Assembly (NCBI GenBank): GCA_007753915.1
Contig: CP036352.1
Span: 1,426,001 to 1,490,000, forward strand
Direction of reading: 5' to 3'
Origin: Phycisphaerae bacterium RAS2
GTDB lineage: Bacteria > Planctomycetota > Phycisphaerae > UBA1845 > UTPLA1
Length of the DNA stretch: 64,000 bases
Position numbers and translations under genes: made by a program. This document shows, in pieces, positions 1 to 64,000 of this stretch. Below the pieces are notes generated by a model, which saw only the letters and a program-made list of their open reading frames with translations, did not search any database and had not been told where the DNA came from. Within the stretch, counting starts at the first letter, position 1; every line of letters begins with the position of its first letter.

Positions 1-468
1 TCGAAGTACCGCAGGTACATGCGAAAGAGCATGGATGACCAGTCGCACGCCTCGGTCCCGCCCGCGCCGGCCTGGATGGAGAAGTAGCAATCGCGCCCGT
101 CGTTCGGGCCGGACAGCAGCGCCATCAACGACACGCGGTCCAGCTCCTCGGCCAGCGCCACGCGTTCCTGATCGGCCTCGGCGAGCGTCGCGTCATCATT
201 CTCCGATTTGCCGAGCTCGTACAACACGGCGATGTCGTCGGCGCGGCGCGTGACCGCTTCGACCGGGTCAATGATCGCTTTGAGACTCTTCAAATCAGCA
301 ATGGTGGATTGCGCGGCCTTGCCCGAATCCCAGAATCCGGGGGCGCTCATCAGATCTTCTTTTTCTTTTAGCAGCTTCTTCTTGGTGGGGAGGTCAAAGA
401 GAGTCCCGCAGCGCGGTGATGCGGGCCGTGAGTTCTTCCAGCGTGGCGGTTCCATCGGGCATCGGCAT
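1..468 (-). CDS. prfB: Peptide chain release factor 2 (partial, 5' end only)
   Basis: Release factor 2 recognises UGA/UAA stop codons and triggers peptide release. Only the N-terminal part lies in the window; the gene runs off the left edge. The minus strand reads an ATG at 468 with GGAGAG six bases upstream, then 24 codons to an in-frame TGA at 396-394. After a +1 shift the frame continues as DLPTKKKLLKEKEDLMSAPG and later reaches CYFSIQAGAGGTEACDW, which matches the conserved RF2 core just before the GGQ domain. The broken frame is therefore normal programmed frameshifting, not a pseudogene. The adjacent metallophosphoesterase gene is divergent. Confidence 0.93.
393..399 (-). promoter_or_regulatory. 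prfB programmed +1 frameshift site (CTTTGAC)
   Basis: The heptamer CTTTGAC places a TGA stop at codon 25 of prfB. The downstream RF2 sequence is only in frame after a +1 slip on CTT. This is the classical RF2 autoregulatory site: low RF2 slows UGA decoding and favours the shift. The upstream Shine-Dalgarno-like stimulator seen in E. coli is weak here (GCGGGAC). Confidence 0.93.
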
Positions 469-614
469 GTCTGGCTCTCCCTATGTGTGTGTCGTACTAT
501 AGATCGGCTCGCAACGGACCGCAACGCAAGACGGCGGCGCCGGCGCGACGTGCACGCCTTGCCGGTCCGGCGCGGTCCGGTGGCGGTAACAACCCCCGAC
601 TCTATTGGCGACAA

Positions 615-1907
615 ATGGATAACACCGACACCCACTCAAACCCCGGCGCGCGGAAGTCGCGGGCCAACTGGCTGCTTCGGATCGTGCTGCTGATTGCGCT
701 GGCGGTGCTTGGCGCGTGCATCTTCGACTTTCAGACGAAGCCCTTGCTGATCACCGGACCGATGGTTCAGTTGCCGCACGACGGTGGATTGAGCGTCGTC
801 TGGGAAATGAAGGGTGATTGGATGGTGAACGGCGCCGTGCAGGTTTCCGGCACGGACGGATTGGAAAAGACCGTGGGAACATCCGGCGGCGCGTCGCCGG
901 GGAAACAGCGATTTCAGGTGGCGATAGAGGACGTCAAGCCGGGGGCGACGTACACCTACACCCTCGTCAATCGCGGCTGGTTTCGCGATGTGCCCGTGGC
1001 CGGCCCGTTCACGGTGACCACGCCGCCGTTGCCGGGCAAGTCGTTTCGCTTCGCTTGCTTTGGCGACAGCGGCAGCGGCAGCAACAGCCAGGCCGAACTG
1101 GCCGAGCTGATCGCTTCGAAGAAGCCGGATGTCGTGATCCACACCGGCGACCTGATCTACCCGGCCGGCGACATCAACGACTATCGCCCCAAGTTCTTCG
1201 AGCCGTACAAGGATCTCATCACGAGTTGCTTCTTCATGCCGAGCCTCGGCAATCACGATTGCGCCACCCAGCGCGGCGCGCCCTTTCTCGAGGTGTTTGA
1301 CCTGCCACAGAACGGGCCGAAGGGAATCCCGCGGGAGCGGAACTATTGGTTCGACTACGGCGATGCGCGGTTCGTCGCGCTGGACTCGAACGACATCTTT
1401 CCGGCCGGTGTCATCACCGCGCTGGATCGCAAGGAAAAGGTCGGCCCGTGGCTGCGCGAGGTGCTGAAGGGCGCGGGCGGCAGGTGGAAGTTTGTTTACT
1501 TTCACCACCCGTTTTACACCCACAGCAAGCACGCGGCCGAAGGCGCGGCCTACATGAAAGAGTCGTATGTCGATATATTCGAGGAGTGCGGCGTCGACGT
1601 GGTCTTCACCGGGCACAACCACTTGTACGAGCGCACCGCGCCGATCCGCAAGGATCAGGTCATGCCTGAGGGGCAGGGCGTGGTTTACGTGGTGAGCGGC
1701 GCCGGCGGGGCCGAGCGCTATGCCAAGCGCCCCAATCCGCCGGCCTACCTACGCGTCGCGGTCGATGACGTGTTCAGCTTCACGCTGGTGGAACTGTCGG
1801 CGACGCGTTTTGAGCTTAAGCAGATCAATGAATCCGATGCGGTCATCGATACTTACGCTATTGAGAAAACGGGAACTTCTATGGCCGGCAAGGCTCAATC
1901 CGACTGA
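615..1907 (+). CDS. Membrane-anchored purple acid phosphatase-like metallophosphoesterase
   Basis: Predicted calcineurin-like phosphoesterase, 430 aa. A signal anchor lies near residues 17-36 (WLLRIVLLIALAVLGACIF), followed by an Ig/FN3-like N-terminal domain (about 45-135) as in purple acid phosphatases. Metal-binding motifs appear in order: GDSGSGS (about 149), HTGDLIYPAGD, SLGNHD (about 212), YFHHPFYTHSKH and FTGHNHLYER (about 333). The frame is open upstream to 483, but that extension is low-complexity Arg/Pro, so the ATG at 615 just before the hydrophobic segment is preferred. The substrate cannot be told from sequence. It probably acts outside the cytoplasm and is transcribed alone. Confidence 0.85.
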   Translation: MDNTDTHSNPGARKSRANWLLRIVLLIALAVLGACIFDFQTKPLLITGPMVQLPHDGGLSVVWEMKGDWMVNGAVQVSGTDGLEKTVGTSGGASPGKQRFQVAIEDVKPGATYTYTLVNRGWFRDVPVAGPFTVTTPPLPGKSFRFACFGDSGSGSNSQAELAELIASKKPDVVIHTGDLIYPAGDINDYRPKFFEPYKDLITSCFFMPSLGNHDCATQRGAPFLEVFDLPQNGPKGIPRERNYWFDYGDARFVALDSNDIFPAGVITALDRKEKVGPWLREVLKGAGGRWKFVYFHHPFYTHSKHAAEGAAYMKESYVDIFEECGVDVVFTGHNHLYERTAPIRKDQVMPEGQGVVYVVSGAGGAERYAKRPNPPAYLRVAVDDVFSFTLVELSATRFELKQINESDAVIDTYAIEKTGTSMAGKAQSD

Positions 1908-2076
1908 ATCGACTATCGTCCGAGTCGGGCCATGGCATCAGTATGATCAAAGTTTGGCCATGGATCCGAGTCGCGACCAAGAGGGATTGGGTTGGGAAAG
2001 GCCAAATGCATGGAATCCGCATGCTTCCGCGCGAGGCTCCTTTCAAACGCTACTCATGCTACGTCATCAGGCGACA

Positions 2077-2105
2077 TTGTATTTTAGACTTCGTCGTATT
2101 ACAAT
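2077..2105 (+). promoter_or_regulatory. Sigma70-type promoter for the PEP-CTERM gene
   Basis: TTGTAT (2077-2082), a 17-bp spacer and TACAAT (2100-2105). The predicted transcription start is about 18 bases before the ATG at 2131, leaving room for the AGGAG ribosome binding site. Confidence 0.6.
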
Positions 2106-2130
2106 GAGTGGGGTTAAGAGGAGTGCTACA

Positions 2131-2886
2131 ATGTCGCGCAGAATCCGTATAGTCGGGATTGGTTGTCTACTCTTGATCAGCATGCTTCAAGCGAACGCTT
2201 TGAGTGCTGTGATCGAGTATGCAGGAAAGGTCAACGACGCCGGGCCCTGGGGGGCGGCATTCTTGGGGACAGACGGCTATGACTTGTATGCAACTTCATT
2301 GCCGGGCGAGCCAACTTCCACGGGTGGCGTTCCCTTCGGCCCGGTACGACTGACGCTCCTGCCGAGTTACGTCAGCAGCATATCCGCAGCCGGGGCAAAT
2401 TCTTACTATCGCTCGAACTCCTATCAGCAGTTGATCAACCCGCAAACCGGCACAATCGTTCACGCCGGCCTCACGTACAATTTCAGTCCGTCCAATCAAG
2501 AAAAGGGGCTGCTTAGCCTTGCAATCGGCCCAAATCCGCCCCCCGTATTCTATGTTGGTTACCTCACTGATACAGGAGATGGCGCGTGGGACTACCCCGA
2601 CGCCCTTAGATTCAGGCAAACGTCTGGTTCCGGCGCAGGCAATAGCGGTCTTGTTATCACCGATCAGGATGCCAACTTCGGCGTCGATTTCTTCTTCTTC
2701 AAGGTCTCCCAAGCCGCGCCAGGCGATGTGATCACGATCTCCGGATACGAGACTCAATGCGGTGTGAACTGGTGCAATTTGACTGCGGCGGGACTTGTGT
2801 TTACGCAGATCCCGGAGCCTGCGTCGGGTTTATTCCTTTGTTTGGGCCTGGCGGGGTTCATCATGCGATCCCGTCGCGGGCGATGA
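2131..2886 (+). CDS. PEP-CTERM sorting domain-containing secreted protein
   Basis: 251 aa. An N-terminal signal peptide (RIVGIGCLLLISMLQANA) precedes a body rich in Gly, Ser, Asn and aromatics with no recognised enzyme motif. The C-terminus is a canonical PEP-CTERM tail: IPEPAS, a hydrophobic stretch (GLFLCLGLAGFIM) and a basic end (RSRRGR). Such tails direct proteins to exosortase (EpsH/XrtA family) for processing. AGGAG eight bases before the ATG and a good promoter fix the start; in-frame ATGs further upstream lie before the promoter. Precise function unknown. A second PEP-CTERM protein lies near 60.1-60.8 kb. Confidence 0.85.
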   Translation: MSRRIRIVGIGCLLLISMLQANALSAVIEYAGKVNDAGPWGAAFLGTDGYDLYATSLPGEPTSTGGVPFGPVRLTLLPSYVSSISAAGANSYYRSNSYQQLINPQTGTIVHAGLTYNFSPSNQEKGLLSLAIGPNPPPVFYVGYLTDTGDGAWDYPDALRFRQTSGSGAGNSGLVITDQDANFGVDFFFFKVSQAAPGDVITISGYETQCGVNWCNLTAAGLVFTQIPEPASGLFLCLGLAGFIMRSRRGR

Positions 2887-2893
2887 AGTCGAC

Positions 2894-4195
2894 TCAATTG
2901 TTCGCGGTTTCCGCACCAGGGCGCGCTTGGACGAATTGAAGCGCGGCGTCAAGCACCGGATCCTTCCCCGCGAGGACATCGGCGATCGTCGGCTCGACCA
3001 GCACGTCCGGCGTGACGGTCTGCACGTCTCCGTCCACCAGTGAAAAGTAATTCGTCGAATACATCACAACCAGCTTCGAGTGCGGCAGCGTCAGAGGCTT
3101 GATCTCGCCGTAAGCATTCGGGCTCCCGCCGGTCGGTTCGCCGATCAGCACGGCACCGTACCGCTGGCGAAGCTGGATCGCGTTCATCATCGCCGAGGAA
3201 AACGTGCCGCGGCCGATCAGCACGAGCAGGTGGCCCGGCTCGCGCAGGGCCGGCCGCCAGAGCAGGTGTGGGTACATCGCGTCGATGACCATGGAGTTGC
3301 CGCCGCCGTTGCGGCGCAGGTCGATGATCAGCCGCCATTTTTTTGCGTCCGGCCCATCTCCAGTCGGGATTCCCGTAAACATCGCGTCGCAAAGGGTGCG
3401 GAACTCGCCGAACCCGGAGCAGGTGTTGTACGCGAGGTACATCGCCGGGCCGTGCGACGGTGTCACGATTGCCTGATGCCAATAAGGTTCGGCCCGCTGC
3501 TCGGCGAGCGGCACGCGCTCCGCCGCGAACACCCAGCGCCACTCGCGGTCCGATGCAATCGGCGAAAGTTCTATAATCGCCTCTTTTCCGTTCGCGTCAG
3601 CGGTGGTAAAGGCGACGCGGTCCAGGCCGGCACTCAATCCACAGGCGTGCAGGAGCTCCGGATTTCGCATCGCAAGCGGGACGCGCCGCCGTATCTGCAT
3701 CTCATTCTCGGCGGGGAACGTCTCTGCGAGGCGTCGCGCGGCCTCGTCCACCGGCAACTCGCCGATTCGAACAAGTTTTGCGCCGAGGATTGCCTCGAAT
3801 CGTCGGAGCGTTCGCGTCACGTAATACCCGTCGTGAAGCCATTCAGCGACAATCGGCAGCGTGCGGAACCCGCCGACTTGCGCGAAGTTCTGGGCCTGCG
3901 TGTGGCCGTCGCCGATCAGCGCGATGAGCCGCATCATGCCGACGACGATTTGATGGTCCGCGAGGCGCGGCACGTCCGCGCGCAGTTTCGCCGCCGCGGA
4001 ATCGAACGACTCGCGCGAGCACTTGAAGAAGGCGTTCTTGTGCAGGCGAGGCAGTTCGTGGGCGAGGCAATCGACGTCCGCCTGCCATTTCGCATCGCGC
4101 GAGAGCTCGCGCTCGGCCGGGCGCGGTGCGGCACAACCGGCGACGGCGCACAGCACTGTGTAAAAGGCGACGCGAAGCGTAGCGGCGCGGGTCAT
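2894..4195 (-). CDS. S41 family peptidase-like lipoprotein
   Basis: 433 aa, related to tail-specific (C-terminal processing) proteases. The signal sequence ends in a lipobox (VAGC), so it is probably a lipoprotein. The S41 fold is visible in IDLRRNGGGN (about 290), the serine region GRGTFSSAMMNA, and VLIGEPTGGSPNAYGE. The ATG at 4195 overlaps the stop of the upstream gene (ATGA), which sets the start and implies translational coupling to the squalene-cyclase-like repeat protein. The canonical serine/lysine dyad is not certain by eye, so activity is inferred. Substrate unknown. Confidence 0.8.
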   Translation of the reverse strand: MTRAATLRVAFYTVLCAVAGCAAPRPAERELSRDAKWQADVDCLAHELPRLHKNAFFKCSRESFDSAAAKLRADVPRLADHQIVVGMMRLIALIGDGHTQAQNFAQVGGFRTLPIVAEWLHDGYYVTRTLRRFEAILGAKLVRIGELPVDEAARRLAETFPAENEMQIRRRVPLAMRNPELLHACGLSAGLDRVAFTTADANGKEAIIELSPIASDREWRWVFAAERVPLAEQRAEPYWHQAIVTPSHGPAMYLAYNTCSGFGEFRTLCDAMFTGIPTGDGPDAKKWRLIIDLRRNGGGNSMVIDAMYPHLLWRPALREPGHLLVLIGRGTFSSAMMNAIQLRQRYGAVLIGEPTGGSPNAYGEIKPLTLPHSKLVVMYSTNYFSLVDGDVQTVTPDVLVEPTIADVLAGKDPVLDAALQFVQARPGAETANN

Positions 4196-5391
4196 TCGGC
4201 GCTCCGCATGCCGCCGGAGTTCGCGCCCGCTGCCGTCTGAAGCGTCGTTACGGTTAATCCGGTGACATAGTCCGCATCCCCTTCCAACCAGCGATCGGCC
4301 TCGTTCAGCCAGCTTCCGTCGGGCTGTTGAAGCGAGGTGACCTTGCGGCACAGTTCAACGCGCCAATCATGCGAATGGCCCGCGCCGTCGGTGATCGTCG
4401 GTTCACCCCAGGCCACCAGAGCACGCGAGAAGACGTGATAGTAATAATACAAACCCTCTCGCTTCTGCCGATCCGGCATGCCGGGGTTAACGTCGAGCGT
4501 GTAGTTCTGCCGAATCCACGTCCGGGCCGCCGTGACGCGCGGGTCATCGCGCGAAAGCCCCGCGTATAGATAGCTCTTGAACCCCGCATAAGTCATCGAG
4601 CCGTAACTGCGTAGCGGCCGGCCAAGTTCAAAACCGCCCGTTGCCTTCGACTCGCCTCCGTCGGCCGCGGTGTAAACAAATCCGCCGTCGCTTGCGCCAC
4701 GAGCGAACGGCTGGTCGTTGGTCGTTTCGTTCATCTGGCAGCGCGAGATGAAAACAATCGCACGCTTGTAAACCGGATCATCCGTCGATAGCCCGCTCTG
4801 GTGCAGCGCCTCCAGCATCATTTGCGTGTTGGAGAGATCCGGGCGCTTCGTCGTGTTGTAGCCTGCCCCGCCGTACCACGTGTCTTTGACATCCTTCTTC
4901 TCGCTCTCGTCGTACTGCAGCCCCTTTAGAAACGCCTGCGCCTTGGCGATGTGCGGCGCATGGCGCGCGCGATCCAGCGAAGCGAGAAACGTCAAAACGA
5001 CAGATGTCTGATAGTTCGCCAGGTTCTGCTGCCGCTCGTAGAAGCCGCCGTCGTGTTGCGCGTGGCGCAGGATCGACTCGACGGCTCGCTGCACGACCGC
5101 GTGGTTCGGCCCGTAATCGGGGGAATCCGCGAAGGCCTTGGCGACAATGGCTGTCACCGCCGGGCCGTACTTGGCGTTCCAGCCGCCGTCTTTCTCCTGC
5201 CGCGCCGCGAGGAATTTCAGTGCTTTGCTGACCGTCGCGTCGGTCTGCTGCTTCACAGCCGGCGCGATGGGCGGCATGGGCGCCGGCGGAGCGATGCCGC
5301 TGGACTTCTGCGGCGAAGACCATGCCGGAGCAAGGCCCGTGAACAGGAGTCCTGCCGAAGCAGCCGCAATGAGCATCAGGGTTCTTCGCAT
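4192..5391 (-). CDS. Secreted prenyltransferase/squalene oxidase repeat protein
   Basis: 399 aa. Signal peptide (LMLIAAASAGLLFTGLAPAWS) followed by alpha/alpha-toroid repeats as in squalene-hopene cyclases and terpene cyclases: ALKFLAARQEKDGGWNAKYG, ILRHAQHDGGFYE, SLQQPDGSWLNE. It lacks a clear DXDD cyclase motif and is exported, so it is more likely a structural or binding member of this superfamily than a cyclase. AGGA eight bases before the ATG at 5391 supports the start. First gene of a two-gene unit with the S41 peptidase. Confidence 0.8.
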   Translation of the reverse strand: MRRTLMLIAAASAGLLFTGLAPAWSSPQKSSGIAPPAPMPPIAPAVKQQTDATVSKALKFLAARQEKDGGWNAKYGPAVTAIVAKAFADSPDYGPNHAVVQRAVESILRHAQHDGGFYERQQNLANYQTSVVLTFLASLDRARHAPHIAKAQAFLKGLQYDESEKKDVKDTWYGGAGYNTTKRPDLSNTQMMLEALHQSGLSTDDPVYKRAIVFISRCQMNETTNDQPFARGASDGGFVYTAADGGESKATGGFELGRPLRSYGSMTYAGFKSYLYAGLSRDDPRVTAARTWIRQNYTLDVNPGMPDRQKREGLYYYYHVFSRALVAWGEPTITDGAGHSHDWRVELCRKVTSLQQPDGSWLNEADRWLEGDADYVTGLTVTTLQTAAGANSGGMRSAE

Positions 5392-5547
5392 CTGTGAGTT
5401 CCTGTAGATAGGGTTTTCACAAGCAGCGCAGCCGTCGATTGACGCACCGCCGTAACCATCTAGCATCATCGCACGATCTTACTGCGGTTGGCGGCACGGT
5501 GCCCGCGCGGCCGCCAATCTCGTTGAGCGCAATATAGCAGGAAACCC

Positions 5548-6780
5548 ATGCCCTTTCTCCACGGCTCGCTTTCGTTCTCCCGTTTCCAGGTCGTCGGCGG
5601 TTCGCCCAAGCGGCTCGATGACAACCTGATGGACAAGTTTCGCGGTCATGTCATCGGCAAGGGCAAGGCCCGATCCGACGGCGTTGAGATCGGCTGGCTC
5701 GGCGGGCGGCATCTGCTCGACCGCGAGTTCGACGCCGACAAGAACGTGATTCTCGACTGCCTGCACTTTGGCATGCGCGTCGATTCGTCGAAAGTCCCGC
5801 CGGACCTGATGCGGGCGTACGTGGAGCAGGAGCGCGAGGCGCTGCTCAAGGCAAATGAAAACTGGAAGCCGGCGCGGGTTCGCAAGGAGGCGATCGAAGC
5901 GGCCAGGCAGCGCGCGGCGGGGGAGATGAAGGACGGGCGCTTTCGCTCGATGCGACAGTTTCCGATCCTGTGGGACACGCGCAGTGACGTGATCTACCTC
6001 GGCGCGACGCAGCCGGCCGTGCAGGAGCGGTTCATGTCGCTTTTTCGCGATACGTTCGACAAGCGCGTGGAGCGGATGTCGGCGGGACGGCTGGCGTATC
6101 AGTGGGCCGAGGCAGCGGGGAACTCGCGACGGATCGAGACGGCGCAGCTTGCGAAGTATGTTCCGCACGCGCGCGGCAACGGGCACATCGAAGTGTATTG
6201 GACAGCGGCCGATCCGGCCTCGCGCGACTACCTTGGCAATGAGTTCCTGCTGTGGCTGTGGTGGATGGTCGCCGAGCAGTCAGACGTGATTCATCTGCCG
6301 GATGAGACCGACGCGTCGGTACTGATTGTCAAGCAGTTGACACTCGAATGCCCGTGGGCCGAGACGGGCAAGCAGGTGCTGACGGCCGACGGCCCGGCGT
6401 CGCTGCCGGAGAGTCGCCGGGCGTTGCAAGGGGGCAAGCTGCCTCGCAGAGTGGGGCTGATCCTGCATCGTGACGGCGTGCAATACGAACTGGCGCTCCA
6501 GGCCGAGACGTTCAACGTGTCGGGCGGCGTGCTTCCGAAACTTGAAAAGCAGCCGGGTGAGCCGGTGCGCGGCGATCTTCGCGAACAGGCGGAAGAGCGC
6601 GTTGAGCAGGTGCGGCACTTCAGCGCGACGCTTGATGTGCTGTATCACGCGTATCTTGCGAAGCGATTCAGCGACGACTGGGCGCGGGTGCAGCGCGACA
6701 TCGCCGGGTGGGTGCTGGATGTCGACACGCCTGATGCGATTCGCAGTCGCATGGCGGACACCGGCGTCGCGGCGGGCTAA
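5548..6780 (+). CDS. RdgC-like recombination-associated protein (distant)
   Basis: 410 aa, no signal peptide or membrane segment. The order of elements resembles RdgC (ring-shaped DNA-binding protein that limits RecA/exonuclease activity): an N-terminal strand region, an IGWLGGRH segment, a charged helix region (VPPDLMRAYVEQEREALLKANENWK), then RQFPILWDTRSDVIYLGATQPAVQERFMSLF, which parallels the RdgC central strand-helix. It is about 100 residues longer than E. coli RdgC (about 300 aa). Similarity is structural and by eye, so the family call is moderate. It is divergent from the repeat protein gene and its stop overlaps that of the asparaginase gene. Confidence 0.5.
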   Translation: MPFLHGSLSFSRFQVVGGSPKRLDDNLMDKFRGHVIGKGKARSDGVEIGWLGGRHLLDREFDADKNVILDCLHFGMRVDSSKVPPDLMRAYVEQEREALLKANENWKPARVRKEAIEAARQRAAGEMKDGRFRSMRQFPILWDTRSDVIYLGATQPAVQERFMSLFRDTFDKRVERMSAGRLAYQWAEAAGNSRRIETAQLAKYVPHARGNGHIEVYWTAADPASRDYLGNEFLLWLWWMVAEQSDVIHLPDETDASVLIVKQLTLECPWAETGKQVLTADGPASLPESRRALQGGKLPRRVGLILHRDGVQYELALQAETFNVSGGVLPKLEKQPGEPVRGDLREQAEERVEQVRHFSATLDVLYHAYLAKRFSDDWARVQRDIAGWVLDVDTPDAIRSRMADTGVAAG

Positions 6781-7895
6781 TCGCGCTTGTAGAGAAACGC
6801 AGAGTCCAACAATCGACCGCCGGTCTCGTCACAGACGGCGTATTTCGCTCCCGACCACATCGCGGCCGAACCGTGGCGGCCGTCCTTCGCGAGCGCGTAG
6901 AGAATCAATCCGTACGCCGGTCGGCCGTTCTTGTCGCGCAGGCGCGGTTCGGTGTGATCCGCGACGCGCCGTATGACTTCGAGACAAGCGTCTTGAGGCG
7001 ATTTGCCGTGCCGCATCAATTCGACCACGAGAAACGATGAACAATTCAGCAGGTTCGCCTCGCCCCGGCCGGTGGACCCCGCTGCGCCGACGGCGTTGTC
7101 CACATACAACCCCGCGCCGAGAATGGGTGAATCGCCTACTCGCCCGGGAATCTTGTAAGACAAACCACTTGTGGTCGTCGTCGCGCCGAGGTCGCCGCGA
7201 CTGTCCACCGCGGCGCAGTGTATCGTCCCCCAGGTAAAGGGAATCGCATCGCGACCGCGCGCGCCGGCCGCGGGGCTGATTTCTTCATCACTCAACCAGT
7301 CGTCGTCCTTGTCGCGCGACTCCTTCCACTTGAGCCACGCCTGGCGCGAGGCTTCGGTGAGCAGGTCCTGTTCCTTGAATCCATGCGCCTTGGCGAAACG
7401 CAATGCACCCTCGCCGACGATGAGCACATGATCGGTTCGCTGCATGACCAGCCGCGCTACCTGCGCCGGATTACGAATGTTGCGGAGCGACGCGACCGCG
7501 CCGGCCTTGTGCGTCGGCCCGTGCATGACCGAAGCGTCCAGTTCGACGATGCCGTCTTCGTTGGGCAGCCCGCCGTAGCCGACCGATGAGTCGTCCGGGT
7601 CATCCTCGACAATTGTCACCGATTCGATGGCGGCATCGAGCGGGTCCTTTCGCGCGACCAGCGCCTTGTAGCCGACATCGATGGCCTTGAGGCCGTTCGA
7701 GCTGGAGATGATCACCGGCCGCGCGCCCGGCTTGGCGCCACCCGCCGATGGCTGCTCCGCGCGGGCCATTTGCGGCAGCAAGGCGGCGGCATCAGCACCG
7801 AGAACCGCGCCGGCAACCGCCGCCCGATGGAGAAACTCGCGGCGCGTTGCAGCCCTCGGCTCTCCCAAACCTGTTTGTGGGTCTGACTTGTCCAT
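6777..7895 (-). CDS. Tat-exported N4-(beta-N-acetylglucosaminyl)-L-asparaginase / isoaspartyl peptidase
   Basis: Ntn-hydrolase of the glycosylasparaginase family, 372 aa. The N-terminus has a twin-arginine signal (RREFLHRAAVAGAVLGADAAA). The autoproteolytic site is visible as WGTIHCAAVD, with Thr224 the predicted nucleophile after self-cleavage, followed by the family block SYKIPGRVGDSPILGAGLYVDN and GSTGRGE. The family hydrolyses asparagine-linked GlcNAc or beta-aspartyl bonds. Export suggests scavenging of glycoprotein or peptide debris. Convergent with the RdgC-like gene: the two stop codons overlap. Confidence 0.88.
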   Translation of the reverse strand: MDKSDPQTGLGEPRAATRREFLHRAAVAGAVLGADAAALLPQMARAEQPSAGGAKPGARPVIISSSNGLKAIDVGYKALVARKDPLDAAIESVTIVEDDPDDSSVGYGGLPNEDGIVELDASVMHGPTHKAGAVASLRNIRNPAQVARLVMQRTDHVLIVGEGALRFAKAHGFKEQDLLTEASRQAWLKWKESRDKDDDWLSDEEISPAAGARGRDAIPFTWGTIHCAAVDSRGDLGATTTTSGLSYKIPGRVGDSPILGAGLYVDNAVGAAGSTGRGEANLLNCSSFLVVELMRHGKSPQDACLEVIRRVADHTEPRLRDKNGRPAYGLILYALAKDGRHGSAAMWSGAKYAVCDETGGRLLDSAFLYKRD

Positions 7896-8116
7896 GGAAC
7901 GGTTAGATATCCGAAGCGGGCGTGCTTCACCAGCGAAAAGTCAGGGCCGTCCCCGAAAATGGGATCGATAACAAGAAATGGGGGATAATTTGCATGGAAG
8001 GCCCAAAGCGTCTAAGGTTGGCTGCGGCAGCGGTTTAGGTGCGGCAGTTCCCGGGAATCGGCGGCAGGGAACTCCCATTCGGGCTAACCGCGCATGGGTT
8101 TACAGTGTCTGAACTT

Positions 8117-8731
8117 ATGAGCAAAAAGGCGGCCACGGACAGCCCGGTGGAAGACGACGCAAAGGCGGCTGCGGAGGACATCGCGGCCATCGAGCGGACG
8201 CTCGCGGGCGAGATGTCGGCGTTCGACGAGTTGATCGAGCGCTATCAGCGGCGGGCGGTTGCCGTGGCCTATCGGCTGCTGGGCAACATCGACGACGCCC
8301 AGGAAGTCTGTCAGGAGTCGTTTTTGCGGGCGTATCGGTCGCTGTCGGGTTTGCAGGAGCGAGGCCGATTCGGTCCCTGGCTGATGCGAATCGTCAGCAA
8401 TCAGTCGCTGAACTTCCGGCGCGGTCGGCGGCCGATGCTGTCGCTGCACGGTGACGACGACGAAAGCGGGGATTCGCAGGCCGCGTCGATCAAGTCCCGT
8501 GGTGAAGAAGGAGACTCGCTCGAAGCGTCGGAACTGCAGGGAGCGATTGCGGCGGCGATTGAGTCACTGCCCGACCCGCAACGGCTGGCGCTGGTGCTTT
8601 TCGCGATTGAGGAGATGCCCCAGAAGGACGTGGCGGAGATCCTTGAATGCAGCGTGGAAATGGTCAAGTGGAACGTCTTTCAGGCCCGAAAGACCCTGAA
8701 GGAGAAACTTAAGAGCTTCCTCGAAGAGTGA
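8117..8731 (+). CDS. ECF-type RNA polymerase sigma factor
   Basis: 204 aa extracytoplasmic-function sigma factor. Region 2 is clear (AFDELIERYQRRAVAVAYRLLGNIDDAQEVCQE; GPWLMRIVSNQSLNFRR) and region 4 follows (LPDPQRLALVLFAIEEMPQKDVAEI ... VFQARKTLKEKL). The ATG at 8117 begins the family-length protein; the upstream open frame has no sigma features. It is followed by a probable membrane anti-sigma gene and a secreted STN-domain protein, which suggests a dedicated envelope-sensing module. Confidence 0.9.
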   Translation: MSKKAATDSPVEDDAKAAAEDIAAIERTLAGEMSAFDELIERYQRRAVAVAYRLLGNIDDAQEVCQESFLRAYRSLSGLQERGRFGPWLMRIVSNQSLNFRRGRRPMLSLHGDDDESGDSQAASIKSRGEEGDSLEASELQGAIAAAIESLPDPQRLALVLFAIEEMPQKDVAEILECSVEMVKWNVFQARKTLKEKLKSFLEE

Positions 8732-8786
8732 CTCGAACAATGTCGGCGGCGGGATCGGAAAGTCGGCGGTCAGGAATCGTGAATTG

Positions 8787-9539
8787 ATGAATGGTGAGAA
8801 TGAAAATGTCGAGATGCTCCTCGCGGCTTGCCTCCCCGGCGAGCGAACGGCGGAGGAGCGAACCTGCTTGAATGCCCTGCTGATGGACGACGCACAGGCC
8901 CGTCGCACCGCCGAGATGTATGAAAAGCTCGCCGCGCTGCTTAAGGGCTGGCGCACCATGCCGGCGCGGTTTGACTGGTCGGCCAACGCCGCGCGCGTCG
9001 CGGTGCGGGTCCGATCCGGCGGGGCCGAAGCGCGGCCGGCCGACGCCTCGCGGCTTGATGAATTGGTTCCCCATTGGAGCGGCCCGGTCCCCGAGGTCGA
9101 CTACCGCGCCCTGAAGGCGCGAATCTCCTCGGCCGTGCGGCGCGAAGCGCGCACGATCAAGACCGGCTCAATCGGAAAGATCCGCTCGCGGCGGCGCGTT
9201 CTCGCGTGGATCGGTCGCGTCGGCGCGCCGCTGGCGGTTGCGGCTGCGATTGTGATGGCCGTCTGGTGGCCGCGAGACTTGGGCGGCCCAACGGTCGCAA
9301 CGAACGGTGCTTCGTCTTCAGGCGGCATGGTGGCCAAGGGTCCGGAGCAGACGCCGCGCCAGCGTGCGGTGCTAGTCTCGCTGGACACGCCGGAAGCGGT
9401 GGGGGTCGTTTCATTCAAGTTTGACGAGGCCAAGCGCGATCCGAGGTCGTCGCCCGAGCCGCAGGGCTGGGTCGGCATCGCTGCTGATCGCGACGAGGTC
9501 GCATCGAGTGATTTTGTCGTGGACCCGTTCCTTTACTAA
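8787..9539 (+). CDS. Probable anti-sigma factor (single-pass membrane protein)
   Basis: 250 aa. The N-terminal 100 residues look like a small helical cytoplasmic domain (MLLAACLPGERTAEERTCLNALL...), typical in placement for anti-sigma domains though without a CHCC zinc motif. One membrane segment lies around 152-170 (GAPLAVAAAIVMAVWW), followed by a periplasmic tail rich in Gly/Ser/Pro. Location directly after the ECF sigma gene is the main reason for the call. A TTG three bases upstream could be an alternative start. Confidence 0.6.
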   Translation: MNGENENVEMLLAACLPGERTAEERTCLNALLMDDAQARRTAEMYEKLAALLKGWRTMPARFDWSANAARVAVRVRSGGAEARPADASRLDELVPHWSGPVPEVDYRALKARISSAVRREARTIKTGSIGKIRSRRRVLAWIGRVGAPLAVAAAIVMAVWWPRDLGGPTVATNGASSSGGMVAKGPEQTPRQRAVLVSLDTPEAVGVVSFKFDEAKRDPRSSPEPQGWVGIAADRDEVASSDFVVDPFLY

Positions 9540-9716
9540 GCGGCGCATCCGCCCGGGTCCGAATTGAGTTAATTTCTGCCCGATCTGCGATCTGAATCCA
9601 GTCGCGGCCCATGGGCGCTTAGCGTGGAGTTTGTCGCAGCCTTTAGACTGGCGGTTCGGCCCGGCGCATCGATCGCGCATGCCGGCCGACTGTTCGGCGT
9701 GATACGAGGTGACGAG

Positions 9717-10859
9717 ATGCAAAGCACCAAGACATGGACGTGGCTGTGCGCCGCCTTGCTCGGAATGGCGGGGATTAGCCGCAGCGGCGCGGCCCAGGCC
9801 GGCGGCACGGACGTGGCCCAATTGCTCGATCAGAAGGTCGAGAACCTTGCGATGAGCGGCCTCGAGTTGCCCGCGGCGCTCGCCGATCTCGGCAAACAGG
9901 TCGGCGTATCGATCGTGGTCGATGACGAGTCGGCCGAAATGCTCCCCTGGGGCAAGCAGACGAAGCTGGCCGACGTGACAATCACGAACGCATCGCTGCG
10001 TGAGGCGCTGCCGAAGATACTGGGTGCACTGGGCATGACGTACGACGTGCGCGACCAGTCGGTGGTCGTCATTGCGACCGATCCGCTTCGGCGGCTGGCG
10101 CGGCGGGCGACGTGGGAGGAATTGAAACTGCTGCGCCGAATGAGCGAAACGGCCTATTCACCGGCAGCGTTCGGCGAGTTCAAGCTGCAATATCGCATCA
10201 CCTCGAAAGTGGACGCGCCCAAGATGCTGCTGGACCAGATGGAGAAATCGGGCCAGGGCTCGGTGGCGCAGGTGCTGGAGACGGCAACCGGGGCGCTGCG
10301 ATGGGGCTGGACGCCGGAAGACGATCACATCGTGATTCGCACGGGGCAGGCGCAGATCGCCGGCAAACTGTCGCGCCGGGTCACCGCGCGCTACACGGGA
10401 CAGCCGCTGTCGCAGATTCTGATTGACCTGGGCGACAAGGCCGACGTGATGTTCAAGCTCGAGCCGGGTCTGCTGCTGAAGCTGCCGCCGTCGGTGAGCA
10501 GTTATACGCTTGTCCTGCAATCGACGTCGATTCGGGCGGCGCTGGAGCTGATGGCTGCCGAGACGGGATTGAAGTATGAGATTCATGCCGACGCGGTCTC
10601 GATCGGTGTCGGCGAAGCCGCCGCCGGATCAGGTCCGGCCACCGGCGGCGCGACGCGCTCGGGCAGCAGCCCGATCGCCGCGAAGGTCAGCATCCCGGCG
10701 AAGGAAGGCGGCGTGTCGTATGAGATCTTCCTGCGTGAGGATGAGCTGCCGGCCGAATTCCTCGAACACCGTGAGCAACTCAAGCAGCAGTACATTCAGA
10801 AGCTGATGGCCGAACTGGCTCCCGACCCGCGCATCCGCACCGGCGAGGATCAGAAATAG
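9717..10859 (+). CDS. Secreted protein with two STN-like (secretin/TonB short N-terminal) domains
   Basis: 380 aa. Signal peptide (WTWLCAALLGMAGISRSGAAQA). Two blocks resemble the STN fold, each a 'reduced overlap' beta-alpha-beta unit: ELPAALADLGKQVGVSIVVDD ... ASLREALPKILGALGMTYDV (about 28-95) and QPLSQILIDLGDKADVMFKLE ... SIRAALELMAAETGLKYEI (about 225-295). STN domains sit at the N-terminus of secretins and of TonB-dependent transducers that signal to sigma/anti-sigma pairs. Here they stand alone with no barrel or secretin domain. GAGG seven bases upstream supports the ATG at 9717. Third gene after the sigma and anti-sigma genes. Confidence 0.65.
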   Translation: MQSTKTWTWLCAALLGMAGISRSGAAQAGGTDVAQLLDQKVENLAMSGLELPAALADLGKQVGVSIVVDDESAEMLPWGKQTKLADVTITNASLREALPKILGALGMTYDVRDQSVVVIATDPLRRLARRATWEELKLLRRMSETAYSPAAFGEFKLQYRITSKVDAPKMLLDQMEKSGQGSVAQVLETATGALRWGWTPEDDHIVIRTGQAQIAGKLSRRVTARYTGQPLSQILIDLGDKADVMFKLEPGLLLKLPPSVSSYTLVLQSTSIRAALELMAAETGLKYEIHADAVSIGVGEAAAGSGPATGGATRSGSSPIAAKVSIPAKEGGVSYEIFLREDELPAEFLEHREQLKQQYIQKLMAELAPDPRIRTGEDQK

Positions 10860-10938
10860 GCCTCCTCCGCGGCGTGATTTCGTGCCCGGGTCGAGGGGCG
10901 TTTCGAGCAGCCGTTCGAATGGCACCCTCCGCGCGGCC

Positions 10939-10967
10939 TTGTACCAGCCGCTGATTCCCCCTATAAA
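10939..10967 (+). promoter_or_regulatory. Promoter for tRNA-Met
   Basis: TTGTAC (10939-10944), 17-bp spacer, TATAAA (10962-10967). The start of transcription would fall a few bases before the tRNA 5' end at 10982. Confidence 0.55.
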
Positions 10968-10981
10968 TTACCGCTCGAAAC

Positions 10982-11054
10982 AGCGGCGTAGCTCAGTTGG
11001 CAGAGCAAGGGATTCATAAGCCCTGGGTCGCCGGTTCAAGTCCGGCCGCCGCTA
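10982..11054 (+). tRNA. tRNA-Met (CAT anticodon), elongator type
   Basis: 73-nt cloverleaf. Acceptor AGCGGCG pairs with CGCCGCT, D stem GCTC/GAGC, anticodon loop TTCATAA, T arm GCCGG-TTCAAGT-CCGGC, discriminator A; CCA is not encoded. The anticodon stem lacks the three consecutive GC pairs next to the loop seen in initiators. A CAT-anticodon tRNA-Ile (lysidine-modified) cannot be fully excluded by eye. Confidence 0.92.
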
Positions 11055-11110
11055 ATTCCTCTTGTCTATCCGATACAGACTCACGTCTTGACGCGCGTGC
11101 TGTTGCGCGA

Positions 11111-11130
11111 GTCGAGTCTGCGGACCCGAC
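11111..11130. repeat. Left copy of a 20-bp direct repeat flanking an orphan ORF
   Basis: GTCGAGTCTGCGGACCCGAC, itself an imperfect palindrome. The second copy is at 11677-11696 with one mismatch. Confidence 0.7.
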
Positions 11131-11261
11131 TAGGCGGAGCTGCTCGCGTGCCGCGAGCATCGAAAGATCGCATCATGTCAGAGAACGATTGGGTCATGTT
11201 GCAATCTGTAGAAAAGGACATTTGCCTGCTTTAACATCAACTCAATGAGTACCATTGCCTC

Positions 11262-11636
11262 ATGGGTGATCTGTATTGGGGAAGCGTCTATCAGCTTCCG
11301 TATTGGGAGTTCATTGATGCCTTCGAACTTGACGAGGAGCAGCGCCGGTTCCTCACACACGGTTGCCTGGTCATGCTGATTACAATGGCATTCGAGACGC
11401 TGGACGGCGCCGGCGATTACATTCTGGACAAGCTCGACTCATGCAGAGACGCCGCTGCAAGAGTTAAATCGAATGACGAGGAGACTCGATTCCTTGTCGA
11501 GACGCTCCAGATGGCCTTGTCGGCAATTACGAACGAAGCGTCACGGCAGGAACTGGAGGAGGAGCTTGAGCGAAGATCGAGGCTCATCCACACGAACCAC
11601 GTCAGAGCCTACTTCTTGTCACAAGCGGCGCAATAA
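11262..11636 (+). CDS. Hypothetical protein
   Basis: 124 aa, family not recognised. Predicted soluble, mostly helical and acidic; the C-terminal half is charged (NEASRQELEEELERRSRL). Its base composition is less GC-rich than its neighbours. It sits just after tRNA-Met and between two copies of a 20-bp direct repeat, so it may be recently acquired. The ATG has no strong ribosome binding site. Moderately likely to be a real gene. Confidence 0.45.
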   Translation: MGDLYWGSVYQLPYWEFIDAFELDEEQRRFLTHGCLVMLITMAFETLDGAGDYILDKLDSCRDAAARVKSNDEETRFLVETLQMALSAITNEASRQELEEELERRSRLIHTNHVRAYFLSQAAQ

Positions 11637-11676
11637 CGCGAATCGGGCGAATGGATCAAGTATTCCCTGCGGCGTC

Positions 11677-11696
11677 GTCGCGTCTGCGGACCCGAC
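11677..11696. repeat. Right copy of a 20-bp direct repeat flanking an orphan ORF
   Basis: GTCGCGTCTGCGGACCCGAC, 19 of 20 bases identical to the copy at 11111-11130. Confidence 0.7.
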
Positions 11697-11735
11697 CTCC
11701 GGTAGTTGCCAGACCCCAATTGCATCCCACGCTTG

Positions 11736-12188
11736 TCAAACCGCGATCCGCGCCTTGATCGGATTGCAGACGCGCTCCCAGTCTTCGCGAAGCAGTTTGA
11801 CGGCCTCGGTGTGAGTGCCGGCCTGCATCACGAGGTAGGTGTCATTCGAAAGGCGCTCGTCCATCACCGTCTTCAGGTTGAACAGCCGGCCGATGGGCGG
11901 TTCGGCACCGATCTCGCAATCGGGACAGACAATTCGCATTTCCTGCTCGGTCGCCAGTTCAACACGCGGTTCGCCCAAGGCCTGCGCAGCCCGCGCCAGG
12001 TCGAGTCGATCGCATGCCGCAATGACACACATCGCGAACCCTTTGTCGCCTTTTACCAGCACAGGCTTGGCGACAAATCGCCCCGGAATGTGCTCCGCGG
12101 CGGCCAGTTCCTGCGAAGTGAATGCGGTTCGATGGGTCTTCTTTTCAAATGGGATCTTCTCTTTTCGCAGCAGCTTCTCGAGTTGCAT
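11736..12188 (-). CDS. YbaK/EbsC-type aminoacyl-tRNA deacylase domain protein
   Basis: 150 aa. Stand-alone YbaK/ProX-type editing domain, which hydrolyses mischarged aminoacyl-tRNA in trans. Visible family features: the N-terminal MQLEKLLRKEKIPFEKKTH, ELAAAEHIPGRFVAKPVLVKGDKGFAMCVI (strand with the conserved Lys) and a C-terminal GAEPPIGRLF block. It is close to the class sometimes annotated as 'YbaK/prolyl-tRNA synthetase-associated'. GGGAGG eight bases before the ATG at 12188 fixes the start; the longer open frame upstream is not needed. Confidence 0.8.
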   Translation of the reverse strand: MQLEKLLRKEKIPFEKKTHRTAFTSQELAAAEHIPGRFVAKPVLVKGDKGFAMCVIAACDRLDLARAAQALGEPRVELATEQEMRIVCPDCEIGAEPPIGRLFNLKTVMDERLSNDTYLVMQAGTHTEAVKLLREDWERVCNPIKARIAV

Positions 12189-12539
12189 GGTCCGGGCCTC
12201 CCAGGTGATGCACGGCCGAACGGGGCGCAGCGGCTCGCGCGGGCCGCATGCGGTCCCGGCCTTGCCTCTTAAATTTGGCAGTTTGTGTGCCACGCGTTGC
12301 TCCCACCACGAACTCGCGGAAGGGGAGGGAAAACGCCTGGAAGCCTGTGTCGTTCATCGACGCCCCTTCCGCTCCAGAGCAATAGGACGCTGCATGCGCA
12401 CAATCCCGCAGACGCAGGGCGCGGTCTTGTCACGTCGTCGCAGACTCCAATCTCACCCCCGGAGTGCGAGTGGCAGGCACATGCCCGAAACTGCATCATC
12501 TCAAGCGCGTCCATACCGCTTGGCGAAGACTCGTCCATG
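12189..12539. other. Intergenic gap, nothing recognised
   Basis: 351 bp between the stop of the TrkH gene and the start of the YbaK gene. I see no convincing gene, RNA, or U-tailed hairpin in it. Confidence 0.5.
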
Positions 12540-14048
12540 TCACACGGCGAGGTCGTCGTGACCCGGCAATTCATCGGTGGACGGTTCATCGGGCCGCAGC
12601 AGCGCCAGGCCGAGCGTGAGCGGTCCGCATCGTCCGGCGAACATCAGGAACGTCACAACGAGTTTTCCGGCGGTTGAAAGGCTGCCCGTAATGCCCGTCG
12701 AAAGCCCGACGGTGCCGATGGCGCTGACGGCTTCGAAAGACAGATCGAGGAACGGCTGCTTCTCCGTGAGCGACAGAATTGTGACACCCGTGGCAAGCAG
12801 GCAAAGGTACAGCGTGGCGGAGGCCACGGCAAACAGCACGCGCAACGCAGGAACTTCGTTCCGCAGCCAGATTACCCGGTCGCGCCCGCGCAGCACGCTG
12901 ATCAGGTTCGCGAGCAGCGCGGAGACGCTCGTAGTCTTGATGCCGCCGCCGGTGCCGCTGGGTGACGCGCCGATGACCATGGCAGCCATGATGATGAGCA
13001 GCGTGGCGGTTGTGAGGGGTGAGATTGGAATCGAGTTAAACCCTGCCGTGCTCGAAGCAGACATGACCTGGAACGCGCAGGCCATGAGGCCCTCGGCGGC
13101 AGGCAAATCGCGCACGCTCGGCTCAATGAAGTACATCGCGGCCGTGCCGACGACAAAGATCACCGCGGTCATCCACAGAATGACCTTGGATGTGTAGGTA
13201 ATCAGGTGCTCGCGGAGTTTGATGGAGAGGTAAATGTCCTGCACGACAATGAACCCGATCGCGCCGAGGTAGCAGAGCACGCCGATGATGAGATTGATCG
13301 CCCAGTCGCCGCGAAAGGCTTCGAGGCTGTTGTTGGCCAGGCCGAAACCGGCTGTGGCGAACGCGGACACGGAATGGAAAACGGCAAACCAAAGCGGCTC
13401 CTGAACGCCCAGCGCGGCAAACCGCCACCAGAGCAGCAACGCACCGATTGATTCGGCGACAAACGTGAACACGACGACATGCACGATGAACCGTTGCATG
13501 ACGAAGTAGTGCGGCACAGCGAAACCCGCCTTGAGGATTCCAAGTCGCGTGTCGGAAATGCGACCGCCGCGCGCGAGAATCATGAGCGACGACAGCGTCA
13601 TGTAACCGATGCCGCCGAGCTGAAAGAGCGCGAGCAGAACAAACTCGCCGAAGAAGGTGTAACTGTCGCGGACGCTGATGGTCGTCAGGCCGGTTGTCGA
13701 AATGGCGCTTGTGACGTTGAACAGGTGATCGACGATTCGCGCCGGCGATTGCTGCGCGAAGGGGAGGCAGAGCAGGGCCGTGCCGACGACGGCGTAGGAC
13801 GCGAAACCCAGCACGAGTTGCTGTGCCGGGCGCATGCGCGTCCAGCGCTCGAGGCCGCGTCGCGGGGGCGTCAGGACGATCCACGTTGAAAGCCGGCCCA
13901 GTGTGACCATGGCGGAGCGAATGCGCCGCCGTGGAGGCGCAGGGCTGTTAAGCTCTTGGCTTAGCAACTGCGGGGTGGAGTTGTTCTTCGACGAGAGATT
14001 GTCTGCAGTGGGCGGCGCGGATCCGCCGCCGGGGAGGCCGGTCTCCAT
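12540..14048 (-). CDS. trkH: TrkH/KtrB-family potassium transporter
   Basis: About 502 aa integral membrane K+ channel/transporter subunit. The four pseudo-symmetric pore loops are visible: SAISTTGLTT, SAFATAGFGL, SASSTAGFNS and SAIGTVGLST, plus SPSGTGGGIKTT after the third repeat, so the selectivity filter is intact. A roughly 60-residue soluble N-terminal extension precedes the first helix. The start is uncertain: ATG 14048 is used, GTG 14093 is possible. No trkA/ktrA partner is adjacent. The leader carries a cyclic-di-AMP riboswitch, so expression probably responds to c-di-AMP, a known potassium-homeostasis signal. Confidence 0.92.
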   Translation of the reverse strand: METGLPGGGSAPPTADNLSSKNNSTPQLLSQELNSPAPPRRRIRSAMVTLGRLSTWIVLTPPRRGLERWTRMRPAQQLVLGFASYAVVGTALLCLPFAQQSPARIVDHLFNVTSAISTTGLTTISVRDSYTFFGEFVLLALFQLGGIGYMTLSSLMILARGGRISDTRLGILKAGFAVPHYFVMQRFIVHVVVFTFVAESIGALLLWWRFAALGVQEPLWFAVFHSVSAFATAGFGLANNSLEAFRGDWAINLIIGVLCYLGAIGFIVVQDIYLSIKLREHLITYTSKVILWMTAVIFVVGTAAMYFIEPSVRDLPAAEGLMACAFQVMSASSTAGFNSIPISPLTTATLLIIMAAMVIGASPSGTGGGIKTTSVSALLANLISVLRGRDRVIWLRNEVPALRVLFAVASATLYLCLLATGVTILSLTEKQPFLDLSFEAVSAIGTVGLSTGITGSLSTAGKLVVTFLMFAGRCGPLTLGLALLRPDEPSTDELPGHDDLAV

Positions 14049-14178
14049 AAAGGGTTCGCTGCGCGCCCAAGCGTTTTCCGCGCATTCCTGCACGCGCGAA
14101 AAAGCGGACGCGAACGCACGAACGGATGCTCGTGAAACGCGCGATCGGTCGATCGGCTGTATCAGGAGAGCGGTTCGT

Positions 14179-14345
14179 CGTGCTCTTTCACGTGCCTGCG
14201 GGGTTAGCTGACGGGCTGGGCCTTGAAAGTGGCTTGGAGCCGACCGACTCCTTCGCCCCGGCCGCGACGCTTGATAGCAAGGCGGCGGTGGGTTCCCCGC
14301 TCCCCGGCGTCAACCGGGGACTCGGCTGCAACAACAGCTTAATCG
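14179..14345 (-). promoter_or_regulatory. Cyclic-di-AMP riboswitch (ydaO-yuaA type) in the TrkH leader
   Basis: On the minus strand this leader carries the conserved ydaO blocks in the right order: GCCGAGTCCCCGG (14326-14314), GAGCGGGGAACCCA (14302-14289), GGGGCGAAGG (14259-14250), CCCGTCAGCTAACCCCG then CAGGC (14215 onward) and GAAAGAG (14189-14183). A hairpin CCCCGG/CCGGGG sits between the first two blocks. It ends about 86-131 bases before the TrkH start. Class members bind c-di-AMP and commonly control K+ transport. The expression platform could not be resolved by eye. Confidence 0.88.
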
Positions 14346-14491
14346 TAGCTGGATTTCGGCCGGAGTCAAAGTCAAGCCGGCGTGAGCAGGCGGGCCGCAA
14401 GCAGATTGGTTATAGTGTGCGTTTTGTTCGCGTGCAGACGGTCGCTTCCGGACAACGACCAGAAGTCGCACAGCGGCCGGCAGGATGAAAC

Positions 14492-14956
14492 ATGTCGTCG
14501 CAATCCAGCGATCCAACACTCATTTCCACGACCCACCTCGTCAAGAGCGAGGACCTCAACCACCATCAAACGCTCTACGCCGGGCGATGCACCGAGTGGT
14601 GCGTGCAGATGGCGTACATCGCCGCGGAGAATTGCTTCGATGAGGCGCGGCCGGTCGTGTTCATGTCGATTCGCAGCTTGTCGATGCGAACGCCGGCGCG
14701 GCTGGGGGAGATTCTGCGATTCGAGGGGCGGGTTGATTACATCGGCGAGTCCACCATCGGCATCAAGGTCGACGCGTGGAAGCTGCAACCGAAAGACGAT
14801 CCCAAGCCGGTCGCGACGGGGACGTTCCTGTTCTGCACGGTCGATGAGCAGGGGCGGGCGGAGCCGCACGGGCTGCCGGCGCTGGCGGGGGCGTCATCGG
14901 CTTCGCAGCGTCGCTGGAAGCAGGACGATCTCGCGGTTGGCCGGTCGCCGGCATGA
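14492..14956 (+). CDS. Hotdog-fold acyl-CoA thioesterase
   Basis: 154 aa. Acyl-CoA hydrolase of the YciA/BFIT-like hotdog family: LVKSEDLNHHQTLYAGRCTEWCVQMAYIAA holds the conserved N/H...G...W segment of the hot-dog helix, followed by strands SIRSLSMRTPARLGEILRFEGRVDYIG. Likely cleaves acyl-CoA thioesters in the cytoplasm; chain specificity unknown. Its stop overlaps the mnmE start (ATGA), so the two are co-translated. Confidence 0.78.
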   Translation: MSSQSSDPTLISTTHLVKSEDLNHHQTLYAGRCTEWCVQMAYIAAENCFDEARPVVFMSIRSLSMRTPARLGEILRFEGRVDYIGESTIGIKVDAWKLQPKDDPKPVATGTFLFCTVDEQGRAEPHGLPALAGASSASQRRWKQDDLAVGRSPA

Positions 14957-16410
14957 ATCCGGATGATACAATTGTAGCGATTAGCTCGGCGGCGGGGGCG
15001 GCTGCCCGGGGGATCGTGCGCCTGTCCGGGCCGGCGGCGATGGATGTGGCATCGGGCGTTTTTGATGCGAGTTCGGCGACAGCTTGGCCGCCCGAGGCTG
15101 AGGCCATGCCAACCCAATCTGAATCCATGTCGCCCAGTTCCGCCGACGCGTCATGCGATCCCGCGCGGCGGACCGCGGCGCAAGCCAGTGCAAGCAAATG
15201 CGTGGAGGGCTTCGTTCGCGTCGGGCGGTTTCGGCTGCCGGGGTTTGCGCTCGTGTTTCGCGCGCCGCGCAGCTACACCGCGCAGGATGTCGTGGAGCTT
15301 CATTTTCTCGGCGCGCCGGTTCTTCTGGGCTGGGTGGTCGAGGCTTGCATCGCCGCCGGGGCGCGGCGAGCCGAGCCGGGGGAGTTCACCCTGCGCGCGG
15401 TCCTCGCCGGGCGGATGGACCTTTCGCAGGCACACGGTGTGGCGGGCATGATCGCCGCGCGGTCGGACATGCAGTTGCGAGCGGCCGAGCGACTGCTTCA
15501 CGGCGAGCTGTCGCGCGTGGCGGGGGCGGCGCGCGAGCGGCTGGCGGATTTGCTTTCATTGGTGGAAGGCGCGCTGGATTTCGCGGAAGAGCCGATCGAG
15601 TTCATCATGCCCGGGCAATTGCGAGATGGGTTGATGGAAGTGCGCAAGGCCCTCGCTGCGACAACGGCAGCCGGTGTTCGCGCCGAGCGCTGGGACCAGT
15701 TGCCGCGCGTCGTTATCGCAGGGCGGCCGAACGCGGGCAAGTCGAGTCTGCTCAATCGAATGACCGGCCTGGATCGCGCGATCTGCGCGCCCGTGGCGGG
15801 AACGACGCGCGACGTGCTTTCCGCGCCGTTGCGACTGGGCGAAACCGAATGCCTGCTGATCGACGTGGCCGGCGTTGGCGATGCGGTTGATTCGCTGGAC
15901 GCGCAGGCACAGCGAGCAGCGCGCGACGCGCTCAAGTCGGCTGACCTCGTGGTATGGGTGGAGAATGTCACCGAGAGCGACCCGGCACGGCGCGCGGAGT
16001 TGCCGGTCTTCGATGTGCCGTGCCTTTTCGTGGGGAACAAGTGCGATCTGCTGGGGGCACCGCGCGCAGCGAAGGCAACCGGGTACGATCTGCTGGTCAG
16101 CGCGACCACCGGCGCTGGTCTGGATGAGTTGAAGACGGCGCTTGCGGCGCGTTTGCAGGACCGCGAATCCGCCGTCAGCGATTCGGCCGTCGCGCTGATG
16201 TCGGAGCACCGGGCGGCGCTGGATTCGGCGCTGGAGGCGTTGAATCGCGCGATCGGGCTGGCGACGGCATCGGGCGAAACATTGGCCGACGCAGACCTTG
16301 TCGCGGCAGAGCTTCGCATTGCGGCGGAGGAGCTGGGTGTGCTTGCGGGGCGGGAGGACACGGAAGATCTGCTGGGGCGAATCTTCTCGCGATTCTGTGT
16401 GGGGAAATGA
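14953..16410 (+). CDS. mnmE: tRNA uridine-5-carboxymethylaminomethyl modification GTPase MnmE
   Basis: 485 aa. MnmE acts with MnmG to modify U34 of tRNAs. Visible: N-terminal tetrahydrofolate-binding domain (TIVAISSAAGAAARGIVRLSGP; APRSYTAQDVVELHFLG; AEPGEFTLRAVLAGRMDLSQA), an insertion of roughly 30 polar residues at about 40-75, G1 GRPNAGKSSL, G2 GTTRD, G4 NKCD and the C-terminal FCVGK. G3 reads DVAG instead of DTAG, and the residue matching catalytic Glu282 of E. coli appears to be Asp. It overlaps genes on both sides. mnmG is not in the window. Confidence 0.93.
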   Translation: MNPDDTIVAISSAAGAAARGIVRLSGPAAMDVASGVFDASSATAWPPEAEAMPTQSESMSPSSADASCDPARRTAAQASASKCVEGFVRVGRFRLPGFALVFRAPRSYTAQDVVELHFLGAPVLLGWVVEACIAAGARRAEPGEFTLRAVLAGRMDLSQAHGVAGMIAARSDMQLRAAERLLHGELSRVAGAARERLADLLSLVEGALDFAEEPIEFIMPGQLRDGLMEVRKALAATTAAGVRAERWDQLPRVVIAGRPNAGKSSLLNRMTGLDRAICAPVAGTTRDVLSAPLRLGETECLLIDVAGVGDAVDSLDAQAQRAARDALKSADLVVWVENVTESDPARRAELPVFDVPCLFVGNKCDLLGAPRAAKATGYDLLVSATTGAGLDELKTALAARLQDRESAVSDSAVALMSEHRAALDSALEALNRAIGLATASGETLADADLVAAELRIAAEELGVLAGREDTEDLLGRIFSRFCVGK

Positions 16411-16424
16411 GAGTGGGAGCGGGC

Positions 16425-17111
16425 ATGGAACTGGACGGCGTGTTCCTCGATATGTACGGGACGCTGACGACGGGCGATCGCCAGGCGGTGGAGGCGACGT
16501 GCGAGCACCTTGTGCGCGACTTTCGTTTGACCCTCTCGGCGCACGAGTTGAGCATCACGTGGGGCGAGCGATTTTTTCACGCGCTGGACTTCTGCAATGG
16601 CGCCGGATTCCTGACGCTCTTCGACGTGGAGCGCCGCACGCTGCGCGAGACGATGACCGCGCTCGGCGTCACCATGGACCCGACGCCTTACGCCGAGATG
16701 CTGCGGTGCTATTGGAGCAATCCGCCGCTCCAGCCCGAGGCGGCTGCATTTCTTCAGGCGTGCCCGCTGCCGGTGTGTCTCGTATCCAATGCCGATCGCA
16801 GCGACATCGACGCCGTCATCGAGCGGCACGCCTTGAAACTCGATCACGTCGTCACCTCGGAGGACGCCCGCAGCTACAAACCCGACCGCGCCATCTTCGA
16901 CATGGCGCTGGCGCAGACCGGCTGGCAGCGCGATCGGGTGATTCACGTCGGCGACAGTTTGCACAGCGACGTGGGCGGGGCCATCGTCGCCGGCCTCCGC
17001 AGCGGCTGGGTCAATCGGGCGCACCGCATCCACGACATCGGCACACACACACCGGACCACGAATTCGGTGATCTCATGGAATTCGCCCGCTGGCTGGGTC
17101 AAGGGGCCTGA
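16425..17111 (+). CDS. HAD-superfamily hydrolase
   Basis: 228 aa haloacid dehalogenase-like hydrolase. Motif I DMYGTLT (catalytic Asp near residue 9), motif II VSNAD, motif III KPDR, motif IV GDSLHSD. A helical cap lies between motifs I and II, typical of subclass I phosphatases. The frame also opens at ATG 16407, overlapping the mnmE stop; GGGAG five bases before ATG 16425 favours the later start. Likely a small phosphatase; substrate unknown. Its 3' end overlaps the convergent TMTC-like gene by 13 bp. Confidence 0.82.
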   Translation: MELDGVFLDMYGTLTTGDRQAVEATCEHLVRDFRLTLSAHELSITWGERFFHALDFCNGAGFLTLFDVERRTLRETMTALGVTMDPTPYAEMLRCYWSNPPLQPEAAAFLQACPLPVCLVSNADRSDIDAVIERHALKLDHVVTSEDARSYKPDRAIFDMALAQTGWQRDRVIHVGDSLHSDVGGAIVAGLRSGWVNRAHRIHDIGTHTPDHEFGDLMEFARWLGQGA

Positions 17112-19216
17112 TCGGTCGGGGCGCTTGAGGGCTTGGACGCGGCAGTGTTCAGCGCCGGTGTGTTCAACGCCGCCTGCGCGCGGGCAAGGGCTTGCTGCGC
17201 GGGGACCAGATCGGGCCGGATGCGGAGCGTCGCCTCGTAATGCGGAATCGCGTCCTTCCAGCGGCCCAGGCGTGCCAGCGTATTGGCATAATTGAAGTGC
17301 ACACCCGCCTCGTCGGGCGCGAGCGCTAGCGCCCGTTCGTAGTAAGGGATCGAAGCCTCGATCCGGTCGGTGAATGAAAGCGCATTGGCCAGACCGTTCA
17401 GCACGCGGAGCGACTCCCCGGCGTACAGGAGGTTTCGCCGATACAGCGAAATCGCCTCGGCCGGTTCGTTCATCTTCACCAGAATGTCGGCCAATTGCCG
17501 CAGGGCGTTCGCGTGCTCCGGGCGGATGCGCAGCGTCTCCCGATAATGATGAATCGCCGCGTCGATGTTTCGTTGCTCGTCGTAGATGCAGGCGAGATAG
17601 AAGTGCGCCTCGCTGTGAGTGTTGTCCAGTTCCAGCGCCCGGCGAAAGGCCGCAGCGGCCTCCTCGTGCCGGCCCAGCTTGGTGAGGATCACGCCGCGCA
17701 CGGTGTTTGCCTCGGGGTATTTCGGATCGAGCTGCACGGCTTGTTCGGCATGCACCAGCGCCTCGTCGTAGCGTTTCAATGCGTGGAGCACCTGGGCCAT
17801 TCCATAGTGCCCCGCGACAAAGCGGGCATCTTTTTGCAACGCGCCGCGATACAGCTCGATGGCCTCATCGAATCGCTCTTCACGCAGCAGGACCGCGCCA
17901 AGGGCAAGATGCGCTCGAGGGTTGGCCGGTTCAACGTCGAGTGTGCTGCGCCAGAGCCGTTCGGCGGTGGCGTAGTCCTGATTGCGCGCGATGGTGCGCG
18001 CTCCCAGCGCAACCGTGACGAGCGCTCCGAGCGCAAACGCAATGCCCGGTGCGAGCCGCGCCGCAGCGGGACGGTTGGTGCTCCATTTTCGCAGGATCGC
18101 GTGCGCCCCGAGGATGGCCAAGGCGCAAAGCGGAGCGAGCGCGAGGTACATGCGATGCTCAAACGCCGCATCGACGATGGGCACGAAGCTGGATGTGGGC
18201 GAAAGAATGACGAAGAAACTCGCCGCGATCAGGCCGAGCGGCGGGTGGTGGCGGAGCAGCTGGATCGTGCCGGCCAGCAGCACCGCGATGGCGACCATTT
18301 GCGGCACCCAGTCGGTCCAGGCGCGCGCCGTCGGCCAGGCATAGTCGATGCAGAGGTGCAACGGGAAAATCGAAAGCTGAAGGTATTTAAGAATGACGCC
18401 GAATTGCGTCCGAGCGTAATCAAACGCCGAAAGGCCTTGCAATCCGAATCCAACGGTGTCGGAGCGCGGGCCGCCGGCGATGAGCGCGAAGAGGATCATC
18501 CACGTCGCGGCGATGCCGAGATGGGTCAGCCCGCGCCGCGCAAGCGTTGGGCGAATCCCGCCGCCCAGCAGCACTACGTCATACCAGAAGATGACGAAGG
18601 GCGCTGTGACCATGATCTCTTTGCAGCCCATGCCCAACGCGGAGCAGATGACCGCGGCGGCCGACCAGGGCAGCGGCCTCGGCGATGAGGCGGCACGAAT
18701 CACGCAATACAGCGTCGCGAGATAAAACAGGCTCACCAGGCATTCGACGCGCTGAATGACGTACGTCACCGATTCAGTTTGCAGCGGGTGGATGATCCAA
18801 AGCAGGGCGGTCGCGGTCGCCAGCCCCGTTGCCGCCTGGCCAAATCGTTCCCGACAACGCGCCGCGAGCAGCGTCCGCCGGACGATGCCGAACAGCAGCA
18901 GTCCGGCGGCGAGGTGAACCAGCACGTTGAAAACGTGATACCCGCGGACACTCAACCCGCCCAGCGCGTAATTGACCGCCAGGGTGTACGCGACGACCGG
19001 CCGGCCCGATACGGTTGACTGGTAGGGGGCGGACACCGCCTCGCGCAGCGGCCACAGCGATCGAATATAGACGTTCTCCGTGATGGAATATTGATCGTCG
19101 AAGACGAACGGGCCGTTCAGGCTGTTGGCGTAGGCGGCCGCGCCGGCAAGGGCGATCAGCAGCCCGGCTTGCCATGGGGCGATGCGAGAGGCGAAGGTGG
19201 GGCCGTGCGAGGTCAT
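17099..19216 (-). CDS. TMTC-like polytopic membrane protein with C-terminal TPR repeats
   Basis: 705 aa. The N-terminal 420 residues contain about ten membrane segments, with an Asp-Asp pair (D40-D41, NGPFVFDDQYSI) in the first periplasmic loop, as in GT-C fold glycosyltransferases and the eukaryotic TMTC O-mannosyltransferases. The C-terminal part (about 425-690) has seven or more TPR units (e.g. ANPRAHLALGAVLLREERFDEAIELY). By family logic it would transfer a sugar from a polyprenyl carrier to an exported acceptor bound by the TPRs. It lies 15 bp after the GnnA-like gene in the lipid A cluster. Confidence 0.75.
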   Translation of the reverse strand: MTSHGPTFASRIAPWQAGLLIALAGAAAYANSLNGPFVFDDQYSITENVYIRSLWPLREAVSAPYQSTVSGRPVVAYTLAVNYALGGLSVRGYHVFNVLVHLAAGLLLFGIVRRTLLAARCRERFGQAATGLATATALLWIIHPLQTESVTYVIQRVECLVSLFYLATLYCVIRAASSPRPLPWSAAAVICSALGMGCKEIMVTAPFVIFWYDVVLLGGGIRPTLARRGLTHLGIAATWMILFALIAGGPRSDTVGFGLQGLSAFDYARTQFGVILKYLQLSIFPLHLCIDYAWPTARAWTDWVPQMVAIAVLLAGTIQLLRHHPPLGLIAASFFVILSPTSSFVPIVDAAFEHRMYLALAPLCALAILGAHAILRKWSTNRPAAARLAPGIAFALGALVTVALGARTIARNQDYATAERLWRSTLDVEPANPRAHLALGAVLLREERFDEAIELYRGALQKDARFVAGHYGMAQVLHALKRYDEALVHAEQAVQLDPKYPEANTVRGVILTKLGRHEEAAAAFRRALELDNTHSEAHFYLACIYDEQRNIDAAIHHYRETLRIRPEHANALRQLADILVKMNEPAEAISLYRRNLLYAGESLRVLNGLANALSFTDRIEASIPYYERALALAPDEAGVHFNYANTLARLGRWKDAIPHYEATLRIRPDLVPAQQALARAQAALNTPALNTAASKPSSAPTDQAP

Positions 19217-19231
19217 CGTGCAGCCCGGTCC

Positions 19232-20242
19232 TCAATGGCCCCAGCGATGCGCACCGAGCGCGGCGACGATGTCGGAAGCGAGCCGCACCGCGGCGGCGCC
19301 GTCCTCCGCGGTGACGGGCGGGGGTTTGCCGGTCGCGACGCTATCGAGGAACGCTTCCAGCTCGGCACGAAGCGGCTCCACGTCGTCAACGAGGAGCGGC
19401 TCGACCTTTACCAGTTGGCCGAAATCGACGTTGGCCATGTCGGCGAGGTTGTCGAACTTGCCGTCGCGGGCCATGGCGAGAATGTCGAGATTCGCGTCGC
19501 GCGTGATGGCGATGCCGGTCTTGCGCTGGTAGTCGAGCGAGAGGTAGGCCGTCTCGCTGAAGACGCGGATGCGGCGATCGGTCTTCAGAGCCAGGCGCGA
19601 GGCGACGAGATTGGCCACGGCTCCGTTCTCAAATACGACCCGGGCGTTGGCCACGTCCTCATGCCGGGAGAGCACGTTGACGCCGACCGCGTCGAGCCGG
19701 GCGACCGGCGATTTCACCAGATTCAGCACGATGTCGATATCGTGGATCATCATGTCGGACACGACGCCGATATCGGCCGAACGAAACCGGAACGGGCTGA
19801 TACGCTGCGTCTCGACGTATTTCGGCGAAATCTGCAACCGCTGCATGGCGCGCACAACCGGATTGAACCGTTCGGTGTGACCGACCGAGAGCAAGGCGCC
19901 GGTCTCCCGCGAGATCGCCAGCATTCGGTCAGCTTCTTCGACGTTGGGCGCCAGCGGCTTTTCCACCAGCACGGCGACTCCGCGGCGCATCAGCGGCTCT
20001 GCCACGGCGAGGTGATAAATCGTGGGCACCGCGACCGTCACCGCGCGCACATCCGGCGGCAGCTCGTCAATGGACGTCAGCGCGCGGCATTGAAAATCCT
20101 TGGCGCACTCGCGCGCCCGGTCGGCATTCGCATCCACCACGGCGACGAGTTGTGCCGAAGGCAGCTCGCGATAGAGCCGCGCATGGTGCCGGCCCATGTG
20201 GCCCACGCCGACCACGGCGACGGGAATTGGGGGATGGCTCAC
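19232..20242 (-). CDS. gnnA: Gfo/Idh/MocA-family dehydrogenase, probable UDP-GlcNAc 3-dehydrogenase (GnnA-like)
   Basis: 336 aa. Rossmann motif VAVVGVGHMGRHHARLY at the N-terminus, catalytic-type EKPLAPN, and a C-terminal substrate domain with VGHTERFNP, RISPFRFRSADIGVVSDMMIHDIDI. These blocks match the subfamily encoded next to lpxA in many Gram-negatives. Its characterised member GnnA oxidises the 3-OH of UDP-GlcNAc so that GnnB can install an amine, giving amide-linked lipid A. The GTG start at 20242 overlaps the lpxA stop (GTGA). Family assignment is strong; the exact substrate is inferred. Confidence 0.75.
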   Translation of the reverse strand: MSHPPIPVAVVGVGHMGRHHARLYRELPSAQLVAVVDANADRARECAKDFQCRALTSIDELPPDVRAVTVAVPTIYHLAVAEPLMRRGVAVLVEKPLAPNVEEADRMLAISRETGALLSVGHTERFNPVVRAMQRLQISPKYVETQRISPFRFRSADIGVVSDMMIHDIDIVLNLVKSPVARLDAVGVNVLSRHEDVANARVVFENGAVANLVASRLALKTDRRIRVFSETAYLSLDYQRKTGIAITRDANLDILAMARDGKFDNLADMANVDFGQLVKVEPLLVDDVEPLRAELEAFLDSVATGKPPPVTAEDGAAAVRLASDIVAALGAHRWGH

Positions 20243-21159
20243 GAGCGCTGGCCCCCGCCGTAGAACTGCGGCACCGCGCCCTGGTCGCGGCGGAGCGATT
20301 CGAGGTAGCGCCCGTGTACACCCTGAAAAATGGATCGCTTGAGGAAATTGATCAGGTACTGGCCGTGGAAGTCCAGTTTGCCGTTGGTCTCGCAATCTCG
20401 AATTCGACGGGCGAGGCTGATTGTCGCTTTGTCATCCTTGATGAACGGCATGATGCGATACAGGGAGCGCAGCCCGAATACGGCGGCGGCCTGATTCTTG
20501 CGCGGGAAGAGTTTCTTGCACAGATCGCGAAGCTGCTGAATCGTGCTCTCATCGAAGCCCCAGCGACCCAGCCCCTTGATGTTCACGCCCTGCACGTTGC
20601 CCTCGAAACCAAAGATCATGTAAGGCGGTGTGTCGATCGTGCAGCGCGCCATGCCGGTGATGAAGCTGTATTGCCCGATGGTGACGAATTGCTGAACACC
20701 GACGAGGCCGGAGACGGTCACGTGATCTTCGATGTGGACGTGTCCTGCGATCTGCACCTGGTTCGAGAGGATGCAATGGTTGCCGACGCGCACGTCGTGG
20801 GCGATGTGCGAGCCGACCTGAAACTGATTGTGATCGCCGACTTCGGTGAGGCCGCCGGCGACTTCGGTGCCGGTGTGCGCGGTGACGCCTTCGCGAAAGA
20901 TGTTGTCGTTGCCGATGACGAGTCGGGTCGGCGTGCCGGTGTATTTGAGGTCTTGCGGTGCGGCGCCGATGACGCTGCCGGGGTAGAAGAGGTTGCGCTC
21001 GCCGATTTGCGTGTTGCCCAGGACGGTGACGTTCGCGATCAGGCGCGAACCGGCTCCGATGCGCACATCGGGGCCGACATAGCAACCCGGCCCGATCTCA
21101 ACCTCGTCGGCGATCTGCGCCTGGGGTGCGACGGTGGCAGTCGGGGCAATCCTCGGCAT
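20239..21159 (-). CDS. lpxA: UDP-N-acetylglucosamine acyltransferase LpxA
   Basis: 306 aa, first acyltransferase of lipid A synthesis (3-O- or 3-N-acylation). Left-handed beta-helix hexapeptide repeats run through residues 1-190. The catalytic histidine lies in GSHIAHDVRVG, as in E. coli (AHIAHDC), and APQDLKYTGTPTRLVIGN is conserved. The C-terminal helical region is about 40 residues longer than in E. coli. It lies between lpxC-fabZ and the gnnA-like gene, which suggests its acceptor may be the 3-amino sugar. Confidence 0.93.
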   Translation of the reverse strand: MPRIAPTATVAPQAQIADEVEIGPGCYVGPDVRIGAGSRLIANVTVLGNTQIGERNLFYPGSVIGAAPQDLKYTGTPTRLVIGNDNIFREGVTAHTGTEVAGGLTEVGDHNQFQVGSHIAHDVRVGNHCILSNQVQIAGHVHIEDHVTVSGLVGVQQFVTIGQYSFITGMARCTIDTPPYMIFGFEGNVQGVNIKGLGRWGFDESTIQQLRDLCKKLFPRKNQAAAVFGLRSLYRIMPFIKDDKATISLARRIRDCETNGKLDFHGQYLINFLKRSIFQGVHGRYLESLRRDQGAVPQFYGGGQRS

Positions 21160-21275
21160 TCACCACAATCCGCAGGGGCGGCAGCTCCGCGCCGCCCTCG
21201 TTCCATCCGCGCGTCCAGCGCCGCTTCCACTTCGGCGCATGCACTGTTTGGTTGACCACCGCGCGGCGGCAGGGG

Positions 21276-22586
21276 TTAGGCCCCCTCCGCGTCCACCATC
21301 ATAAACTTTATTTCCGCTTCCGCCACTACCGTATCCAGGACCATCGCCCAGGCCCGGACATGGCCCGTCCGAGCCTTCACCCGGATATTCTGCACATGCA
21401 AAACGAGCTGGTCCCCCGGGAGCACCGGTTTGCGGAATTTCACATGATCCATGGACAACAGAACCGCCACCTTACCGGTGTGTTCCAGCTTCTGGGAGAG
21501 CAGAATCCCGGCCAACTGAGCCATGGCCTCGAGAATCAGCACCCCCGGCATGATCGGCTGGGCCGGGTAATGCCCCTGAAAAAACGGCTCGTTAATGGTG
21601 ACGTTCTTGATTCCAACCGCCTTGCGGTCTTCGTCCAGCTCCACGACCCGGTCAATCAGCAGAAACGGGTAGCGGTGGGGGAGGATTCGCCGAAGGGCGA
21701 GCGAGTCGTACACGGCTTGCGCGCCCAGCTGGGCGTTGCGCTCCTGCGTCTTGATCGCCTCCAGCAGCTTGCGGACCAGTTCATGGTTCAGCGAGTGGCC
21801 GCTTTTTCGAGCGATGATGCGCCCGCGAATCGGTCTCCCGGCGAGATACAGGTCGCCGATGAGATCGAGAATCTTGTGCCGCACGCACTCGTCCGGGTAG
21901 CGGAACGCATTGCCGATGACGCCTTCGCTTCCGATGACAACGACATCCTGATGGGTGAGGTGCTTTCCGAGGCCGGCGGCCTGAAACTGCCGGGCTTCCT
22001 CCTCGGTGAGGAAGGTGCGCGCCGGGGCGACATCGTGCAGGAACGACTCGGCCGACAAGCGCAACGCATAAATCTGGCGTGGGATCGGTCCGCCCGAGCC
22101 GTAGTCCAGGTCGTAAATGATGTTCAAATCGTCGGTATCGGTCGGGACGGCGATCAACTCGGCATCGCCCTCGGCGACACGCACGGTCTCGCGAATGATC
22201 AGCGGCTTTTGTTCGACGCCCAGATCGGTGATGCCGGCCTGGTGAATGGCATCGACGAAGATGTTGGAGCTGCCGTCGCCGCCGGGCAGTTCGCCGCCGC
22301 TGATCTCGATTTCGAGATTATCGATGCCCAGCCCGTGCAGGGCGGCCATGCAATGCTCGACCGTTTCCACCGTCAGCGTGCCGTTGCGGATGCTGGTGCG
22401 CCGGGCGCGCTTGGTGACATTATCGACGTGGGCTTTGATGCGAGCCGGGACCGGGGCATCGACCCGGACAAACGTGATGCCCGTGTCGGCAGAGGCCGGC
22501 TTGAAGCGCACGACCACTTCTTCCCCCGTGAAGAGACCCCGGCCGCTGATTTCAGTCGGGTTTTGGATGGTCTGCTGCGGCTTCAA
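21276..22586 (-). CDS. lpxC-fabZ: Bifunctional LpxC deacetylase / FabZ dehydratase fusion
   Basis: 436 aa. LpxC half (1-290) has zinc and catalytic motifs VEHCMAALHGLGIDN (His78), RHKILDLIGDL and KSGHSLNHELV. FabZ half (about 295-436) has ILPHRYPFLLIDRV and NEPFFQGHYPAQPIMPGVLILEAMAQ with the catalytic His and Glu. The enzyme deacetylates UDP-3-acyl-GlcNAc, while FabZ dehydrates 3-hydroxyacyl-ACP, tying lipid A to fatty acid synthesis. The fusion is known in several phyla including Planctomycetota. The start is TTG at 22586, because QQTIQNPTEISGRGL aligns with the LpxC N-terminus; this overlaps lpxD by 35 bp. Confidence 0.95.
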   Translation of the reverse strand: MKPQQTIQNPTEISGRGLFTGEEVVVRFKPASADTGITFVRVDAPVPARIKAHVDNVTKRARRTSIRNGTLTVETVEHCMAALHGLGIDNLEIEISGGELPGGDGSSNIFVDAIHQAGITDLGVEQKPLIIRETVRVAEGDAELIAVPTDTDDLNIIYDLDYGSGGPIPRQIYALRLSAESFLHDVAPARTFLTEEEARQFQAAGLGKHLTHQDVVVIGSEGVIGNAFRYPDECVRHKILDLIGDLYLAGRPIRGRIIARKSGHSLNHELVRKLLEAIKTQERNAQLGAQAVYDSLALRRILPHRYPFLLIDRVVELDEDRKAVGIKNVTINEPFFQGHYPAQPIMPGVLILEAMAQLAGILLSQKLEHTGKVAVLLSMDHVKFRKPVLPGDQLVLHVQNIRVKARTGHVRAWAMVLDTVVAEAEIKFMMVDAEGA

Positions 22587-23619
22587 GGTCGCGGACTCGC
22601 TTCGTTAACTCGGCGACTTGCTCGAACAATTCCGGCAACTTGCGAACGCGCGCCAACTCGCGAAACGCGGTCGATCGATCCTGGGCCGGCGATCCGACGA
22701 CCGTCTGCCCGTCCGGCACGTCGTTCATGATACCACTTTTCGCCGCGATGCGAACCTCGCTGCCGATCTTCAACCCATGGGCAATTCCGACCTGTCCGCC
22801 CATCGCCACGCCCGCGCCGACTTCGACGCTGCCGGAAATGCCCGTCTGCGCCGCGATGACGCACAACGGGGCAATCTGAACGTTGTGCGCCACCTGAACG
22901 AGGTTATCGATCTTCGTCCCGCGTCCGATGCGCGTAGCGCCGAGTTTGCCGCGGTCCACGCACACGCCCGCGCCGAGTTCCACGTCGTCCTCGATGATCA
23001 CCGTGCCTAGGTGCGGCAGCTTGTGGTGCCTGCCCTTGCGATACACGTAACCGAATCCATCGGCTCCGATCACTGAACCGGCGTGAATCACGACGTCGTT
23101 GCCGATCGTGCAGCGGTCATAGATCACGACGCGATCAAACAGCGTCGTGCCCGTTCCGATCGTCACGCCGCGACCGATGCTGACGCCTTCGTGTACCACC
23201 GAGCCGTCACCGATGTGCACGTCGCCGTGGATGACCGCGTGCGCGCCGACGCGCACGTCGCGCCCCAGGCGCGCGGACGCATCGACCACCGCCGTTGGAT
23301 GTATACCCGGTTCGGGCGGCTGCGGCGGCACGAAAAAGTGCGCTAACACCTTTGTCATGGCGAACTCGGGATCGTCCACGAAGACGGCTCGCGGCTCGCC
23401 GGGCATGAGCTTTTCTGTGCAGAGGATCGCCCCCGCCTGCGATGCAGCCGCTTGTTCCGCGTGTCGCGCTTCGGTCACCCAGGTAATGGCGTCGGGGCCT
23501 GCCTCGTGTGCTGCAGCAACGGCGCGCAGAACCACGCCGCCGCGCGACGGGTCCGCTGTGCGGCCGTTACACAGACCGGCAAGGTCCGCGACGGTCAGAG
23601 AAGGACGGTACTGGGGCAT
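22552..23619 (-). CDS. lpxD: UDP-3-O-(3-hydroxyacyl)glucosamine N-acyltransferase LpxD
   Basis: 355 aa. N-terminal uridine-binding domain (about 1-100) is followed by a left-handed beta-helix with hexapeptide repeats (about 105-290) and a C-terminal helix. Family signatures GADGFGYVY and DRGKLGATRIGRGTKIDNLVQVAHN are intact; the His of AHN is the catalytic residue region. It adds the second acyl chain to lipid A precursors. It starts 3 bp after the ompH stop and overlaps lpxC-fabZ, so these genes form one operon. Confidence 0.95.
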   Translation of the reverse strand: MPQYRPSLTVADLAGLCNGRTADPSRGGVVLRAVAAAHEAGPDAITWVTEARHAEQAAASQAGAILCTEKLMPGEPRAVFVDDPEFAMTKVLAHFFVPPQPPEPGIHPTAVVDASARLGRDVRVGAHAVIHGDVHIGDGSVVHEGVSIGRGVTIGTGTTLFDRVVIYDRCTIGNDVVIHAGSVIGADGFGYVYRKGRHHKLPHLGTVIIEDDVELGAGVCVDRGKLGATRIGRGTKIDNLVQVAHNVQIAPLCVIAAQTGISGSVEVGAGVAMGGQVGIAHGLKIGSEVRIAAKSGIMNDVPDGQTVVGSPAQDRSTAFRELARVRKLPELFEQVAELTKRVRDLEAAADHPKPD

Positions 23620-23622
23620 GCT

Positions 23623-24339
23623 TCAGCGTTTGGGAGGTTCGTTGCCATCGCTCGATCCGGAGCCGCCGCCAAACGTCGGGCCGGAGGCGCTGCCGATCTT
23701 CGGCCGGGCCGGGTCGTTGCGATAGTCGGCGTTCATCTTGGCGATGACGGCCTCGGTGATGTCCAGATCGTCGGAATTGTACACGACGACGCGGTCCTGG
23801 ATGATCCGGCGGATTGCCTGCACGCTCTGCTCCTGGATTTCGTCGGGCCGAAACGCCGTCCGTTGCAGGACGAGGTCCATGCCGCGTTCCTTGGCGACAA
23901 CCGCCGCCATTTCGCAGGCCTTCTCATAGACTTTGATCGTCCAGGTATAGCGATCCTGTTCGATTTCCTGCTCGGCGACCTTGAGCCAGACGTTCGCGTC
24001 GATGTTCGCGCGGACCAGCTCGGTTCGGCGTGCCTCGTAGTCGGGCGTGCCGGGCTTGAAGGCGTTCAACGCCGTCTGCTTGTCCTCGATTCGCTTGCGG
24101 CGCTCGGCGGCCTCCTTGCCGTAGTCGTCCGTCTTTTTCTTGATCTGATCGTTCAGGTCCAGAATTTGCTGGCATTCATTGAAGATGCGGATCAGGTCGA
24201 TCACGCCGGCGCGCGTCGGCGAGGCCGTCGGCGCGGCGGGGGTCGCGTTGCCCGCCGGCTGCCCCTGTCCCTGCGCGATGCCGACCGCGCAGAGCACGGC
24301 CGGCGCCAAAGCAATCAGAATCAACGTTGCACGTTTCAC
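23623..24339 (-). CDS. OmpH/Skp-family periplasmic chaperone
   Basis: 238 aa. Signal peptide (KRATLILIALAPAVLCAVGIAQG), then the OmpH/Skp fold: VIDLIRIFNECQQI, a long charged coiled-coil (about 62-155) with alternating Lys/Glu, and the returning strand MDLVLQR plus DITEAVIAKMN. A Gly/Ser-rich tail of about 35 residues is atypical. Skp holds unfolded outer membrane proteins. Its place immediately before lpxD is the conserved arrangement in Gram-negatives. Confidence 0.85.
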   Translation of the reverse strand: MKRATLILIALAPAVLCAVGIAQGQGQPAGNATPAAPTASPTRAGVIDLIRIFNECQQILDLNDQIKKKTDDYGKEAAERRKRIEDKQTALNAFKPGTPDYEARRTELVRANIDANVWLKVAEQEIEQDRYTWTIKVYEKACEMAAVVAKERGMDLVLQRTAFRPDEIQEQSVQAIRRIIQDRVVVYNSDDLDITEAVIAKMNADYRNDPARPKIGSASGPTFGGGSGSSDGNEPPKR

Positions 24340-24426
24340 GAAATGAACTCCTTCTGCTCGCCGGCGGCCGGGCCGCGCGGCGTTGGGGGAATCGGGCCGC
24401 GGCAGCGCCTCCGCTCCGCCGGTTGG

Positions 24427-25587
24427 TTACTTCACTTTACAGACAATAGTCTTGATCTTTTGGTCTTCCACGTCGAGCGTGAACCCCTCGAACTTCAACT
24501 CGATCAGGTGCTCGGTCAGCGTTTCGGCCGTCATGTTGCTCTGCACGGTGTATTTCACCTGGCCCTTCGCGCCATCTTTCACCACTTCCTCCACGCCCGC
24601 GATGCCCTCCAAGGCCTTCTTGATCAGAATGCTCTGCTTCACGTCGGCCACGCCCGACACGTCGATGATCACATCGCCCACGCCGCCGGCCGTGCCGCGC
24701 GTCCAGGATTCCAGCAGGTCATACACGCTCGCGTCGGCCAGCTTCTGCCCCGTCTTCTCCAGCGTCTGCCGGCCGCCGATCGGCCCGGCCACGCGCGAAC
24801 CGCCGCGAACCCCCGTCATCGTGTTTGAGAAAATCGCGTCGCCCGTCTCCGTCCAGAAACCCTGGATCGTGACATCCGACTCCCACATGTTCAGTTCGAT
24901 TCCCGCGGCCGTCGTCACCTGCGGGCCGCTCGCGCGCGACGTGCCCTTGATGTACACCTGCGCGCCGTAGCTGGTCGCGATGGCTTTCAGCGCTTCGGTG
25001 TTGTCTTCCATCGCCGCCGCCTCGGCCTTCTTGCGGTCAATTTCCTTCATCTGCCCCGGGTTCACCAGCTTGAAGCCCAGTTGCAGCAACTTACGCTCGA
25101 TCGCCGTGCCGAGGATGCTGTCACGCTGCACGATCTCGCGGCTCGGCTCCTCGCGCGTCAGATCGTGAATGATCTCGGTGAAGATGACCATGATCTTCGG
25201 CCGGCCCAGTTGCTTGAGCAGGATCGCCACCTCGGCCCACGTTGCGTCGATCAGTTTCTTGCTGACCTTCGCCTCGATTTCAACCGTGACGACGCCGTTG
25301 GCGCTGGTCTCGCCAAGAATCTTGTAATCCTTCACCAGGCCGGCGGAACGCGACAGCACGACATCCAGCTCCAGCGCGAAGTCCTTGGTCTGTGACTTGC
25401 TCGCGATCTCCTGCTGGCCGCCCTGTTCAACGGCCCGGCGTAGGGCGTCCTTCAGCGCGCCGTCCTTGCTGACGCCCTGACCCTTGACCTTGACGATCAC
25501 AATGTCGTCGGCGGCATGGGCCGCGGCGGGGACCGCGAGGGCAAAGCAGAATGTCAAAAGCGTTGCGATTGCGGCGATACGGTTCAT
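24427..25587 (-). CDS. Secreted FlgT/LPP20-like protein
   Basis: 386 aa. Signal peptide (IAAIATLLTFCFALAVPAAAHA), then VKVKGQGVSKDGALKDALRRAVEQGGQQEI and a beta-rich segment (LKDYKILGETSANGVVTVEIEAKVSKKLI), resembling the FlgT N-terminal/LPP20 domain; the middle has GRPKIMVIFTEII. FlgT helps build the flagellar basal body, but this domain is also found in non-flagellar envelope proteins, so the role is not assigned. AGGAGA eight bases before ATG 25587 fixes the start. It is the most upstream gene of the lipid A strand run. Confidence 0.55.
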   Translation of the reverse strand: MNRIAAIATLLTFCFALAVPAAAHAADDIVIVKVKGQGVSKDGALKDALRRAVEQGGQQEIASKSQTKDFALELDVVLSRSAGLVKDYKILGETSANGVVTVEIEAKVSKKLIDATWAEVAILLKQLGRPKIMVIFTEIIHDLTREEPSREIVQRDSILGTAIERKLLQLGFKLVNPGQMKEIDRKKAEAAAMEDNTEALKAIATSYGAQVYIKGTSRASGPQVTTAAGIELNMWESDVTIQGFWTETGDAIFSNTMTGVRGGSRVAGPIGGRQTLEKTGQKLADASVYDLLESWTRGTAGGVGDVIIDVSGVADVKQSILIKKALEGIAGVEEVVKDGAKGQVKYTVQSNMTAETLTEHLIELKFEGFTLDVEDQKIKTIVCKVK

Positions 25588-25716
25588 GTTCAGAGTCTCC
25601 TGGTGCAAGGGCGGCGCCGAGCCAGCGGTCGAGGATTCCTTCCGCTCGCGCCGAACGCGATTGTCCGTGTGTTGCCACAGCCGGTCAAGCCGAGGCGGGC
25701 GTTGAGTCAGCGCGTT

Positions 25717-25744
25717 TTGTAGTCGTTCCCGAATTGGGTAGAAT
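25717..25744 (+). promoter_or_regulatory. Promoter for frr
   Basis: TTGTAG (25717-25722), 16-bp spacer, TAGAAT (25739-25744), about 50 bases before the frr ATG. Confidence 0.45.
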
Positions 25745-25794
25745 GCCTCGCTCATTCGACGTTAGACACCCTTTGACCCGAGGAAGTCAGCACC

Positions 25795-26364
25795 ATGCCC
25801 TGGGACGAAATCGAACTCGAAGCCGACGACGCCATGGACAAGGCGGTCAAGTTTCTCAAACAAGAATTCCGCGGCGTGCGGACGGGCCGGGCCTCGCCCG
25901 GGCTGGTCGATCATGTGAAGGTGAAGGTTGCCTCGTATGGCGGCGCGCCGATGGAGATGAAATCGCTCGCAACCGTGACGACGCCCGACGCAACCATGAT
26001 CCTCATCAAGCCGTTTGACCCGACGACGCTGAAGGACATCGAGCGTGCCATTCAAGAGGCACAAATCGGCATCAACCCGCAGAGCGACGGCAAGGTCATC
26101 CGCCTGCCGGTGCCGGCCTTGTCGGGTGAGCGGCGACAGCAGATCGCCGGGCAGATCAAGAAGATGGCCGAGGCGCAGAAAGTGGCCCTGCGAAACGTCC
26201 GCCGCGACGCGATCCAGAAGATCGACGCCGAGAAGAAGGCCGGCGACATGCCCGAAGACGACGCCAAGCGTGGCCAGGAAGAAATGGACAAGATGACCAA
26301 GAAGTACGAGGCCCAGATCGACGAAGCCATGGCCGCGAAGACAAAGGAAGTGATGGAGGGATGA
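25795..26364 (+). CDS. frr: Ribosome recycling factor
   Basis: 189 aa, normal length. RRF with EF-G splits post-termination ribosomes. Visible: KFLKQEFRGVRTGRASPGLVDHVKV (domain I helix), LIKPFDPTTLKDIERAIQEAQIGINPQSDG, RLPVPALSGERRQQIAGQIKKMAE, and the long C-terminal helix. GAGGAAG lies upstream of the ATG at 25795. Unlike many genomes, pyrH is not directly upstream. Confidence 0.97.
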   Translation: MPWDEIELEADDAMDKAVKFLKQEFRGVRTGRASPGLVDHVKVKVASYGGAPMEMKSLATVTTPDATMILIKPFDPTTLKDIERAIQEAQIGINPQSDGKVIRLPVPALSGERRQQIAGQIKKMAEAQKVALRNVRRDAIQKIDAEKKAGDMPEDDAKRGQEEMDKMTKKYEAQIDEAMAAKTKEVMEG

Positions 26365-26592
26365 GGAGGGAATGCGAAGAGCGAAGGGCGAATAGCGAAT
26401 TGCGTAAGGGGTGCGAAGCGCAGAATTGAGAATGTAGCATGGCTGCCGCTTGCCTGGCTGGCTAATCGAATCGCGAAGCTTTCTACATTCCTCATTCGAC
26501 ATTCTACATTGGCCCCTGTTGTGTGCGCCGCCGCATGCGGTTCACTTGCTTTTTCGCAATTCGCAATTCGCCATTCATCATTGCAACAGCCT
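26365..26592. repeat. Intergenic spacer with degenerate GCGAATxx-type short repeats
   Basis: The spacer between frr and upp holds repeated 7-8 base units (GCGAAGAG, GCGAAGGG, GCGAATAG, GCGAATTG at 26375-26410) and the reverse-complement kind (CGCAATTCGCAATTCGCC near 26555-26572). A similar run (GAATTGCGAATGGCGAATGG) lies at 34695-34714 between two other genes. No gene is seen. Confidence 0.5.
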
Positions 26593-27243
26593 ATGCCCAA
26601 TACGATCGAACAACCCTTCCCCAACGTCTTCGTCATCCGGCACCCGGTCGTGCAGGAGCAGCTCACCGTCGCGCGCGACGCGAACACAGGCGTCGAGAAG
26701 TTTCGCCGGCTCACCGGGCAGATCGCGCGGCTGATGGCCTTCGAACTCACGCGCGATTACCCCACCGAGGCGGTCGATGTGCAGACGCCGCTGGCCACCT
26801 GTCGCGGGTGCAGACTTGCACGCGGCCTGACGCTCGTGCCGATTCTTCGGGCCGGGCTGGGCATGGTCGAAGGAATCCTGGAACTGCTGCCGTCGGCTCG
26901 CGTCGGGCACCTCGGCATTTACCGCGACCACGACACGCTCCAGCCGATCACGTATTACAACAAGCTGCCGCCGACGATCGCGCAGACCGATGTCATCGTG
27001 ATCGATCCGATGCTGGCGACGGCCGGCTCGCTGATCGCCGCGATTGACGTGGTGAAGAAGACCGGCGTGGAGCGGATCAAGGTGCTTTGCCTCGTGGCCG
27101 CGCCCGAGGGCATTCGCGCGCTGATGGCGAAACATCCAAACGTGCAGGTCTACACCGCCGCCATCGACGAGCGATTGAACGAGAAGGGCTACATCGTGCC
27201 CGGTCTGGGCGACGCCGGCGACCGCCTCTTCGGCACGGCGTAG
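26593..27243 (+). CDS. upp: Uracil phosphoribosyltransferase
   Basis: 216 aa. Converts uracil and PRPP to UMP (pyrimidine salvage). Family signatures: VPILRAGLGMVEGILELLP, the PRPP loop VIVIDPMLATAGSLIAAID and the C-terminal GYIVPGLGDAGDRLFGT, which holds the uracil-binding segment. The ATG at 26593 gives the standard length; the longer open frame upstream is repeat-derived. prs, which makes its PRPP substrate, is about 11 kb downstream. Confidence 0.96.
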   Translation: MPNTIEQPFPNVFVIRHPVVQEQLTVARDANTGVEKFRRLTGQIARLMAFELTRDYPTEAVDVQTPLATCRGCRLARGLTLVPILRAGLGMVEGILELLPSARVGHLGIYRDHDTLQPITYYNKLPPTIAQTDVIVIDPMLATAGSLIAAIDVVKKTGVERIKVLCLVAAPEGIRALMAKHPNVQVYTAAIDERLNEKGYIVPGLGDAGDRLFGTA

Positions 27244-27251
27244 TCGATCCA

Positions 27252-27368
27252 AGCCCCGAGCGCCAGCGAGCGGGCACCCGGTGCTCAGGTCCGCGCGAGA
27301 TTGCTTGTCTGCAGAGTTCACTCCACAATTTGAATGCACCCAGTGCCCACTCGCTGGCGCTCGGGGCT
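27252..27368. repeat. 33-bp imperfect inverted repeat (REP-like)
   Basis: Arms at 27252-27284 and 27336-27368 match in inverted orientation at 30 of 33 positions. The outer arm begins AGCCCCGAGCGCCAGCGAG. It lies between upp and the acyl-CoA ligase gene. It could form a long stem on the transcript and end upp transcription, but no T-run follows. Confidence 0.75.
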
Positions 27369-27444
27369 AGGTTTATTTGGCTCATTGCGTGTGCATCCGG
27401 TGGTGTTGGAGCCCCATAGGCGCTATTAATCGCGGAGCTGCAAA

Positions 27445-28920
27445 TTGATCGTCGATCGCTTCCTATCCGGGGCTGACAAGGCATCCGCCGACGCGCGCGT
27501 GTCCGATCCGCTGCGCGCCATCAGCCACCGCGACCTGGTGCGACTCGCCAATGTCATGCGCCGCCAGGTGCTGCGCCACACCGACAATCCCCACGTCGGC
27601 ATCTACATGCCCTCGTGCGTCGCTTTCGCCGGCACGTTCTATGGAATCCTCTGGGCCGGCCGCACCGTCGTCCCGCTGAACTTTCTGCTCGGCCCGGCGG
27701 AGCTGGCGGCCGTCGTGGTGGATAGCGGGCTGGACACGATCTTTTCGATTAAACATTTTGCCGAGCAGCTCGCTCCGCTGCCGGTGAAAAAGATATTTGT
27801 CGAAGACCTGCCGCTGAAGCGAGAGATGATCTTTGAGCGCCTTCGCATCAAGCCCTCGCCGCCGCGCGTCCGCCCCGACGACACAGCGATTCTGCTTTAC
27901 ACGTCGGGCACTTCGGGCGTTCCCAAGGGCGTCTGCCAGACCCACGCCAACCTCGTGCACAACGTTGAGTCCTCCGTCGCCAAGGCGCGGCTCGAAGCGG
28001 GGCACCGCTTTCTCGGCGTTTTGCCGCTGTTTCACAGCTTCGGCATCACGGCCATGATGCTCGTCCCGACCTGGATCGGGGCCGATGTCCATTACCTGCC
28101 GCGCTTCACGCCTGCCGGCCTCTTCGACACGATCCGCGAGCGACGCAGCAGCGTCACCATGCTCATCGCCAGCATGTACGGCGCGATGCTCAAGTCCAAG
28201 CGCGGCCAAGCCGCGGACCTCGCCAGCGTCACCTACGCCATCAGCGGGGGCGAAGCCCTTCCGCCGCAGGTGCATGCGGAGTTTCTCGAGCGCTTCAAGA
28301 TCGACGTGCTCCAGGGCTACGGCATGACGGAATCCTCGCCCGTCGTCAGCCTCAACGTGCCGTGGGATCATCGCACCGGCACGGTAGGGCAGGCCATCCC
28401 CGGGCTGGAGGTCCGCGCGTTTGATGACAACAATGCGGCACTACCCTCCGGGCGCGACGGCGAGCTGTGGGTGCGCGGGCCCAGCGTCATGAAGGGGTAT
28501 TACAAGAAACCCGGCGAAACCGCCGCCGCCATGACGCCCGACGGCTGGTACAAGACCGGCGACATGGGCAACCTCGACCCCGAAGGGTTCATCACCATCA
28601 CCGGGCGCAAGAAGGAAATGATCATCGTCGGCGGGGAGAACGTGTATCCGCGCGAGATCGAGAACGCGCTGGAGCAACACGCGGCCGTCGCGGAAAGCGC
28701 GGTGATCGGCAAGCAGGATGCCTCGCGCGGCGAAGTCGTTGTTGCATTTGTTACGCTTCGCGAGGGAGCGTCGGCCACCGAGACGGATCTGCGCGAGCAC
28801 TGCCGCGAGCGCCTGGCGGGCTACAAAGTTCCGCGCCAGGTCATCATCGCGGCCGATCTGCCGCGCGGCCCGACGGGCAAGATTCTCAAGCGGAAGCTGA
28901 AGGAAACGCTCTCTGCGTAA
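27445..28920 (+). CDS. AMP-dependent long-chain acyl-CoA synthetase/ligase
   Basis: 491 aa ANL-superfamily enzyme that activates a carboxylic acid, probably a fatty acid, as acyl-AMP then acyl-CoA. Motifs: P-loop-like LLYTSGTSGVPKGV, GYGMTESSPVV, YKTGDMGNLDPEGFITITGRKKEMIIVGGENVYPREIE, and C-terminal lysine in PTGKILKRKL. Short relative to typical FadD (about 560). Start is TTG at 27445 with GGAG upstream; no in-frame ATG gives a complete N-terminus. Transcribed alone. Confidence 0.88.
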   Translation: MIVDRFLSGADKASADARVSDPLRAISHRDLVRLANVMRRQVLRHTDNPHVGIYMPSCVAFAGTFYGILWAGRTVVPLNFLLGPAELAAVVVDSGLDTIFSIKHFAEQLAPLPVKKIFVEDLPLKREMIFERLRIKPSPPRVRPDDTAILLYTSGTSGVPKGVCQTHANLVHNVESSVAKARLEAGHRFLGVLPLFHSFGITAMMLVPTWIGADVHYLPRFTPAGLFDTIRERRSSVTMLIASMYGAMLKSKRGQAADLASVTYAISGGEALPPQVHAEFLERFKIDVLQGYGMTESSPVVSLNVPWDHRTGTVGQAIPGLEVRAFDDNNAALPSGRDGELWVRGPSVMKGYYKKPGETAAAMTPDGWYKTGDMGNLDPEGFITITGRKKEMIIVGGENVYPREIENALEQHAAVAESAVIGKQDASRGEVVVAFVTLREGASATETDLREHCRERLAGYKVPRQVIIAADLPRGPTGKILKRKLKETLSA

Positions 28921-29055
28921 AGCGCCAAACCGGACAAGTTATGGGCCGCTCCGAAGCGTCCTGATGCGGTTTTCTGATGTTCCGGAGCTGCTTGATACCA
29001 CCGCTAAAGCCCGCAAACTCCAGCCAACCTCCTGTTCAGGCCGACAAATTCACGG

Positions 29056-29454
29056 ATGAGCACGACATTGAACGACCGTCCGAATGCCCGCGTATCGATC
29101 GGCACCCATGACGGGGCCGTCGATGATCGCCGTGCGCACCGCCGCATGGAGCTGCGTCTCCCGGTCGAGTGTCGCCGCGAAGGTCAGGAGGGCGAATTCA
29201 TCGTTCGCACGATCACGCAGGACATCTGCACCAACGGGCTTTACCTGGAGTTGGACGAACCCGGCCTACGCAAGGGCGACCTGCTCTCCATCGAATTGGC
29301 CATCCCGCCATCGGAGGGCGTCTCTTCAGATGAAGGCCGCGGCACATGCGAGGCTGAAGTGGTGCGCACGAACCGCGTTCGCCGAATCGGCGAATCGTTC
29401 GATCGACACGGCGTCGCGTTGCGTTTCCTCGGACCGCTGCGCATTTCCTATTAA
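29056..29454 (+). CDS. PilZ-domain protein (c-di-GMP binding)
   Basis: 132 aa, single domain. The c-di-GMP motifs are visible: RRAHRRMELR (RxxxR-type) and DICTNGLYLE (DxSxxG-like, with Thr in place of Ser and an extra residue), followed by the beta-barrel GDLLSIELAIPP ... HGVALRFLGPL. Likely a small effector that alters behaviour when c-di-GMP rises. No neighbour suggests its target. Confidence 0.82.
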   Translation: MSTTLNDRPNARVSIGTHDGAVDDRRAHRRMELRLPVECRREGQEGEFIVRTITQDICTNGLYLELDEPGLRKGDLLSIELAIPPSEGVSSDEGRGTCEAEVVRTNRVRRIGESFDRHGVALRFLGPLRISY

Positions 29455-29580
29455 CGATTCGATTCGTTCGATGTCGGCTCGGGTCCGGCTGACCTGCGAC
29501 GCCTGAATTCGTTCCGCGATGGCTAGGGCGACCGTAACAGAGTGAGTTCGATCAGCTATCGCTCGCGTTGAATCTTTATT

Positions 29581-30888
29581 TCACTCGCCGCAGTCCCGAC
29601 AACGCTCGCACATGTTTACCGGCAGGTCCAGGTCCCGCGGTGCGGCTGCCGCTGGCGGCATCAGATCCGACATCAGCACGCGTGCGGAACCCGCGGTCGG
29701 ATTCGCGCCGACATTCCGCATCAGCGTCGCGTAGCTGTCCTGCCAACCCATCGCGAACACGCCGCTTTCCAGCGGGGCGCGCCGATAGATCGCGTCGTTG
29801 TCCAGCATCTGACCGGCCGAACGCGCCACCGCCATGACATCGCCCGTCTCGCCGGTGTGATCCAGCCCGAGCAGATGGCCCAATTCGTGCGAGGCCACGT
29901 TGGCGATCGCCTGCGCGATCTGTCCCATCGACGGCTGGAGAATCTCCCACTGGGCCAGCGTCTCGGTGAAGATGATTGCCTTCTGGTCGGGTACGAGATT
30001 GCCGACGTCCACGTTGTCCGCCAGTCCAAGGAAGTCGGCGCTGAAGTTTCCGAAGAACAACCGCGTGTGCGCATCGGTCGGGGCCGGCTCGTCGAGGCTG
30101 CTGACGAGCGTCACGTCGAAATCAGCCAGATCGCGGCGCATGTGTTCCACCACGAGTCGCGCCAGGCTTTCACTCTGTCCGGAGAATCGTCCCGAAATCG
30201 CCTCCGCCGAGAACGGGCGCATCACTTCCACCGGCTGACTGGCGATTCGCACTTCCGCGCCGCCGGAGAAATTGAGGTACACAAGCTGATTGCGAGCTGA
30301 CGGGAGAAACTGGCTTGGCACGCGGCGTAGTCGAATCGTGTACCGCCCCGAATCGTAGCGGCCCTCGCTTGATGCGAAGTATCGACCGTTCGACACGGCG
30401 ATGCCCAGGTACAGATTCTCCGTGTCGCCGCGAAGTGAGAGCGACATAAACGGGTCGAGCATGCCTGCGTAGAACGATCGATCGTCGTTCGCATCAATCA
30501 GATTCATGTCGGCGTCGAACAGGGCCGCGACGGTATTGAGGCCGTTCTCCCCGACGACTTCCACCGTCACACGGTCACCGAGCAGGGCGGGACCCAACGC
30601 GAAGAAGTCGATGTCGCCGGCGCCGTGAATCGCACCCTCCACAAGAATCTCGCCTTCCGTCGGAAGCGTCGCGAACTGGGCCGTCGCGAACGAATTGTTG
30701 TCGTCGTCAGCTTCAATCACCGGGCTGGTGACTGGCGGAAACTCGCCCGACAGGCTCGGCCGCTCATTCGGCGCGACTGCCGCACTCGGAATGACGGAAA
30801 CGTCGCACCCGAAGAGAAAGGCGCAGATCGCGGCCAGGACGAAGACGGTTCGATCGAATCCGGTAGGGAGGTTCCGGCGGACGTGCAT
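29581..30888 (-). CDS. Metallopeptidase lipoprotein (matrixin-like)
   Basis: 435 aa. Probable lipoprotein: signal ends in FLFGC. An N-terminal pre-peptidase-like domain (about 60-190, with DIDFFALGPALLGDRVTVEV) precedes a zinc protease domain with HELGHLLGLDHTGETGDVM (HExxHxxGxxH plus Met-turn). The C-terminal tail carries a Cys-rich CERCRDCGE end. CAGGAG before ATG 30888 fixes the start. Predicted secreted protease acting at the cell surface. A second, unrelated secreted metallopeptidase lies at 36.3-38.4 kb. Confidence 0.82.
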   Translation of the reverse strand: MHVRRNLPTGFDRTVFVLAAICAFLFGCDVSVIPSAAVAPNERPSLSGEFPPVTSPVIEADDDNNSFATAQFATLPTEGEILVEGAIHGAGDIDFFALGPALLGDRVTVEVVGENGLNTVAALFDADMNLIDANDDRSFYAGMLDPFMSLSLRGDTENLYLGIAVSNGRYFASSEGRYDSGRYTIRLRRVPSQFLPSARNQLVYLNFSGGAEVRIASQPVEVMRPFSAEAISGRFSGQSESLARLVVEHMRRDLADFDVTLVSSLDEPAPTDAHTRLFFGNFSADFLGLADNVDVGNLVPDQKAIIFTETLAQWEILQPSMGQIAQAIANVASHELGHLLGLDHTGETGDVMAVARSAGQMLDNDAIYRRAPLESGVFAMGWQDSYATLMRNVGANPTAGSARVLMSDLMPPAAAAPRDLDLPVNMCERCRDCGE

Positions 30889-30982
30889 TGCAGAGGCTCC
30901 TGCAACCGTTCCACCGGCTTACCTCCAGAGGGGCCAGCCGTCGGGGAGAATGTTCGGATTGAGTTGAGAAAAAACTTTAGGG

Positions 30983-30996
30983 GTATCGTACGATAC
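30983..30996. repeat. 14-bp perfect palindrome GTATCGTACGATAC
   Basis: It lies between the divergent metallopeptidase and methyltransferase-like genes, so it is a candidate operator. No matching regulator is known in the window. Confidence 0.4.
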
Positions 30997-31061
30997 GCCG
31001 GCGTTATCGGCGGCGACGGGCGCAGCGCCCCCGCAGTCGATCTTGAAAAAGACGGGTTTAT

Positions 31062-31973
31062 ATGGACCAGTCCCGGCCGACGAAAAAATGGGCATTTGAT
31101 CGGTCGCGACTCGTGGTGGTCGACGGCGATTACCGGCAGGAATACCAGGTCCGCGCCGCGCCGGGCGACGCGTTCGGCACGCGGATGGAATTGTTATCCG
31201 ACGCCGCCGGCGCGTTTCTCGATGCCGGCGCGAACGTGCTCGTCACGCCTACCGATCAGGATGTTTCGGTTGGGCGTTCCGGCGCGGCCGCGACCGATGT
31301 GGTCGTGTTTTCCCATCAATGCGCCGCGGCATTTCGGGCCTGCATCGACCGTCACCCGCGGGGAAGCGCGGCGACCCTCGTGGGCGCGCTCGGCCCGGCC
31401 GTCGAATTATTGACCCTTGACGAAATCGACGAAGCCGCCCTGCAATCGACTTATCGGGCACGAGCTGAAGCGCTGATTCGGGCGCACGTGGATGCTGTTA
31501 TCTGTCGAGCCTTCACGGAACTGCCCGCACTCTTGGTGGCGATTCGAGCAGTAAAGGAAGTTAACGCAGACGTACCCGTCATCGCCACGATGTGCTTTGA
31601 CTGCGGCCCGAATCAGACCGACACGGCGATGGGTGTCAGCGTGCCGCAGGCCTGTGAGGCTTTGGCGGGCCTTGGGCTTGTCGCAATCGGCTCCGAAGGC
31701 GGCCGCAGTCCGGACACCGCGCCGGCCGTCACGACGAAGCTCGCCGAATTAACAGACCTTCCGTTATGGGCCACGGTCTCACCCGGACACCCGCTGCTTG
31801 AGGATGGCCGCATCGTGTACAGCGACGGGCCGAAGGAATTCGCCGAGCGATGCAAAGCACTCGCCATGGCCGGTGCGACATTCGTGGGGGGCAGCGCCGG
31901 CACCACGGTGGAACATGCGGCGGCATGGGCGTCCTCGATCAGTAGCGATAAACGCCTGAAAAAGCGGGCCTGA
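31062..31973 (+). CDS. Homocysteine S-methyltransferase-like protein lacking zinc cysteines
   Basis: 303 aa TIM-barrel protein with the fold blocks of the HMT/BHMT family: N-terminal GDAFGTRMELL, LIRAHVDAVICRAFTELPALLVAIRAV, VPVIATMCFDCGPNQTDTAMGV, GPKEFAERCKALAMAGATFVGGSAGTTVEHAAAW. In active enzymes three Cys ligands bind the zinc: one after the fourth strand (GxNC) and a pair in GGCC. Here those positions read IGSEGG (about 210) and GGSAGT (about 276), so zinc cannot bind in the usual way. Not secreted. Function is unknown; probably non-catalytic or a different reaction. Confidence 0.72.
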   Translation: MDQSRPTKKWAFDRSRLVVVDGDYRQEYQVRAAPGDAFGTRMELLSDAAGAFLDAGANVLVTPTDQDVSVGRSGAAATDVVVFSHQCAAAFRACIDRHPRGSAATLVGALGPAVELLTLDEIDEAALQSTYRARAEALIRAHVDAVICRAFTELPALLVAIRAVKEVNADVPVIATMCFDCGPNQTDTAMGVSVPQACEALAGLGLVAIGSEGGRSPDTAPAVTTKLAELTDLPLWATVSPGHPLLEDGRIVYSDGPKEFAERCKALAMAGATFVGGSAGTTVEHAAAWASSISSDKRLKKRA

Positions 31974-32000
31974 ATCGGCAGGGTCTTGCGGACGGCTTGC

Positions 32001-32030
32001 TTGACCCTCATCGCGCAAAGCCAGTATAAT
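32001..32030 (+). promoter_or_regulatory. Strong sigma70-type promoter for the HEAT-repeat gene
   Basis: TTGACC (32001-32006), 18-bp spacer, perfect TATAAT (32025-32030). It predicts a leader of about 185 bases before the ATG at 32222. Confidence 0.75.
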
Positions 32031-32199
32031 GAAGTGTTTGAATCGATTGCCGAACGGCGCGCGCCGCTCGGCTGCATGCCTTCCCCGGCGCCGAAGTGGG
32101 GTTCTCCGGGGATTTTCGCCTGCCGGACGTGTCTGCCGATACGGACAAAGTCTGCCTGCCCGACGAGAGTCGGCCGTATACAACGACGCAGGTCGGGTC

Positions 32200-32220
32200 A
32201 AAGACCGCGGGAGGGTCTTT
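32200..32220 (+). promoter_or_regulatory. Hairpin with the ribosome binding site in its loop
   Basis: AAAGACC (32200-32206) can pair with GGTCTTT (32214-32220), leaving GCGGGAG, part of the Shine-Dalgarno, in a 7-base loop one base before the start codon. It may modulate translation. Confidence 0.45.
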
Positions 32221-32221
32221 C

Positions 32222-34690
32222 ATGGTGATGCCGCATAACACGTTGCAGCGCAAGCTGATGATCGCATTGATCGCCGCGCTGGTTGGCGCTAGCGCCGGCA
32301 GTGCAGTGCTTGCGACGGATGAAATGGTCGGACAGGACGCCGACGCATGGACGACGTGGCAATCTGCCATGGACTCCGCCAGCCGCGAAGACCGCGAGAC
32401 CGCGACGCGAAACTTCTCCCAACTGCTCACGATGGGGCTGTCTGATTTGCGTCTCGCGTTGATGGCCGACCGCACCGGCTCGCTCGGGCTTGAGAACTGG
32501 GCCAAGGAGGCGGGCGCGCCCGACCCGGTCAAGCAACTCGTTGAGAAGATCACTGCGGGCCGCCGTCAAAAAGCCCTCGCTGAAGACGGCTGGCACTTCG
32601 CTGCGATCGGCCGCTTCAAGTATGCCGATGCCAATTTCAAGGCACTGGACGAATCCAACCCCGACCCCGTCGCGCTGCTGGAACTGGCCCGCCAGAATCC
32701 GAACCGCCACGCCATTCTTATCAAGCTCATCAGCAACACCGAAGTCGGCCCCAGCGCCAAGCGATTCCTTCAACTGCTCGATCTCGGCGAGGAAAAACTT
32801 CGCATGGACGCCAGCGAGATCGTGGCGAACATCAGCAAGCTCGCCGGTCCGCCGCGCATGAGCTTCAACGCCACGAGTCGCCTGAAGGCCTCCGGCGAGT
32901 ACGCGATTCCGCACCTCCTGCAGGCGCTTCAGGATTCGGGCCGCAAAGAGTTGCATGCCGCGATCATTCAGGTGCTTCCGCAGATCGGCCGTGACGGGTT
33001 GAACCCGCTCTGTGCCGCCCTCGGCATGGCCGACAACGTCACGCGACACCAGATCGTATCGACAGTCGCCCAGATCGGTTATCGCCAGGCGCTGCCGTAC
33101 CTGGCCAAGCTGACGGCCGACGAATCGGCCTCGGGCGAACTTCGCGCCGCGGCCAAGCAGGCAATGGGCACGCTCGGAGCCGGTGCGGCCGACACCGCCG
33201 CGCTCTTCCACGAACTGGCGGAGAATTACTACAACAACGCCGACTCCGTGAGAGCCGACCCGCGCAAGGACACTGCCAACGTCTGGTACCTGCGGGACGG
33301 CACGCTCAAGCTGGTCGTCGTACCGACCGCCATCTTCAACGACATCATGGCGATGCGCTGTTGCGAAGAGGCGCTTTTGACCAACTCAAACCTCGAAGGC
33401 GCCACAGCCCTATGGCTCGCCGCCAACATCCGCCGTGAGGCGAAACTCGGCCTCGATGTCGAAAGCGACAAGCCTGACGAACTGGCAGCCAAAGACGGCA
33501 CGCGCCCCGAAGGCTATCCGCGCTCGATCTACTTCGCGCGCGCCGCGGGGCCCAAGTACTGCCATCTCGTCCTCGCTCGCGCGAACAAAGACCGCGATGC
33601 CGGCGTTGCGCTCGGAGCCGTGGCTGCGCTGCGCGAAACTGCAGGCGAGCCGAGTCTCGTCGGCGCGGAAGACATCAAGCAGCCGCTCATTGAGACGCTC
33701 GCGTTCCCAAATCGCCAGGTCCGCGTGAAGGCGGCGCTGGCCATCGGTCAGGCACTGCCGCGGACCCTGTTCGCCGGCGCGGACAACGTCGTCCCGGTGC
33801 TCGCCGAGGCCCTGTCGCAGGCCAATCGTCAGGCGGCGCTTGTCGTTGATGGCGACAAGGCCTCCGGAAACAAGATTCAGGCTGTACTCGCCGGCATGGG
33901 CTACGATTGCGCGCTGGGCGACACACTTAACGGCGCACGAGAGGCCGGCCGCAAGGCGAATCTGACCACGTTCGATCTCGTCATTCTCGCCAGCGACATG
34001 AGCGGGCCGGATGTGACTGCGGCCATCGGCGATCTCCGCCGTGAGTTTCAAACCGCGGCAACACCGATCCTCCTGCTCGCGAAGGAAGGAGAGGCCACCA
34101 AGGCCAGCAGCGCAGCCCGACTGGCTGCCGGCGTCGAAGTTCTGCTGTACGACGCCCTCGGCCTGGGCGACCCGAAAAAGATTTCCGAACACGTCGGCAA
34201 TCGCATCGCCCGCGCTTCCCAGGCTTTGGGCATGGCGCCGCTGTCTGCCGATCAATCGCTTTCGCTCGCGTTGCAATCGGCCCGCGTCCTGCGACTGATT
34301 GCGGAGGGCAATCTCAAGGTGCTGGATGTTTCCAAGGCGACCGGCGCGCTCATCACCGCGATTCGAGGCAACTCCGAGCCGCTTCGTGTCGCAGCCGCGC
34401 ACGCATTGGCCCTGCATCGCGCTGCTGACGCGCAGGCCGCCATTGCCGAGAACGCTCTCGACCCGCAGCGAAGCCCCGGCGAGCGCATTGCGTCGTTCAA
34501 CAGCCTTGCAGAGAGCGCCCGCACGGGCGGCAACCTGCTCGGCACGAGTGAACTGGTCAACCGCCTGATCGAATTCACCACGCAGGAGCAGGACCTCGTC
34601 CTCCGCGCGGCCGGCTCGCAGGCCCTCGGTGCGCTCGATTTGCCGTCCAACAAGGCCAGCGAAATCATCCGCGGCCAATACCGGGGATAA
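32222..34690 (+). CDS. Exported HEAT-repeat protein with an embedded receiver-like domain
   Basis: 822 aa. Signal peptide (LMIALIAALVGASAGSAVLA), then alpha-helical HEAT-type repeats (about 200-330, ASGEYAIPHLLQALQDSGRKELHAAIIQVLPQIG) and again near the C-terminus. Around 539-650 lies a CheY-like segment: AALVVDGDKASGNKIQAVLAGMGYD, DLVILASDMSG, TPILLLAKEGE. The phospho-acceptor Asp position appears to be Ala, so it is a pseudo-receiver. GGGAGGG six bases before ATG 32222 gives the start, not the longer open frame. Likely periplasmic scaffold; no enzyme motif. Confidence 0.75.
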   Translation: MVMPHNTLQRKLMIALIAALVGASAGSAVLATDEMVGQDADAWTTWQSAMDSASREDRETATRNFSQLLTMGLSDLRLALMADRTGSLGLENWAKEAGAPDPVKQLVEKITAGRRQKALAEDGWHFAAIGRFKYADANFKALDESNPDPVALLELARQNPNRHAILIKLISNTEVGPSAKRFLQLLDLGEEKLRMDASEIVANISKLAGPPRMSFNATSRLKASGEYAIPHLLQALQDSGRKELHAAIIQVLPQIGRDGLNPLCAALGMADNVTRHQIVSTVAQIGYRQALPYLAKLTADESASGELRAAAKQAMGTLGAGAADTAALFHELAENYYNNADSVRADPRKDTANVWYLRDGTLKLVVVPTAIFNDIMAMRCCEEALLTNSNLEGATALWLAANIRREAKLGLDVESDKPDELAAKDGTRPEGYPRSIYFARAAGPKYCHLVLARANKDRDAGVALGAVAALRETAGEPSLVGAEDIKQPLIETLAFPNRQVRVKAALAIGQALPRTLFAGADNVVPVLAEALSQANRQAALVVDGDKASGNKIQAVLAGMGYDCALGDTLNGAREAGRKANLTTFDLVILASDMSGPDVTAAIGDLRREFQTAATPILLLAKEGEATKASSAARLAAGVEVLLYDALGLGDPKKISEHVGNRIARASQALGMAPLSADQSLSLALQSARVLRLIAEGNLKVLDVSKATGALITAIRGNSEPLRVAAAHALALHRAADAQAAIAENALDPQRSPGERIASFNSLAESARTGGNLLGTSELVNRLIEFTTQEQDLVLRAAGSQALGALDLPSNKASEIIRGQYRG

Positions 34691-34795
34691 GTTTGAATTG
34701 CGAATGGCGAATGGCAGAGCAGAACGGTTCGACAGCCTGCCCTTCGTTAAGCGCTATTCCTTCGTATCCTTCCAGGTCGGCTCTACAATTCATGC

Positions 34796-36220
34796 ATGGC
34801 CTCCAAGCCCGTGAAGGATGACGCCGCGCAAGCACTCCGCGCCCGGATCGCGCGCTTCCCCAAGTCGCCCGGCGTCTATCTTATGAAAGACTCACGCGGC
34901 CGCGTGCTGTACGTCGGCAAGGCCAAGGACCTCCGCTCGCGCGTCATGTCGTACTTTCAGGATTCCGCCGATTTGCTTAGCACACGCGGGCCGGAGATCG
35001 CCTCGATGATCGCCAAGGTCGTCGACGTCGACTTCCTCGAAACCGACACCGAGGTGGACGCGCTGCTGCAGGAAAACCGGCTCATCAAGGACATCCAGCC
35101 GCAATACAACGAACGGCTGCGCGACGACAAGAGCTTCCCGTACATTGAAATCACCACGAGTGACGATTTTCCCGGTGTTTATGTCACGCGTCAGCCGCGC
35201 ATCAAAGGCAGCAAGCTCTACGGGCCGTTCACGAATGCCGGCGACCTGCGCGACGCGGTCAACGCGCTCCAAAAGGTCTTTCGCTTTCGCAACTGCGAAC
35301 TGGACATTCGCGAGGACGATGAGAAGCGGCGATTCTTCCGCCCTTGCCTGCTTTACTCGATTCACCAATGCACGGCGCCCTGCGCCGATCGAATCAGCCG
35401 TGAGGACTACCGCCGCGACATCGATCGGTTGAAGCGATTCATGGCCTCCAAGCGCAGCGTGGTGCTGCGCGAGATGGAGCAGGAGATGCAGGCTGCGGCG
35501 CAAGCCTTGAACTTCGAAGAAGCCGCGCGAGTCCGCGACCGCATCAGCGCGATCAGGAAGCTCGCGCTGTCCGGCGACGTGGCCGAGGACGTGCAACCGG
35601 AAGTGTTTTACGTTGATCCGCGCGCCGGGCTGGAGAGGCTGGCGAAGGTGCTGGAGCTGGAGGAGACGCCCCGCATCATTGAAGGCATCGACATCGCCAA
35701 CCTGCAGGGGACCGAGTCCGTCGGGTCGCTCGTGTGCTTCATCGACGGCGTGCCGTTCAAGAGCGGCTATCGGCGGTTCGGCATCAAGACGGTCGAAGGG
35801 CAGGACGACTACGCCATGATCCGGGAAGTCGTTCGACGGCGATATCGGCTTGCCGGCGAAGGCGAGGAGATGTTCCCCGAAGTCATCATGATCGATGGAG
35901 GGTTGGGCCAGTTGCACGCGGCGATGGAAGCCTGCGGCGAGATGTTCGTGAAGCCGCCGATGCTGGTGGCGCTGGCCAAGCGCGAAGAAGAGATATACAT
36001 CCAGGCGCGCGGTCGACCGATCAAGTTGCCGCGGAACGACCCGGCGCTCCGATTGCTGCAACAGGTGCGCGACGAAGCGCACCGCTTCGCGCAGCACTAT
36101 CATCACATTCTGCGCAGCAAGCGTCAGTTTGATGAAGACATCAAGACTGGAAAACGCCCATCGCGGCGAAAGTCCGCCGCGCAGCGATCATCCAAGCCCC
36201 GGCGCAAACCGGGCGCGTGA
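34796..36220 (+). CDS. uvrC: Excinuclease ABC subunit C, shortened (no HhH domain)
   Basis: 474 aa versus about 610 for E. coli UvrC. UvrC makes both cuts in nucleotide excision repair. GIY-YIG domain (about 20-105: PGVYLMKDSRGRVLYVGKAKDLRSRV), UVR domain (about 205-240), and the RNase H-like domain with Asp (EGIDIANLQG), Asp (IDGGLGQLHAA) and His (DEAHRFAQHYHH) are present. The chain then ends in a short basic tail (RPSRRKSAAQRSSKPRRKPGA) instead of the two helix-hairpin-helix motifs that normally bind DNA. Confidence 0.9.
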   Translation: MASKPVKDDAAQALRARIARFPKSPGVYLMKDSRGRVLYVGKAKDLRSRVMSYFQDSADLLSTRGPEIASMIAKVVDVDFLETDTEVDALLQENRLIKDIQPQYNERLRDDKSFPYIEITTSDDFPGVYVTRQPRIKGSKLYGPFTNAGDLRDAVNALQKVFRFRNCELDIREDDEKRRFFRPCLLYSIHQCTAPCADRISREDYRRDIDRLKRFMASKRSVVLREMEQEMQAAAQALNFEEAARVRDRISAIRKLALSGDVAEDVQPEVFYVDPRAGLERLAKVLELEETPRIIEGIDIANLQGTESVGSLVCFIDGVPFKSGYRRFGIKTVEGQDDYAMIREVVRRRYRLAGEGEEMFPEVIMIDGGLGQLHAAMEACGEMFVKPPMLVALAKREEEIYIQARGRPIKLPRNDPALRLLQQVRDEAHRFAQHYHHILRSKRQFDEDIKTGKRPSRRKSAAQRSSKPRRKPGA

Positions 36221-36250
36221 TTTCGCACGATCCGCGCCGCAGGGCCGAGA

Positions 36251-38401
36251 CTACGGTATCGCCAGCAAGGCAGCCACGAATTCATCGATATCGAGTTGCA
36301 GGTCGCCGTTGCCCATGTCGGAACACGGGCACTGATCCGCGGGGATCTGGGTTCCCAGTTTGCATCGCACGAAGCCGGCGATGTCCGAGGCGTTCAGCAC
36401 AGTGTCATTATTGACGTCGCCTTCCAGCGAGCACGTACCGCCCGGCGTCGTCGCGCCGTTGGGGTCGCAGAACGGCGTCTCCAGCGAAGTCCAATTACGA
36501 GCCTTGGCGCGGAAAGTGTAAGTCACGCCCGGCGTCAATCCCGTCACGGTGGTCGTTGGCGTGCCCACCCAAGTATTCGCGCCGCTGCCGGCGGCCGGGG
36601 TCATCTCGAAGAAAAAGCCCGTGCTGATGAAACCGATGTTTGTGAACGTCCCATCAGCGAAGACCTCGATCGACGTTCCCGTGACGGTTCCAAAGCTGAT
36701 CGAAGCCGGGGTCTCGATGTGTGTCGGACTGTTGATCGTCGATGTGTACCCGGTCAGGTTGTTCGGCACGGCCTGATCGCGCGCCCGCGCGCGGTAGTTG
36801 TAGAAATTGTTGGGTTGCAGGCCGTCATCGATGTACACGGTTGACGTCTGCCAGGCGCTGTCGGTCCCGCCCGTGCCCGAGCCGGTTGTGAAGTCGAACT
36901 GGTATTCGACCGGCGGGCTGGCGACGTCGGTCGCCGTCGTGGCGGTCATCGTGATTTCCGTGGCGCTCAACGGGGCCGGATCAGAGGCCCAGGTCAGCGG
37001 GTTGGGCGTCGGCGTCGTCACGTCGGCCGTGCTGGACACGACCGTGAAAGTAAGCGTGTAGAGCTGCGACTGGCTTGACGAGCTGCCCTCATAGACTCGG
37101 ATGAAAAAATTTCCCGGTGACCCGGTCAGCTGAACTTCCGAAAGCGTCTCCGCAGTGCCTGCCGGCTGGCTGGCGCCCGTGGCGAGCACCGTTGTGCCGT
37201 CCGAGCCGATGATCTGAACGTTCAAATTCTGCATGGTGAGGCTGTTGATGATGTTCCCGCTGTTGCAATCGCCATTGCCCGCTTGCGTGCTGGAGTCATA
37301 CGAAAAGCCTTGCGGCGTCACCGTCAGCGTGGCGATCTTGGCGGCGAACGTTGTGGTGAATCGGTAATAGTCCTGCTCGCCGTCGGCATCGATCGACAGA
37401 ATGCCGGAATTGGGAATCGCCGGCGCCGGCACCGCGCCGCGGTTGATCGCAAGGCCGGCGATCGCCGTTCCGAGGTTTGTCGCGGTCCCCGACGTGTTGT
37501 TCGGCTCGTCGTTGTCGCCGTAATGTCGCTGCCCGGCGCGAAGGTCGTCGTGCCTCGGGCCGTCGATGAACGTGTTAATGATCGGCTCCATCAATCGGCC
37601 GTTCGTGCCGCCCAGCAGCGGGCAGACGTGCGCGATGCCCAGGCCGTGGCCGTGTTCGTGCATGATCACGTCGCGCAGGAACAGGTTGGAACTGAACGAG
37701 CTGTTCCAGTCCTCGTCGCGGTCCATGACCATGTCGCCGCCACCCGACGGGAAATTGTTGTAGGCGAGTGTATTACTGTTGCCGTCGATGAACTTCATGC
37801 CGATGCGCACGTCGCCGCGCGTTGTCCCGTTGCCCGCGCTGCCCCAGGCCGCGCCATCATCCCAATCCACTCCCGCTGCCGTCAGCCTCACATACGAGGT
37901 CCCCGTGAGCGCGGCCCATCGATCAAAGCTCTGCTGAAACCGCGAAATCCACGTCGCGCGGCCACCCTGCAGGGCAAAAATCGAATCCATCTTGGAGAAC
38001 AATTCATTTGTGCCCGAGCCCTCGCCCACCCCATTGGGGATCGTCACGCCATCCGGTGCGAAGCTCCACGTCAGGACAATCGGGTCGCCCTGCGAACCCG
38101 GCCACCGACCCGTCGTGTTATATCGAAACTCGTCTGGAAACTCGAGCTGCTCCTGCACGCGCTGGATGATCTCCAGCGGAGTTCCCTCGGCGAAACACGC
38201 CGCCACCGCGCCGCCCACCCGCTGCGACGGATTCCAGTGTTTCTCGTACCAATCGAGACTTACCCGCGTCGAGGGGTATCGACCGTCGAGGATGCCCGGC
38301 CGCGCTTCCGACTCGCCGGGAGCGATCGGCATCCGCGCCAGCATGATGACGGCGAATGTGAAAGTAAGAAGAACGATTCCCGTGCGAATGGCAGAACGCA
38401 T
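36251..38401 (-). CDS. Secreted matrixin-like metallopeptidase with FN3 and dockerin domains
   Basis: 716 aa. Signal peptide (VLLTFTFAVIMLARM). Zinc motif HEHGHGLGIAHVCPLLGG (about 265) followed by LMEP (Met-turn). Next a pre-peptidase C-terminal-type domain (DGEQDYYRFTTTF), two FN3-like regions (one ending TGLTPGVTYTFRAKA), and a C-terminal dockerin-like pair (EGDVNNDTVLNASDIAGFVRCKLG and DLQLDIDEFVAALL). GGAGG before ATG 38401 and a promoter upstream support the start. Likely an exported protease anchored or assembled through its dockerin; no scaffoldin seen here. Confidence 0.85.
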   Translation of the reverse strand: MRSAIRTGIVLLTFTFAVIMLARMPIAPGESEARPGILDGRYPSTRVSLDWYEKHWNPSQRVGGAVAACFAEGTPLEIIQRVQEQLEFPDEFRYNTTGRWPGSQGDPIVLTWSFAPDGVTIPNGVGEGSGTNELFSKMDSIFALQGGRATWISRFQQSFDRWAALTGTSYVRLTAAGVDWDDGAAWGSAGNGTTRGDVRIGMKFIDGNSNTLAYNNFPSGGGDMVMDRDEDWNSSFSSNLFLRDVIMHEHGHGLGIAHVCPLLGGTNGRLMEPIINTFIDGPRHDDLRAGQRHYGDNDEPNNTSGTATNLGTAIAGLAINRGAVPAPAIPNSGILSIDADGEQDYYRFTTTFAAKIATLTVTPQGFSYDSSTQAGNGDCNSGNIINSLTMQNLNVQIIGSDGTTVLATGASQPAGTAETLSEVQLTGSPGNFFIRVYEGSSSSQSQLYTLTFTVVSSTADVTTPTPNPLTWASDPAPLSATEITMTATTATDVASPPVEYQFDFTTGSGTGGTDSAWQTSTVYIDDGLQPNNFYNYRARARDQAVPNNLTGYTSTINSPTHIETPASISFGTVTGTSIEVFADGTFTNIGFISTGFFFEMTPAAGSGANTWVGTPTTTVTGLTPGVTYTFRAKARNWTSLETPFCDPNGATTPGGTCSLEGDVNNDTVLNASDIAGFVRCKLGTQIPADQCPCSDMGNGDLQLDIDEFVAALLAIP

Positions 38402-38552
38402 GAACCCCTCCGAGGGCCTCAATCGGCTTATGCAAACAGGAAACAAAACCATCGGGGATTCGGCAGCGCCGATTCATGCCGGGCCGCGCCCGGTTGAACG
38501 AATCGAAAATGGCGGGTCATCGCTGCGCGCGGAAACCCCACTCCTCTTACCA

Positions 38553-38583
38553 ATTATAGGCCTGTGGCCGGGGGGGCGGTCAA
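38553..38583 (-). promoter_or_regulatory. Sigma70-type promoter for the dockerin metallopeptidase
   Basis: On the minus strand, TTGACC (38583-38578) and perfect TATAAT (38558-38553) with a 19-bp spacer, about 150 bases before the start codon. The spacer is slightly long. Confidence 0.55.
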
Positions 38584-38612
38584 CCCGAATCGGCCCCGAA
38601 TCACTCGCAATT

Positions 38613-39566
38613 TCAGTATTCAAACAGTTTTGAGACGCTGGATTGGGTGTGGATGTTCCTTATCGCACGCGCAAAGAGCGGCGCGGCCGAGGCGACCTTT
38701 ACCTTGCGTGAAAGCGGCTCGAAGCGGTGCTCCAGCGTGTCGGTGATGATCAATTGTCGAATCGGGCTGTTGTCGATTACCGCCGCCGCTCCGGGAGTCA
38801 TCACGCCGTGGGCAACGGCGGCATAGACGGATTTCGCGCCCTCTTCGATCAGGCGCTTGGCCGTGGCCACGAGCGTGCCGCCGGTGGTGGTGAAGTCGTC
38901 CACAATGAGCGCGTTCTTCCCGGCGACGTGACCAATGATGCGGTTCACGACAGCCTTCTCGCGGTGGTCGGCACGGGTCTTCTCGGCAATGACCGTCTTG
39001 GCGCCCAACGCGCGGGAATAACCATTGGCCATGGCGGTCGCGCCGACATCCGGCGCGACAACGACCCATTTGCGATCGACCATCTTGCGGAAATAGGCTG
39101 CAATCACCGGCAGGGCGTAGAGGTGATCCACGGGCACGTGGAAGAAGCCTTGAATCTGCGGAGCGTGCAGATCCATCGTCACGATCCGATCGACCCCCGC
39201 CGCCTCGAGGCAGTCGGCCACGACGCGTGCCCGAATCGACACACGCGGCTCATCCTTCTTGTCGCCCTTGCCGTAGCCGAAGAACGGGATGACCGCCGTG
39301 ACGGTGCGGGCGCTGGCGCGCTTCAACGCGTCGATGTAGAAGAGCAGTTCCACGAAATGATCGTTGACTGGGTACGAGAGCGACTGCACAAAATAAACAT
39401 CCCGGCCGCGCACATTCTCCCCGACGCGGACAAACGTATTGCCCTCGGAAAAATGCTTGGTGAACGTCTGCCCCGGGCGAAGCCGCAGCTGCTTGCCGAT
39501 CGCCGTCGTGAATTGCTGGCTGGCCGATCCGCCGAGCAGGAGAAGCTTGAGTTTGCCTGATGCCAT
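38613..39566 (-). CDS. prs: Ribose-phosphate pyrophosphokinase
   Basis: 317 aa, full length. Makes PRPP from ribose-5-phosphate and ATP. Family blocks: FSEGNTFVRVGENVRGRDVYFVQSLSYPVNDHFVELLFYIDALKRASA, VIPFFGYGKGDKKDEPRVSIRARVVADCLEAAGVDRIVTMDLHAPQIQGFF, and the PRPP-binding loop NALIVDDFTTTGGTL. The ATG at 39566 begins the family-length protein. It supplies PRPP for upp and for nucleotide synthesis generally. Downstream on the same strand of the LacI-type regulator (60-bp gap). Confidence 0.96.
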   Translation of the reverse strand: MASGKLKLLLLGGSASQQFTTAIGKQLRLRPGQTFTKHFSEGNTFVRVGENVRGRDVYFVQSLSYPVNDHFVELLFYIDALKRASARTVTAVIPFFGYGKGDKKDEPRVSIRARVVADCLEAAGVDRIVTMDLHAPQIQGFFHVPVDHLYALPVIAAYFRKMVDRKWVVVAPDVGATAMANGYSRALGAKTVIAEKTRADHREKAVVNRIIGHVAGKNALIVDDFTTTGGTLVATAKRLIEEGAKSVYAAVAHGVMTPGAAAVIDNSPIRQLIITDTLEHRFEPLSRKVKVASAAPLFARAIRNIHTQSSVSKLFEY

Positions 39567-39625
39567 GTATCCGGCTACCTCCGGGATTGGGGCGGCGCGC
39601 CGCTGCGGGCGCAACTGCGCCGATT

Positions 39626-40672
39626 CTACTGGGAAGCGATCCGCGCCGTGGAGTCGCGCGTGATCAGCGATGCCGGCAGCCGTATGCGTATCGGCTCGCG
39701 CTCGTCGGCATTGGGATCGCGGCGGATTTCTTCGAACAAGAGGTCCAATGCCGTCGCCACCATCGCCCGGATGTCGATGCCGATTGTCGTCAGCGCGGGC
39801 CGGAAAAACTGGGCCAATTGAATGTCGTTGCAACCCACGATGGACAGGTCACCGGGCACGTCCCGCCCGATGCCGGCAGCCGCCACGACCGATGCCATCG
39901 CGATTTCGTCGTTGATGCAGATGATCCCCGTCGTCTGCGGCGCGCTGGTGAGCAGCTTCTGAAGCGAGGCGGCGCACATGTTGGCGTTGGCGCACGCCTC
40001 CTGCCGGATATTGGAAGCTGAAATCCCGTGTTCCTTGAACGCCCGCTCGATTCCTCGTCGCCGCAGTTCGAACCAGCTCGGCTCCTCATCAGGGTGCGGT
40101 CCGCCCAGGTAACCAAGATGCCGGTGGCCGAGGCTGATCAGATGCGACGCCGCGATGTATGAGAAACCCGCGATATCCGGGCTGACCTCATGGAAGCGGG
40201 TCTGCTCCACGGCGCTGTGAATGAGCACTGTCGGCGTGCCCGCCGTGACGGACGACCTTTCCCCCGCGGGCATTCGGTAGAATTCTTCGGGTGGAGCGAT
40301 GACCACGGCGCCGGCCAGCTTGAAGTTCCGCAGCGCCTGCCGATAGCTGCTGAACGACTGGCAACTGATCACGCCGTATTTCCGCGACTCGATCGCCTGC
40401 GAGACCTCGTCGACGAGTTTCGCGAGGTAGTGGTGGCTCGAGATGAACTCGGCGAGCATCACGATCGTGTTGAGCTGTTCGCCGCGAAGGCTCCGCGCCA
40501 TCAGGTTCGGCACGTAGCCCATTTGCTCGGCCGCTTCGCGACAGCGCAGCGCCGTCTCGGCGCCGACCAGATGCTCCTTGCCGGACAGAGCGCGCGAAAC
40601 CGTCATCGCCGAGACACCGACCCGCCGAGCCACGTCTCGAAGGGTCACGTTCTTGATCTTCCGCTCCGCCAC
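39626..40672 (-). CDS. LacI-family transcriptional regulator
   Basis: 348 aa. N-terminal helix-turn-helix and hinge (VTLRDVARRVGVSAMTVSRALSGKEHLVGAETALRCREAAEQMGYVPNLMARSLRG) match LacI repressors, then a periplasmic-binding-like effector domain (e.g. GHRHLGYLGGP, TTGIICINDEIAMASV, DLSIVGCNDIQLAQFF). The GTG at 40672 is the only start giving the full HTH. The effector is not predictable, though sugar is usual. An exact palindrome GATAACAGTTATC upstream is a candidate operator. Confidence 0.9.
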   Translation of the reverse strand: MAERKIKNVTLRDVARRVGVSAMTVSRALSGKEHLVGAETALRCREAAEQMGYVPNLMARSLRGEQLNTIVMLAEFISSHHYLAKLVDEVSQAIESRKYGVISCQSFSSYRQALRNFKLAGAVVIAPPEEFYRMPAGERSSVTAGTPTVLIHSAVEQTRFHEVSPDIAGFSYIAASHLISLGHRHLGYLGGPHPDEEPSWFELRRRGIERAFKEHGISASNIRQEACANANMCAASLQKLLTSAPQTTGIICINDEIAMASVVAAAGIGRDVPGDLSIVGCNDIQLAQFFRPALTTIGIDIRAMVATALDLLFEEIRRDPNADEREPIRIRLPASLITRDSTARIASQ

Positions 40673-40865
40673 GATTGTTGACTCGTGTCTGGTTAGTGGG
40701 GCCGGATTCCCGTCAGCGAACCGTACCGGCCAGTAAGAAAAACCTGTGTTGGACCTTCCGCCTCAATCGATCCGCTGCTCGATTAAGCTTAACTGTTATA
40801 TCAGGGCGAAGCCAGAGGCTGTAACACCTGAATCTACCAGTCAGACCCAGTAGGGAAACAACACG

Positions 40866-40878
40866 GATAACAGTTATC
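40866..40878. repeat. 13-bp palindrome GATAACAGTTATC, candidate LacI-type operator
   Basis: GATAAC-A-GTTATC is an exact inverted repeat about 200 bases upstream of the LacI-type gene. A second partial copy in opposite orientation (AACTGTTAT) lies at 40791-40799. Confidence 0.4.
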
Positions 40879-40971
40879 GGAAATTGGCGTGGAGCTTCTA
40901 CGAGGGCGGAGTGGCTACTCTCATTCGGAAAAGAGCGCCGCCCGCGATCGCGGCGCGATTGGGAGGGGTAT

Positions 40972-41055
40972 TGCGGCCAAGAGGAGTCGAACCTCCACGA
41001 GCTTGCGCTCACTAGGACCTGAACCTAGCGCGTCTGCCAATTCCGCCATGGCCGC
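40972..41055 (-). tRNA. tRNA-Leu (CAG anticodon)
   Basis: 84-nt class II tRNA. Acceptor GCGGCCA pairs with TGGCCGC, anticodon CAG within GGTTCAGGTCC, a long variable arm (GAGCGCAAGCTC), T arm GAGG-TTCGACT-CCTC, discriminator A. CCA is not encoded. Confidence 0.93.
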
Positions 41056-41515
41056 GGTTTTCGGATTCCAGTCTGGGCCGGTGGACCTGCTGGATCGGGC
41101 CAAGCAGTGTATGGGCGCGATGCGAAGCTGGCAAGTCACGTTTGATGGCAGGAATAGAGTCTGCCTCTATATCCGAGCCGCGACCGTGATAAAACGGGTT
41201 TTTTCCAACTTGCCGAAACGTGCTTTCCGGTTGGTAAATGGCCCCTATGATCCCATAAGAAGCCGGGAATGGCATTGCCGGGCAATTGCGTGTAAATTGG
41301 TATCCCCGGTGACGGTTCGACCGATATGAGTGGAGCGGAGTAGCCCCTTCATGCGTCGGCCGCCGGCATCGGCGACACACCGCGACGGCGACACTCGGCG
41401 GGGCAGTGATTCAGACAGTCGCGGAAAACGACGGCGTGACAGCACCCTCGAGCATTGGAAACCACGTAAACGCCGCGATGGCGATGGGGACGCGTCTGTC
41501 CCATTGGAGAGCACG
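41056..41515. other. Intergenic region: tRNA-Leu promoter and KorA leader
   Basis: 460 bp between tRNA-Leu (minus) and korA (plus). It holds the tRNA promoter near 41106-41134. No confident promoter for korA was found, though TATGAT occurs at 41246. The open frame in this stretch is low-complexity and not credible as a gene. Confidence 0.5.
41106..41134 (-). promoter_or_regulatory. Promoter for tRNA-Leu
   Basis: On the minus strand TTGCCA (41134-41129), 17-bp spacer, TACACT (41111-41106), about 50 bases before the tRNA 5' end. Confidence 0.5.
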
Positions 41516-43390
<1,875 letters not shown>

Positions 43391-43410
43391 GGCCTTGCGA
43401 CAAAACGGCG

Positions 43411-43435
43411 CCGCGCGGGCTGAAGCCCGCGGCTC
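43411..43435. repeat. 25-bp repeat, identical copy also inside coaB
   Basis: This palindrome-bearing element (contains GCGGGCTGAAGCCCGC) lies between korA and korB and is identical over 25 bases to 61486-61510. Confidence 0.75.
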
Positions 43436-43510
43436 ATAGCGTATTGGACTACCTGACGTTTCGACTTTTTGATGTTTCGGCGTTTCGACGTTTCGAAACC
43501 GGAGTGAACG

Positions 43511-44530
43511 ATGACGACTGCAACGTTGCCGCAACTGACCCCCAAGGACTTCGCCAGCGATCAGGACGTGCGCTGGTGCCCCGGCTGCGGGGATTATTCC
43601 ATCCTCGCGCAGGTCAAGAAAATCCTGCCTGAACTGAACATTCCGCGAGAAAAGATCGTCTTCGTATCGGGCATCGGCTGCTCCAGCCGCTTTCCGTACT
43701 ACGTCAGCAGCTACGGCTTCCACTCGATCCACGGCCGCGCCCCGGCCGTCGCGACCGGCGTGAAGCTGGCCAATCCCGAGTTGAGCGTCTGGGTGGCGAC
43801 CGGCGACGGCGACGGCCTGTCGATCGGCGGCAACCACCTCGTGCACGCCATCCGCCGAAACGTGGACCTGAAGATTCTCCTGTTCAACAACCGCATCTAC
43901 GGCCTGACGAAGGGTCAATACTCGCCGACGTCCGAACTGGGCAAGAAAACCAAGAGCACGCCGATGGGCTCGGTGGACAACCCGCTTTGCCCGATCTCGG
44001 TGGCCATCGGCTCGGAAGCGACATTTGTCGCGCGAACGATGGACGTCAACGTCAAGCACCTGGCCGACACGCTGCTCCGCGCCGGCAAACACAAGGGCAC
44101 GGCCTTCGTCGAGATTTATCAGAATTGCAACGTGTTCAACGACGGCGCATTTGAATACGCCACCGACCGCGAAGTGAAGGAAGACAACACCTTGTACGTC
44201 GAGCACGGCAAGCCGATGATCTTCGGCAAGAACCGCGACAAGGGCATCCGCTTCAAGAACATGGAGCCGGAAGTCGTGCAACTCGGCGGCAGCATCAAGG
44301 AAGACGACTTGATCTTCCACGACGAGAAGGCTCCCGAGCCGAGTCTCGCGTTCATGCTAAGCCGCATGCGCTATCCCGAGTTTCCCGAGGTGTTCGGTGT
44401 GCTTCGAAGCGTTGAGAGACCGACGTTTGACGCGGCCGTGTACCACCAGATGCAGCAGGCCGAGGAGAAGATGGGCAAGGGCGATCTGGAGAAACTCATC
44501 AACAGCGGCGACACATGGGTCGTGGACTAA
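43511..44530 (+). CDS. korB: 2-oxoacid:ferredoxin oxidoreductase, beta subunit
   Basis: 339 aa. TPP-binding subunit that pairs with KorA. Cys-bearing WCPGCGDYS, GIGCSSRFPYY, the TPP motif GDGDGLSIGGNH ... NNRIYGLTKGQYSPTS, and NCNVFND are typical of the 2-oxoglutarate/2-oxoacid ferredoxin oxidoreductase beta chain. Supports a reductive or anaerobic-style oxoacid step in the TCA cycle. A clear terminator follows. Confidence 0.93.
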   Translation: MTTATLPQLTPKDFASDQDVRWCPGCGDYSILAQVKKILPELNIPREKIVFVSGIGCSSRFPYYVSSYGFHSIHGRAPAVATGVKLANPELSVWVATGDGDGLSIGGNHLVHAIRRNVDLKILLFNNRIYGLTKGQYSPTSELGKKTKSTPMGSVDNPLCPISVAIGSEATFVARTMDVNVKHLADTLLRAGKHKGTAFVEIYQNCNVFNDGAFEYATDREVKEDNTLYVEHGKPMIFGKNRDKGIRFKNMEPEVVQLGGSIKEDDLIFHDEKAPEPSLAFMLSRMRYPEFPEVFGVLRSVERPTFDAAVYHQMQQAEEKMGKGDLEKLINSGDTWVVD

Positions 44531-44593
44531 CTGCGGGTAAGTCCCAGTACGTCAAATACGCCAAATTGACGAGACGCCGAAACGAACCCCTCC

Positions 44594-44626
44594 AAAGCCC
44601 CGGGCATTTGCCTGGGGCTTTTGTTT
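44594..44626 (+). terminator. Rho-independent terminator after korB
   Basis: Stem AAAGCCCCGGGC / GCCTGGGGCTTT with an ATTT loop (one mismatch) followed by TTTGTTT, about 65 bases after the korB stop. Confidence 0.88.
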
Positions 44627-44663
44627 GCGCATTCCTTAATGAATCCCGACACCCGTCCAAACC

Positions 44664-44693
44664 TTGAATTCGGGCCGTCGTTTTTCGTATGAT
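44664..44693 (+). promoter_or_regulatory. Promoter for the beta-helix protein gene
   Basis: TTGAAT (44664-44669), 18-bp spacer, TATGAT (44688-44693), about 95 bases before the ATG at 44788. Confidence 0.5.
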
Positions 44694-44787
44694 TGCCTCC
44701 GGATTGCCTGCTTCGCCGGCGGACGGCGGGGCATGGCTTTTTTGAGCTTACAGCGCCCGTCCAACCTATCTCGGCAAGGAGCATTTA

Positions 44788-46113
44788 ATGAACGTCGCTT
44801 GCGGACTCCGTGCATCGTGCGTCGCGTTGAGCCTGTTTATCGCGACAACTGTCGTCGCCGGGCCGCTGACCCCGCCGCCCGGGCCGGTGCAGGCGACCGA
44901 CCGCGTCCGCATCAACCAGCAGGACATTGCGTCGTTTCCTTATGTCATCAACGACAGCGGGTCGTACGTCCTGACCAGCAACATCGTGATTCCCGCCGGC
45001 GCCGAAGGCATCGTGATCCAGGCCAGCGGCGTCACGCTCGACCTGAACGGCTTCAACGTCATCGGTGATTTCGCCAGCCTCGACGGCATCCGCGTCGGAT
45101 CGCCGGGCAAGGGCGGCGACGTGCGCGACATCGCCATCCTCAACGGAATCGTGCGGAATTGCGCCGGCAACGGAATCGACGCGATCAACACGACCAACAT
45201 TCGCGTGCAGGGCATTCTTGCCGATGCGAACGGGCTGCGCGGCATCGCGGTCGGCACCAATTCTTCGGTGCGGGATTGCCTGGCGATCTTCTCCGGCGAC
45301 ATCGGCATCTCCACGCGAAACAACTCAACCGTCGAAGGCTGCACGGCCATGGGCAACGGCTCGGCGGGGATCTTCACCGACAACTCCGCCTCGATTCGCG
45401 GCTGTGCCAGCGAGTTCAACACCGGCGACGGCATCTTCACCCTTAGCGGGAGCCAGATCTCGGATTGCACCTCGCGGTTCAATTTTGGGCTGGGCATCTC
45501 GATCATCAGCGGCTGCAAAGTGACGGACTGCTCGGTCGAAGCGAGCTTTGGAACCGGCATATCCGGATTTGAGAACAACCACATCAGCGACTGTGCCGTC
45601 TCGAGCTGCAACGCACACGGGATCGAGATGTTCGACCGGGCGACGATTGTTCGCACGTCGGTTCTCTCCTCGGCGCTGAACGGCATTTTCATCAATGGCG
45701 GGCTGGTTCAGGATTGCAACGTGCGCCTCAACGGCGGCAACGGGATCGACGTCTTCATCAATCAGGCCAACATCCGCGGCTGCGACGCCTCCAACAATCG
45801 CGGCGACGGCATTCTCGTGCGCGACCTCTGCACGGTGATTAATAACAACTGCGCCGAGAACGGCAGCTTCGGCGGAGGCATCTCCGGCGCGGGCATTAAC
45901 GTGATGGGCGATCGCTGTCGCATCGACGGGAACCACGTCGCCAGCAACGACCGCGGCATTGAAGCATCCAGCCCGATCTTTCGAAGCATCTTTGTTCGAA
46001 ACTCGGCGATGGGTAACACCGACAACTACGGCTCGATTGATCTCGTGAACGACATCGCCCCGATCAGCTCCGCGGCGCTGGCAGCCAGCGCCTGGGCCAA
46101 CATCGAGTTCTGA
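44788..46113 (+). CDS. Secreted right-handed parallel beta-helix repeat protein
   Basis: 441 aa. Signal peptide (ASCVALSLFIATTVVAG). From about residue 95 the chain is a run of roughly 22-residue beta-helix coils with N/G/D at turns, e.g. GNGIDAINTTNIRVQGILADANG, GSAGIFTDNSASIRGCASEFN, repeating patterns of D/N-C-x-V or G-I-x-V. The fold is used by pectate-lyase-like enzymes and adhesins; no catalytic residues can be named. AAGGAG precedes the ATG. Likely extracellular binding or carbohydrate-related. Confidence 0.82.
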   Translation: MNVACGLRASCVALSLFIATTVVAGPLTPPPGPVQATDRVRINQQDIASFPYVINDSGSYVLTSNIVIPAGAEGIVIQASGVTLDLNGFNVIGDFASLDGIRVGSPGKGGDVRDIAILNGIVRNCAGNGIDAINTTNIRVQGILADANGLRGIAVGTNSSVRDCLAIFSGDIGISTRNNSTVEGCTAMGNGSAGIFTDNSASIRGCASEFNTGDGIFTLSGSQISDCTSRFNFGLGISIISGCKVTDCSVEASFGTGISGFENNHISDCAVSSCNAHGIEMFDRATIVRTSVLSSALNGIFINGGLVQDCNVRLNGGNGIDVFINQANIRGCDASNNRGDGILVRDLCTVINNNCAENGSFGGGISGAGINVMGDRCRIDGNHVASNDRGIEASSPIFRSIFVRNSAMGNTDNYGSIDLVNDIAPISSAALAASAWANIEF

Positions 46114-46170
46114 CTTGCCGTGTCGCGTCGCGCATGGAACAATTGTTAACCGCCTCGAGGGCGCTTGCCT

Positions 46171-46878
46171 ATGAAACGGATTCTGATTGGGTCGTTCGCG
46201 TGTGTCCTGACTGCCGCCGGCGTGCTGGTCGCGCAATCCAACATCGACGACACCGTGCCCAACAAACACGCCTGGGGCGAGAACATCGGCTGGACGAACT
46301 GGCGCGATGCGAATGCCGCACTGCAGGGTGTCCAGGTCGGCCCGTTCGTGATGAGCGGGTTCATCTGGGGCGAGAACGTCGGCTGGATCACCGTCGGAGA
46401 CGGCACGCCCCTTGTTCCGCCGCATTATGCCAACGTTGACGGCAGCGACTTCGGCGTGAACATCGACGGCGCCGGCTTCCTGCACGGCTTCGCGTGGGGC
46501 GAGAACATCGGCTGGATCAACTTTGACGGCGGGGCGATGGCGACGCCGCCGCAACCCGCGCGCGTCCTTTGCGCCGATCCGCCGGGCCTGCCGCGCGCCC
46601 GCCTGACCGGCTTCGCATGGGGCGAGAACGTCGGCTGGATCAATCTCGCCGAACTGACCGAAACGCACTACGTCGCCCTCGACGACGCATCGACGCCCAT
46701 CGCCTGCGACGTGAACCACGACGGCTTCGTGAACGGCCTCGACATTCAACCGTTCATCAATCTCCTCCTGCTTCGCGGCGGAAGCTGGAGCGATCTTTGC
46801 GCCGGCGACCAGCCGCCGCAGGACAATGTGATCGACCTGGCGGACGTCGGGCCGTTCGTCGCGTGTTTGTTGAATTAG
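46171..46878 (+). CDS. Secreted WGEN(I/V)GW-repeat protein with dockerin-like C-terminus
   Basis: 235 aa. Signal peptide (RILIGSFACVLTAAGVLVA). Four copies of an unusual motif, HAWGENIGWTNW, FIWGENVGWITVG, FAWGENIGWINFDG and FAWGENVGWINLAE, at about 40-50 residue spacing. A dockerin-like pair follows: DVNHDGFVNGLDIQPFINLLLLRG and DNVIDLADVGPFVACLL. No family function known. Translation probably starts at ATG 46171; a TTG six bases earlier is possible. Same strand and close to the beta-helix gene, suggesting a surface-protein pair. Confidence 0.75.
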   Translation: MKRILIGSFACVLTAAGVLVAQSNIDDTVPNKHAWGENIGWTNWRDANAALQGVQVGPFVMSGFIWGENVGWITVGDGTPLVPPHYANVDGSDFGVNIDGAGFLHGFAWGENIGWINFDGGAMATPPQPARVLCADPPGLPRARLTGFAWGENVGWINLAELTETHYVALDDASTPIACDVNHDGFVNGLDIQPFINLLLLRGGSWSDLCAGDQPPQDNVIDLADVGPFVACLLN

Positions 46879-47015
46879 AGCGCACGAGGCTTGAAGTAAC
46901 TTAAGCAGAGCCGCGACGGTCACGGGGCGGGTTATTCACACCGGCAGGCCTTGCATTTCCAGGGTCCGCTAGACTTGATTTGACTCCGGCAAGGCCTCTT
47001 TCGACACTAACTGAC

Positions 47016-47855
47016 ATGTTGCGATTCATTGCGCGGCTGACCTGTCTCGGCGCGCTCGCGTTGACCGGCTGCATGCGCGACAAGCCGTTCATCTCCCCGG
47101 GCCGCGCACCGGGGCACGTGGTGCTGCTGCCCGGCATCGAAGGCGGAACGTGGCAGTTCGCCTATCTCATCGGGGGCCTGCGCGCCGGCGGCGTCGAGTG
47201 GGAAATCGAAGTCATCCCGTGGGGCACGCCGCCGCTGCACTCGATGGCCAACCTGACGGACCTGCCCGCAAATCACGAGCGAGCGAAACGCATCGCCGCG
47301 CGGCTGGCCGAGTTGCGACGGGATGCACCGGATGCGCCGCTCGTGCTGGTCGGCTACAGCGGCGGCGGGGGGCTGGCAATGCTCACGGCAAACATCCTGC
47401 CGGCCGATGTGAAGCTGGATCGTATCGTGCTGATTGCGGCGGCCATCTCGAACACGTTCATGACCAACCTTGCCGAAGACGCCTGTAATGACAAAGTCGT
47501 CAGTTTCCACAGTCCGCGCGATGAGATGGTCGGCCTGGGCACGAAGCTGTTCGGCACCATCGACCGGGTAAAAACCGTTTCCGCAGGGCACAGCGGCTTC
47601 GTGGATCAGGAGGGCAAGCTGCGCTCGTCCCCGAAGCTGCGCCAGATTGCCTACGACGCATCGTGGGTGCGCTACCAGCATCTCGGCGGACACGTGGGCT
47701 ACCTGACGCACAGTTGGGCGAAGAACATCCTCGCGCCGGAAATTCTTGCGGCGGCGCGAGGGCCCAAGTGTGGCGGCGATGCGATCATCTTCGAACCGAA
47801 TCCCGCCCGGCTAAGCATTGAATCCATCAATTCTCCAGTCAAAAGCATTCCATAG
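47016..47855 (+). CDS. Alpha/beta-hydrolase lipoprotein
   Basis: 279 aa. Lipoprotein signal (CLGALALTGC). The hydrolase core shows HVVLLPGIEGGTWQFAYLI (oxyanion region), a nucleophile elbow GYSGGGGLAM (Ser about 118), and GHSGF with GHVGYLTHSW near the C-terminus, providing plausible acid/His. Possibly a lipase or esterase; the substrate is unknown. ATG 47016 chosen because it begins the signal sequence. Confidence 0.75.
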   Translation: MLRFIARLTCLGALALTGCMRDKPFISPGRAPGHVVLLPGIEGGTWQFAYLIGGLRAGGVEWEIEVIPWGTPPLHSMANLTDLPANHERAKRIAARLAELRRDAPDAPLVLVGYSGGGGLAMLTANILPADVKLDRIVLIAAAISNTFMTNLAEDACNDKVVSFHSPRDEMVGLGTKLFGTIDRVKTVSAGHSGFVDQEGKLRSSPKLRQIAYDASWVRYQHLGGHVGYLTHSWAKNILAPEILAAARGPKCGGDAIIFEPNPARLSIESINSPVKSIP

Positions 47856-47870
47856 CGGTTTGACGCGACT

Positions 47871-47955
47871 AAGCCCGAAGGGCTTCAATTGAGTAGGCAG
47901 GTGCAACGCACCTGTGATCAGACATCCCATGATCCAATGCGACCCCGACGGGGTC
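47871..47955. repeat. Cluster of three short hairpin repeats
   Basis: Within 85 bp: AAGCCC-GAA-GGGCTT (47871-47885), CAGGTGC-AAC-GCACCTG (47898-47914) and GACCCC-GAC-GGGGTC (47941-47955). Each has a 6-7 bp perfect stem and 3-base loop. Confidence 0.75.
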
Positions 47956-48031
47956 GAATGATCTAACTAGTGCGCTTGCATGAGATCGCCTAACATAACC
48001 CGTTGGTAATCGAGTCATTGGATTCTCCAAA

Positions 48032-48502
48032 ATGAGCGATCCAAACGCGCCAATACCGGTGTTGCCCTATCTTCCCGTAAAAAAGCGACCGCGTACGACC
48101 CGCGGCATGGGCTGGTGGTTGGGCTTCTTGGCGGTTGCTACATTGTGCGGCATTGCATCGGTCGTAGGCTCGCATGCGGCTCGCGTGGGATTAGTTTCAT
48201 TCAACAGCGGGCTTCTTACCACCCTTCAAGTTTCAACAAGAAAAATGTCATGGCTCACGCTTTTGATGCTCTTTTTTTCCGGAGTGCTTGTCAGTACGGC
48301 CTTCCGAGCCAATCCGATCATGACGGGAGTTGCAGTTGTAGCTTTTCTGCCGGCATTTATGTTCATCGAGATTCTCATTAATCCGAGCTCTCACAATCTT
48401 TTTCCACTGGAATTACTCGTCTATGGAGCCCTGGCACTAGTTGTATGTGTTGGCGGGTGCATGGGGTTCATTTTCAAACGCTTCAGATGGACCAGTCGAT
48501 AG
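48032..48502 (+). CDS. Hypothetical membrane protein
   Basis: 156 aa, family not recognised. Four predicted membrane segments (GWWLGFLAVATLCGIASVVG; SWLTLLMLFFSGVLVSTAF; GVAVVAFLPAFMFIEILI; ELLVYGALALVVCVGGCMGFIF), a basic cytoplasmic end and no enzymatic motif. Less GC-rich than neighbours, following a hairpin-repeat cluster. No good Shine-Dalgarno was seen. Confidence 0.6.
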   Translation: MSDPNAPIPVLPYLPVKKRPRTTRGMGWWLGFLAVATLCGIASVVGSHAARVGLVSFNSGLLTTLQVSTRKMSWLTLLMLFFSGVLVSTAFRANPIMTGVAVVAFLPAFMFIEILINPSSHNLFPLELLVYGALALVVCVGGCMGFIFKRFRWTSR

Positions 48503-48618
48503 CACGGGGGCTTGTGTGGAAAGGGGGATAAATGCCGTCTATACTGGCGAGAATAAAATGCAATGTGCTTGATTCGAGCCAATTGTGCTAGCAGTCGGAA
48601 GTTCAAAGGAATCTCTGC

Positions 48619-49764
48619 ATGACCCAAGCTGCTGCTGAAGCCCCCCCAACCACCACACCCGTCCCGCTGCTGGACCTCAAGCTTCAATACGCGACCATTC
48701 GCGATGAAGTCATGGCCGCCATCGAAGGGATCTGCGAATCGCAGCGGTTCATCGGCGGGCCGGAAGTCGTCGCCTGCGAGGAGGCCGTCGCGGCCTACAG
48801 CGGCTGCAAGGTCGGCGTCGGCATGAGCAGCGGCACCGACGCCCTGCTGTGCGGCATGATGGCCATGGGCATCGGCCCCGGCGACGAGGTCATCGTCCCG
48901 AGTTTCACGTTTTTCGCCACGGCTGGTTGCGTCAGTCGCCTCGGCGCGAAGCCGGTCTTCGTCGATATCGACGCCGCCACGTTCAACGCCACCGCCGAGC
49001 AGATCGAGCGGGCGATTACGCCGAAGACGAAACTCATCATCCCCGTGCATCTGTACGGCCAGTGCGCCGACATGACGGGCATTCTCAAGGTCGCCAACCA
49101 GCGCGGCATCCCGGTAATGGAAGATGCGGCCCAGTCAATCGGGGCGAAGCATCACGGCAAAGCGGCGTGCAGCATGGGCAAGCTCGGCACGCTGTCGTTC
49201 TTCCCGAGCAAGAATCTCGGCGCGTTCGGCGACGCGGGCATGATCGTGACAAACGACTCAGCCTTCGGCGAACGCTGCCGCATGTTCCGGGATCACGGGG
49301 CGCAGCCGAAGTATTATCACAAGTGGGTGGGGGGGAACTTCCGGCTGGATGCATTGCAAGCGGCGGTCGTGCGGATCAAGCTGAAGCACCTCGACGCGTG
49401 GTCGGCCCGGCGCATGGAGAATGCGAAGCGGTACAACGCGCTCTTTGCCGGCAGCGTGGTGAAGACGCCGGTCATCGCGCCGGGCAACGACTCAATTTAC
49501 AACCAGTATGTCATCCGTGCGCCGAAGCGCGACGAGTTGAAGAAGCATCTCGACGGGCAGGGCATCGGGACGGAAGTGTATTACCCCGTGCCGCTGCACA
49601 TGCAGGAATGCTTCGCCTACCTCGGCGGCAAGGCCGGCGATCTGCCGATCTGCGAACAGGCGGCGCGCGAGGTGCTGGCGATTCCCATCTATCCCGAGTT
49701 GACCGCCGCGCAGCAGGAGCGCGTCGCGCGGACGATTCGCGCCTTCTACGGCGAGAGGGCCTGA
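48619..49764 (+). CDS. DegT/DnrJ/EryC1/StrS-family sugar aminotransferase
   Basis: 381 aa PLP enzyme that aminates nucleotide-linked keto sugars. Features: VPLLDLKLQYATIRDEV, GVGMSSGTDALLCGMMAMGIGPGDEVIVPSFTFFAT, MEDAAQSIGAKHHGK, and the Schiff-base lysine in FFPSKNLGAFGDAG. AGGA before the ATG supports the start. It heads a run with a WecA/MraY-like transferase and a GT2 enzyme. This is the same enzyme family as GnnB, so it is a candidate partner for the GnnA-like dehydrogenase at 19.2 kb. Confidence 0.9.
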   Translation: MTQAAAEAPPTTTPVPLLDLKLQYATIRDEVMAAIEGICESQRFIGGPEVVACEEAVAAYSGCKVGVGMSSGTDALLCGMMAMGIGPGDEVIVPSFTFFATAGCVSRLGAKPVFVDIDAATFNATAEQIERAITPKTKLIIPVHLYGQCADMTGILKVANQRGIPVMEDAAQSIGAKHHGKAACSMGKLGTLSFFPSKNLGAFGDAGMIVTNDSAFGERCRMFRDHGAQPKYYHKWVGGNFRLDALQAAVVRIKLKHLDAWSARRMENAKRYNALFAGSVVKTPVIAPGNDSIYNQYVIRAPKRDELKKHLDGQGIGTEVYYPVPLHMQECFAYLGGKAGDLPICEQAAREVLAIPIYPELTAAQQERVARTIRAFYGERA

Positions 49765-49767
49765 CCG

Positions 49768-50928
49768 TTGGTGTCGACGGCGTGGATCGGTGCCATCGAC
49801 CTTGCCGCGGGCTCCCCGCTGATGAAGCATCTCGCGCCGCTGGCGGCGTCGTTTGCGGTCGCGCTCATTGCCACGCCCATCGTGCGGCGCGTGGCGGTCC
49901 GCCTTGAACTCTACGACCGGCCCGACGGGGGATTGAAGCCGCACCAGACGCCCATTCCCTACCTCGGTGGCGTGGCTATGTATCTCGGCTGGGCCGCGGC
50001 GATCATTGCGGCCGCGTGGATGGGTTTCCGCACGTCCGCCTCGCAGCCCACGACGTTCTGGGTCATGCTTGGCGGGACGGTGCTGATGCTGACCGGCCTG
50101 ATTGACGACATTCGTCATCTTCGCCCGCGGACGCGCCTGCTGGTGCAGGCCGGCGTCGCGGCGCTGCTTGTGTCCGGCGGCGTGGGCGACGGCATCGCGG
50201 AAAAACTGATTGAGCCGGTGCGCGAGTCGCTGCCGGCGTTCTGCACGGCGCGCCCTGTGCTCCTCTGCGCGAGCGGTTTCTTCTGCATGATCGCCATCGC
50301 CGGCGCGACGAACTCGACGAATCTCATCGACGGCCTGGACGGCCTCTGCGGCGGCGTGCTGGCGATCGCGGCCGCCGGGCTGGCCTATCTCAATTGGCAT
50401 CTGTCGAACGTGCCGGGCATTGATGCAGGGGGAGACGCGCTTCGCACGACGCTGACGTTGGGATTGTTCGGGGCCTGCGCGGCGTTTCTCATTTTCAATT
50501 TCAACCCGGCGAAGATCTTCATGGGCGACAGCGGCTCGCTGCTGCTGGGTTTCACCGTCGCGGTGGTCATGATCTCGTTCGCCGATCAGGCGTCGCCGCG
50601 CTGGTTCGCCTGTTCGCTGATGGTGTTCGCGTTTCCGATTCTCGACACCGCGCTGGCCATCGGGCGTCGCGCGCTGAACGGCAGACCGCTCTTCAAGGGT
50701 GATCGCAGCCATTTTTATGACCAGGTGCGCGACCGCGGGTTAAGCGTTCGGCGGACGGTGCTGCTTTGCTATGCGCTGGCGGTCGCGTTTGCGATGCTCG
50801 GCGGCGTGATGACGTGGTTGCGGCCCTCGTCGCTGGTTTTTATTCTCGTCGCCGGGCCGATCCTCGCCGGCGTGCTCTGCTGGCGGTTCGGGATGTTGAA
50901 GGTGGACGACACCGCGGATCGCAAGTGA
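49768..50928 (+). CDS. MraY/WecA-like glycosyl-1-phosphate transferase
   Basis: 386 aa polytopic membrane enzyme that transfers a sugar-1-phosphate to undecaprenyl phosphate. Family motifs: GLIDDIRHLRP (Mg-binding DD), NSTNLIDGLDGLCGG, KIFMGDSGSLLLGF and GDRSHFYDQVRDRGLS (substrate His motif). About ten hydrophobic segments. TTG at 49768 gives the full first helix. It lies 3 bp after the DegT gene, fitting a role in O-antigen or exopolysaccharide initiation. Confidence 0.88.
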   Translation: MVSTAWIGAIDLAAGSPLMKHLAPLAASFAVALIATPIVRRVAVRLELYDRPDGGLKPHQTPIPYLGGVAMYLGWAAAIIAAAWMGFRTSASQPTTFWVMLGGTVLMLTGLIDDIRHLRPRTRLLVQAGVAALLVSGGVGDGIAEKLIEPVRESLPAFCTARPVLLCASGFFCMIAIAGATNSTNLIDGLDGLCGGVLAIAAAGLAYLNWHLSNVPGIDAGGDALRTTLTLGLFGACAAFLIFNFNPAKIFMGDSGSLLLGFTVAVVMISFADQASPRWFACSLMVFAFPILDTALAIGRRALNGRPLFKGDRSHFYDQVRDRGLSVRRTVLLCYALAVAFAMLGGVMTWLRPSSLVFILVAGPILAGVLCWRFGMLKVDDTADRK

Positions 50929-51023
50929 TTTCGACGTGCAACCGGCGAAGTCCGGCGTTACAATCCCGCCATGTCCGGGGCAGGGACGCCTCGGCCCATT
51001 CGACCCACCCCAGGAGTCGCCGC

Positions 51024-51821
51024 GTGGTTGGGAACGTCACGACGGTTCGCCGCAAGCTGACGGAGAATCTCAAACGCGTGCGTGACCGCATCGCCGCCGC
51101 CTGTCAGCGCGCCCGCCGCGATCCCGCCGTCGTCAAGATCGTCGCCGTCACCAAATACGTTGAGATGGAAGTCGTCCGCCAGGCGCTCGACTTGAATCTC
51201 GTCGACCTCGGCGAGAGCCGCGCCCAGCAGCTCGCGCAACGCGCCAGCATGATTCACGAGTACATCGAGCGCAAGAACGTCCTCGCCAGCCGCAAGGAAG
51301 GCCCCGTCCCCCGGCCGCGCTGGCACATGGTGGGCCACCTCCAGCGCAACAAAGTAAAGCTCGTCGTGCCGTGGGCCGAGCTGATCCACAGCGTCGACAG
51401 CCTCCGCCTCGCGGAAGATCTGCATCAGCACGCGGCCCGCGTCGGCCGCACGATCGACATCCTGTTGCAGGTGAATACGAGCGGCGAGAAAAGCAAATTC
51501 GGCATCGCGGTCGGCGCCGTGCCGCATCTGATCGAGCACCTGGAAACGTGGCCCGGGGTTCGGCTCTGCGGGCTGATGACCATGGCCCCGGTGGATTGCA
51601 CGCCCGTGGAATTGCGCCTTTACTTCGAGCGTCTGCGCGACGTGTTTGAAGACCTTCAAGGCGACAAGCGCCTTGGTCCACACTTCCGCGAACTGTCAAT
51701 GGGCATGAGCGGCGACTTTGAGACCGCCATCGAGGCCGGCGCGACCATTGTTCGGCTGGGCAGCACGCTGTTCGAAGGCCTGATGACGTTGAGCGACGTG
51801 CCGGAAGAGAGCGAGCCGTGA
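51024..51821 (+). CDS. YggS-family pyridoxal-phosphate homeostasis protein
   Basis: 265 aa PLP-binding fold type III protein. Features: VAVTKYVEMEVVRQAL (PLP lysine), LVDLGESRAQQL, WHMVGHLQRNKVK, and the C-terminal SMGMSGDFETAIEAGATIVRLGSTLFEG. The GTG start at 51024 is preceded by AGGAG at 7 bases. Members buffer PLP and have no known catalytic activity. The next gene starts with an overlapping GTGA. Confidence 0.9.
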   Translation: MVGNVTTVRRKLTENLKRVRDRIAAACQRARRDPAVVKIVAVTKYVEMEVVRQALDLNLVDLGESRAQQLAQRASMIHEYIERKNVLASRKEGPVPRPRWHMVGHLQRNKVKLVVPWAELIHSVDSLRLAEDLHQHAARVGRTIDILLQVNTSGEKSKFGIAVGAVPHLIEHLETWPGVRLCGLMTMAPVDCTPVELRLYFERLRDVFEDLQGDKRLGPHFRELSMGMSGDFETAIEAGATIVRLGSTLFEGLMTLSDVPEESEP

Positions 51822-52084
51822 GCGCGGGCAGCCTCGACCTGTTCCAAATCTGGCGCATCATCCTGTCCACGCTTTGCGGTGTGTACGCGACCGTTGTGAC
51901 GGCTCGGTCGATGTGGGGCTGGGTCGTGTACCTGTCGGGGTCGGACCGCCGCACCAGCCTCATGCGGAACTACGTCATCGTGCAGCTGCTTCGCCTGCGG
52001 CTGGGCCAGTTTGCGGGCGAATTCACACAAATCGGTGCATGGTTCGCGGTTCTTGTCGGTCTGTTGTATCTTCACCGCATCTGA
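51818..52084 (+). CDS. Small membrane protein, unknown function
   Basis: 88 aa with two membrane segments (WRIILSTLCGVYATVVTARSMWGWVV and FTQIGAWFAVLVGLLYL). GTG start overlaps the YggS stop, so translation is coupled. Unlike YggT by sequence. Role unknown; envelope operon context. Confidence 0.65.
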   Translation: MSAGSLDLFQIWRIILSTLCGVYATVVTARSMWGWVVYLSGSDRRTSLMRNYVIVQLLRLRLGQFAGEFTQIGAWFAVLVGLLYLHRI

Positions 52085-52147
52085 CCGCCGCGTTGACACG
52101 GCCCTGATGGAAGCCGGTCGCGCTAAGAGAAATCGAATTTGCACCTG

Positions 52148-53410
52148 ATGGACACGCTTCTGTACGCATGGCTGGGCCTCACTGGACTGACTTGTCTTGT
52201 CTGGGTCGGTCGCCATGTGCAGCTTTCGATTGCAGGCCGCCGTTTGCCTCCGCTGCGCTCGAGCATGTATCTGCCGGGGCGAAACGATCTGCCGACGGTG
52301 AGCTTCCTGGTCGCAGGCAAGGAAGAAGAAGCGAACATTGAGGCGTGCCTCACGTCGATGGTCGCGCAGGATTACCCCAACCTGCAAGTCATCGCGGTCA
52401 ATGATCGCAGCGCGGATCGAACCGGCGCAATCATGGATCGCCTCGCGGCGCAGCACGCCAATCTCACCGCGTTTCATGTCCAGGCGCTTCCCGAAGGCTG
52501 GCTCGGCAAGAACAACGCCATGCGCACCGGGTTGGAGCACGCGACCGGGCAGTGGCTCTGCTTCACCGACGCCGACTGCGTGCAGGTTTCGCGTCGGTCG
52601 GTTCGCGTGGCGATGGAGCACGCCCTGGAGCACGGCGTCGAGTTTCTTTCGGTGCTGCCCGCGCACGAAACGCATGGCTTCTGGGAGCGCGTCATCCAGC
52701 CGGCTTGCAGCGGCATCATGATGATCTGGTTCAACCCATTGCGCGTGAACAACCCGCGCCGGGCGACGGCCTACGCCAACGGCGCCTTCATGCTCATGAC
52801 GCGCGAGTGCTACGACGCACTCGGCGGGCACGACGCCGTCAAGACCGAGTTCAACGAAGACATGAAAATGGCACAACTCGCCAAGCGTGCCGGCCGGCGG
52901 CTGCGCGTCGTGTCCAACGACGACCTCTACACGGTGCGCATGTACCAGTCGCTGCGGCAGACGTGGAACGGCTGGAGCCGCATCTTTTTCGGTTGCTTCG
53001 GAACCTGGCCGCGGCTGTCGGCGACGATGGCGCTGGTGATTGGATTCAGCCTGTTGCCGTGGGCGGCGCTGGCGGTGGGGGGGCTGGCATGGGTCGCCGG
53101 GGGAACGTGGCCGGGCTGGTCGATGTTCGCCGGCGTCGCGGCGGCGTGCTGCTTTATTAAGACGGTTGCATTGATGCGATTCTACCGGTTGAGCAAGACC
53201 TCGCCGTGGTACGGATTGCTGTACCCGCTGGGAGCGCTGGTCGGTCTGGGGGCGCTGATCAACGCGATGGGGCGGTTGCGGCGCAAATCCACGATCACCT
53301 GGCGCGGCACGACCTACACTGCGGTGCAGGGCGACACAGCACCGGATGCTTCCGCCTCGTCGCCGACGGCGCACCCCGGCGCCGAGTTGCAAATGGCAAA
53401 AGGTAAATAG
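52148..53410 (+). CDS. Membrane-associated GT2 glycosyltransferase
   Basis: 420 aa. GT-A catalytic domain with VSFLVAGKEEEANIEACLTSMVAQDYPNLQVIAVNDRSADRT, DADCVQVS (DxD) and later NGAFMLMTRECYDALGGHD and TEFNEDMKMAQL, followed by RQTWNGWSRIFFGCFG, then three C-terminal membrane helices. Related to HpnB/CrtQ-like glycosyltransferases. TTG 52139 is an alternative start. Probably adds sugar to a lipid or polymer. Last gene of the envelope run; the next gene is convergent. Confidence 0.82.
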   Translation: MDTLLYAWLGLTGLTCLVWVGRHVQLSIAGRRLPPLRSSMYLPGRNDLPTVSFLVAGKEEEANIEACLTSMVAQDYPNLQVIAVNDRSADRTGAIMDRLAAQHANLTAFHVQALPEGWLGKNNAMRTGLEHATGQWLCFTDADCVQVSRRSVRVAMEHALEHGVEFLSVLPAHETHGFWERVIQPACSGIMMIWFNPLRVNNPRRATAYANGAFMLMTRECYDALGGHDAVKTEFNEDMKMAQLAKRAGRRLRVVSNDDLYTVRMYQSLRQTWNGWSRIFFGCFGTWPRLSATMALVIGFSLLPWAALAVGGLAWVAGGTWPGWSMFAGVAAACCFIKTVALMRFYRLSKTSPWYGLLYPLGALVGLGALINAMGRLRRKSTITWRGTTYTAVQGDTAPDASASSPTAHPGAELQMAKGK

Positions 53411-53414
53411 GGAA

Positions 53415-54113
53415 TCAGCCCGGCTGGCTCATCTCGCGCAGCATTTCCATCACACGCGTCGTGAGAAACTCATACACCGTGCGACCGCGCTGGACGGCTG
53501 TCTCCGGGTCCCACGGGCAGGGCTGCGCCCACCGCGCATCGATCTCGATGAACACCTGTCGCACATCCTCGATGAGCGATTCGATCTTCAACTCCGCCTG
53601 CCAGTTCGGCTGGTCGGCGCCCGGCAGCGGCGGGAGCACGAGCTTCAGCCCGACCGCGTGAACCGGTCGCCCGAGCGGGCCGAGCCGATTGTCCAGCCGC
53701 AGGCACCGCTGGCCGAGAAAAATCCGTCCGTCGTTTTCCTCGGTCTGGGCCGTCAGGCGAATCATTGCTCCGGTCGACAGCATGATGCGCGGGTTGAACA
53801 CCGTCCCGACGACTCCGAAGGCCAGCCGCAGGTTGTCGAAATACACATCCAGAGTCGAGGTCGGAAAGAAGTCTTCAAAGTTCACCGAGTCCGTCGTGAC
53901 CGTCAGCTTGAGCTGGCTGCGCGGGTCGCCCTCGGCCTGGGGAGACGTCATCTGCCACGCGTGTTCGGCGTATTCCTGCCGCCGCCAGTCGAAACCCTCG
54001 CTGCATTTGATTTGAAACTGCTGCTTGTGTTGCTTGTCCAGCGGCGCCGTGGGCGCAAAGCGGGACCCGACGTGCACGCCGCGCGTCTTGATCGTCTCTT
54101 GAAGCAGAAACAT
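53415..54113 (-). CDS. Conserved hypothetical protein
   Basis: 232 aa; family not recognised. No signal peptide or membrane segment. Mixed alpha/beta composition with VNFEDFFPTSTLDVYFDNLRLAF, FNPRIMLSTGAMIRLT and a C-terminal helix. Codon use is consistent with neighbours and the frame is open over its full length, so it is probably real. Convergent to the GT2 gene. Confidence 0.6.
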   Translation of the reverse strand: MFLLQETIKTRGVHVGSRFAPTAPLDKQHKQQFQIKCSEGFDWRRQEYAEHAWQMTSPQAEGDPRSQLKLTVTTDSVNFEDFFPTSTLDVYFDNLRLAFGVVGTVFNPRIMLSTGAMIRLTAQTEENDGRIFLGQRCLRLDNRLGPLGRPVHAVGLKLVLPPLPGADQPNWQAELKIESLIEDVRQVFIEIDARWAQPCPWDPETAVQRGRTVYEFLTTRVMEMLREMSQPG

Positions 54114-54201
54114 CGTGAACTTTCTGACTAGGCTGATTCGAAGTCGGGGCGCCGGCGGCCCCTCACGCGATGCGCCGACGGATGTGAACCGCTGCCTCGG
54201 T

Positions 54202-54945
54202 CTACGGCGAACCCGCGGGCTGCGTCGTCGGCGTCAGGCTCACCGGCCGCTCCGACATCCCCGTGACGTTCAACGGATCACCGGCCACCGGCGCCGCTGC
54301 AGGCATCGACGCGGGCGGCGGCGGAGCAAACACGACCGGTCGGCTCCAATCTTCCATTCCCTTCAGGCGATAAGCCGCCTGATCTGCAAACGGCGAGTCT
54401 GCCAGTCGCTTGTCACCGCGAACTTTGTCATACCATGTGCGCGCGCCGGCGAAATCGCCCTGGTTCTCTGCGATCACGCCGAGTCCGATCATCGCGCTGC
54501 CGATTCCGGCGACATCCAGCGCCGGCGACGCCAGCGCCTTCGTGTACGCATCGCGCGCGGTCTGAAGCATCGTGGGATCGGGTTTGGCCGATCCGCCGGC
54601 CGTCGGAGGCGTCGGCAGCATGTAGTGCGAGAGGGCGGTCTCCGCCACTTTCAACCAGGCGGACGCCGTCAGCGAGGCGTCGTGCCCGGCTGTGGCGATC
54701 TCTTCCAGTTTGCGGATCTGCATCACCGGGTCGGTGTCGGGCTGCGGTTGAGCCAGCGAGGCCCAAGCGTCCATGACGCGTGCCTTGCTGTTGTAGATGT
54801 ACCAATAGGTCCCGCCTCCCAGCACCGCGACGCCCAGAACCGCCGCGATGATCGCGGGAAAGTTCCGGCGCACCTGTTCGGTGATCTGGTCGAGTTGGAC
54901 CGACAATTCGTTGGTGCGTAATTCCTGTCTGCGTTCGGCTTTCAT
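54202..54945 (-). CDS. YfgM-like membrane protein with TPR-like periplasmic domain
   Basis: 247 aa. A cytoplasmic N-terminus, one membrane helix (about 31-52, IIAAVLGVAVLGGGTYWYIY), and a helical repeat region (SAWLKVAETALSHYMLP; AMIGLGVIAENQGDFAGARTWYDKV), ending in a Pro/Ala-rich tail. Like YfgM, which helps chaperone exported proteins near SecYEG, but by topology only. Starts 4 bp after the lipoprotein gene, so an operon. Confidence 0.65.
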   Translation of the reverse strand: MKAERRQELRTNELSVQLDQITEQVRRNFPAIIAAVLGVAVLGGGTYWYIYNSKARVMDAWASLAQPQPDTDPVMQIRKLEEIATAGHDASLTASAWLKVAETALSHYMLPTPPTAGGSAKPDPTMLQTARDAYTKALASPALDVAGIGSAMIGLGVIAENQGDFAGARTWYDKVRGDKRLADSPFADQAAYRLKGMEDWSRPVVFAPPPPASMPAAAPVAGDPLNVTGMSERPVSLTPTTQPAGSP

Positions 54946-54949
54946 GGCG

Positions 54950-55408
54950 TCAGGGTTCCGATCCGCCTCCCGGCGGTGAGTAGGTTTCCGATCGGATCGA
55001 CGCCCACACCTGGGTACTCTGCCCGAACGTGGAGTACTTCGGCTCGATCCGAATCTCGCACTTCTCTTCGCCCTTGCGATAGCGAAGCACGTAGATGTTG
55101 CGCATCAGCTTCTCGTCCGTTGCTTCCCATCCGTACGTCGGCATGTTCTGAGCGTAATAGTTCCGCACCAGCAGCGTCGCGCTCTTGCCTTCGTAAAGAT
55201 GCTTCACGTTTCGCCGGCCGGCCACCATGTTGTGCGTCGATTCGCGCTCGTTCAGTTTGAAGTCGCGCGGAACCGGCACGTCCACGACATACGGCTGCGC
55301 TCGCGACTCAAGAATCGTCGGCTTGGCCGCATCCTTGGACGGGCAGCCTGTCTGCACCAGCAGGACCGATCCCCCGAACAGCACAATGGCAAAACGTGAT
55401 CGTTTCAT
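54950..55408 (-). CDS. Putative lipoprotein
   Basis: 152 aa. Signal peptide ending LLVQTGC (weak lipobox, Gln at -3), then mixed content with NYYAQNMPTYGWEATDEKLMRNIYVLRYRKGEEKCEIRIEPK. Not recognised as a family. Co-transcribed with the YfgM-like gene directly after it. Confidence 0.6.
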   Translation of the reverse strand: MKRSRFAIVLFGGSVLLVQTGCPSKDAAKPTILESRAQPYVVDVPVPRDFKLNERESTHNMVAGRRNVKHLYEGKSATLLVRNYYAQNMPTYGWEATDEKLMRNIYVLRYRKGEEKCEIRIEPKYSTFGQSTQVWASIRSETYSPPGGGSEP

Positions 55409-55549
55409 GGGCTTCAGGACCGCCGCGCCGCTCGTCCGACATTCCGTGAATCGGCTCACCGGGTCGATTGGCGAAACGCACGAGCCTAAGCGTGCCCCAG
55501 TGGGCTGTCAAACCCATCCGAGAACCGGGCGAATAGCCCGGATCGGCCG

Positions 55550-57697
55550 TTAGATTCCAAGTTCCTTTGGCCAGTTGCGCATTTCGCCGATCAGCGCGCG
55601 CGCCTGCTGCCGTTTTCGCACGCGGTCCTTCAACTCGTCCGAAGCCGTTGCGTCGCCCGTGATATCCGCCATGCCGCGCAGCGCGCGCAGGAGAAGAAAC
55701 TCGTACTCGGGCAGCGGTTGGATCTTCATCCGATCACGCGATTTCTGGATCGCCTCGGCCAAGGCCGAACGGCCGCCGGATTTGTCGCCCAGCGCGCCCA
55801 GTACCCGGCCCCACTCGGTCAGGTAATGAATGTATGGGATGGATTCTTCGTCCTTGTTTACTTTGAAGAGTTTCCCCGCGTCTTCAAGATAGAACTTCGC
55901 CCGGTCGTTCTGGCCGTTCTCCGCCTGGATCCGGCCCATCAGCAGCAGCGCCAGGGCATTGAGCGGAGATCCCTGGTAGCTCTCCCGGTCGGTCATGCGC
56001 AGGGCTTCGTCACACACCGCTTCCGCCTCGCGAAAGTCCTTCATCTCAATCAGGGGGTTGACGTGTGCGAACAATAGCATGATGACCGCGTCGTCTTTGT
56101 CGTCGCGTTGGCTCTTCCGCGCCAGCTTTGCTGCTTCGCGGAACATTTCGACGGATTCCTTGTTTCGGCCGACCATCTCATACAGCGTGCCCAGGTCGGC
56201 TGGCGAAAGCACATCGCGATCAGTCGCCGGCTTGCCGGTCTCTTTGGACAAAACTTTCACCGCTTCAGACAGCAGGGCGAGGGCGTCATCGGCCAGCTGA
56301 TTCTGCATGTACGCCCGGATCGAAGTCACGAGGTTGCCGATTGCGATTTGGCGAGAGGCGTCGTCCTTTGCCTTGGACAGTTCCGCGATAACCGCGTTGA
56401 ACATTTTAGTGGCGTCATCGCGTCGACCCACCCGCAGGTACGCCGCCCCAAGTCGCGCGCCCAGCCGGAATTTTTCCAGAAGCGCCTGATCGCCGCCCTG
56501 GCCAAGGTATTTCTCATAAAGCTTGATCGCCTCGGGGAACTCTCCCAGTTCCTCATGCGTTCGAGCGAGGTTGCTGATCTCGGTGAAGGTGTAAGTGTGG
56601 TCCAGCCCCAATTTCTTCTCGAACACCGCCAGCGCTTGAAGCCGCAGCGGTGTCACGGGCGCCGTCATGCCGATTCGGTGATACAACCACGCGAGATTGC
56701 TGTACGATTCCGCGGTTTCGGGTGAATCCTTTCCGGCCAGGGTCTCGCGGATCATCATGGCCCGGATTTTCCGGCCCACTGCGCCCTCCGGATCGTTGTT
56801 GAATGCCAGCGCCGTTCCGAGATGATCCATCGCCCGTGCCGCTTCGAGCGTTTCCCCGTCCGTGACTTCGTGAATGCTTAAGGCTCGGCGCAGATCGTTC
56901 ATCGCATCCTGCATTCGACCCTGAACGATGCGGAGCCAGCCGCGGCGTGTCAGGGCGTCGGCCGTCTTCGGGTGGCTTTTGCCGAACGAACGCTCAAGGA
57001 CTTCCAATAGCCTGACAAACGTCTTTTCCGCTTGCTCCGGTCGTCCACCCTCGGTCTGGGCCATCGCCTGGATGCGAAGCGCATCGGAATCGATCAGTTC
57101 GTCATACTGCGTGCCGACGACTTTCTCGCGCAGTTCGACAGCGAGTTTCGCTTCCTTTTCCGCTTTCTCGAAATCGCTCGCCTTGTATGCCAACCACGCC
57201 TCGCGCCGGGCGGCATCGCCCTGGGCAAGCGTTGCGAGTTGCTCGGCCGTTACCTCCGTATAGCGACCGTACAGCCGTCGCGCACCGGTCGCGGAGATGC
57301 TCAAGAAGTGCGTTGGTCCAAGAAGTTTGCGCGCCGTGGTCATCGCTTCGTCGGCCATCTTCTTGGCCGATTCCGCATCGCCCTTTTCGCACGCCACGGC
57401 GGAATCCGCCAGTAGCGACTCAATCTTGCGCACCTGCTTCAGTCGGTCTTCCGTGAGTGGCTTGTTGGTCTCCGCGCTGCGGTAAACGCCACCGATCGGC
57501 GGATGTTCCCGCGACGCGGCGAGGAACTCCTCATGCGTGCGAAGGAACTTCGTCTCCACCGGTTCGCCGGATGGGGCACTGGTCGCCGCAGGCTCCTGCC
57601 TTGCTTCAGACTCCTGCCCGAGCGCGGGCCGCAACGGGCCTGTCAGGCAGGCCGCCAGCAAAGCCACGCTTGCAATCAAACTTCCAAGTCTTGTCAT
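55550..57697 (-). CDS. Secreted TPR-repeat protein (paralogue 2 of tandem pair)
   Basis: 715 aa. Signal peptide (GSLIASVALLAACLTGPLRPALG). Numerous TPR-like helices (AYKASDFEKAEKEAKLAVEL; ALTRRGWLRIVQGRMQDAMNDLRRALSIHE; SYSNLAWLYHRIG; ARTHEELGEFPEAIKLYEKYL; AEAVCDEALRM). Order of segments and wording match the neighbouring protein, indicating duplication. Such proteins serve as scaffolds; no catalytic domain is seen. Confidence 0.78.
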   Translation of the reverse strand: MTRLGSLIASVALLAACLTGPLRPALGQESEARQEPAATSAPSGEPVETKFLRTHEEFLAASREHPPIGGVYRSAETNKPLTEDRLKQVRKIESLLADSAVACEKGDAESAKKMADEAMTTARKLLGPTHFLSISATGARRLYGRYTEVTAEQLATLAQGDAARREAWLAYKASDFEKAEKEAKLAVELREKVVGTQYDELIDSDALRIQAMAQTEGGRPEQAEKTFVRLLEVLERSFGKSHPKTADALTRRGWLRIVQGRMQDAMNDLRRALSIHEVTDGETLEAARAMDHLGTALAFNNDPEGAVGRKIRAMMIRETLAGKDSPETAESYSNLAWLYHRIGMTAPVTPLRLQALAVFEKKLGLDHTYTFTEISNLARTHEELGEFPEAIKLYEKYLGQGGDQALLEKFRLGARLGAAYLRVGRRDDATKMFNAVIAELSKAKDDASRQIAIGNLVTSIRAYMQNQLADDALALLSEAVKVLSKETGKPATDRDVLSPADLGTLYEMVGRNKESVEMFREAAKLARKSQRDDKDDAVIMLLFAHVNPLIEMKDFREAEAVCDEALRMTDRESYQGSPLNALALLLMGRIQAENGQNDRAKFYLEDAGKLFKVNKDEESIPYIHYLTEWGRVLGALGDKSGGRSALAEAIQKSRDRMKIQPLPEYEFLLLRALRGMADITGDATASDELKDRVRKRQQARALIGEMRNWPKELGI

Positions 57698-57714
57698 CGG
57701 ATCCGAGTTCTCCC

Positions 57715-59910
57715 CTAAAGCGTTTCCAGCCAGTCGCGCTCCGCCGCGCTCATCGCCTTCGCGTCACGCAGTCGCTCAAGCAGCTTGCGCAGTTCTGTTC
57801 GAACTTCTTCCTGCTTTGACGACGACAGCTCTCCCATTTTCAGCTGGTGCCAAAGCGCCTTGGCCAGGACCGCATCGCCATACAGCGTCTTGTTAACCTT
57901 TGCGAGTTCCCTCGCCGATTCCACCGCCGCCGAGAGCGTCGCTTCGGTGCGAGGCTTGTCCCCGCCCGCGTGGTAGCACTTTGCCAGTTCCAGCTGGCAT
58001 TCAATCTTCCCCAGGAAATCGCGCTGGTATTCCACGAAGATCGATTCGGCGTCTTCCAGGGTGAACTTCGCCAGGTCCGTGCGTTTTTGTTGGTTGTATA
58101 CGCGACCCGCCGCCAGCAGTGCGTGAGCCGACCCGGCCGATCGGAACGTCAATCGCGACTCGGCAATCTTCACCACAGAATCCGCCACCTGCTCCGCTTC
58201 CGAAAGCTGATTCGCGGCGCACAGGGCTTCGGAGTAGGTTATCAGCGCCGTCGCGGTCGCCGGCTCGCCTTTGCCGTGCACTTTTTCCGATAGTTCCACC
58301 GCCCGCCGCATCACTTCCACCGCCTTGGAGGCCTGCCCCATGTCAATCAGCATCTGACCGTAGCTTTCCATCCGCCGGACCTGTGCCGAGGACAGCGCGC
58401 TGGTGTCCTTCGCGTCGCGTTCGTATTGCATCGCGAACACGGGCATCGCTTCGTCCATCAGGCGATGGCGCATCAGCTCGTTCGCCACGTTGAACAGCTC
58501 ATTGACCACGGCCGGAGCCGCCGTCGTCTGGAGCAGGAACTTGGCGCGATCGACCGATTTCGCGGCGTATTTTCGCGCCTCGTCGAAATCGCCCTTGTTG
58601 AACAGCACCGACGCCAGCGCCGTGCAACGCGCCATCGCGTTGATGTCCACGACGTCGGGGTGCTGGTCGTCCCGCTCGATCTGCTCCTTGTACAGGGCGA
58701 CCGCGCGGTCGAAGTTGCCCGCCGTTTCGTGGGCCCGCGCGAGGTTGCTCAACTCCAGCTTCGTGTAGGTGTGATCCGGACCGACCGACTCCAGCAGCGT
58801 CGCATAGGCTTGTTCGCGCATCCGCAGGGCGTCGTCCAGCATGTTCATGCGCGTGTACAGCCAGGCCAGGTTGCTAAGTGACACAGCCGTGTCACGAGCC
58901 TTGGGCCCCAGCACCGTCTCGCGGATGATCAGGCTGTGCAGCTTCTTGTTCAGGGCGTCCTTCGCGTCGCCGTTCAGCGCGAAGGCCGTGCCGAGGTTGT
59001 CCAGCACTTCACCGGCCTCGGCCGTGTCCCCGCTCGTCGCCCGCAGGATGTACGCCGCGTCGCGCAGCGTCTTGATCGCTTCTTCCGGACGGCCTTCGTG
59101 GATGTACATCCAGCCCAGCCGGTCCAGCGCGATCGCGGTCCTCGGGTGATTACGCCCGTAGGTTTGCTCAAAGATCGCTACGGCCCGCTCGATGTTGCTC
59201 TTGGACCTGGCGTACAACTGCAACTCGAGCTGCGCCGCGCCCAGCTGCCGCAGCGACTCGCCCACTTCGGCGTGCTTCGGGCCGAGCAGCTCCTCGCGCG
59301 TCCGCATCGCGCGGTCCGCATTCTTCTCCGCGTCGGCGAAGAGACCCTTGTCTGACGCCGCTTGCGCCGCTTCCGCCAGTTTGTCCGCCTCCATCATTTT
59401 CTTCTGGCCGTCCGGCGGCAAGCGCGCGAAGTCGTCCATCGACCGCTGAAACACCCGGCTCGCGGTCGTGAGATAGTGTTCGTCTCCCAGCACCTTTTGA
59501 TACGTGTCGAACGCCTTGGACGCCATCGCGGCGGCACCCTTGAAATCGCCGCTGCCTCGCTGCGTTCGGGCGTCGCTCATCATGGCATCGGCCTTGGCCA
59601 CGGCCTTGCGACCGTCCAGCTTCAGCGGGGCGCCGTCGGGCGCGCGAAGCACGGTCGAGACGGTGAATTCCTTCCGCGCGGCCGAGAGGTACTTCTCATG
59701 CGTCATGCCCCCGGCCGGCTGGGTCGTCGGAGCCGACGTGGCTGCCGGCGGGTCGGTCGCTTCGCCCTCTTGTGCGACCGCCGAACCAAGGCAGATCAAG
59801 ACAAGCCCGACCACAAGAGCCGTTCGGCTGGTCCAGGGCAAAGGGAAGGCCAATCGTTGCGAGAGAGAAAAAAGCCGGTGCGGCCGTTCAGGTTTGAAGC
59901 GTGCATTCAT
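57715..59910 (-). CDS. Secreted TPR-repeat protein (paralogue 1 of tandem pair)
   Basis: 731 aa. Signal region (LVVGLVLICLGSAVAQ) and a low-complexity Thr/Pro segment, then TPR-like helices including AIALDRLGWMYIHEGRPEEAIKTLRDAAYI, DTAVSLSNLAWLYTRMN, ELSNLARAHETAGNFDRAVALYKEQIER. Shared order with the downstream gene: LLGPTHFL versus VLGDEHYL, LGTALAFN versus LGTAFALN. ATG 59910 is chosen; the open frame extends to 60033. It lies 17 bp before its paralogue. Confidence 0.78.
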   Translation of the reverse strand: MNARFKPERPHRLFSLSQRLAFPLPWTSRTALVVGLVLICLGSAVAQEGEATDPPAATSAPTTQPAGGMTHEKYLSAARKEFTVSTVLRAPDGAPLKLDGRKAVAKADAMMSDARTQRGSGDFKGAAAMASKAFDTYQKVLGDEHYLTTASRVFQRSMDDFARLPPDGQKKMMEADKLAEAAQAASDKGLFADAEKNADRAMRTREELLGPKHAEVGESLRQLGAAQLELQLYARSKSNIERAVAIFEQTYGRNHPRTAIALDRLGWMYIHEGRPEEAIKTLRDAAYILRATSGDTAEAGEVLDNLGTAFALNGDAKDALNKKLHSLIIRETVLGPKARDTAVSLSNLAWLYTRMNMLDDALRMREQAYATLLESVGPDHTYTKLELSNLARAHETAGNFDRAVALYKEQIERDDQHPDVVDINAMARCTALASVLFNKGDFDEARKYAAKSVDRAKFLLQTTAAPAVVNELFNVANELMRHRLMDEAMPVFAMQYERDAKDTSALSSAQVRRMESYGQMLIDMGQASKAVEVMRRAVELSEKVHGKGEPATATALITYSEALCAANQLSEAEQVADSVVKIAESRLTFRSAGSAHALLAAGRVYNQQKRTDLAKFTLEDAESIFVEYQRDFLGKIECQLELAKCYHAGGDKPRTEATLSAAVESARELAKVNKTLYGDAVLAKALWHQLKMGELSSSKQEEVRTELRKLLERLRDAKAMSAAERDWLETL

Positions 59911-59984
59911 GAGCGATCTACCCGTCTCCAAAAGCGAGTCTGCCCGACGTCCTGGATGTGGCATGGCGCGGCGGCGCTCGGGCA

Positions 59985-60022
59985 ATAAAAATGCCGCAAG
60001 TACGATATCGTACTTGCGGCAT
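59985..60022 (-). terminator. Terminator of the PEP-CTERM gene: 32-bp perfect palindrome plus T-run
   Basis: ATGCCGCAAGTACGAT followed by its exact reverse complement (59991-60022). On the minus strand it is followed by TTTTAT, about 70 bases after the PEP-CTERM stop. Confidence 0.82.
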
Positions 60023-60092
60023 GATAGGTTCACAATCTCGGCGATTCGAGCAGCCGTTTCGGGCGGCTCGGCATCGTTCGACCCGGTCGGGT

Positions 60093-60791
60093 CTAGCGGC
60101 GGCGGCGAATCAGGCCGATCGCGCCCAGGCCCATCAGGGCGAGCGTCGTCGGCTCGGGAACGCCGTTGATAACCACGTCATCGACTCGGCTGGTGCCAGT
60201 CGTTGCAGTCGTGCCGCCCGTCGCGGACGCGGTCGAGTTATTGACGATCCGAATGCAGATTTCGGCCTGATTGTCGAGCGCTGTGATCGCGCTCAGGTCG
60301 GCCGAGTAATTGTCCATCCCGGTCGGCGCGCCGGAGCTCCACGACGGGCCGCTGTTGTTACGAATGGCGTAAGTTCCGGCCAGCGTCGAGTACGCGCCGC
60401 CGTTGGCGTTGTACTGAATTTCGAAATCACGGGGGCCGGTGTTGCTGCTGATGGCATCCCATTCAAAAGTGATTCCGGTGTAGCCAGTGGTCTCGGTGCA
60501 GAACTGGAAGTAATCACCGACGGCCCACTCGTTCACGCTGTATGACTCGGTCGAGCCGTTGCCGGCAGGCGTCGACCAGTCAGCGTTTGCAGAGGCATGG
60601 GAACCGCTTGCCTCCGACGTGCCAGCGAAAACGCCGCTGTCAGCTGCATGCGGGCCGTTGGTGGCGGAGTTCGTCACGTCACCTGGAACCACAACCTGGA
60701 AGCCCCACTCTGCCAGCGGCGGGAACGCGTTGGCGACCGTTGCGGTGGCGAGCATGGCGACGACTGCGAGAATTGAGACACGCTTCAACAT
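60093..60791 (-). CDS. PEP-CTERM sorting domain-containing secreted protein
   Basis: 232 aa. Signal peptide (RVSILAVVAMLATATVANA) and a beta-rich body with lamin-tail-like composition (GDYFQFCTETTGYTGITFEWDAI; AIRNNSG). C-terminal PEP-CTERM tail: VPEPTT, hydrophobic LALMGLGAIGLI, then RRRR. GGAGGAG precedes the ATG. Function unknown; likely surface or matrix protein processed by an exosortase encoded elsewhere. Confidence 0.88.
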   Translation of the reverse strand: MLKRVSILAVVAMLATATVANAFPPLAEWGFQVVVPGDVTNSATNGPHAADSGVFAGTSEASGSHASANADWSTPAGNGSTESYSVNEWAVGDYFQFCTETTGYTGITFEWDAISSNTGPRDFEIQYNANGGAYSTLAGTYAIRNNSGPSWSSGAPTGMDNYSADLSAITALDNQAEICIRIVNNSTASATGGTTATTGTSRVDDVVINGVPEPTTLALMGLGAIGLIRRRR

Positions 60792-60918
60792 GATTCCGAC
60801 TCCTCCTGGTTAACCCAACTCCTGATAACTCGTCCCGGCACGGTCGCCACTCCGGGCGATCGCGCCGCATCTTTCACGAATAGTGGGGATGCTTCTTTCC
60901 CCTGATGCTTCAAGCACC

Positions 60919-60947
60919 AGAGTACGCGAAACGGCCTTTGATTTCAA
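60919..60947 (-). promoter_or_regulatory. Promoter for the second PEP-CTERM gene
   Basis: On the minus strand TTGAAA (60947-60942), 17-bp spacer, TACTCT (60924-60919). The rest of the 314-bp gap between this gene and coaB holds nothing I recognise. Confidence 0.5.
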
Positions 60948-61105
60948 GCGTTTAAGGCCGCCGGAGTGTTCAAAATGCGCCAAGGTTTTGTGTGCGATTG
61001 GGTACCGCAGGACCGCAGAAACTGGATTCCAGCATACGTGGGAATGGCGGTATAGGGAGGGTGCAGACGGAGCAGGGCGTGCGTAATTTATTGCAAATAA
61101 ACACG

Positions 61106-61897
61106 TTATGTTCGAGGCGGGCGTTGGCCAATATGCAGTCGCTCAAGAAGCCGGACGATCTGTAGGGCATGTGACGATTTTGAGGCCGTTCGGGCGGGAT
61201 TCCGGCGACCGTCGGCCATGAGAATCTCGACCGCGCTTCGGTCGGCGGCGATGGCGGCGGGGGAATTCAGCACGATGGCGTCGAATCGCTTGGCGCGGAG
61301 CTTGGCGGCGGCCTTGGCGCGGCCGTCGTGGGTCTCGAGCGCGAAACCGATGGTGATGCGGGCCGGTCGACCGGGTCGGCGCTTGAGCCGGCCGAGGGTC
61401 GCGGCGATGTCGGGGTTCTCAACGAGGTCCAGCGCCCAACTCGAAACGAGTGAAACGGAATTGCGGTTCGCAATGGTTTCGGGGGCCGCGCGGGCTGAAG
61501 CCCGCGGCTCGTTGGTGGAAGCCCGCGGCTCGTTGGTGGAAGCGCGATTAATTTTCTGGGGAGCGTGCGCTTCCTTTTTCAGTTTGCGAGTCGAGCGCTT
61601 TCGCGGACGCCAGTCGGATACGGCGGCGGCGAAGATGGCGGCGTCGGCATTGGAGAAGGCGCGGCGCGCGGCGGCGAGCATTTCCAGCGCGGAGGTGACG
61701 CGAATGAGATTGACATTTGGCGGCGCGGGAAGTTCGACCGGACCGGAAACGAGCGTGACGGCATGCCCGCGTTTCGCGGCGGCCGCGGCGATGGCGTAGC
61801 CCATCTTGCCCGTCGAAGCGTTGGAGAGGTATCGCACGGGGTCGAGGTACTCGCGCGTCGGCCCGGCGGTAATGAGTATTTTCAAACGGCGGGTCAT
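61106..61897 (-). CDS. coaB: Phosphopantothenate-cysteine ligase (stand-alone CoaB)
   Basis: 263 aa. Couples 4'-phosphopantothenate to cysteine with CTP in coenzyme A synthesis. Signatures: KILITAGPTREYLDPVRYLSNASTGKMGYAIA, DAAIFAAAVSDWRPRK, LVENPDIAATLG, ITIGFALETHD, FDAIVLNSP. A low-complexity insert (RASTNEPRASTNEPRASARA) lies between KK and the NPDI motif; it matches the 21-bp tandem repeat derived from an intergenic element. ATG 61897 overlaps the coaC stop (ATGA). Confidence 0.88.
   Translation of the reverse strand: MTRRLKILITAGPTREYLDPVRYLSNASTGKMGYAIAAAAAKRGHAVTLVSGPVELPAPPNVNLIRVTSALEMLAAARRAFSNADAAIFAAAVSDWRPRKRSTRKLKKEAHAPQKINRASTNEPRASTNEPRASARAAPETIANRNSVSLVSSWALDLVENPDIAATLGRLKRRPGRPARITIGFALETHDGRAKAAAKLRAKRFDAIVLNSPAAIAADRSAVEILMADGRRNPARTASKSSHALQIVRLLERLHIGQRPPRT
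61486..61538. repeat. Intergenic-type repeat embedded in coaB, with 21-bp tandem units
   Basis: 61486-61510 is identical to the element at 43411-43435. Two 21-bp units (61497-61517 and 61518-61538) beginning GAAGCCCGCGGCTCG follow in tandem and stay in frame, coding seven residues each. Confidence 0.8.
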
Positions 61898-62571
61898 CGG
61901 CGGGAGCGCGGCGCTTTGCGCTGAAGGATCGTGGCGGCTTCGAGAAGAATCTCATCCGGCTCGGCCATGCGGCCCGCGCCGACGGTGCGACAGGCCAGCC
62001 AGCCGCTGCCGGGTTGGATGATGTGATAACCGTGCTTCATCAGCGCCGCGGCGTTTTCCTGAACGATCGGGTTCTCCCACATGCGCGTGTTCGCGGCCGG
62101 GGCGAGCAGGATGGGACAGTCGGCCGACATGATCATCGTACTGACCAGGTCGTCGGCGATGCCGTGCGCGATCTTGCCGAGCATGTTCGACGTGGCCGGC
62201 GCGACGATGAACAGGTCCGCGGCTTCGGTGAGTCGCAGGTGCTGTGGGTCGTGATAGTTCGCCTCGCTCCAAAGCGTGGTGAACACCTGCCGCGCGGTGA
62301 GCGCCTGGAACGTGAGCGGCGTGATGAACTTCTGCGCGGCGTCGGTCATGGCGACGGTGACGCCGCAGCCGCGCTGCACGAGCGCCGAAACGAGGTAAGC
62401 GGTCTTGTAGGCCGCAATGCCGCCGCAAACACCGACGACGACCTCGTAGCCGCGAAGCGGGGCGTCCTCGCGCGAGGCGGCAGCACCCAGCGCCACGGGC
62501 GGCGCATCCACGCGGCCGGGGTGCGGCGCAATCGGACTAGGCGTCTTGTTCGCCACCGCCGTCCTCGGCAT
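61894..62571 (-). CDS. coaC: Phosphopantothenoylcysteine decarboxylase (stand-alone CoaC)
   Basis: 225 aa flavoprotein of the HFCD family. Decarboxylates 4'-phospho-N-pantothenoylcysteine. Signatures: VVVGVCGGIAAYKTAYLVSAL, LRLTEAADLFIVAPATSNMLGKIAHGIADDL, a PAANTRMW variant of the PAMN motif, and the catalytic Cys in SGWLACRTVGAGRM. ATG 62571 is chosen but lies inside rpoZ; start is uncertain. Followed by coaB with an ATGA overlap; most bacteria fuse the two as CoaBC. Confidence 0.88.
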   Translation of the reverse strand: MPRTAVANKTPSPIAPHPGRVDAPPVALGAAASREDAPLRGYEVVVGVCGGIAAYKTAYLVSALVQRGCGVTVAMTDAAQKFITPLTFQALTARQVFTTLWSEANYHDPQHLRLTEAADLFIVAPATSNMLGKIAHGIADDLVSTMIMSADCPILLAPAANTRMWENPIVQENAAALMKHGYHIIQPGSGWLACRTVGAGRMAEPDEILLEAATILQRKAPRSRR

Positions 62572-62758
62572 CGTTGTAGGCGATCTTGCCTTCGATGATT
62601 TCGCGGATGGCAATTTCCATCGGCGTCATGCGGCCCGGCTCGATGAGCGGGCGCGCGCCCATCATGAGCTGCTTCCAGCGCTTCTGGATCAGCGCGGTCA
62701 GGCGGAAACGGCCGCCGACCTTGTTGATGATATCCTCGTTCTTCAGGTCCTGAATCAT
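62537..62758 (-). CDS. rpoZ: RNA polymerase omega subunit
   Basis: 73 aa. Omega assists RNA polymerase assembly. Typical sequence: DLKNEDIINKVGGRFRLTALIQKRWKQLMMGARPL, TPMEIAIREIIEGKIAY, and an acidic C-terminus. ATG 62758 chosen for family length. It follows gmk as in many bacteria and precedes coaC. Confidence 0.88.
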   Translation of the reverse strand: MIQDLKNEDIINKVGGRFRLTALIQKRWKQLMMGARPLIEPGRMTPMEIAIREIIEGKIAYNDAEDGGGEQDA

Positions 62759-62771
62759 GGTGCGGTTCCTC

Positions 62772-63377
62772 TCAAGCAATCGCTGGTTGACTTCGCGTCG
62801 GGCGCGACAGGATCAGGTCGCGGACCGATTGTACCGTATTTTCCAGATCGTCGTTGACGACGAAGTGATCGTAGCAGCCGGACTCGTTGGCGAAGCGGAT
62901 TTCGCCGTCGGCCTTGGCCAGTCGCTCGCGGATCGCTTCGGCGGGATCGGTGTTTCGGCCGACAATTCGCTGCTTCTGGGCCTCGGGCGTGGGCGGCAGC
63001 AGGAAGATCGCGACGGCGTCGGGCATCTTGCGGCGGACCTGGATGCAGCCCTGGATGTCGATTTCGAGAATGATGGAGCGACCTTCGCGGACAGCCTGCT
63101 GCACGGCCTTGAGCGGCGTGCCATATTGGTGGCCATAGACTTGGGCGGTTTCGAGCAGTTCGCCGGCCTTGTCCATGCGAGCGAACTCGTCGGGCGCGAC
63201 GTAGTGGTAGTCACGCGAGTTTTTCTCGCCGGGCCGGGGCTTTCGCGTGGTGACCGAGACGCTGAATTCCGCGGGCAGCAGATCACACAGGCGGTGGCAG
63301 ATCGTGGACTTGCCGACGCCGCTGGGGCCGCTGATGACGACGACGCGGCCGGTGGTTGGTTTGGAATTCGTGGTCAT
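62772..63377 (-). CDS. gmk: Guanylate kinase
   Basis: 201 aa. Phosphorylates GMP to GDP. P-loop GPSGVGKST, VSVTTRKPRPGE (GMP binding), DYHYVAPDEF, YGTPLKAVQQAVREGRSIILEIDIQG, all typical. Lies between yicC and rpoZ on the same strand in the common bacterial gene order yicC-gmk-rpoZ. Confidence 0.96.
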   Translation of the reverse strand: MTTNSKPTTGRVVVISGPSGVGKSTICHRLCDLLPAEFSVSVTTRKPRPGEKNSRDYHYVAPDEFARMDKAGELLETAQVYGHQYGTPLKAVQQAVREGRSIILEIDIQGCIQVRRKMPDAVAIFLLPPTPEAQKQRIVGRNTDPAEAIRERLAKADGEIRFANESGCYDHFVVNDDLENTVQSVRDLILSRPTRSQPAIA

Positions 63378-63401
63378 GCTGCGTTCGCTCGAAGCCGGAT
63401 T

Positions 63402-64000
63402 CTAGGCGACGTTTTGAACTTGTTCCTTCATGCGGTCGATGGCGGCCTTGATCTCCACGACGTGGCGTGAGATGGCGGCGTCGGCGGCCTTGCTGCCGAT
63501 GGTGTTGGCCTCGCGGAGCATTTCCTGCGCGAGGAAATCGAGCCGCCGGCCGGCTTCCTGACCGGAGCGGCAAATCTCGGCGAACTGATCGAGGTGGCTG
63601 GCGAGCCGGGCGATCTCTTCGTTGATGTCGCATCGTTCAGCGAAGATGGCGACTTCGCGGATGATGGAGTCCTTGTCGAGTTCGACGCTGGCGCCGGCCA
63701 CCAGTTGCTGTAACCGAGCGAGCAGGCGCTTGTGATATTCTTCGACGACGCCGGGGGCGCGGGACTGGATCTCGGCCAGCCGCGAGCGGATCTCGGTGCA
63801 TTGGGCGGAGAGGTCCTTCAGCAGGGCCTCGCCTTCGACGGCGCGCATTTTCAGCAATTTGTCGATGGCTTCGTCGACGATCTTCGATGCGGCGGCGAAG
63901 CGGGCTTCGAGCACTGACTCATCCGGCTCGGCCGATTCGTACACGCCGGGCAGTTCCAGCAGGGAGGCGAGGTCGATGCGAGCGGCGCCGAGCTTGGCGG
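63402..64000 (-). CDS. yicC: YicC-family endoribonuclease/adaptor (partial, 5' end off window)
   Basis: The C-terminal 199 residues are in the window; the frame continues past 64000. Matches YicC: LLKDLSAQCTEIRSRLAEIQSRAPGVVEEYHKRLLARL, then VAIFAERCDINEEIARLASHLDQF, GRRLDFLAQEMLREANTIGSKA and SRHVVEIKAAIDRMKEQVQNV. YicC proteins are implicated in RNA turnover. It precedes gmk as usual. Confidence 0.9.
   Translation of the reverse strand, partial: AKLGAARIDLASLLELPGVYESAEPDESVLEARFAAASKIVDEAIDKLLKMRAVEGEALLKDLSAQCTEIRSRLAEIQSRAPGVVEEYHKRLLARLQQLVAGASVELDKDSIIREVAIFAERCDINEEIARLASHLDQFAEICRSGQEAGRRLDFLAQEMLREANTIGSKAADAAISRHVVEIKAAIDRMKEQVQNVA

Follow-up and report, generated by a model that had tools for sequence, protein, structure and literature searches.

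A predicted c-di-AMP riboswitch with a conserved downstream RNA domain ahead of a KtrB-like potassium transporter gene in a planctomycete

On the minus strand of the window, the 64,000-nt stretch of the Phycisphaerae bacterium RAS2 genome analyzed here (contig CP036352.1, positions 1,426,001 to 1,490,000), a riboswitch aptamer, a second conserved RNA domain, and a gene for a potassium transporter subunit follow one another. A cmscan of the whole window matched the c-di-AMP (ydaO/yuaA) riboswitch family RF00379 at 14337-14178 with 57.3 bits (E 1.2e-10) over model positions 1 to 134 of 134, against a gathering score of 38 bits. An earlier sequence-only reading had recognized a ydaO/c-di-AMP aptamer in this leader from its sequence blocks, all of which are there in the order it gave. 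Its location holds, but the span is 14178-14337 rather than 14179-14345, and the Infernal search with RF00379 that had been proposed as a check on the minus strand returned a score above, not below, the family threshold. A pseudoknot in the c-di-AMP aptamer is mentioned in the available text of PMC9337991, and its two strands were read by eye, with no statistic, from the window sequence: the loop strand CUUUCA (14229-14224) is complementary to UGAAAG (14190-14185), which forms both the 3' strand of the pseudoknot and the first bases of the second domain. The pair is altered in genome G216 to CUUCCA with UGGAAG, again by eye and with no statistic. The identity of the c-di-AMP aptamer is well supported by these comparisons, and the RNA would be expected to bind c-di-AMP. 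A search of the genome (4,324,589 bases, a single contig, completeness 97.4%) found this one RF00379 copy, ahead of the KtrB-like gene.

A promoter-like site (14342-14369) precedes the aptamer: TTGACT starting at 14369, a 16-nt spacer, and TACGAT ending at 14342 together give 9 of 12 consensus matches, against 0.0 ± 0.2 for shuffles. TTGAC also lies within 60 nt upstream of the aptamer match in 11 of the 14 leaders shown, the window leader included, and is absent from that interval in G303, G372, and G337. Given this site and its recurrence, transcription probably starts at or close to the aptamer's first base. An intrinsic terminator, the typical though not universal expression platform, was considered and set aside for the window leader, as a simple consensus scan of the window found no terminator-like site in 13900-14500.

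The downstream gene (12540-14048, minus strand) encodes a 502-aa KtrB-like K+ transporter subunit. Its previous designation as TrkH is correct as to the Pfam family (PF02386, E 5.4e-48), but among solved structures the protein matches KtrB chains most closely, with E values down to 7.9e-64. Translation most likely starts at ATG 14048, about 130 nt past the aptamer, and not at GTG 14093; the ATG is preferred because relatives keep an AUG 41 to 48 nt from the loop of a conserved hairpin (see below) and because the GTG of G409 is out of the gene's frame. The term “orphan” suits the gene, as no RCK gene was found among its neighbors and a KtrB-KtrA pair, in which a TrkH-family gene adjoins a gene for a TrkA_N/TrkA_C protein, sits elsewhere in the genome; the KtrA-type protein whose presence was to be checked is thereby accounted for. 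The genome has three TrkH-family matches, two of them above the cut-off. The third is a divergent TrkH-like protein of 561 aa (L043:1468-3150), just under the Pfam cut-off.

Genes predicted to make and degrade c-di-AMP are present in the same genome. The single DAC-domain match is a 300-aa, CdaA-like protein, for which a diadenylate cyclase is the best solved match (E 3.1e-39). PgpH architecture is seen in a second protein, which carries the Pfam domains 7TM-7TMR_HD, 7TMR-HDED, and HD, as a PgpH-type HD phosphodiesterase would. The CdaA-type gene is followed by a 349-aa open reading frame (ORF) in what we take to be the usual place of cdaR; Pfam gave no match to this ORF. In the predicted cyclase (L032:1405-2304), DMG replaces the DGA of the aligned solved chains, and GSRHR replaces their GTRHR. 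The lack of such enzymes, which the sequence-only reading had named as grounds against itself, was not observed; together with the covariance score above threshold, the enzyme genes support its view of an aptamer connected with K+ uptake.

RF00379 was found in at least 46 of the 392 genomes searched from the phylum, at least 21 of 114 from the order, and at least 75 of 397 from the class (74 over the cut-off), all lower bounds owing to the stricter filters used. These searches provided a comparison set of 148 aptamer places in 117 genomes, three of the places being below the cut-off. Assigned against seed proteins, the downstream genes encode KimA-related APC transporters in 63 cases, KtrB/TrkH in 37, KdpA in 7, and Kup in 2; another 10 encode SPFH proteins, 2 (by eye) histidine kinases, and 27, some with little downstream DNA, received no assignment. 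Pfam confirmed the assignment for a single representative in each of the SPFH, KdpA, and Kup groups. With either of the two APC types examined, no solved relative but KimA reaches an E of 0.001 or lower, the match being strong for the G489 protein (E 1.3e-54) and weak for that of G515 (E 4.5e-10), the type associated with the second domain. From this tally and the relationship to KimA we conclude that c-di-AMP aptamers before predicted K+ importers are ordinary in Planctomycetota. The SPFH/Band_7 genes stand behind aptamers L002, L029, L062, L073, L079, L082, L085, L086, L087, and L088. On contig 163 of G568, two divergent aptamers, L119 and L131 (4368-4532 minus and 4634-4846 plus), lie ~100 nt apart.

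Between the aptamer and the gene lies a second conserved, structured RNA domain (14190-14065, minus strand), which the sequence-only reading overlooked while describing the aptamer correctly. It measures 126 nt in the window and 118 to 164 nt among its members, and it comprises two helices, P_A and P_B, an unpaired UCCUG, and a hairpin, P_D, with a CAGGA loop. By alignment and covariation test, P_A pairs GCAC-G-ACG (14183-14176) with CGU(UC)GUGC (14124-14116), and P_B pairs GCUC (14171-14168) with GAGC (14131-14128). P_D (14103-14074), recognized by sequence comparison and pairing, has 12 bp and the loop GCAGGA at 14091-14086, to which the unpaired UCCUGA (14167-14162) is complementary over 5 nt. 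The pattern common to the leaders reads UGAAAG, GCAC(R)ACG, GCUC, UCCUG(C/A), a variable stretch, GAGC, CGU..GUGC, and a hairpin with a (G)CAGGA loop.

Two models, R1 and R2, represent the domain; the window sequence, which belongs to the training set, scores 105.6 bits with R1. In a MAFFT alignment of 12 leaders (A1), picked for showing the pattern and so not an unbiased sample, P_A, P_B, and P_D have 88.9% paired cells and a covariation of 0.300, compared with 0.149 ± 0.022 in shuffles (0 of 500) and at most 0.104 for slid structures. Both sides change in 6 of the 7 pairs of P_D, 1 of the 4 of P_B, and none of the 7 of P_A. Eighteen model-aligned leaders, in an alignment that leans toward the structure, give 0.341 against 0.157 ± 0.018. 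Free folding of 14200-14030 recovers P_B, the long P_D, and pairings near P_A, although the z-score is no better than -1.64. The words [GU]CAGGA occur 106 times on both strands of the 64-kb window; 4 are closed by at least 6 pairs, and the leader's 12-pair stem is the longest. The idea that the domain is a known RNA was set aside after comparison with Rfam, which gave no match to it at an E of 1 or lower in 8 loci; within 14030-14200 only four matches appeared at an E of up to 10, all far below their gathering scores and with an E of 1.3 or worse. The domain and its helices are well supported by sequence comparison, and a c-di-AMP riboswitch with such a conserved downstream domain is apparently undescribed.

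Tallied by eye, 20 of the 21 members set out below have UCCUG and 19 have CAGGA; G595 has CCCUG with CAGGU, and G535 is without a recognizable loop motif. Beyond the 5 complementary nucleotides, 11 of 20 members also have a pair at the sixth position (C-G in 10, A-U in 1), and 9 have a mismatch there. With a near-invariant 5-nt core and such a sixth position, covariation between the two words is not demonstrable among the 21 members; their complementarity suggests that UCCUG and CAGGA may contact each other.

R1 was searched at all 148 aptamer places, including L153 with only 93 nt of downstream sequence. It gave 16 matches of at least 24.9 bits, and most of these c-di-AMP aptamers, those of the KtrB leaders of G303, G372, and G337 among them, are without the domain. 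Sequences that it recovered from outside the training set are G556 (64.3 bits) and G595 (40.1 bits) and, more weakly, G556 contig 6 (28.6 bits) and G535 (24.9 bits); the best match otherwise, the window aside, reaches 17.6 bits and overlaps the aptamer itself. The KtrB leaders of G303, G372, G337, and G447 score 13.7 to 15.1 bits at the right place. Those of G303, G372, and G337 have neither UCCUG nor CAGGA, and by eye G303 and G372 retain a P_A-like pairing. Among the 397 class genomes, R1 made 14 matches of at least 40 bits (12 of them training sequences), every one directly behind RF00379, with a gap of up to ~80 nt from aptamer to domain where a hairpin is inserted. In L109, L119, L126, and L129, extra sequence with an apparent hairpin, seen by eye, separates aptamer helix P1 from the pseudoknot strand UGAAAGGGCAC, owing to which the Rfam match seems to stop too early.

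A pattern scan of 84,980 species genomes returned 8 loci. Four are identical to the loci of G531, G568, G515, and G539, and L205 to that of G556; L203 and L204, with R1 scores of 67.5 and 62.1 bits outside the training set and with RF00379, are further members. The gammaproteobacterial L202 was rejected as a chance hit, having no R1 match at an E of 0.1 and no RF00379 and lying within a 299-aa ORF on the opposite strand. R2, applied to 400 genomes of the order of G732, gave 7 matches, all 7 directly behind RF00379: two that were known before, another two that are the same as L203 and L204, and three new and outside the training set, G895 (79.4 bits), G831 (71.7 bits), and G877 (53.7 bits). Two of the 7 are among the 14 of the class sample, and the five newly listed matches all have RF00379 directly in front. 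The order of G515, covered in all its 26 genomes, held no strong member beyond the known ones. In the R1 and R2 searches of more than 40 genomes, scoring was confined to the top 8 candidates in each genome, so that lone or weak copies may escape. Altogether, 21 distinct members are on record, of which 19 are strong and 2 weak; they are followed by a KimA-related APC gene in 11 cases and a KtrB-like gene in 9, the gene being deleted in 1. In G499, of the same genus as the window's host (L162, ~3363-4412), aptamer and domain are kept, at 66.1 and 103.8 bits, together with a promoter-like stretch, trkH is deleted after about two dozen codons, and a gene with a tRNA-editing domain comes next; the neighboring genes examined are the same.

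Candidates for stand-alone copies of the domain, nine class matches of at most 31.2 bits and one of 24.4 bits, were discarded, as all lie inside open frames of at least 357 aa. None of these ten loci has RF00379, the one other Rfam match being far below threshold, to another family, in L197. UCCUG and CAGGA are the arms of one short hairpin in G742 (L191), and the other nine loci contain at most one of the words; all ten look like chance matches.

The distance to the start codon is conserved as well. In 17 of the 21 members, the distance between an AUG and the leading base of the loop motif is 41 to 48 nt, counting G499 with its frame now cut short, and CAGGA is ~44 nt upstream of the AUG in the window leader. 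The exceptions are G568 with an AUG at 110 nt, G895 with one only at 19, G831 with none found, and G535 for want of a loop motif. L204 (G863) has its AUG 43 nt from the UCAGGA loop of the hairpin and 33 nt from a nearby second copy, and L203 (G1016) has an additional in-frame AUG at 17. In G895 (L207), AAG occupies the place of the relatives' conserved AUG (ACCATGGAGCC, aligned by eye), and the in-frame AUG is the one at 19 nt. An ordinary Shine-Dalgarno role for CAGGA was dismissed, ~40 nt from the AUG being too far.

The reading that we favor, at a little better than an even chance, is that the leader is a c-di-AMP riboswitch that switches off translation of a KtrB-like K+ importer through a conserved platform. 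Transcription would begin at the aptamer. High K+ would raise c-di-AMP, and the aptamer would fold; its terminal pseudoknot would take up the UGAAAG strand, directly abutting P_A, and in that position may stabilize the UCCUG-CAGGA contact. The P_A/P_B/P_D domain would then fold up compactly, with the unpaired UCCUG paired to the P_D loop, and the long, rigid P_D stem just upstream of the AUG would exclude the 30S subunit. We infer c-di-AMP binding, the contact, the translational level, and the OFF direction from several sources: the level from the AUG spacing and the scan without a terminator, the direction from described c-di-AMP switches, mostly OFF in the available text of PMC6488665, and the pseudoknot-stabilized contact by analogy with the nlpC riboswitch of Corynebacterium glutamicum as far as PMC9960051 is accessible. 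What counts against such a switch is the AGGA of the P_D loop, which at ~40 nt from the AUG is beyond ordinary ribosome-binding-site distance, the 4 of 21 members without the 41- to 48-nt spacing, and the absence of the domain from most of the 148 aptamers.

Control at transcription, by a Rho-dependent or unrecognized terminator, with the domain only a stabilizing leader structure, is possible though rather unlikely. Most c-di-AMP switches described so far turn transcription off by means of intrinsic terminators, according to the accessible parts of PMC6488665 and PMC9960051, but the simple scan found no such site around the leader, a terminator would have no need of conserved unpaired sequence, and the AUG spacing is kept in 17 of 21 leaders. 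Less probable still, and doubtful in our judgment, is that the domain is an aptamer for another ligand, the downstream half of a two-input riboswitch in which c-di-AMP and an osmotic signal, possibly K+, gate translation of the K+ importer. Natural Na+/c-di-AMP tandem gates exist, as the available text of PMC9337991 describes, and a multihelix fold with invariant unpaired bases ahead of two kinds of transporter would suit a second aptamer. Against this, the conserved unpaired bases are few and the main two sets are complementary to each other, and every strong domain match comes with a c-di-AMP aptamer. The lack of an Rfam match at the domain likewise gives no sign of a Na+ riboswitch, provided that this class is represented in Rfam. 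That P_D is the binding site of a CsrA-like protein, a second and protein-based input, is very improbable: the stem is free in sequence and the loop fixed, and a GGA presented by a hairpin loop close to the start codon resembles CsrA-type sites, but CAGGA does not fit the CsrA core ANGGA, and the equally conserved complementary UCCUG and the linkage to the aptamer would be left unexplained.

Riboswitch expression platforms are usually little conserved in sequence. The proposed translational switch would have a conserved platform that travels with its aptamer before two kinds of K+ transporter at a mostly fixed distance from the AUG; it may show how a terminator-less c-di-AMP switch works, and it places c-di-AMP control of K+ uptake in Planctomycetota. 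Among the open-licence papers searched we found none on such control in this phylum, and the subject is not treated in the available portions of PMC2864571, PMC4686210 (on KdpD homologues), and PMC6193735 (its reference list).

As a member of the RF00379 ydaO/yuaA family, the window aptamer passes the Rfam cut-off at full length and has both pseudoknot strands. The known switches of kimA in Bacillus subtilis and kdpFABC in B. thuringiensis likewise have a K+ importer downstream, as far as the accessible text of PMC6488665 goes; the window leader differs in having no detected intrinsic terminator, a conserved second domain, and a planctomycete host. Closer in its presumed action is the C. glutamicum nlpC riboswitch, for which, in the available sections of PMC9960051, translational action is argued and a CTCC-GGAG pseudoknot over the ribosome-binding site is suggested. 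Like the window leader it has no canonical terminator and is a probable translational OFF switch, and its suggested pairing is comparable with UCCUG-CAGGA; in contrast, its target is a cell wall peptidase and not a K+ transporter, and its pairing involves the ribosome-binding site itself, whereas the CAGGA of the window lies in the hairpin loop of the conserved domain, ~44 nt from the AUG. The Na+-I/c-di-AMP tandem and c-di-AMP doublets likewise combine a c-di-AMP aptamer with another conserved RNA structure in one leader, as described in the accessible parts of PMC9337991 and PMC9481103, respectively. The partners in those arrangements are known aptamers, Na+-I standing upstream with a terminator of its own (PMC9337991, available text), while the partner in the window lies downstream, matches no Rfam family, and adjoins the pseudoknot of the aptamer.
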